Made by a program: the position numbers and the translations under genes. A stretch of DNA of 64,000 nt, taken from Sipunculus nudus. Its lineage: Eukaryota > Annelida > Sipuncula > Golfingiida > Sipunculidae. Positions 1 through 64,000 of the stretch are shown here, in pieces. Below the pieces are notes generated by a model. It was not told where the DNA came from. It searched no databases and worked only from the letters and a program-made list of their open reading frames with translations. The DNA is taken from assembly GCA_026874595.1 (NCBI GenBank), contig CM049316.1, forward strand, positions 10,594,839-10,658,838, written 5' to 3'. The number at the start of each line of letters is the position of its first letter. Position 1 is the first letter of the stretch.

Positions 1-900
1 TACAACAAACATGCAAGAACTCCATCCAGAGTCAATAGAACAAATCAGACCTGGTGTACTACAGTTTGATTCATAGACATACTGATACATACAGTCTTAA
101 AAAGATTCTGATACATCCAATTTGATATCAGTAATTAACAGTGCTATAAACACCTAATGACAGGCAGAAATGCAACCATTTAGACATTGGATAACCAAAA
201 CTACAAATACCTGAATAAATTGACATTAGTAGGTGTACTTTCATCAACTTCTAAATGCATGAGCTTTAGCAACACAAATCTGATGTGAACTAAGGATGTG
301 AGATCATTAAATGTTTGGGTAAAAAAAAAACATTTATGCATAATTTTTAGAATAATTATTCAGAGATGACACCAGCCACAGCAAAACCAAACAAATACAT
401 TATTATTCATAGAATGTTGTTATAGAAATCCCTGTTATATGTAATAAATAAAATACTATAAAATCATTATTGTGTCACCATGAACTGTCTAATGTTACAG
501 AGTGTTGCTGTGAATGAAGTGTAAGAGAGTTAAGAGAGCATGATAAGTGGTGAGAGTGTCATTGACGTCAGTTATGGACTTCAGTGTTTCTACATAATCT
601 GTCATGGTTATATGAACAGCATGCAACCCCTGAACATTACATCATATCACAACATACGTTGAGTTTAAACTTTTAGGCTTATTTTAACCATGATAAATAA
701 TAAGTGTTTTGTGTTGTATGGACAAGTCTGAGGGAGTGTGGCAATGGATTAAAGAAGCCAGTCTGTTCTGGCCTTGTGGCTGACCAGAAATTTCTTTCAT
801 TAAGTTTCCCTCAGCTACTCCAGCTACTCTCAGAGCAAACTGCCCTGTTCTTTTTGGAAAAAAATCAAGACTTAAATAACAATCTTTAATTAAAAGAAGT
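1..900. other. Unannotated AT-rich DNA
   Basis: No coding exon, RNA gene or clear repeat could be supported on either strand. The longest open frame (704-889) has no recognisable domain and no splice context. It could be intergenic or intronic sequence of a gene lying to the left. Confidence 0.5.
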
Positions 901-913
901 GTAGTGAATGCAT

Positions 914-3133
914 TTTTAGCTCAGCTGACTGTAAGCCATCTGAGCTCTAGCGATCACTCTTTGTCCGTCGGCCGTCCGGCCGGCCGTCTGTTAACAGGGC
1001 ACAAACTGTAACTGCTGGACCTAGAATCTTGTTACTTGACATCCTGGGAGGTTCATAAAAAATCTCCTTGAAAACCTGAAATTAGGTCTCTGTTACCCAT
1101 ATTCTTCGAGCTATGGGGCTCTGAAGTACCCCCCAGAATAATGGAAAATTTGATACAAAAGCTCAATTATCTGAACAACTAATGCAGTGATCACCATGAT
1201 TTTTTGCATGGATATTGATCATGGAGTGTTTCATCAGTTCCTGCAGTCTTGTGGCGCCACCTGTATTTTTTCGATTTTTACGAATTTTTTTCTCTTTTTT
1301 TTTGAGACCTCTTAAGATGTGGTCATCTGTTAACTGGGCACAAATTGTGACGAATGGACCCAGAATCTTCTCACTTGACCTGCAAGGAGGCCCATGAAAA
1401 GTCTCTGTGGAAACCTGAAATTAGGTCTCTGTTACCCATAACCTCTGAGCTATGGGGTTCTGTAGTACCCCCCCAGAATAATGGAAAATTTGATACAAAA
1501 GGCTCAAGTATCTGAACAACTATTGTATTAATCACCATGATTCTTTGCATGGATATTGATCATGGAATGTTTCATCAGTTTCTGCAGTCTGGTGGCGCCA
1601 CCTGTTTTTTATATTTTTTTACAAATGTTTTTCTCTATTTTTGAGACCTTAAGATGTGGTCATCTGTTGACAGGGCACAAATCATAATGACTGGACCTAG
1701 AATCTTCTCTCTTAAAATGCAGGGAGGGCTATGAAAAATCTCCTTGAAAACCTGAAACTAGGTCTCTGTTACCCATATCCTTCTAGCTATGGGGCTCCTA
1801 AGTACCCCTCAGAATAATGCAAAATTTGATACAAAAGCTCAAGAATCTGAATAACTACTGCATTGGTCATCATGATTCTTTGCATGAATAATGATCATGG
1901 GATGTTCTATCACTTCCTGCAGACTGGTGGCGCCACCTGTATTTTTCCAATTTTTAGCTCAGCTGACTGTAAGTCATCTGAGCTATAGTGATCACTCTTT
2001 GTCCGTCGTCCGTCCGGCCATCCGGCCGTCTGTCTGTTAACAAGGCACAAATCGTAACCACTGGACCTGGAATCTTCTTACTTAACATTCAGGGAGGTCC
2101 ATGAAAAATCTCCTTGGAAACCTGGAATTAAGTCTCTGTTACCCATATCCTTCGAGCTATGGGGCCATGAAGTATCCCCCAGAATAATGCAAAATTTGAT
2201 ACAAAAGCTCAAGTATCTGAATAACTACTCCATTGATCACCATGATTCTTTGCATGAATATTGATCATGGGATGTTCCATCACTTCCTGCAGACTGGTGG
2301 CGCCGCCTGTATTTTTTTCCAATTTTACGATTTTTTTTCTATATATTTGAGACCTTCAAAGAAGCTGTCATCTGTTAAAAGGGCACAAATCGTAAACGCT
2401 GGACCTGGATATTTCTAACTTGACATCAAGAGAGGTCCATGAAAAGTCTCTATGGAAACCTGAAATTAGGTCTCTGTTATCCATATCCTTCGAGCTATGG
2501 AGCTTGTAAATACTCCTTAGAATAATTAAAATGTGATACAAAAGCTGCAGCATCTGAATAACTAATGTACTGATGGCCATGATTTTTTGAATTCATATTG
2601 ATCATGGAGTGTTTCATCAGTTCCTGCAGACTGGTGGCGCCACCTATTTTTTTTAATTTGTACGCATTTTTTTCTCATTTTGAGACTTTCAAATAAAGCC
2701 TCATCAGCGCACAAATCGTAACCACTTGACCTAGAATCTTCATACTTGACATCTGGGGAGCTCCATATGTTACCCATATCCTTTGAGCTATTGGGCTCAT
2801 AAGTATCCCCGAAATAATTAAAAATGTGATACAAAAACTGTGTTTTGTTTCTGGAGAACTCCTCTGAGACCCTTGGACTGATCTTCCGTTACCCAGCATA
2901 GTTGTTCCCTCACCTATGTAGTTGTGCATAACAAAGACAGGTGGCACCACCTGCAATCCTTTCTGGGCAGTCTGAATCTGGGTGTCTTTTAGATAACAGC
3001 CGATATCTCAGGGTGGCTAAATGTATTGAGTTGAAAGTTAGCATGTATATAGATCTTGGATCTCTCCATCTTGTAATCGAATTCAACAATCCTTGAATTC
3101 AGCTGAGCGCCATGGCCCATGGGCCACTAGTTT
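914..3133 (+). repeat. Family A element with about six internal tandem units
   Basis: The block opens with AGCTCAGCTGACTGTAAG (about 917), followed by a CCGTCCGGCCGGCCGTCTG tract. It then repeats a unit of about 350 bp: a 'taacagggcacaaatcgtaac' segment, an 'acctgaaattaggtctctgttaccc' segment, a 'gagctatggggctc' segment, 'gatcaccatgattctttgcat', and finally TGGCGCCACCTGTA followed by T-runs. Unit ends fall near 1255, 1595, 1930, 2300 and 2640, and a degenerate copy ends near 2945. A second head occurs at about 1960. The right end carries CAGCTGAGCGCCATGG at about 3099, which mirrors the head motif CAGCTGA. Further copies occur at 8775-9185 and 19967-21385, and a head fragment lies on the minus strand at 53640-53710. 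No coding capacity is visible, so it is probably non-autonomous. Class is not assigned. Confidence 0.75.
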
Positions 3134-4360
3134 CCGTTGGGGGTCGGTCACCCTGCAAGTGCCGGGGTTAGCTGCATATCTCACGTAAGAGGGGTTTGCC
3201 CGCTGGCCTTTAACAGCGATGTAGAGCTGGCCGACAACCGCCCGTGCAGGGCTGACCATGCAGATACCGCTCGGACAGTAATGACTAGGACTAGGATCTA
3301 GCTTTTGAGTCATTATACAGACACGATTGAGGTGATCTGGGATCCCCAGTTGTCTCTTTAGACTATAACCTTTAAATTTTGAATTTTGAAGAAACCACCC
3401 CCCTGAGCCTATAAGTAGAGCGCGAGCAGTGTGTCAAATCAGTATTGCTCAGTTTGTTCTCCGGTTGGACAGCTCTCGTGTCAGCCTTAGCAGTGATTTG
3501 TTAACTCGAAATCGGGATTTTATACTGAAATATTCACATTCACTTTTGAATTTCCTACACTGCATTTGAGTATATAATTGGATAACTTTACCAACCTACG
3601 TTTACAGGGATTACTGCTTAAGGTACTGTGCTTTGTGTGTAGCCGACTGACATCACGCCCTGGCTTCGCCGGAAGCAGATTGAAGGAAGACAGTAGCAAT
3701 GAAGAGCAAGCATTGTAACACCAGTCTTGGCCGGTTTCTCCAACCAACCAAATCCGTTACACCGTTCAGACAATGAATAGAGGTTTCTAAGCCGCAGTTT
3801 TGCCTCTTCAGGTTGGTTTGCACTGAGGTCGCCAGAACTAGCACATCAGTTTGTTAGGCCTGGTCCGCCCTTGCCTACAGCCTACCACTTGGGGATCCCC
3901 CAGGTTGTCATCAGGAGCCTGAGCCTCGCAACCAGCCAGTAATGTCCGAGCGCTGTCGTTCTACCTCAGGACTTCCGTAAGTCCCGCCCTGAGCCTTGTC
4001 CCTTTCGGCCAGGAACATGCAGTTTTCGTTCGATCGGAGCCTCACCGGAGCCTTCTGTGGTGCCATCATGTCTTGAGGTTTGTCCCTACTGGTCCTAATC
4101 GGACCCCCGGTTTTTTACGTCTTGGAGCCTTTTCCTTGATCCTTTCAGGATAACCATGTCTCTATCCACCAAACAGCTGACTCAATAGGGCCGGGTTCCC
4201 TACTGCCAGCAACAGGCTGGCCTTCTCTTCTACCAAAAAACAGTATGGTGTCTTTTGCTTGCCCATCCCCTTCTGGACACAGGACCGCCATTTTACGACC
4301 TCATCCGATGGACGGCCCGTTTATTGCATTTACAGTCGGCCGCTGCGGTGATCCGGAGCC
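3134..4360. other. Mixed sequence with a possible LTR-like promoter
   Basis: This stretch is richer in GC than its surroundings. At 3408-3425 there is a CCTATAAGTAGAGCG motif, a TATA-like box followed by sequence typical of LTR retroelement promoters, but no paired terminal repeats or primer-binding site were established. The right part adjoins the retrotransposon fragment and may be its 3' non-coding region. No gene is supported. Confidence 0.25.
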
Positions 4361-4363
4361 TTT

Positions 4364-5030
4364 CTACCCCTCCCCCACTTTATCAAGTGGGGTGATCGTG
4401 CCGGGGTTCCGTTTGCCACTGATCTTTTGCCAGTCGAGCCACATTTTGAGGTCTTTATAAAACTTTATCTGCTTCACCTTTTCGACATGGCTTTTGCTAA
4501 ACCTTAGCATGTGATCGATCACATATTTTATATCTGCCTTCTCCTGAAGCACAGACACCCGGGTCCGAGGCGGGAGTCTCAAGGCTGTCCTTAAGACTCT
4601 GTTTTGAAGCCCATGAAGTTTTTTAATGTGGTGTTCTTTGGCTGAGATCAGGGCTATGAAACCGTAGGTCATGACCGGTCTGATCCAGGCTTTATAAAGA
4701 TATATCAAACTTTGGGTAGACATGCCTCCTGTTCCTGCTTTTAGCACTCTTGCTGGCCATGTGAGTGTCTTATCAACCGTCAGCCCCAGAAATTTTATCT
4801 GGTCCGTGAACTGAATTGGTTCTCCGGCCAATTTCAGTTCTGGCGCTTTGCCGGCTATGCTACCTCCCAGATGCCTTCCGAACTTGCAAGCCTGCGTTTT
4901 CGTCGCATTGACTTTTACTCGCCATTTGGCGCACCACTTTGTCACTTCGACTAGACCGGACTGTAGCCTGGGTACTGCTCGCTAACTACTAGTATGTGTC
5001 CATAGCGCAGTGTCATCTGCTCGTAGCCCC
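4364..5030 (-). pseudogene. Broken non-LTR retrotransposon reverse transcriptase (C-terminal part)
   Basis: The minus strand encodes 193 residues open from 4945 to 4364. They match the thumb and C-terminal part of Jockey/I-type LINE reverse transcriptases: a WRVKVN..KT segment, then FLGLTVDKTLTW, LYKAWIRPVMTYG and LQNRVLRTALRLP. Reading further 5' in the same frame gives the ADDTALW catalytic-loop motif near 5005-5028. An in-frame TAG near 4983-4985 separates it from the open part, and the residue before ADD is Arg rather than the usual Tyr or Phe. No endonuclease domain or upstream RT motifs were found to the right, so the copy is 5'-truncated and inactive. Assignment to a clade is tentative. 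Confidence 0.75.
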
Positions 5031-5399
5031 CGTGCAGACTACCCCTTTCAGCTGGTTAGGAGAATGTATACTTTGTTGAAGTGAGACCAGCATTGACAAC
5101 AACTGATCAGAGGTACTAGACCCTTATCCATTCTTCTTACGGCTAACCGCTATGACAAGAATCCACTGGACCAAGCTGATAAGGGCACAAACCTGTGACC
5201 AAAAAAAAAATCCCTCTGAATCTCAGTAATGTATAACGGTAAAACGTACGTGAACTTGTAACAGGGCGATGAAAGGCCCCATTGCCCTATTTGACATTTC
5301 CAGGTTTCACAAGGACTGGTAGAATGGAGTTCAACTTAGAATTTTATCATCACATTAAAACCCTACTAATCGAATTTTATGCTTTAATAACCCCATTAG

Positions 5400-5800
5400 C
5401 CCTATTAACACTAGAAAAATGTGGCGCGCGCTAGACCGGTCCAATTAAATGTGGAGCGGGCTACTTTTTAACTTGCGTTCACACTGTGCCGGACCAAGTG
5501 ACCATGTAGAGCGCACTACCCTGTCAAGTTAGGCCGCATTGCACTTGGCCCGGCTTAGAATCTGCATTGCCTTTACACGCAGATAAATATTGCAATCTAG
5601 CGCGGTCTAGATTGGATTCCCCCCTTGCGCGTATGGATAAATCCTAGTCACAAGACGGCCGAGTCTTGCTGGAGCGCGCTATAAAGATAACGCGCTCCTC
5701 TTCTGTTTACGCGCTCCAGACCAAAAATCCTGGAAATCTGGCGCGTTTGGGGGACTTGGCGCGCGCTAAACGATGTAGAGCGCTCCAAAAAAACGTGTGT
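5400..5800. repeat. Cluster of GCGC-palindrome motifs (T-G-x-AGCGCGCTA type)
   Basis: About nine variants of a motif like TGGAGCGCGCTA occur in both orientations within 400 bp. Examples are TGGCGCGCGCTAGA near 5420, GTAGAGCGCACTAC near 5507, GGAGCGCGCTATAAAG near 5670, ACGCGCTCC near 5690, TTGGCGCGCGCTAAAC near 5757 and GTAGAGCGCTCC near 5776. TTTACAC-like words recur nearby. It may be a GC-rich MITE or remnant of one. No coding potential is seen. Confidence 0.5.
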
Positions 5801-5999
5801 AAATGGGTCGACCCCCCCCCCCCCTCTGCTCTCAACTAACGACCTTTTTAAAAAAAAAATAATCTTATGCGTGACGGGGGCTGGGAGTTAAGACCCCCCT
5901 ACCGCTATCAACCGACGACCTTGTTTTTAGACAATTTTTATGCATGACACCCTTTACCCCTACCTGCAAAAAATCCTGGATCCGCGCCTGCAATGTGTA
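5801..5999. other. Unannotated spacer with C-run
   Basis: Holds a run of about twelve C at 5813-5824 and low-complexity A/T. No gene seen. Confidence 0.5.
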
Positions 6000-7877
6000 T
6001 TTGTATCCACCAAAACGAAGTTTTGCGGATAGTATGTTTTTCACCGGGTTCCGCCGCCGCCGCCTCGTTCGTTTCCGGAGAACTCCTCTGAGACTACTGG
6101 ACGAATTTTTCCGAAACTTACAACAATTATCGGGTCACATATGAACTGGTGCCTAACCAATTTGCGTTGACCTCTGACCTTTCCTCTCTGTCCAGCGTCC
6201 ATTTGTGCGTCTGTTTCCATACATAAACCCACATATCTGGGGAACCGTTTGACCGATCAGGAAAAAACATTTGTACAAATGTAGCCCTTGGATAGCTTTA
6301 TAATATACACAAAAAATGGTGGCACCACCTGCAACCATGTTTGCACAGCGTCCGTCTGTTTTTCTGCCGTGGGCTTAAATCACTCATATCTCTGTAGTGA
6401 TTTGACGTAACTGCCTAAAATTTTGCAGGTTTATACATCCTGGACAGCGTTCTTGATTTTATGACAGGAGGCGCCACCTACATTCTTGTTCACGCTGCAG
6501 ACATCCAAGCTCATATCTCGGGAACCGTTTGGCCGATTATGCCAAAATTGTGCATATGTATAGATCTCACATAGTGGCGCCACCTGCAATCAATTTTGCA
6601 CAGCGTCTGTCTGTTTGTCTGCCGTGGGATAATATCACTCATACCTCGGCAGTGGTTTGACATATCTGCCTAAAATTTTGCAGTTTTATACATCCTGGAC
6701 AGCTTTCTTGATTTTATGACAGGTGGCGCCACCTACATTTTAGTTTACGCTGCGGGTATCAGAGCTCATATCATGTGTATAGATCTCACATAGCTCTTTA
6801 TCATACACAAAACTGGGGGGGGGGGACCTGCAACCATTTTTTCAAAGCGTCCGTCTGTTTGTCTGCCGTGGGCTTAAATCACTCATATCTCTGTAGTGCT
6901 TTGACGTAACTGCCTAAAATTTTGCAGGTTTATACATCCTGGACAGCGTTCTTGATTTTATGACAGGTGGCGCCACCTACATTCTAGTTCACGCTGCAGA
7001 CATCCAAGCTCATATCTCGGGAACCGTTTGGCCGATTGGGCCAAAATTGTGCATATGTATAGATCTCAAATAGCTCTTTATCATACGCAAAACTGGTGGC
7101 GCCACCTGCAACCATTTTTGCACAGCGTCCGTCTGTTTGTCTGCCGATGGATAATATCACTCATACCTGGGCAGTGGTTTAACATATCTGCCTAAAATTT
7201 TGCAGTTTTATCAATCCTGGACAGCTTTCTTGATTTTATGACAGGTGGCGCCACCTACATTCTAGTTTACGCTGCGGACATCTAAGCTCATATCATATGT
7301 ATAGATCTCACATAGCTCTTTATCATACACAAAACGGGGGGGGGGGGGGGCACCTGCAACCATTTTTTCATAGCGTCCGTCTGTTTGTCTGCCGTGGGCT
7401 TAAATCACTCATATCTCTGTAGTTGTTTAAAATAACTGCCTAAAATGTTGCAGGTTTATTCATCCTGGACAGTGTTCTAGATTTTATGACAGGTGGCGCC
7501 ACCTACATTCTAGTTTACACTGCAGCCATCCAAGCTTATATCTCGGGAACTGTTTGACCGATTGGGCCAACTTTTGCATGTGTATAGATCTCACATAGCT
7601 CTTTATCATGCACAAAACTGGAGGAGCCACCTGCAACCAATTTTTGCACAGCATCTGTCTGTCTGACGTGGGCTAAAACCACTCATATCACTGTTTTGGT
7701 TTGACTTTTCAGCCTAAAATTTTGCATATGTATACAACTTGGACAGCTTTCTGGATTTGTGGTAGGTGGCGCAACCTACATACACATTTCGGCTGCAGAC
7801 ATCCATGCTAATATGCAACTCAATCCATGCCTCACTTCACCCATTCCACTCTGATTTTGGCGGATACACGTAGTAAA
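6000..7877 (+). mobile_element. Family B TIR element with a tandem satellite core
   Basis: The left end has TGTATCCACCAAAACG (about 6003). The right end has TTTTGGCGGATACACG (about 7856), so the termini are inverted repeats of TGTATCCGCCAAAA. Between them lie six tandem units of 244-281 bp, each containing 'gacaggtggcgccacctacat' (near 6463, 6718, 6962, 7243, 7488 and, degenerate, 7759). Each unit also has 'gtccgtctgtttgtctgccg' and 'gcctaaaattttgcag'. A second copy sits inverted at about 14780-15566 with only about two core units. No transposase is visible. The architecture (short TIRs around a minisatellite core) resembles non-autonomous elements known from bivalve genomes. The family name is not assigned. 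Confidence 0.75.
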
Positions 7878-8493
7878 TTAAGTAAATATTTTTTTTTTAT
7901 AATGCTCGGCTGGAAAATAACCCATCGATGGCACGAGCGATTCAAAAAGGTGCGTTGTATCTATCTTGATATCACAGGTTCGGTGGTACAGCAGTCGAAA
8001 CTTTCATACCTTAGAATATATGAAGCATATATTTTCCTTTATCTAGACGAAACATGGCTTTCCTTAGCCTTCTTGCTGTGGTCACAACTGACTTTTAACT
8101 GGATTTCCTTGTTTATAAATGTCGTGAAGTCAATACTTCCTAACATTCTAAAACAGAAATTATATTTGTATAAAATTAAATTTTGTGAAATAAATTTAAC
8201 AATATTCTCAGTTATATATGATTGAGCCACACAGTACCTGTTATTAAAGCCATGTTTTGCACAAACACGAATCCAGTGATACTGACATGAATCTAAAGTG
8301 GAGTTAAGTTTATCAGTAGCAGGGGTCCTTCACATGCAAAATACCCACAACTGAACTTTGTTCAGCGCTGGACTAAGCGAGCGCAATACATGATCGCATA
8401 ACACATCAGAACGGAACCGAACATGTGACCCGCTACCACCTGTGACTTGGTTTACAGTTCAATCCTGTGTTTAGAAGCAGGACATCGTGTATC
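7878..8493. promoter_or_regulatory. Region upstream of the creatinase start
   Basis: This interval must contain the 5' UTR and probably the promoter of the creatinase gene, or a 5' UTR intron ending near TTGGTTTACAG at 8449-8459. No TATA box is convincing. An open frame at 7827-8225 runs in from the end of the family B element and shows no homology that I recognise, so it is not annotated. Confidence 0.3.
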
Positions 8494-8682
8494 ATGGCTT
8501 GGCGTCGTCTGGTTAGCCTTCCAAAGACTGTAAGTGCAGCTTTTTCAGCAGGACTGGAATCGGCTGGAACCCGCCACTGTTTTCCCGCCACCAGAATTGC
8601 TACCACGACCAGGTTTCAAAGCAACGCACCAGCTCCGTCACCTGACCTTCCGAGTGTCGTAGACATGAAATATGGTGAAAAG
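8494..8682 (+). CDS. Creatinase exon 1 (leader)
   Basis: Codons 1-63, phase 0 at the end, donor AAG|GTGAGC. The first ATG in frame is at 8494 (MAWRRLVSLPKTV); an upstream in-frame GTG is not a likely start. The segment is rich in Arg, Ser, Ala and Thr with no acidic residue until Glu22, as in mitochondrial presequences. The last eight codons (DMKYGEK and around) begin to resemble the N-terminus of bacterial creatinase. Intron 1 is 4.9 kb. Confidence 0.85.
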
Positions 8683-11600
8683 GTGAGCTCAAATAGCATT
8701 TCAGTGGATTTTTTTGCCAAAGAATAAATACACTGCGTACCTAATGCAGTTAGTTTTATCTGTAGCCTTTAACGCTGACTGCATGTAAGACAACTGAGGT
8801 ATAGGAATGGCGCTTTGTCCGTCGGGCGTCCGGCGTCGGCCGTCCGTTAGCATGGCAAAAATCGTAACTGCTGGTCCTAGAAACTTCTAAATGAAAATCC
8901 AGGGAGGTCAATAAAAAATCTCCTTGGAAACCTGAAATTAGGTCACTGTGACTTACATCCTCCGAGCTATGGGGCTTGAAAGTAACCCCCCCCCCCCAAG
9001 AATAATAACAAAATTGATATAAAACCTGCAATATCTTGATAATTTATGTATGGATTGTCATGAATCCTGCCTTGAATATTGACCATGACTAGTTTAATTA
9101 AGTTCCTGAAAAGTGGTGGCGCCACCAGTATTTTTTCTTATTTCAACGAATATTTTTCATTTTTTTTTACTATAAAATGACAACAATCATGTCAGTTTCT
9201 CAGCTGTGATACATCTAGTGTCCCAAAACCTGGTATGTTTATTGATCACAAGTGGATGCCCTATAGTAATCACCCTGTCTCTCTGTCTGTCTGTTTAGCT
9301 GTCTGTCTGTCTATCCGTCCATCCACACAAATTGTTTTCAGAAGATAACTCCAGGTTGAATGACTCATGCATGGATTTTAAACTTGACTTACATATGGCC
9401 CACTACTTAAGCAAGAATCTGTATTATTTTTGGGTCATGAGATCAAGGTCACATGACTCACTTATTTAAAAAGATTATGGCTGCATTTTAAGCCAAGCTC
9501 TTCACCCCAAACTTTCCATCTTGCGCATTCAGCTGACTTGCCAGTATGGGTTTAGCATAAGTGAAGTTGGGGTCTAATGGTCAAAGGTCAAGGTTACAGG
9601 ACCCATATTTTTTAAATGAATGTGTATGCATTTCAAGCCAAACATTCATCACAAACCTTCCATCTTCAGGATATTGCTCTCCTGCCAATAGGGGAAGATT
9701 CTATTCGACTTTGGGGTCATAAGGTCAAAAGTCAAGGTCACAGGGCCCCTCCATTCACAAATTAATTTATGGATGATAATTCTGCTTTAGATTGACATAT
9801 TGGCTTAAACTTGATTTATTAATGACCCACCACTTAGGTAAGAATCATTTTGATTTAAAAGGTCCAGAGTTCAAAGGTGAAGGTCACAGGAGCCACATCT
9901 TTAAATACTGTACTGTAAATAAGACTCTTCATCCCAATCTTCCATCTTTCAACCATGGCTTACTTGCCCAAAGTGAGGAAATCTGTAGATTTTGAGGTTA
10001 CCTGGTCAGAGGTCCAAATGCTGCAAGTTCAAGGATAAAAAGTTGTCAGATCTTTTGGTCACAAGGTCATTGGTTAAGGTCACAGGACTGTCATTCTGAA
10101 ATGTCTAAAGATTGTTACAATAATCTAAATGCTGCAAGTTCAAGGATAATAAGTTCCCAGATTTTTTTTTTATCACAAGCTCATTGAGGACCATCATTCT
10201 GAATAATTTCTTGAAAAATATCTTTATAGACAAATTCAGCCACAGGCACTCGTTTCCAGCTCTAAAATGGCTCGGAAACTGTAAACACTGAGTATGGGCG
10301 AATAACTGGTATATTGCCCATACACAATGTTTACGATGTCATAGCCATTTTAGTGCTGGAAATGAGTGCCTGTGTTTCAGAGAACATTAAGAAACATTTC
10401 GCGTGTATGTATGTTTTTTATCTTTAAACTGTCGTGTTGTAAGTACGAACACGTATAAATCGTGCTTATGAATAATTTATTCGACTGCCAGGTGTGAGTA
10501 TGTACTTATGAAAAGGTAAAAAATGTTCAGTTCCCGTTTTACTTGCAGCCCACGCGCATGGTGAACTGCAATCAGTATCAACATATGAATACAGTGATAT
10601 ATGTATATACACATGTTGATATATATATATATATATATATATAGTACGCTGTGCTTCTCCGAAGAATGACATGATGTATTATCCTGTGATTTAGTCACTA
10701 TTACAGTAGCGTCAGATGTCGTGTTTGAACGTGTTTAGTTTTTTTTTGCGCCCTACTTTTTATACACGTGGACATAAACATATAAAAAGTTGGATCGGCG
10801 TTCTTCATCTATTTTGATATGGTAGAAAAAATTCAGAAGATATTCAAAGCTGAAGGTCTAGGAGTTATTCCTAAATTGACAAGCGCTTATCCGTTGATAT
10901 AGAAAACTGGTTAAATGCTTATTTTAACTTCCGAAGTCCTGTTAGTGAAAAAAATAGAAGTGAATATGGGAAAATGTATCCAACTTTAACTTTGCATTTG
11001 AACTGAGAAGAAGACCTGCATATACCATGCAGAGGTTCCAGGATTATACGGGGAAAAAAGAGATCAAACTCGATGCATACATTGTAATATGCATTATAGT
11101 AAAATCATAGACAATTTAAGGTGCATGTAATAGGCCTATACCTTGCTTTGGGGAAAAACCATCTGACGCCGCTGACCTCCGGCCCAGGAAAGGCCTATCC
11201 ATGAAAGAAAACCGATTCCAGGCTGAAGCCGAGGCATATGCCATAGCCTATATTTATATATATAGGCCTATATACAAGCTACATAGGCAGGCCAATGGGA
11301 CCCACGTAATCGTTTGTTCTCTTTAGCATCGTATCAGATTATCAGTATAAAAAAGAATGCTTAATACTTAATAGTTCTTGGATTCAACAAATTCAACAAA
11401 TGAACAAAAACCAACCCGAGAGCCATGCATGGTCCCCTGATCGGGTGCATTAATCACATGGTGAAAAAAAATCTTTCTCTTTTTCCAAGACACTTTAAGA
11501 TCTAGGAAGGCGTAAAAAGCTTTCATTGGTACAACCATCGATCGATCGAGAGAGAGAGAGAGAGAAAAAACCTTTCACTATTTAACACAATGGGATACTT

Positions 11601-14600
11601 AGGCATGTACTTAATGAAGAATTTTCAAATTTTAAAAGGGACATTCCCCGGTGTTTGTTGTAAGACGCTTCTTCACGAACCCAAAATTAAAATGGCTTCC
11701 CGTCCTAACTTAAGAATGTCCTAGGAAAAAAAGAGATATGGATATTAATGTCCACTAATAAAGTCCACTATTAATAATACCACTTTTTGACCGGGTGACT
11801 CCAAATATTGCGGTCGCTCCATTGTGAAACTGGCAACAATTTAATATTTCTCAAACAGCTCTAGTATTCTATTCAGTGTTGTTGTCGAGTCGATCCACAG
11901 TTTCCACACCATCCCGGTCCGAGTGCAACTTCGAGTCAAGGCCATCCGAGTCCAAGTCCGTGTCCTAACGGATCGAGTCCAAGTCCACCTTCGTGTCCAA
12001 GTCATTTTGAACCCCAAGTCCAAGTCCTATTAATACAAATATCCGTAAAAAATAATTTAAACTGGAAATTCCGAATTATCATGTAATTTTTAAGTTAATT
12101 CACACATGATTTTACTGTAATGATAAATAACATTTATAGCTCCCGACGCTAAGCAAAGCTTGGTATATGTAATGTAATTAGTTTGTCCTATTCTATTAAT
12201 AGTTCGCATATATACATAAGTCTTTAAAATATGTAACTTACGGACCCAAGATGGACTCCGCTTGATTTCTCCTGAACTCCGAGTACAAGTCCGAGGACTC
12301 GAGTCCATACATCACTGATCTTATTATAATTTAAGGATTCGGGCGCAGTCCAAAAAAGCGTTCTTCCGAAATTATGGGTATACCGTTAATCTGTTTAATG
12401 TAGCTTCATGAGATCTGAATAATCAATTACCCGTATTTCAATCAGAGATTCTACAGACATCAGGTTTTAGGAGATATATGGTAAAATAGAAAAAAGGTGT
12501 GATTATAAACAACAATAATATACATATAACATATACTAATATGTATACATTATGTGACTTCAAGACAATGAGAATGTTGAACACTATAAAATCTAAATTC
12601 TAAGGAATGTACGCCTCCTTCTTGTGGGGGGTTTATATTGTGGAATGCTTCCAAAACCGTGTTTGCATTTATTATTCGTCCCATATTGCCATGTGCATTC
12701 GTGACTCTACATTTGTGAATACTCATTGTTGACGTTACTGAATCCGTATCATGTGCCAGATCCACGCCAAATTCAAATCGATTCTTCATTGGTCCATTCC
12801 CGAAATGCAGTGAAAATCATGAGATTCAGTTCATGATCGCGTGAGTTTATGTTGTGAACAAACAAACAAATACACACACGAACGAGGGTGAATGCATACC
12901 CTCCTTGCGAAAGTATTAACACGTCAACCGGAGCTAAATGTTTGATAATTGTTATGGTCAAAGTCGTCAAATTCATGCTCGTCACTTTGTCCTGTCCTCA
13001 TAATACGACCAGAACAATGAGGATGCCGCGTTTTAGGAGTCCGTTTTTTGCCCTCTCGATTCAGGTCACACATGACATTGTCATAAGAAGTATCACGTGA
13101 CCTTGTATTATTTCATATGAATGGTCGAAGTCCGTTCTCAGTACAAACTCGCGAAGTACTTGTTAGATAAGCACACAACAGTGAATGTCCCAATGCGATT
13201 TCCTTCTTTTTTCGACCAAGAACATCACGGGAATAGTGATATACGCTGAATAAAGCCTAACGAAAAGAAGCGCCGGATTTTGCGTCTGTTGCGGTTTTTT
13301 GGTGCATGCGATGATGTACCAGCCCCGACACACGTTCGCGCAGTATTTACATTGGCTAATTAAATTCATTCTCCCGTTCCCGAAGGTTATATTTCACAGT
13401 ACTAAAACCCACAGGCATACATAATTAAAACATATTCAAACCAAATTTTATGGTGTCTGAGTTTAAACAAAGCTAGAAAAATTCTAGCTTCCTCCCTCGC
13501 TTGACATAGGTTTGTACAGAGATTTCAAGTCTAGTCTTCAAATCTGCCATCGCTCTTGAGGTATAATTTATTTACCTATTTTATTTTTAGGTACCGTCTA
13601 TATTCAGTCGTGATGAGTATGAGCGCCGCCTGGCGACCCTCAGATGTCATATGAACAGGGAGGAGATCGGAGTATGCGTGTTGACCTCCTACCATAACAT
13701 CAATTATTACAGTGGCTTTCTTTACTGCGCGTTTGGACGTCCATATGCACTGGTGGTAACTCCGGAGAATTCCTACGTTGTCTCCGCGGCGATTGATGGT
13801 GGCCAGCCGTGGAGGAGATGCCATGCGGACAATCTAACATTCACTGACTGGCAAAAGAACAATTACCTAAAGGCTGTCAAACAAGCAGCAGGGGAGATAC
13901 GCGGGAAAGTCGGAATTGAATTTGATCATGTGACTTTGGACTCCCGCCAAAAATTTGAATCTCTTTTTCCAAATAAGGTATTTGAGGACGTAGGTGCCCC
14001 GACGATGCGATTGCGTATGGTAAAATCAGCAGAAGAAATTAGGGTGATTAAAGAAGGGGCCCGTATTGCTGATATTGGAGGTTGGGCGGCGGTTGAGGCA
14101 CTTGAAGATAATATTCCTGAATACGAGGTGGCGCTTGCATCCACCAGGGCGATGATAAGGGAGATTGCAAAAACGTTCCCAAATTCTGAACTTCAGGACA
14201 GTAAGTTTCAGAAGTTCGTTAAACTATTAAAACCAAAATAGGGGCAATAAACATTTCCCTCAAACATAGTTTCAGTTTGCAAACCAGTTTGAAAAATAAT
14301 ATACATGTATAATAATTGCCTATATTTTTTGTTTTGTTTTATATTAATCACAAAGTTTTGACTTTCTCTTTAGACTCGTTTAATTTTTTAACCTTCCTGA
14401 CCATATTGGGCAAACCAGGTGTAACAAAACCTTGATTTATTTTTCTGTCAGCGTGGACGTGGTTTCAGTCTGGAATCAACACGGACGGGGCACACAATCC
14501 TGTAACGTCACGACGGGTGCAGAAAGGAGACATACTCAGTCTAAACTGTTTCCCCATGACTTCTGGGTGAGCTATACCATTATTGACACCCCGGGCATAT

Positions 14601-16777
14601 CCTTATGAAAAGGCAGGTAATAGGTAAAATATAGTAAGCCGCAATAGTAATAGTAAAACATAATTCTTCCCACTATCAGAGCCATAAACTTTTGCTGTGG
14701 CGCTACGATAAGAACAGGAACTACCACCTCGCGGAAAATTATATAACTAAACTAGAATACGAGTAGTCGACAAGCGACTGCGTGTATCAGCCGAAATCAG
14801 AGTGGGACGGCTGAAGTGAGGCATGGATTGAGTGGCAAGGGGAAATAGAGTGAGGTGTGTTGCATATTAGCATGGATGTCTGCAGCCGAAATTGGTATGG
14901 AGGTGGCCACCTAACACAAAATCCAGAAAGCTATCCAAGTTGTATACATATGCAAAATTTTAGACAGATAAGTCAAACCACTACTTGTATATGAGTAATT
15001 GTATCCCAAGGCAAACAGACGGACGCTGTGCAAAAAAGGATATGTCAAACCAGTCATGAGATACAACCTGAACGTGAATGTAGGTGGCGCCACCTGTCAT
15101 GAAATCATAAAAGCCATCCAGGATGTATACACATGCAAAATGTCAGTTGGATAAGTCCAACCAATGCAGAGATATGAGTGATTTTATCCCAAGGCAAATG
15201 AACAGATAGACGCTGTAAAAAAATGGTTGCAGGTGGCGTCACCATTTTAGTGAATGTTATAAAGCTATCCAAAGGCTACATTTTATAAAAATGTTAAGCC
15301 TGATCGGTCAAACGGTTCCCGAGATATGTGGGTTTATGTGTGGAAACAGACGCACAAATGGACGCTGGGCAGAAAGGGAAATGTTGCAGGTCAACCAAAA
15401 ATGAGGGCGCAGCAGTTCACATGTGCCCCGATCATAATTCCGAATTTTAATAAAAATCTGCCCAGTGGTTACGGATAAGTTCTCCGGAAACCTATGCGGC
15501 GGCGGCGGCAGCGTGCGACTGAAAACATAGTATCCGCAAAACTCTGTTTTGGCGGATACAATAACGACTCTCTGGTCGACTATTTCATATGTGATAACCG
15601 CTGGTACTGAATTACGTGTATCGGTATTTGGTACATGGAATCACGTTTTATTTTAGACATTTTAGTAGCAAACCTAAATACCATAAAGCCCAGGCAGGGC
15701 TTGAAAGCCGCGTGTCCCCTTTTTTTGGGTGCCGAGGCGGACGAGTACATATGTACAAAAATAAAACGTTCCATTTGTGCGGTTCTGAGTGTGGTCCGGC
15801 ATAAGACTGCGGATACGTTTATGCAAACCGGCTCAAATAGCGATAAGTAGGGAAACATATACGGAAACATGCTCGGTGCTATTTTGAACAGGTGAAAGTC
15901 CTAAAAACCCGCTCTGATAAACGTTTATATCGGAATGTGCCCCGCACTGCGTCCGTACATGACGACACGTAGCATTACATGAACAAAAAAAATCAGAAAC
16001 AAATTCTGCTTTCAACTGAAGTGAAAAGGGTAGAGAATCGTTCTAAATATTTACTCCAGATGGCGCTAATAAGCAACGTCTATGTAAATATTAATAATAT
16101 ACCGGGATTTCAAGTGACCATAATCATTAAACATAAGAACCGAGTATTCCTTTATTAATCAAAGTGTTCATGGACACAGCGCTTATATCATATCACTTAG
16201 GCATAGACGTCAATTGAATTAAAATTACAAAACAAAATACACAAATGTTTATGTGTTCCTATTCTGTATGTCTCATCTCTTCGTACTTCCAGCTATTATA
16301 CTGCACTTGAGCGGACGCTGTTTTTCGACCACGTGACCGAGGAGCATCTCCGGCTGTGGGAAATTAATGTAAAGGTCCATGAACGAGGTCAACAGCTCAT
16401 CAGACCCGGCGCCCGCTGCTGCGACATCGCAGCCGAACTCAACGACATCTACCGGCAATACGACTTATTAAAATACCGCAGTTTCGGCTACGGTCATTCG
16501 TTCGGGGTGTTGTGTCACTACTATGGCAGGGAAGCAGGTACTTGTGATTAATATAGCATACTTCAAAGGCATCTTATTGTACAGTCATTATTTGTTCCTA
16601 ACAGAACTTAAATTATTGCAGTTTCATTTGCATAAGAACATCTGTTACTGCGTTTGTCCAAATAGAGAGGGCTAATAATGATAGATAACGTTTAATTTCA
16701 TTAATTACACTGAATTAAAAATTGGGTCTTTGAGAGAGAAAGAGAGAGAGAGAGAGAGACAAAGAGACAGAGAGAAA

Positions 16778-16809
<32 letters not shown>

Positions 16810-17771
16810 CAGAGAGACAGAGAGATACATAGATAGAGGGAGAGATGTTCTTGTGTTCATTATGTGGTCACTGCAAATCAAATTAATAAAAAGTTTATTC
16901 GTTGTTAGATTGTTCTTGCGCCATAATAATAATATTGCTTCTTACAGCAACGCATCCAGTTTCTCGGAAAATCTTTTGTTCCTTAATTTCTACGTAATGT
17001 TGTATAGCGAATAATCAAATAATCGATACGACGGTGTCACGTTTTGGGTAACACAAAGACATGCTGGAAATTTAATGGTCCGTGTATGTATGAATGTATG
17101 TATATATATATATATATGTATATGTATATAAATATAAATAGAATGAATGCCGTTAGCTGCATTCTAACAACATTCACCTGAGGATTGGGTCGCATCCCGT
17201 GAGACAGTCTGTCGTGAATTTACAGTTGTTTTTCTTCAGTGTTATATCGCTCTTGCCTTGTCTGAAGGCCATAGAACACTTTACGCCGGAGGGTAACTCT
17301 ACTTTCTTTATATATAAATATGTATATACGACTGAACGTTTGCGTTTACGGGGTGGAAAAGTCAATATAAAAGACCCTTACTCTGATGAGTGTATATGTT
17401 AGTATATGTATATAAAAGTACAGATTCACTTAACGGAATGCAGATTTATACATGACTGTAGGGGGCGCCACCTGAACCAGCCTCTTATGAAACAACATAG
17501 ATGTTGGGTAGATCGAAATATGTTACATTCTACCGTTCTTGTTATTAATTAAATATGATTTTTTTTAGAACTTGAACTACGAGAAGATATCACCACTGTG
17601 TTAAAACCAGATATGGTAGTGTCAATGGAACCCATGATCATGTTGCCGCCCCACCTGGCGGGCGCTGGCGGATACAGAGAACACGACATACTGGTTGTCA
17701 CAGAGAACGGGGCCGAGAACATCACCGGGTTTCCTTACGGGCCAAAACATAACATAATTAAAAAAGAATAG
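8494..17771 (+). CDS. Creatinase (creatine amidinohydrolase), whole gene, 5 exons
   Basis: Join of 8494-8682, 13591-14200, 14452-14566, 16293-16537 and 17569-17771: 1362 nt, 453 aa. Creatinase (EC 3.5.3.3, pita-bread/M24 fold, homodimer) hydrolyses creatine to sarcosine and urea without metal. From residue 64 the protein is co-linear with bacterial creatinase, about 403 aa. Residues known in the Pseudomonas enzyme are all present at a fixed offset of 49: Phe111 and Arg113 (carboxylate binding), catalytic His281, Glu311 and Glu407 (guanidinium binding), His373, Arg384 and His425. The absence of shifts across four introns argues strongly for correct exon joining. The first about 50 residues are an added leader. 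All introns are GT-AG and phases agree. The nearest ATAAA-type polyadenylation signal is at 17983-17988. Function is inferred from homology; the alternative, a non-creatinase M24 paralogue, is unlikely given the conserved creatine-site residues. Confidence 0.93.
8775..9185 (+). repeat. Family A single copy
   Basis: One unit with a degenerate head (about 8785), a GTCCGTCGGGCGTCCGG tract near 8817, the 'acctgaaattaggtcactgtgac' and 'gagctatggggct' segments, and TGGCGCCACC near 9117 followed by T-runs. Same orientation as the array at 914-3133. Confidence 0.7.
9290..10200 (+). repeat. Degenerate tandem repeat rich in nuclear-receptor half-sites
   Basis: Units of roughly 140-190 bp repeat the order: 'ttaaacttgacttacatatggcccactactta', 'aagaatct', a 'ggtcaaaggtcaaggtcacagg' block, then 'aagccaa..cttcatcccaaactttccatctt'. 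AAGGTCA-like blocks fall near 9443, 9583, 9722, 9875 and 10065. Preceded by a TCTGTCTGTCTGTC tract near 9283-9310. Confidence 0.65.
10241..10374. mobile_element. Foldback MITE-like palindrome
   Basis: The left arm starts CACAGGCACTCGTTTCCAGC, continuing with a ctctaaaatggct segment. The right arm is its near-perfect reverse complement, ending AATGAGTGCCTGTG at 10374. Homology continues into the middle (GTAAACA.TG..TATGGGC), so almost the whole 134 bp can fold on itself. No coding capacity. Confidence 0.75.
10619..10643. repeat. (AT)n microsatellite
   Basis: Uninterrupted TA dinucleotides of about 24 bp within creatinase intron 1. Confidence 0.9.
11836..12310 (+). repeat. Degenerate copy of the 27-bp minisatellite element
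   Basis: Degenerate 'gagtccaagtcc' words at 11886-12030, then a non-repetitive tail (aatttaaactggaaatt, tttatagctccc, agttcgcatatatacataagtct). The same tail order occurs at 19862-19960 and resumes at 21395-21590. A second short cluster of 'ccgagtacaagtccgag' lies at 12275-12310. Together they define one element family with minisatellite blocks at each side of an AT-rich spacer. Confidence 0.65.
13591..14200 (+). CDS. Creatinase exon 2 (N-terminal domain and start of catalytic domain)
   Basis: Residues 64-266 plus the first base of codon 267. Acceptor TTTTTAG|GTACCG, donor GGACA|GTAAGT. Contains the TSYHNINYYSGFLYCAFGRPYA segment region (residues 95-116), with Phe111 and Arg113 that in the bacterial dimer reach into the partner's active site. 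It also contains IDGGQPWRR and the MVKSAEE helix leading into the pita-bread domain. No frameshift or stop. Confidence 0.95.
14201..14451 (+). other. Creatinase intron 2
   Basis: 251-bp phase-1 GT-AG intron with no recognisable content. Confidence 0.85.
14452..14566 (+). CDS. Creatinase exon 3 (catalytic His)
   Basis: 115 nt after TTTCTGTCAG. Completes Thr267 (a|cg) and ends two bases into Gly305 before GTGAGC. Encodes WTWFQSGINTDGAHNPVT, with catalytic His281 (bacterial His232), then KGDILSLNCFPM. Too short to be seen as a free open frame; recognised from homology and splice phase. Confidence 0.93.
14567..16292 (+). other. Creatinase intron 3
   Basis: 1726-bp phase-2 GT-AG intron. Its centre is an inverted family B element (about 14780-15566). 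15570-16290 is of unknown nature with several short overlapping open frames but no homology recognised. Confidence 0.8.
14780..15566 (-). mobile_element. Family B TIR element, inverted short copy
   Basis: The left end GTGTATCAGCCGAAATC and right end TTTTGGCGGATACAATAAC are the two termini of the 6000-7877 element in reverse order. Inside are about two core units with GGTGGCGCCACC near 15083 and degenerate sites near 14905 and 15232. The GC-rich GCGGCGGCGGC segment near 15498 corresponds to CCGCCGCCGCC near 6051 in the other copy. It lies in an intron of the creatinase gene, antisense to it. Confidence 0.75.
16293..16537 (+). CDS. Creatinase exon 4
   Basis: Acceptor TTCCAG|CTATTA; the first base completes Gly305. 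Codes residues 306-386 and the first base of 387; donor GCAG|GTACTT. Carries Glu311 in YYTALERT, the helical linker ending in AAELNDIY, His373 in FGYGHSFG and Arg384 in HYYGREA, all expected creatine-site residues. The junction residue is Glu387 where the bacterial enzyme has Gly, a surface-loop change of unknown effect. Confidence 0.94.
16538..17568 (+). other. Creatinase intron 4
   Basis: 1031-bp phase-1 GT-AG intron. It contains a long AG-rich microsatellite (16731-16835), a TA-rich run (17099-17118) and a lone AGGGGGCGCCACCTG site at 17459-17473. The remainder is AT-rich and unremarkable. Confidence 0.85.
16731..16835 (+). repeat. (AG)n / (GAGACA)n microsatellite
   Basis: About 100 bp of GA dinucleotides interspersed with GACA, inside creatinase intron 4. 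It gives an open frame of alternating Arg/Glu that is not a protein. Confidence 0.9.
17569..17771 (+). CDS. Creatinase exon 5 (C-terminus)
   Basis: Acceptor TTTTTTAG|AACTTG; the first two bases complete Glu387. Codes residues 388-453 and TAG at 17769-17771. Contains MVVSMEPMIMLP with Glu407, GAGGYREHDIL with His425, and the conserved end NGAENITGFPYGPKHNIIKKE, close in length and sequence to the bacterial C-terminus, so the protein is not truncated. Confidence 0.95.
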
Positions 17772-17982
17772 CACTGGCTAAGAATTAACAAAGTAAACGT
17801 AATGAGAAGTGAGTTTGTTGGAAGTAATCGTATACATGTGGAGAAATTAAGTAAATTAGAGTTGTTCATTTATGGGCAAATTGTGCAATCGGGTTCTTTA
17901 AATATTAAAATTGAAAAATTTGTTACAAATCTACAAATGGATATTTTAGGTTTCAGATTTTTATACACAATATGCTGATATT

Positions 17983-17988
17983 AATAAA
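17983..17988 (+). terminator. Candidate polyadenylation signal of the creatinase gene
   Basis: First AATAAA downstream of the stop codon, 212 bp away, in an AT-rich context. Use is not demonstrable from sequence alone. Confidence 0.4.
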
Positions 17989-18690
17989 TCATTTAAGACA
18001 AATGCTAAATATAAATAATTACATGCATTTTTTGTGTTTTGCTTCAATTTTTTCCTTCCGTTTTACCAATACCTTGGTTAATGAATCTGTCATTAACGAA
18101 TTGGTTAATTGGTCATATCAACCATTTCCAGATCGTTAGACAGGTGGACAAGTTAACGTGTGCACTGCTGCTGTCACTCACTCTTCGATTGTTTTATTCT
18201 CGGAATTGTTTAGAAGTTTTGTTACAAGCCATTCTCCAAATGACCAATCGTGTTGGTAAGTGCATGACCAACGAGTTTGTTGAAATAACCAATGTGTCGG
18301 TTAAATCTACCAATATCATCTCAACCAACCAAATTTGCCAAATATTTAACCATCTGTGGGGTTTAGTTATATGGCTACACAACTATATGAGTACTAAAAT
18401 ATGCGCACCTTGGTTCCTTTTAGTTGAAGAGCTGGGTATGATAAAGTACCTGGATAGCGAGGATATTAAAGTTGACACCCGCTGCTTGTTGACGGAGCTA
18501 GGACGGAGCTTGATGCTGTCTGCTCGGCTGTTCAGCCTAGACCAGTAATTACACTTTATGATTTAATCCGCTGCATGATGTTAGTGTTCATCCAGCAGGT
18601 CACTGTCCTCGCTCAGGTATTACGCCGCTTATTCAGGATTTGGAACAAACATGTTCCACAATGTTTTATATCTAGATATATTTTCCATTT
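17989..18690. other. Intergenic DNA with dispersed ACCAA/TTGGT words
   Basis: Between 18060 and 18350 the words ACCAAT, ACCAAC and their complements recur about every 20-30 bp in both orientations, suggesting a degenerate repeat. This favours an open frame (18039-18548) with no recognisable domain, which I do not call as a gene. Confidence 0.45.
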
Positions 18691-18739
18691 ATATGAGTGA
18701 TGAATGTTGACCGGAGTGATGAAGCCGATTCAACGCAAT

Positions 18740-19855
18740 GCGAGTCCGAGCGCAATCCCAAGTCCAGGCCACTCGGAACCAAGTCCGAGTCCAGGCCACT
18801 CGAATCCAAGTCCGAGTCAAGGTCACTCAAATCCAAGTCCGAGTCCAGGCCACTCGAATCCAAGTCCGAGTCCAGGCCACTCGAATCCAAGTCCGAGTCC
18901 AGGTCACTCGAATCCAAGTCCGAGTACAGGCCACTCGAATCAAAGTCCGAGTCCAGGCCACTCGAATCCAAGTCCGAGTCCAGGCCACTCGAATCCAAGT
19001 CCGAGTCCAGGCACTCGAATCCAATCCGAGTCATGGCCAAGGCGAATCCAAGGCCAAGTCAGAGTCCAGGTCACTGGAATCCACGTCGGAGTCATGGCCA
19101 CTCGAATCAAAGTCCGAACACAGGCCACTCGAATCCAAGTCCGAGTCCAGGCCACTCGAATCCAATCCGAGTCATGGCCAAGGCGAATCCAAGGCCAAGT
19201 CGGAGTCTAGGTCACTCGAATCCACGTCGGAGTCATGGCCACTCGAATCAAAGTCCGAACACAGGCAAATCGAATCCAAGTCCGAGTCCAGGCCACTCGG
19301 ATCCAACTCCGAGTCATGGCCACTCGAATCCCAGCCAAAGTCATAGCCACTAGAATCCGACGCAAGGCAGGCCAATCGAATCTGAGTCCAGGCAGACCAC
19401 TCAAATCCAAGTCCGAGTCCAGGGCACTTGAATCCAAGTCCAAGTCCGATACATGGCCACTAGAATCAAAGTCCGAACCCAGGCCACTCAAATCCAAGTC
19501 CGAGACATGGCCACTCGAATCGGAGTCCAGGCCACTCGAATTAAAGTCAAAGTCCGAGTCATGGCCACTCAAATCCAAGTCCGAGTCCAGGGCACTTGAA
19601 TCCAAGTCCGAACCATGGCCACTCGAATCCAAGTTCGAGTCCATGCCTTTCGAATCCGAGTCCAAGCCACTCGAATTCAAGTCCAAAACCGAGTCATGGC
19701 CACTCGAATCCAAGGCCAAGTCCAAGGCTTGGCCACTCGAATCCGAGTTCATGTCAGAATCCAGGCCAATCAAATCCAAGTCCAAGTCTCAGTCATGGCC
19801 TCTCAAATCCAAGTCCCAATCATGGCAACTCGAATCCAGTACAAATACATGTATC
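18740..19855 (+). repeat. 27-bp minisatellite array
   Basis: Over 1.1 kb of a 27-bp unit made from 'ccactcgaatccaagtcc' and 'gagtccagg', with higher-order variants containing 'gagtcatggccaaggcgaatc' duplicated near 19020-19085 and 19165-19230. Because 27 is divisible by three and the unit lacks stops, several frames on both strands are open for 60-218 codons. These are artefacts of the repeat. Confidence 0.9.
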
Positions 19856-19966
19856 CGTTTAAAGTAATTTAAATTGGAAATTTTTCGTATATGTTTATTT
19901 TATGTCAGTTTCCACATGCTTTTATAGCTCCCCATGCGTTCCATAGCATGGTTCATACACGGTTAT

Positions 19967-21385
19967 TGTTCAGCTCAACTAACTGAAAGTCTTCAGAGCT
20001 ATAGTGATCAGTCTTTGTTCCTCGTCCGTCCGTCTGTCTGTCTATCCGTTAACCAGTAACAAATCGTAACTATCAGACCTAGAAACTTCTAACTTGACAT
20101 CCAGAGAGGTCCATGAAAAAATCTCTTTGGACCTGAAATTAGGTCTTTGTTACCCATATCAACTATGGGGCTCAGAAGTACCCCCCCCCCCCCAGAATAA
20201 TTAAAAAATTAATACAAAAGCTCCAGTATCTGAACAATTAATGCTTTAAACACCATGATTCTTTGCATGCATATTCATCATTGAGTGTTTAATTAGTTTC
20301 TGCAGACTGTTGGCGCCACCTGGATTTTTTTTTTTTTTTTCGAATTTTTATGCATTTTTTTTTCTTTCTTTATTTGTGGGACTTTAAAGATGTGGTTGTC
20401 CGTTAACAGGGCACAAATCGTAACCATTGGACCTGGAATCTTTTAACTTGACATCCAAGAACCATGAAAAATCTCCTTCTTTGAAATCCTGAAATTAGGT
20501 CTTTTTTACCCAAGCCAAGCCAAAAGAGGTATACGCTCATCGAGCAGCTACAGGTTGCTGCGGTCAAGACCTCAGCCCTGTGCGCTCCTTAAGCATGTTC
20601 TCTGAGCCAACAGTCGCAGTGCCACGCCAAGCCAAGCAGGGAGCCGTAGAGGGCGCCACTTGTTCATCCCGAGCCGTTGTTCTTTTGGAAAGCTACAGCA
20701 TCCACAGCCACAAAGCCCGAAACAACCCACATTCCCTTCACCAATCCCAGCAGCGGAGACCCAGCCATGTCGTTCAAGAGCCGAACTCGATCTTTTGAAC
20801 GACATTACTTCGAGATTCATAGCCCTTGTACTTGCGGTTTCGGCCATTTGGACCGTATTAACCGGGTTTCTGGTTATGCAAGTTTAGCAAGTTTTTTCGT
20901 TTTACCCATATCCTCCGAGCTATGGGGCTCAGAAGTACCTACCAGAATAATTGAAAATTTTATCCAAAAGCTCAAGGGTCTGAACAACTGATACATCGAT
21001 CACAATGATTCTTTGCATGCATATTCATCATGGAGTGTTTCATCAGTTCCTGCAGATTGGTGGCGCCACATGGATTTTTTTTTCTTCAAATTTTTACTAT
21101 TTTTTTTTTCTTTCTCTATTTATGAGACCTTCAAAGATGTGGTTGTCCGTTAACAAGACACAAATCGTAACCATTAGGCCTAGAAACTTCTAACTTGACA
21201 TCCTGGGAGGTCCATGAAAAATACCCTTGGAAACCTGAACTTGGGTCTCTGTTACCCATATCCTCCGAGCTATGTTCCAGTTGATTTGAGATAGTACCTA
21301 AAAGAATTGGCATTCAGATGATAACATTCCTTTTGTGAATGTCTTCCTAGACAGCTGAGCGTCATGACCCCTGGGTCACTTGTTT
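19967..21385 (+). repeat. Family A element inserted in the minisatellite element
   Basis: Head motif CAGCTCAACTAACTGAAAG at 19971, a CCGTCCGTCTGTCTGTC tract near 20028, core segments repeated from 20050, 20395 and 21130, TGGCGCCACCTGG near 20311 and TGGCGCCACATGG near 21062, and tail CAGCTGAGCGTCATG at about 21352. Sequence on both sides (19862-19966 and 21390-21590) is co-linear with the uninterrupted element at 12045-12310, so this is an insertion. Itself interrupted at 20513-20899. Confidence 0.7.
20513..20899 (+). mobile_element. Family C insertion with 9-bp target duplication
   Basis: A 387-bp segment interrupts family A sequence. It is flanked by TTTTACCCA at 20504-20512 and again at 20900-20908, where family A normally reads once 'gttacccatatcc'. 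The left part (gagcagctacaggttgctg, cctcagccctg, gcgctcctt, gccacgccaagc) is shared with a second copy at 44960-45215. The flanking direct repeat marks a true insertion; a SINE is the likeliest class but no RNA-polymerase-III boxes were confirmed. Confidence 0.75.
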
Positions 21386-21600
21386 GACATTTTGTTATAA
21401 GTTCGCACATGTATGTAAGTCTTTATTATTTGCGACAGTTTTCTTTTCTATTGGACTCAATACGGACTCTGCCATAATTCTTGAGTCCTGACCGACGAGT
21501 CTAAGTACAGGTCTGAGTCATGGACCCTCGAGTCCCAAGTCCGAGTCTCTAAAAAAGTGGACTCTTGACCTACCTCACTAGTAGGCCGAATGTTTCCAGC
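21386..21600 (+). repeat. Right half of the interrupted minisatellite element
   Basis: Contains 'agttcgcacatgtatgtaagtctt' and 'ggactctgcc', then degenerate 'gagtcctgaccgacgagtctaagtacaggtctgagtc' words ending near 21590. It corresponds in order to 12190-12310. Confidence 0.6.
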
Positions 21601-23085
21601 TCGTTCGGAATGTTACCAGTGTATGTATATAACAGCTAGTTCACAGCTGTTTAGCAGTTCACGTTAACATATGAAATATACCAGAAAAAAAAACACATCA
21701 TTTAAATGTGCTCTATGTGATACAACTACCAATTGCGGGCCGCCTTTTTGTTCTGAAGAACGGGGTGTAAATTGATCTTGGACAATCCGTTGGAAACATT
21801 TAATATGTGAAATCTTATTTTTAAGAAATATCAATAGTTCGTGTTTCTCAAAATTGCCTTCACGGTTTAAGCTAAGATTCCATATGCAAGGAATGCGAAC
21901 CCGGTATGCGAAGTGCGGATAATTATCGATATTGACTAAATAAATAAGGTGAGATTAAATATTTGTGGGTGCGACATTTAGAAAACATAGCATGCAGCTG
22001 TACAGATACGTCCGGGATACATATGGATCAACACGCATTCCGCATTCCTTGTTCCGCTTTGCGCTTTGCTGTGCATATAGATTTCAATATTAATTTGTCC
22101 GGCATTTTTGCTGAATATCTTTTCCCTTGGACAGGACTTGCGGAGTCATCTGTTTAGAAAGTCAGAAGATATGGGTCGAATGAAAGGATTAAGATAAAAA
22201 AAAAACTCTTTTTTTAATTTAGGTCTTTGGATACTATGGCTTCTCCATTTTATTAGTTACTAGGTCCACCCAGCGACCTCGACTTAGCGTTTCTCAATTA
22301 TGGCGAATGTCTCTGGTCTTTTTCATTGGGACGATAACCTCGTTTGGCTTCAATAGGAATATCATACATTTAAATTACAATTGCATTTGTCTTTTTGAGC
22401 ATTACTACTGATTTTCGTTTTCCCAGTTGTCAAATTCTTTATTGAGAGCCAAGAAGCAAAATCGTTTGACTTGTGTCAAAAAAGGTGTCCACAAATAACA
22501 GGAGGTTGCTGGAAAATATTCTATAAACCTCACATTTGCTCAGTAAATGAGAGTTAGTTAAAAAAAATCAAGAAAAACCAACAAGCCTGCGTGGATAGCC
22601 TGATATAGTTTATTTTCAATGTAAGTCCAAAACTATTCTTCTAGAATGAATTCCAACTCGACACCCTAGGGATAGCAATAGAAATGTTTATGACCCCTCT
22701 CATCTTACTAAAGTAGGCCTCACACGGTGCATTTTTTTCTGCGCTACGATCACACAGAATCATACTTTAAACCAAACATGGGTGTTTTTGTGGTAAGAAC
22801 TCCACAGTATACGTAATATTTTGTAAGCACACACATGTGACATGTAAATAGAAGGTGTTTCCATGAAATGTAACAAATTTTGATTTTCATTTTTGACAAG
22901 TAGTCCCGGTCATCCCCAAGGTTCCCTTGATATACAACAACGATTTCTCAACTTGACAGGACCCTACGATTTGCCACAATTTCCTCAGACAAACTTTGCA
23001 TCGAAGGATGTAATTCTTTCAATTGAGGCTTGTTTCACCTTGTTCTCCTGTCATGCAGTGGCGTCAATTTATCTTCCTGGATGGG
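21601..23085. other. Intergenic DNA, nothing recognised
   Basis: AT-rich, no exon, RNA or clear repeat. Open frames of 60-73 codons are random in appearance. Confidence 0.5.
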
Positions 23086-23460
23086 TGGGTGGAAGGGGGG
23101 GGGGGGGGGGGTGACACATACACATATATAAATATGTGCGTATCATTTAGCGTCTGTATATATTTTATCACATTTAAGATACATTTCAAATATATTACAA
23201 TTCAGTATAAGGTTTTATAAAAAAAATTAAGTTTCCAGTATATGTTAATTCTAAACTAGGTTTAGATATTTCATAGTAAACTCATAAATGGAACCAAAGT
23301 CTATCATTCTAATTATTAATGTATTTAAGTTGCAATATATAATTATCAATCTCTGAATAGTGTGTGTGTGTGGGGGGGGGGGGTGATTACATTGACTACC
23401 CCCCCCCCCAACCAAAAAAGGGGGGATATATACCCCCCCCTATACTGACGCCCAGCTGTC
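23086..23460. repeat. G- and C-homopolymer runs
   Basis: G-runs at about 23095-23111 and 23372-23382, and C-runs at about 23399-23409 and 23434-23441, with TATATA words between. They resemble remnants of one simple-repeat-bearing element; no gene. Confidence 0.6.
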
Positions 23461-23860
23461 ACGTCTCGGGTACATATCACTGAAAACCAAGAGACGGATC
23501 CAGAAATTTGGAAACGGTGCATGGGGACCGAAACTTGACAAAGCCTTTGACCAGTGGTCATGTGAGGAAGCTCTGGCATGCGACCTCTGGGTTTGGAGGA
23601 AATTCGATCTAGTTTCCCTCCAAGATTTTGTTTTATATAACGGACACCTTTTGAATAAAGCTAGGTTTTGTTCGTCTCAAAGAGGGCGGGTCCTGCATGC
23701 CTCCCCCTTATAGATCCGCTCCTGAAATATCATTTAAGTTCCCATCCCGCGGCTCGAAGAAAGCAGAAAATGTAGCAGAATGGCAGGGGCTTGGCTAACG
23801 AAGAGCGCATGACTAGTTGACTGCCATCAAAACAGTAAAAGCGGATGGATTTCATGCCTT
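23461..23860. other. Intergenic DNA, nothing recognised
   Basis: No supported feature on either strand. Confidence 0.4.
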
Positions 23861-23869
23861 GCATGATAG

Positions 23870-24650
23870 TCCAGCTGTTAAGAGAAGAATTGTGCAAAAA
23901 GTGAAAGAAGCATGAAACTTGGCATAATAGTTGGCCAGACCATACTTAAAATTTTCAGATATAGGGCCAAGCGGAATTCTTCCGATCTTGGTCAAAATCC
24001 AAGATGGCGGCCAAGATGGCCGCCGGATTATCAAATATCAATACATTCGGTTATATTTGTCCTAGAATTCTTTTCAAGTGCACTATTTCTACGTTTTTGG
24101 GGTCGATAAATTCATTTCTAAGGGTTTAAAGTCTGTAAAATGACTCTGTGAATGAATCCTGGTTTTGTTTATATTGAAATTGTCCTACATTTTTCCTGGT
24201 TTACTTGCACAATGGATAGCAAACATTATTTGTCGAGTTCTGCACAGTAGTCGCATACATTGTGATCGTAGTCAAATGAAAGTGTCATTTGCTGGCTTAG
24301 GTTTGTCTGCTTTGTCATGAATTCGGATGCTTTAATAGTAGAACAATTTTTATTGCAATATTTCTTCCTTTATTCCTTTTACTTCCCCTTTATTTGCATG
24401 CTTACAAATATAATTCCTTTGAAGAGGTGAAGGGTGCAAAAAACTTATTTGTCGAAATCTGCAATGAAATAAGGATTGAACTTGATATGTCCGTAAACAC
24501 TTACCATTAGAATATTGGTATACATACATGTACTTAGGTTTTACGACCAGCATTCATGTAAACCTTTGTTAGGGCAATTGGGAAATATCAAATGCATAAA
24601 TCCAACTGTGCTGACATTTAACATATATATTAATTTTACGTATCTGAGCC
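23870..24650 (+). repeat. YY1-motif repeat, plus-strand copy
   Basis: Order of segments: 'gtgaaagaagcatgaaacttggcataatag', 'cagaccatact', 'cagatatagggcc', then CAAGATGGCGGCCAAGATGG at 23999-24018, 'ggttatatttgtcctagaattc' and 'tgaatgaatcc'. The same order occurs on the minus strand at 27600-27990 and again at 28060-28400. CAAGATGGCGGC equals the vertebrate YY1 consensus. A partly related segment recurs at 25060-25500 (gaaattgtactaaaattccc, attcatgtaaatc). Confidence 0.7.
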
Positions 24651-24654
24651 CAGT

Positions 24655-24865
24655 GTCTGTTTCAATGTAATGGAATGGACAATTGAGTGGTAAAACGCTC
24701 GGCTGTCTCTACTGGCGCCCCAGGTTTAAACAACATCGTTCCTATTCCTATTGGTTTATAATGGCCCATCCAAGGTGGGTGGATTCCTCCTTGTCCTTCG
24801 CTTTCCTTCACCCCTGTATATATACCACCGAACGCCACCATCCGAGCCATGGAGAGTGGCTTGTA
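24655..24865 (+). mobile_element. SINE-like repeat, plus copy
   Basis: From TTTCAATGTAATGGAATGG through GAGTGGTAAAACGCTCGGC, 'ctactggcg', 'ggtggattcctcc' to 'gagtggcttgtaatagta'. The left part resembles a tRNA-derived box A region and GGTTTAAAC a weak box B. An inverted copy is at 27395-27590. Confidence 0.5.
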
Positions 24866-26640
24866 ATAGTAATTACAACTAACTGTACAATCCATATTAA
24901 TTATATAAAAATGTAAATTATAAAAGTAAATTAGACAATCCATATAATATAAAGTTTATCCTGCTTATAACTTTTATATCAGACTGGGTGTGTGCGTGGC
25001 AGGATACAGACCTATGTAAGAAGCTCACACCTGTCAGCTGTATAGATTCCGCCTTGTGTGTAACTACTGAAATTGTACTAAAATTCCCTTTACATCAGTA
25101 CACCCAACGGTAAACTTGATATAATTTGCTGAATACTGTACTTTTAAATGAAAGTGTCATTTGTTGGGGTAGGTTTTATTATATTACTATTTAATATCTG
25201 ACTTTCTCTGTTTGAAATTCCTTTATTTGCATGCATTAAGAATGTACTAACTGCTTTGCAGAGGTAAGGGATGAAAGAAACCTAGGTATCCTGTCCGGTA
25301 TCAGTTGGAGCTTCATATATCAGTGAAGAATAGGCAGGGTATTCGAAAATCAACAAACATTTACCATCAACTTAACATTCATGTAAATCTTGATTAGTGC
25401 AATAAAAAATCAAATGGTTCTGCTGAAATTTAATTTACATGTTCTAGTTAAAAGTATTGAACACCATTTCTGTTTAAAAGGAAAGACTTGTATTTATAAT
25501 GAATTTAAAGAACAAGCGTGCATGACAAGAAACGCGCTTATGTAGAAGCTCATACCTGTGTGCTGTAGGCCTAAGGATTCTAAGCTTCTTTTGCCATTAA
25601 GTGATGGTTTTCAGACTGTAAGTTGGCAAGAAAACAGAATCAACACACATTAGAGGTGCGTAACATGTTGCTGTATGCTGACTTTGTACTATGGTGATGA
25701 ATGCATGAAATAACACTCATGCAGATTACTAATTTTGTGATATGCAGACTTTAGACTGCCTGATTGTAGGAAAGAACCGACACGTGTCAGTAAAGTATCA
25801 CTGCCATTTGCTGTGATGCAACTTTTGTGATATAAAACTTGTTCCTTCCCAACGAGTTGCCATTAAGATTCACTTTGCATTATGAGTTGGTGTCAACAAA
25901 ATACTTTCCTTTGCTGACATTATGCACATTTGTAGATTCATGTAGTATATAGGCCTATATTGTTAGAAATATTCACCACATGTATTAGTCGGTGCTGGGA
26001 GGTTCAAGCTAGCTGATCTTTTATGGATGGATGCTAAGAAAATGGTACTGCAAGACGGAAGATAGAAAGTTCAATTCACAAAACAAGGTTGAAAAATATA
26101 ATGCACCCTCAGGTTCCAGACATGCATTCTTTCTTCATTAACTTGATTACCTAAAGGTGCAGTACAAAGTTTGGTTTGAGTTTTTATCGACTTGATTGGT
26201 GATTGTAACTTTGCTGTACTTTCAGCTTCTGGGCTCTGGCAACCTTTGTACTTTCCCTTTATGTCAGTTTTATGCCCAAATGCAGAATGCTTGGGAACTT
26301 GTATTTCAAACCATTCGCTTCATCAAGTGAACATATATTAATGAGGACAGACTACTTCTCAATATTATTACTGTACAGAACAGTTTATTACATTATTTTT
26401 TTTTTGTTATATTGCCAGCAAATTTTATAACCTTGCCTGAATATTTTCTTTTATATTTTGCAGGACAAGAGCGTTTTTCTTCTAGTAAAACGTCCACAAT
26501 TCCAACTTACTATCGGTTCTTTTTACCTTATGTGCAAAGTTCAGTCCGACCTAGAATCTTGCATTCTGTGCACATGAAGATAAATTATTTAATTAAATGA
26601 AGCAAATATTTATTATTTCTAAATATCATCATATTTATTA
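24866..26640. other. Intergenic DNA between inverted repeats
   Basis: Apart from the partial repeat copy at 25060-25500, no gene or RNA is supported. Reads are AT-rich with no conserved motif that I recognise. Confidence 0.45.
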
Positions 26641-26646
26641 AAAGTG

Positions 26647-26960
26647 CACATGTGCATTATGTAAGCAAACGAAGTATTTTAAGACATCACTTGGAAATGC
26701 AAAGTTAGCTTATTGGTAAGGATCATTAACCAGATTGTCAATGTAGAAGGTAAACGGCACACTGCACGTGTCTACAAGTGTCCAGATTCTGTCATGCACC
26801 AACACACATGTGCATTATGTAAGCAAAAGAAGTATTTTAAGACATCACTTGGAAATGCAAAGTTAGCTTATTGGTAAGGATCATTAACCAGATTGTCAAT
26901 GTAGAAGGTAGACGGCAAACTGCACATGTGTCTACTAGTGTCCAGATTCTGTCATGCACC
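26647..26960 (+). repeat. Tandem duplication, unit about 158 bp
   Basis: Two nearly identical copies, 26647-26800 and 26805-26960, each from CACATGTGCATTATGTAAGC to CCAGATTCTGTCATGCACC. Few differences, so recent. Confidence 0.9.
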
Positions 26961-26984
26961 ATCACCAAAGTACAAAGATAGCAT

Positions 26985-27060
26985 ATACGGGGTTAGAACG
27001 TTGCCTCGTGGTTAAGGACGTGTTTGTAGGTCCCCAGTTCAAACCCCGTCGATGTCGCAA
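26985..27060 (+). mobile_element. tRNA-derived SINE-like head
   Basis: CCTCGTGGTTAAGG (27004-27017) is box-A-like and CCAGTTCAAACCCCG (27034-27048) is a good box B. Spacing fits a tRNA, but arms do not pair into a convincing cloverleaf, so it is read as a tRNA-derived repeat rather than a working tRNA gene. Confidence 0.5.
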
Positions 27061-27394
27061 TGGCATAATGGTGAAATCTCGCCACAAACCATGAGATTTT
27101 CTCTAATGTCTTAACGATAGGTTATGACTTCTTTCTAACAACATACCATCTTTATCATACGGATAAATTCATTCTCATTCAGTAGAAAGTGATACCAACA
27201 GGCCTAAATCTATCACTTTAAAAGAAAGCGTAGCATACAGCATAATGTGGTGAGCCGCTAAATATGTACTGATTCTGTCTTCATGCAAGCAAAGAGTCTT
27301 GAAGCTGCATCGTCACCTCAAGGCAAAAGAGCCACAACTTATAAACAAATAAAATTTCTTTTACATTGGTTGTACTAATGGTTATAATAACTAC

Positions 27395-27990
27395 TACAAG
27401 GCACTTTCCGTGACTCGGATGGCGAAGTGGTGGATGGAATCAGAGGACACGAAGAAAACAACCGACTATGTATGGACCACAACAATCCAATCTCATAGCA
27501 ACAACGGGGAAAGAAACTTCAGTCGCCAGTGAAGAGAGCAGAGCGTTTTACCAATCGACTGTCCTTTTCATTACATTGAAAGAGACATAGTGTTCAAATA
27601 CTTAACATTAATAAATATATTAAATTTCGGCAGGGTAATCAACAAATACGTTTTACCGTTAGATGTGCTAGTAAAAAAGGGTAATTTTGGCACAATTTCA
27701 ATACCAACAAAATCAGACTTCATTCACACATGCATGATACAGACCTGGAACCCTTATAAATAAATTTTTCGATCCTAATAACATAGAAACAGTACACTTG
27801 CAATGCATTCCAGGACAAATCTAACCGACTATATCGGTATTTTATATTTCGGTGGCCATCTTGGCCGCCATCTTGGAGTTTTAGCAAGATATTGTGAATT
27901 CCGCTCGGCCCCATATCTGAACATATAGAGTATGGTCTGGAATTTTATTATGCCAAGTTTTATTCTTCTTTCCAGGTTTTCATTTCAATT
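27395..27990 (-). repeat. SINE-like plus YY1-motif repeat, inverted copy
   Basis: Read on the minus strand: 'cagaccatact', 'cagatatggggcc', CAAGATGGCGGCCAAGATGG (near 27855-27880), 'gttagatttgtcctggaatgc', then TTTCAATGTAATGAAAAGG (near 27585), GGTAAAACGCTC and 'gtgccttgtagtagt' at about 27395. This is the same composite as 23870-24865, opposite in orientation, and lacks about 330 bp present at 24230-24560. Confidence 0.7.
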
Positions 27991-28059
27991 CTTCTCAATA
28001 TGCAGCTGAACTGTTGGACTAATGGGAATATTACCAAATTCGTGATAAAAAACCAGCTA

Positions 28060-28400
28060 ATGAGTACCTGGAGAGGGTTGGAACCTCAAAAATGTAATTT
28101 CTCGGTCCAAAAAAACATAATATTAAAGTACTTGCAATGCTTTCTCGGGACATTTTATCTCAAGTTATTGAAATTTTCTAATCTGGCGGCCATCTTGGTT
28201 GCCATCTTGGATTTTGGCCAAGATAATTTATTTTCAGCTTGGCCCTATATCTGAAATTCATCAATGAGCACCAAAGAATACTTTTGCCAACTTTCATGCT
28301 TCTTTCATTTTTTGCACAATTCCTCCAAATATGGGAGCTTAACCGCTGGACTATGATGAATAATGGTTTATCTTATCTTATCTAATGATGCCAGGAACGG
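28060..28400 (-). repeat. YY1-motif repeat, second minus-strand copy
   Basis: GGCGGCCATCTTGGTTGCC near 28191-28209, 'ttggccctatatctgaa', 'ccaactttcatgcttctttca', 'ttgcacaattc': the reverse complement of the segment order at 23870-24050. It lies directly beside the copy at 27600-27990. Confidence 0.7.
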
Positions 28401-29640
28401 ATTCATGGTCATAGAAAAGAGGAGCTCAGCCCCAAGGCGTAGGTAAACACATTTGCCGGGAGAGCTGGACTTTATACATAACTCTCATAGGCAGGAGAAT
28501 AGGGGAGAAAACGATACGAGACACAAATCCGAGACTGCTTTTCGGTATTAAGGGTGTAGGTGTATTAATTATTCTACTTCCAAGATTATTTTTTAGACGA
28601 AAGGGGAAGGGGGCGCCACTCTCTAAACCCGACCCTGGTGGTAGAGTCAAGCTGAAAACGCAAGTCTAACTTTATCCAAGCTGAAAACTAAACAGGTAAC
28701 CAGGACACGGCACTAGGTATGACTCAATGATGTCCCATTTGTGAAAATAGATGAATCGATCCAATGGCAATACAACGCAATCTTGGGGCCTGACAATTAC
28801 TGGTGGATATATTGCTGTACATGGTTCCATACTTAATCAGAGAATCAGCTGGCTGAGCAGAAAACCCACAATAGAAGTTAAATTAAGGACCTCTAACATC
28901 AGATTCTTCTGTCCAATGTCTGCATTTAACTGTTCACTTAAAGGGCTTTATGGGAAGAACAACTGATTGAAAAATACACATCTAATCTGCTGTAAACTAT
29001 TCACTCACATGGGGGGGGGGGGGGGGGGGGGGGCTGGAGGAGGAGGACCACCAATAAGTCGACACTGCACATTTTTTCCACTGGATTAATGAAGAAGAAA
29101 AACCTTATTGTTTGAGGTTTTCAAATAATTTACTCTTTTTGGCTGAATTCATCCCGCCTTGTCACACAAATCTTCCCGACGATAAGACGCGTTTTTTTGG
29201 AAAGTGCCTCTCACTTCATCAGACGTCTGGGGCTGCACAGATTGGAGTATAAGGAACCATGTGCCGGCCAGCGTATATGATCACAGACGGCCAATAAATG
29301 GTGCAGTCTAAAGGAAAATGTAGTCGCAGAGATCCTTTCATACTTCAAAATAAATTGGGAACAACATTAAAGGAAAGATTGCAATTAACTAGTAGTCCAT
29401 TTTTGTAACGTTTGATTTGACATCTCACTTAATCAAAGGACAGGGTAGGGAGAAGGTTCGTATATTTGAACGTCACTTGATATTTCCTCACTTGTTAATT
29501 ATTCATTCTACAATCAAAGGACTTGCAAATGTCTGGATCCTGTGCAGGTCGTGTTATATTTGATATATGTATAAAGGCTGGGGACAAGCAACAAAGTCAA
29601 CTGTAATTGGGGAATAAGACATTTTTAACATGTACAGTAA
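28401..29640. other. Intergenic DNA with a G-run
   Basis: A G-run of about 20 at 29010-29033 is the only feature. No gene is supported. Confidence 0.45.
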
Positions 29641-29822
29641 TTCTTGAAATAACGACCACCAATGAGTCCTCTATAAATTGGTAGCATTTTCGAGATGGTC
29701 AGATGGTCTGAGAAAGGTGTGACATAAAGAGCAAGAAAAGAATCAGGACCGTTAACAAGTGGCCGTCATTCTTAGGTGGCCTCAAAACCAAGGTGGTCAT
29801 AAGACAAGGTTTTACTGTATAA
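29637..29822. mobile_element. MITE-like fragment
   Basis: The left edge has ACAGTAATTCTTGAAATAACGACCACC and the right edge GGTGGTCATAAGACAAGG then TTTTACTGTATA, an imperfect inverted pair of the kind seen in mariner/Tigger-type MITEs. Related ends occur at 60041-60197 and 63298. Weakly conserved. Confidence 0.4.
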
Positions 29823-32800
29823 AGAACACTGTCACACGTCCAGAAGAGTGTTCATACTTTCTTTTGTCGGGCATTTGTTGTCAAATCATATTAGGCATAG
29901 TTTGAGAAAGCTCCCTCTGTATTGTGCAGGGGGTAAATGTTTACTGTCATAGTATCTTCATCATACAAACACAGGCATTCCCAACACATTCTGGTGAACA
30001 ACACAAGTCTGATGAGCTGTGAACATAATTTATTCTTGGCCATATATCTACATCAACTTGTAGGTGAAAGCAGCTGTGTTTTCCAAATGATCACAATGAC
30101 AAAGCATGAGAAATATATACATGGTCTCGACACAGACTTAACACTGGCAGTTCAGCATGTTATGTGTATGGTAATGGTCAGAAACAGGCAAAATAGTCAC
30201 AAGTATCAATAAAACCAACAAGACAAATAAAGTATAGCTCACTCCAAAAATAGCTTTCTCTCTCTTTTTAAAACATGATCTATAATTTGAAACTGCACAC
30301 TAAAACCAGGCCTCACGACGGGTACCTGGTACAATATATACATACCTTACTAACAACATATATCAGTGATCCTAGGGGACATTCCCCCAACAGAACCGGA
30401 TCACCACATAAAGTAATAATACTCCCCAGAGATGGTTACCATAGTAACGCATCCTGGGATGAAATTAGTTTGTAAAGCACTGTCACACTCACAGAATTCA
30501 TCATCGTTAGCACTCGCACAGCTAAGGGAGAAACTATCGGATACAGTCAAGAGGTGTATACATGCTACCATGTCTGTGTTGAGTGTATGCAAGTAAATGA
30601 TGTTGTACCTGCACGGCATGTCTAGACTAACCCCTAGTTAAAGGTACACCTTATTACAGAGTGATACATACGGCAAATATAGATGCTTGACTGCTTCTTA
30701 AAATGCTGCATCATCCAACAACTCTCAAAAACAATAGCATACTTATATATCTGTTTATCTGAGGTACATAGCCTATGTATCTGAACAGTCTGAAGTTTCA
30801 AGAAGTTAAAAGTTCGCTCTCACATAACACCATAAAGAAATTGTTTCAGAACCCTTAGCCTTAACCTTTATATATATATGAATATATTTATATATATAAT
30901 GACTGTGTTACATATGTTCAGCTACAATAACAAACAATATCCAGTCATCAATGTTATACAGAATATCACACCCTCTGTGTGGTCTCATCTTGTATTTCAA
31001 GACTGTGACTTGTGCATTGAGTACAGATTGAACACTGGAGAAAAGCTCAAGAAGATGCCAGAATGTTTGTAGTCAATACATCCGCAGATGTCAACAGCAC
31101 CTGCATGTAAAACAAGGTGACAACACACACACACCTCCCAAAATACACATGCACACACACACACTTGACCAGTCACACACTGGGGAAGATATACACCATT
31201 TACTTGGATAAAAGATGTTATGTCACATCCAAGTTTACCTTCCTGCGTCTTCACATGAATAAGCGACTGCCAAAGAAAACTGGTTAGTGTCATATTTGCC
31301 CTACAGGTGTCAGAATTGTCAAAGACATAAATTCTGATTTCCTAAGTCCTGATTCCTTTATGGCTACCAGATGAGGTATATCATTAAATCCTTGACATCC
31401 ACCAGAGGGAATCAATCCTGAAGTGAAATTTCATATCTTAATGGATGTTCCATTTCCACTTTCATATCTTAATGGATTCTCCATTGTTCTATTGCAGTAT
31501 TTGGAAACTGAAGCTGCAAGCATTTTTAATGCCAGGGTCATTAATAAAACAATCTTAACCTCTTAAAAACTACCTTGACTTGATATAACAATAAAAATAA
31601 TATAATCAAATCTCAACGTCTGAAGATTAAACTTCACAAACAAAGGGTGCTAACCTTTAAAACTGAAATCTTGTAAACTGCAAAAATAATGAAACTGTCA
31701 AAATAAAAGATAGAGATTTATCACAAAATTCTTTATAACAAAATACTGCTAAATAGATCAAATCCTGATTATTGTGAATTAACACTAATAAACAAAAGAA
31801 AAAAAATTAAATTAATGGATTAAGAGGCTCCATGAACCTCCTAATAGGAGAACTGACATGATAAACTGAAGTGCATCTAAAAAAAAGGGAAAACTGATGC
31901 TGAATATCAGCTCAAGATATAAAGTTTTTCTACTTATTCCTGTTGTCCCTCTATACTTACTTTCCTTACAGGGCAGAATGCTGTTAAAAGTGAGTACTCT
32001 TAGTGATTCTCAGTTCCAAACAGCTTGATATCATAAAATATTTCTACTCCTGGCTTTAATTCTATGCCTTCAAATTCAAAACATTTTACTGAAAGAAGCT
32101 GGGTATGGCTCAGTTTTGAAATGTTCATTTATAAATGAGTTACCCTGGAGAACCACAAAAGGTATGATTTACATAAGTTACAGCTACGGCTTTAGGACTG
32201 AGTCAGCTAAGTTTGCCACAGCAATGATGAAACTGGAGAAAGTGCTACAAATATGGAACAAAAATTGTTCATTCAGTTTTGTAGGTCAGCTTCATATCAA
32301 TCAATGAATGTTAAAATCATTGATGATGTTGATGAGTTTGTATTAGATGGTGGACCAAAGCTCCTGTCAGTTAACCCCTCATTTACTGTGGCAGATCTTT
32401 CACCAGTAAATTGGACTTTTGTAAAGAAGGATTTTCTGTCTCAATTAGTTTAAAGTTAACAGTTTCCTCTGCTATATTTAAATGCTTCACCAACACATAT
32501 AAGCACAAGATTTCTTAATATGGAGCCCCAAGGTCATCCTCATTTCTAATTCCAGGGATAATTTTTCTCTGTATTTATTATAAATCAGAATCCCAGGAGT
32601 CATCGACGACATTCAAATTCTTTTAAGGTCGTCACACAGACCTATGTCTCTATAACAAGGATATGGTACTCTTGTTTTCATCATTTTACCATTACTGTGC
32701 TGTTGTTTTCACACCCTGTTGTAACACCATTTACACACATGATACAAAGATGGACATTTCCTATAGATGCTCCCTTCAGTTCATTATACAAGCCTTAACA

Positions 32801-33766
32801 CTTGTTATGTTGTCAGGGCTGTTGTGACCCTCAGATGATCTGTATAAACAGGTTTCAAGGACTAAGCACATAAACAACAAATCTGAAGTTCAAATGATTA
32901 ACAAACTGTGTTTGATTCACCAAAAAGTGAAGCAAAAATGAAGCATAATTTCACACTGACAGTACCCCTGTTAAACATTTCACATGTCAAACTGCTAAGA
33001 ATTTCTGTCCCCGTGTCATCAATGCTCATTTACATTCTCATGTTTTGTTTCCTGGTAAACAGCAGTGTATTTTCATGATTATCACCTGGTATTCTATCAC
33101 ATCTGCTGTGCATCATGATGGATGCATTTGCGCTGACATTTGTTTCCATGACAACCATTACCAATCCATACAATAGCTGCCATGGTAACCAGATTTAAGC
33201 ACATTTCTTTATTTTTAACTGATGTTATCCACATTTTGTAAATGACTGATTTAACAAGAAAAACAAGTAAATCTGTGAAAACGACAAGAAGGAAAGAAAA
33301 GGTTTAGTCATGTGACTTATCCTTCCCAGTTTATGACACTGTATACTGAATCCGCTACAAAGTCTGTTCACAAAACCACGACGTTAAGTATGATGTTAAC
33401 ACATAGACACAGTGTGATGGTTTACGTAAAGGAGAACAGTTCACCTCTGTGGCCCCAGGGGGCGATAACATCACACACAGCACTGTTAGTTGTCGTCAAG
33501 TCACCACACACAATACAACTTACAATCGTCATTCTCTCACAATGAATATATGTCGGTCTTTCAAATCTTTGAAAGATTTAAATATATCCCGCCATTCCTT
33601 TGAAACGGCAAGCAATGGTGACCTAACGTAAGTGTCTATCACGCATGAATACATGTGATGTATAGAGCGACGTCTAGTACAGCCTCAACATGACACAGTC
33701 AGCCAACCATCGCTGGGACCTGTTCGCTATCTGTTGGATTTCATAAGATGGCGGCAGTGCGTGGTG
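29823..33766 (-). other. Presumed 3' UTR and downstream flank of the ANKRD11/12-like gene
   Basis: No coding exon is supported. Minus-strand AATAAA occurs at 33213-33208, 32579-32574 and 30034-30029; any could be the polyadenylation signal, so the 3' UTR is between about 0.55 and 3.7 kb. A CA-rich tract lies near 31120-31170. Confidence 0.4.
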
Positions 33767-61086
<27,320 letters not shown>

Positions 61087-64000
61087 CTGCAAAAATAAAA
61101 CAAATATAAACAAATATTAAAGAACAAAGTAAACAAACTAAAAATCAATATATATCATTATTAATATTAAATGGTCATCTATAATGAAATCAAAACCAAT
61201 TTAAACATGAATATTTCAACACTGACTTCATCTGGTGGTTGATTTTAATTTGTTTCCCATCTGACATTTGGTTCTTTTTTTTTTTATACAGAATACAGCT
61301 ATGTATCATTATACCAAGCAAGCAGTCAGTCCCACATGCTCCAAGATAAACATATATGTCAAGGACACAAAGTCTTGTCCTCTTAATATTTAAAATACTA
61401 AGACACTGAAATAAGATGTGCACTTTACCAGGTTTGTTCTGTTATTTGGTTTTCATCCATGTCAACCATTTCAAAGAAACTGAAGTGAACTTTAACATGA
61501 CCAGAATCTGTATAATAGTATTTCAATTGTTCAACAGAGGGCACTGAAGTCACATTTTAACCTGTACACATGCAACCCACCCACTATCTACTGTGAAAGA
61601 GACAAATGCATGTATGTAAACACAAAACACCTGATTTAACCTGCATTTTAAATTATAATTATACATATTAATCTCTTAACAAAGTTAAATATTCATATAT
61701 GTTACAAACACAAAAGTGCACATAGGAAAAATGTTTTAAATTCCTGTTACGAACAAACTGAAATTAATCTTTCTAAATTGTTAGGTTGTCTAGAATGAAG
61801 TTCTTTACATGTATTTAGATCTTGTTCTTGACCAGAGGATGAGGTATGACCTGTTGAGTTGACCTTCTGACCTGCCTCTTAACACTTAGATGGAACATAA
61901 TAAATTCTCTCTCTCTACTGGCAGACATCTCAAGTATTATGAAGTGTGTTGATTAATGGTTCCCACTTGGCCGGCCTTAATTACCAACTCCAAGAGATTC
62001 TAATTACCACAGGGCCTTCAAGGACATACTTTCCATTAATCATCAGAACTTGTGTTAATTAGTGCAGGCTGTGAGACCTGGGCCATGACACACGATCATT
62101 AAGGAGACCATTGTGTATATTATTAATCCTCTACCCTCCTTCCTGGGCATTAAGCAGAGAATTAGTACCAAAATCTAGATTTATATGAGGATATATGCTG
62201 TCTGTTTTCAAAGGACTGACTTTATTACAACTCTGGTCCATATCTGCGGAAACAGCACAGTTATGTGTAAGGGAATGAAAACATAAACTTAGAGTGACTA
62301 CATTAATCAATCATTTTAAAATGAGAATAATTGTTAATTTTAAAATGGCACTCGTTATTGTGTGTTAAAGTTTTATTAACCACTTGATTTATTCAGCATG
62401 TGTTCCACAAGAATCATGTTTCCCTGAAAACTCTAAATGATTATTATATCTATATTATATTGCATACATATTAACTGTTTTAGGTATTCTACCAACTAAT
62501 TCTGTCATTCAAAAGTAATAAACATTAATATAATTGATAGTATCATATATAAAGTACAATGTTAGAAATATAATGCAGAACCAAATAAAAACAAAGTCAA
62601 TGGGTTATGTCAATTGAGCAAAAAGGTCCAATCATATTAACTGACACAGTCAATAAACAGTTCAGTTCTACAAAATAATACAGACCAGACTGTGATATAT
62701 TAACGAAAGTCTAATATATTGTAAAGAATAAGCAATATGTGTATCTGACATAAAAACCTCAAATACTGAACATTAATAATTACTGGACACAGAAACAGTT
62801 ACAAGGGAATATATACTATACAAAAACACACACACAACACAGTTATCAAGTGAAGTGGTCTGATTGTATATGGTTGTTTGTGTAACTGATTCTGCCATCC
62901 TACAACCAGTAAAACCCCAAGTTTCAACGCCTCATTCCTGATAACCTTGCCGGTTTACCTGTATCAACTACTGACACAGAGCAAGGTTTATCAATAAGAT
63001 CCCACACAAAGCAGGTCACAGCTGATAAATCGTCCCAAAAAGGAGCCTCAATGACACCCCACAAGGCCGTGCAAGGTCAAATATATCCTTGTTATAAATT
63101 TAAAAACAAACTTGCCTGATTGATAGTAGCCTTATTTGAATAGACAGGATGTTCCTGAGTGATTCACTGTATGTTTCATACACTTCACTTAAAATAGTTT
63201 AGCTTATGGTTTAACAGTGCTCACTGATAAAGACTGGAAGATACTTATAACTGACACTTTTCTCATGCACCTGAAACACACTAATAAAAGATATATAGTA
63301 AAACCTCTCCTCATGACCATCTCACTCTAGAGATCACCTCTGAATAACGACTACTTTTTACAGGTCCCAATTATTTTTCACTCTTTAAGTAAAATCTCAA
63401 TTAAGACTACCAAATCGATTTGTTCTCAATTAACCTTTTCCCGATTTGATATTCGAAATAATTCACCACCCCAATCTACTGCCAATAAATCCTGTGGTTC
63501 AGGTGTTGCTGAGAGGATGGAGCGATGGAGTAAATGCTGGTCTGATCACCTGCATATTGTAGTGAACTTTTCCATGTTGCTGGCAGACAGCATATATAGG
63601 AAGTACCACCCCCCACTAGATGTCACCAGCTGTGGTTTCCCCTGTATTCATTTTCAATACAGATGTACAAACTCATAAGATAAACATTTCACCAAACATT
63701 AAAACAAAAGGCAGCTTGTGTTTATTCAAATGACTGTAATTTACTGTAAAGTACCAGACTGTCCTTAGCTGTTGCCCCCCTGGATTGTTCTTTCAGTATA
63801 CCGGGTAATTGATAAAGGGGGCTGGTGAATCTTCAGGGGAGCATTTGATCATAAATCTGCTCATATAACTGGCCAACCAGAGACAAACCCAGACATAACT
63901 GTTTAGAAATGGCTAGATTTTGTGGGCAGCTGAGTGTATGACTATAAATAAATGAGGTTTTGTTGGCCAAGACTGACATATATGTCCTCGCAGAGAACAG
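61087..64000 (-). other. Upstream intron or 5' flank of the ANKRD11/12-like gene
   Basis: No first coding exon was recognised on the minus strand. A one-sided MITE-like end (GTAAAACCTCTCCTCATGACC) is at 63299. Otherwise AT-rich with nothing supported. Confidence 0.5.

Follow-up and report, generated by a model that had tools for sequence, protein, structure and literature searches.

An intron-containing gene for a predicted, probably mitochondrial creatinase in the genome of Sipunculus nudus

The predicted creatinase gene of Sipunculus nudus occupies positions 8494-17771 (+ strand) of the window, the whole 64-kb stretch of DNA that was analysed. The window belongs to contig C11 (79.0 Mb) of an assembly in which contigs C1, C16 and C17 measure 110.9, 63.5 and 61.1 Mb and contigs C18-C20 less than 0.1 Mb, and which therefore probably contains 17 chromosome-size contigs. 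A first-pass annotation of this DNA had proposed five exons with GT-AG introns encoding a 453-amino-acid protein. Splicing confirmed this model: the exons, joined by script, form a single open frame of 1362 bp (453 codons plus the stop) with no internal stop, and all four introns have GT-AG borders (Table 1). The GC content is 49.6% in the coding sequence versus 28.7-41.3% in the introns. The start codon has an A at -3 and a G at +4, and an ATTAAA lies 3' of the gene at 17904, in addition to the AATAAA given in the table. An Rfam search of the 64-kb window gave no matches, and a Pfam search of 10 other open reading frames in the window gave a single match, a reverse transcriptase below the threshold.

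Table 1. Exons, introns and flanking signal of the predicted creatinase gene (window coordinates)
Feature	Position	Strand	Description
Exon 1	8494..8682	+	63 codons beginning with the start codon; residues 1 to about 50 presequence-like, followed by the beginning of the alignment with bacterial creatinase
Exon 1 donor			AAG/GTGAGC, phase 0
Intron 1	8683..13590	+	4908 bp; interspersed repeats within 8784-9136 and 9326-10240, common to other contigs
Exon 2	13591..14200	+	Residues 64-266 plus one base, covering the linker and the N-terminal domain; Phe111, Arg113
Intron 2	14201..14451	+	251 bp
Exon 3	14452..14566	+	His281
Intron 3	14567..16292	+	1726 bp
Exon 4	16293..16537	+	Glu311, His373, Arg384
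Intron 4	16538..17568	+	1031 bp
Exon 5	17569..17771	+	Glu407, His425, stop codon TAG; codon 387 split at the exon 4/5 junction
Possible polyadenylation signal AATAAA	17983..17988	+	212 bases past the stop; motif only

Both Pfam domains of the M24 fold were recognized in the protein above their cut-offs: Creatinase_N (PF01321) with 57.8 bits and Peptidase_M24 (PF00557) with 103.2 bits. With an E limit of 0.001 the PDB search returned 39 distinct sequences, and the best three matches are the three solved creatinases, with 603, 569 and 525 bits. The match to Pseudomonas putida creatinase 1chm has an E value of 1.9e-180, which excludes a chance resemblance to creatinase. Over its mature part the animal protein is 65% identical to 1chm and has the same site residues and the same loss of metal ligands, but 1chm is encoded by a bacterial gene, lacks an N-terminal extension of about 50 residues and carries Gly338 and Asp104 where the animal protein has Glu and Asn. 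Creatinase 7yto (62% identity) also shares the site residues and is somewhat more distant than 1chm; it too lacks the N-terminal extension. Judged by these comparisons, the 453-amino-acid protein is close to certain to be a creatinase, and it very likely works as one.

A scan of GTDB yielded at least 597 pattern matches and at least 530 confirmed relatives; the best 80 of these loci were retained and, together with two PDB sequences, make up an alignment set of 82 bacterial creatinases. The eight creatine-site residues named by the first-pass annotation (Phe111, Arg113, His281, Glu311, His373, Arg384, Glu407 and His425) are all found in the animal protein at the positions it gave (8/8), and each of them is identical in 82/82 bacterial creatinases. 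The constant +49 offset it had proposed is correct for these eight residues in the P. putida numbering, which we take to be Phe62, Arg64, His232, Glu262, His324, Arg335, Glu358 and His376; the offset to 1chm shifts by one, with one insertion and one deletion, from approximately residue 142 to residue 168, a stretch that contains none of the eight. These P. putida residues fit a published description of the creatinase site, which lists paired arginines, paired glutamates, one phenylalanine and the catalytic histidine (PMC3655251). The animal protein keeps 123 of the 125 columns that are invariant in the 82 bacterial rows, the exceptions being D153N and G387E, as well as 174 of 186 columns that are at least 95% conserved in the bacterial creatinases, and its mature part has no insertion relative to all bacterial rows. 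At the five positions that we presume to be the M24 metal ligands, the alignment shows three replacements that 1chm shares: Asp to Asn, Asp to Ala and Glu to His.

Asn153 corresponds to Asp104 of the P. putida count. The second exception, Glu387, lies three residues past the substrate arginine Arg384, at a position (Gly338 of the P. putida count) occupied by Gly in 82/82 bacterial rows, and its codon is interrupted by intron 4 (G/AA). Alternative splicing at codon 387 was considered and rejected: among 16 in-frame GT/AG pairs near the exon 4/5 junction, only the gene model retains the whole alignment, and the three pairs that give Gly387 each lose aligned residues downstream of it. G387E may be a real substitution that affects, and possibly lowers, activity.

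It is very improbable that the protein is an M24 enzyme of another kind, such as a prolidase, an aminopeptidase P, an ectoine hydrolase (DoeA) or the DMSP lyase DddP. Such enzymes do have the fold and the M24 domains of creatinase, but the highest score of any of them in the PDB search is 77 bits (Xaa-Pro dipeptidase 1pv9, the next-best match after the creatinases). The 11 NCBIfam families matched by the protein all represent other M24 enzymes, ectoine hydrolase and DMSP lyase included; none of the matches reaches its curated cut-off, and no creatinase model is among them. Moreover, the metal ligands of the M24 peptidases are lost in the animal protein, whereas the ectoine hydrolase, aminopeptidase P and prolidase relatives possess them, and those aligned partly lack the creatine-site residues: two outgroup sequences from bacterial contigs of the assembly have 4/8 (L001) and 2/8 with two gaps (L007). 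A tree with three M24 outgroups separated the 33 creatinase rows, including that of the animal, on a branch with 100/99 support. On the PDB scores, the NCBIfam cut-offs and this tree, another M24 family was ruled out. Bacterial contamination or a chimeric contig is scarcely credible. The assembly seems to include bacterial contigs, judged from long uninterrupted frames, but the creatinase gene has four spliceosomal introns and is carried on a 79-Mb contig, the repeats of its intron 1 match stretches of two other contigs (C10 and C6) and of the small contig C152, and its closest bacterial relatives are just 61-67% identical (best 80 of at least 530 confirmed). Contamination was rejected on the introns, the large contig and the repeats shared with other contigs. 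The gene has features of an animal nuclear gene (spliceosomal introns, host repeats and a chromosome-size contig), and the earlier proposal of an intact, intron-bearing creatinase in an animal is borne out by the sequence, the frame, the introns and the contig.

The M24 domain has 39 matches in the assembly, and the creatinase locus is among them through exon 4 alone. When the window protein was compared with other M24 genes of the assembly (L001-L008, L089-L093 and L137-L139), none proved to be a creatinase, and the closest was L137, an ectoine-hydrolase-like open reading frame with 23% identity; the bacterial M24 genes L138 and L137 are 21-23% identical to the window protein. A tblastn search with the window protein found no match in L001-L008 at E up to 10, and no second animal creatinase at E < 1 in L089-L093, which account for seven of the eight other M24 matches on animal contigs (the eighth is C6:73537648); L090, L092 and L093 resemble aminopeptidase P. 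A diverged creatinase paralogue may be present elsewhere in the genome. A recent donor bacterium within the same assembly was also considered and rejected, L001, L002, L004, L007, L137, L138 and L139 being peptidase-like or ectoine-hydrolase-like by eye.

The origin of the gene was addressed with a quick tree of 83 rows and a careful tree of 33 rows, the latter consisting of 30 of the 80 loci picked for spread, the two PDB rows and the animal protein. The animal row falls among the creatinases on a long branch (0.72 in the 83-row tree and 0.65 in the 33-row tree), and no well-supported set of either tree contains it. In the tree with the three M24 outgroups, whose branches are at the program's ceiling, the AU test does not reject a position of the animal outside all bacterial rows (p = 0.219). 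Ancient transfer and old retention are indistinguishable, because the animal row has no well-supported sister and the outside placement is unrejected. The close bacterial sister expected of a recent transfer was not found among the best 80 of at least 530 confirmed relatives, whose identity to the animal protein is 61-67%, and no recent bacterial donor is apparent from these comparisons among the relatives scanned. The viral contigs gave 78 pattern matches, none of them a relative.

The two PDB creatinases begin near residues 51-52 of the animal protein, which leaves an N-terminal extension of about 50 residues. Residues 1-20 contain three Lys/Arg and no Asp/Glu, and residues 1-41 contain six Lys/Arg, one Asp/Glu and 17 Ser/Thr/Ala. 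Judged solely by its composition, the N-terminus probably resembles a mitochondrial presequence, and the Arg40-Phe41 pair preceding Gln42 would suit a cleavage site under the R-2 rule for mitochondrial presequences. The best helical moment of the N-terminus is 0.43, compared with a mean of 0.22 and a maximum of 0.65 in the mature part; since this value is not extreme, targeting is graded as likely and no higher, and the predicted location of the enzyme is likely mitochondrial. Exon 1 encodes little besides the presequence-like part, a layout that the joining of a targeting exon to an intron-less gene would be expected to produce.

Two further readings concern where the enzyme acts and on what. 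It could be cytosolic, either if the first 50 residues are no presequence or if transcripts begin at Met58, which lies near the start of the bacterial creatinases; the reliance of the presequence call on composition leaves some room for this. Against it stand the basic, Ser/Thr/Ala-rich and nearly acid-free N-terminus, which is missing from the two PDB creatinases, and the good start context of Met1, and we regard a cytosolic enzyme as unlikely. The protein could also be expressed with a creatinase-like fold but act on a different guanidino compound, for instance glycocyamine or taurocyamine. The replacement of an invariant Gly by Glu beside the substrate arginine points in this direction, as do arginine-kinase-type genes, which form large arrays among the phosphagen kinase matches of the genome, so that other guanidino compounds may be abundant. 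The full set of creatine-site residues and the near-complete retention of the bacterially invariant positions argue the other way, and a changed substrate is improbable.

The preferred reading, which we hold with good though not full confidence, is that the locus encodes a working, probably mitochondrial, nuclear-encoded animal creatinase (EC 3.5.3.3). Its precursor would be made in the cytosol, and the first 41-50 or so residues would probably direct it to mitochondria and then be removed. The mature enzyme of about 400 residues, predicted to adopt the M24 'pita-bread' fold without a metal site, would bind creatine via pairs of arginines and glutamates together with a phenylalanine and histidines, and would hydrolyse it to sarcosine and urea. 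The creatine could come from food or from the creatine kinase system of the animal itself. The sarcosine may then pass to a mitochondrial sarcosine dehydrogenase, which would yield glycine and a one-carbon unit, and the urea would presumably be excreted.

The genomic setting of this proposed reaction was examined through the genes for related enzymes. Exons on C3 resemble a cytosolic-type creatine kinase (444 bits to CK-M, 359 to 3ju5, deposited as an arginine kinase, and 330 to lombricine kinase) and two exons on C8 resemble a mitochondrial-type creatine kinase (168 bits to mitochondrial versus 147 to cytosolic creatine kinase); for both loci the two-domain kinases 4wo8 and 4rf6 have total scores close to those of the creatine kinases, sums in which both domains may count. 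By these scores, the genome encodes predicted creatine kinases of two types, which makes it probable that creatine is native to the animal's metabolism. Creatininase (PF02633) had no match in an exon-by-exon search of the genome, a search in which 6 of 14 control genomes were positive; there is therefore no sign of a creatinine-degrading pair. The genome has a single FAO_M match (L140), with one stop within the matched stretch, which we take to be more similar to PDPR/DMGDH than to sarcosine dehydrogenase.

In vertebrates, creatine is lost by chemical decay to creatinine, and to our knowledge they have no mitochondrial enzymatic disposal of creatine to sarcosine and urea. If the prediction is true, a creatinase of its own would put the animal's creatine pool under enzymatic control and supply sarcosine and urea from a second source; any physiological role assigned to it would be a guess. 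The surprise is limited, in that the creatinase family itself is well known and only the host is unexpected. What is new here is the presequence-like N-terminus, absent from the bacterial relatives, and the presence of two predicted creatine kinase types in the same genome. The name creatinase is also given to a domain carried by M24 peptidases, and it appears in the automated annotation of some invertebrate genomes; our literature search, in which coverage of subscription journals was mostly missing, found no paper whose main subject is a creatinase gene of an animal.

The description of creatinase as a bacterial enzyme in the first-pass annotation needs to be amended, since the activity, although not a gene for it, is already on record for the nematode Teladorsagia circumcincta, an animal (PMC3655251). 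Muhamad and others, 2013 measured creatine amidinohydrolase in homogenates of this parasitic nematode, with an apparent Km of 1.1 mM and an optimum at pH 8; the authors describe the observation as possibly novel, and neither C. elegans nor the nematode sequences of the time yielded them a homologue (PMC3655251). Haemonchus is said to carry both creatine kinase and creatinase in several copies, in passages that do not include the data behind the statement (PMC9406637). The Teladorsagia activity is the same reaction as that predicted for the Sipunculus creatinase and also occurs in an animal, but it is an enzyme activity without a gene. We tentatively propose, with slightly less than even confidence, that this animal and perhaps more invertebrates dispose of creatine in mitochondria by a route that connects the creatine kinase system with sarcosine, with one-carbon metabolism and with urea, and that an animal gene of this family could account for the creatine amidinohydrolase activity, so far an orphan, in homogenates of invertebrates. 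The gene would allow this geneless animal activity to be tested at the gene level.

Two-domain phosphagen kinases are known from heterodont bivalves and some cnidarians. They are probably also present in S. nudus, since in the L119 open reading frame the end of one kinase domain runs, by eye, into the apparent start of the next.

The arginine-kinase-type genes on contig C16 of the S. nudus assembly, assigned to this type by eye, form a tandem array with a repeat unit of about 6.35 kb and at least 24 copies of the main exon. Among the matches listed, these copies fall into two blocks, one of 11 copies (44.158-44.222 Mb) and one of 13 (44.453-44.530 Mb), and no array copy was present in the two stretches read between them (L135 and L136). 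Two of the copies, L116 and L123, share 98.5% identity across 3.4 kb, introns included. The second clustered kinase group, on C9 and C5, resembles arginine and taurocyamine kinases more than it does creatine kinases, and differs in sequence from the genes of C16 and from those at 47.15 Mb on C5.

Features of the window and of the S. nudus assembly (G000)
Feature	Location	Strand	Details
Tandem array, arginine-kinase-type genes	G000:C16:44157921-44529650		L116, L117, L118, L120, L122-L125
Second clustered kinase group	G000:C9:35905390-36073804; G000:C5:17851582-17912833		L126, L127
Ectoine-hydrolase-like gene (by eye)	G000:C109:24177-24809		L137
Minisatellite	Window 18761-19851		Units mostly 27-33 bp; total ~1 kb
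Long open frames	Window 38378-41433; 60800-61144	minus	645, 154 and 114 aa
205-aa frame	Window 4364-4981	minus	Sub-threshold reverse transcriptase match (Pfam)

On nine bacterial-looking contigs (C61, C62, C66, C72, C74, C75, C82, C89 and C90), M24 genes occur in several copies that score equally; on C89 one gene is present twice, about 2.04 Mb apart, the kind of pattern that redundant assembly of related bacterial strains might leave. The contig carrying the ectoine-hydrolase-like gene likewise looks bacterial, and this gene shows 23% identity to the animal creatinase.

Within the window, the minisatellite begins 1 kb past the creatinase stop codon and is traversed by long open frames on both strands. 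The three long minus-strand frames have the appearance of exons from a gene for a protein rich in Ser, Pro and Lys, possibly one of ANKRD11/12 type, but a Pfam search of them returned no matches. The 205-aa frame, whose reverse transcriptase match scores 18.9 bits against a cut-off of 29.6, is probably a decayed retroelement.
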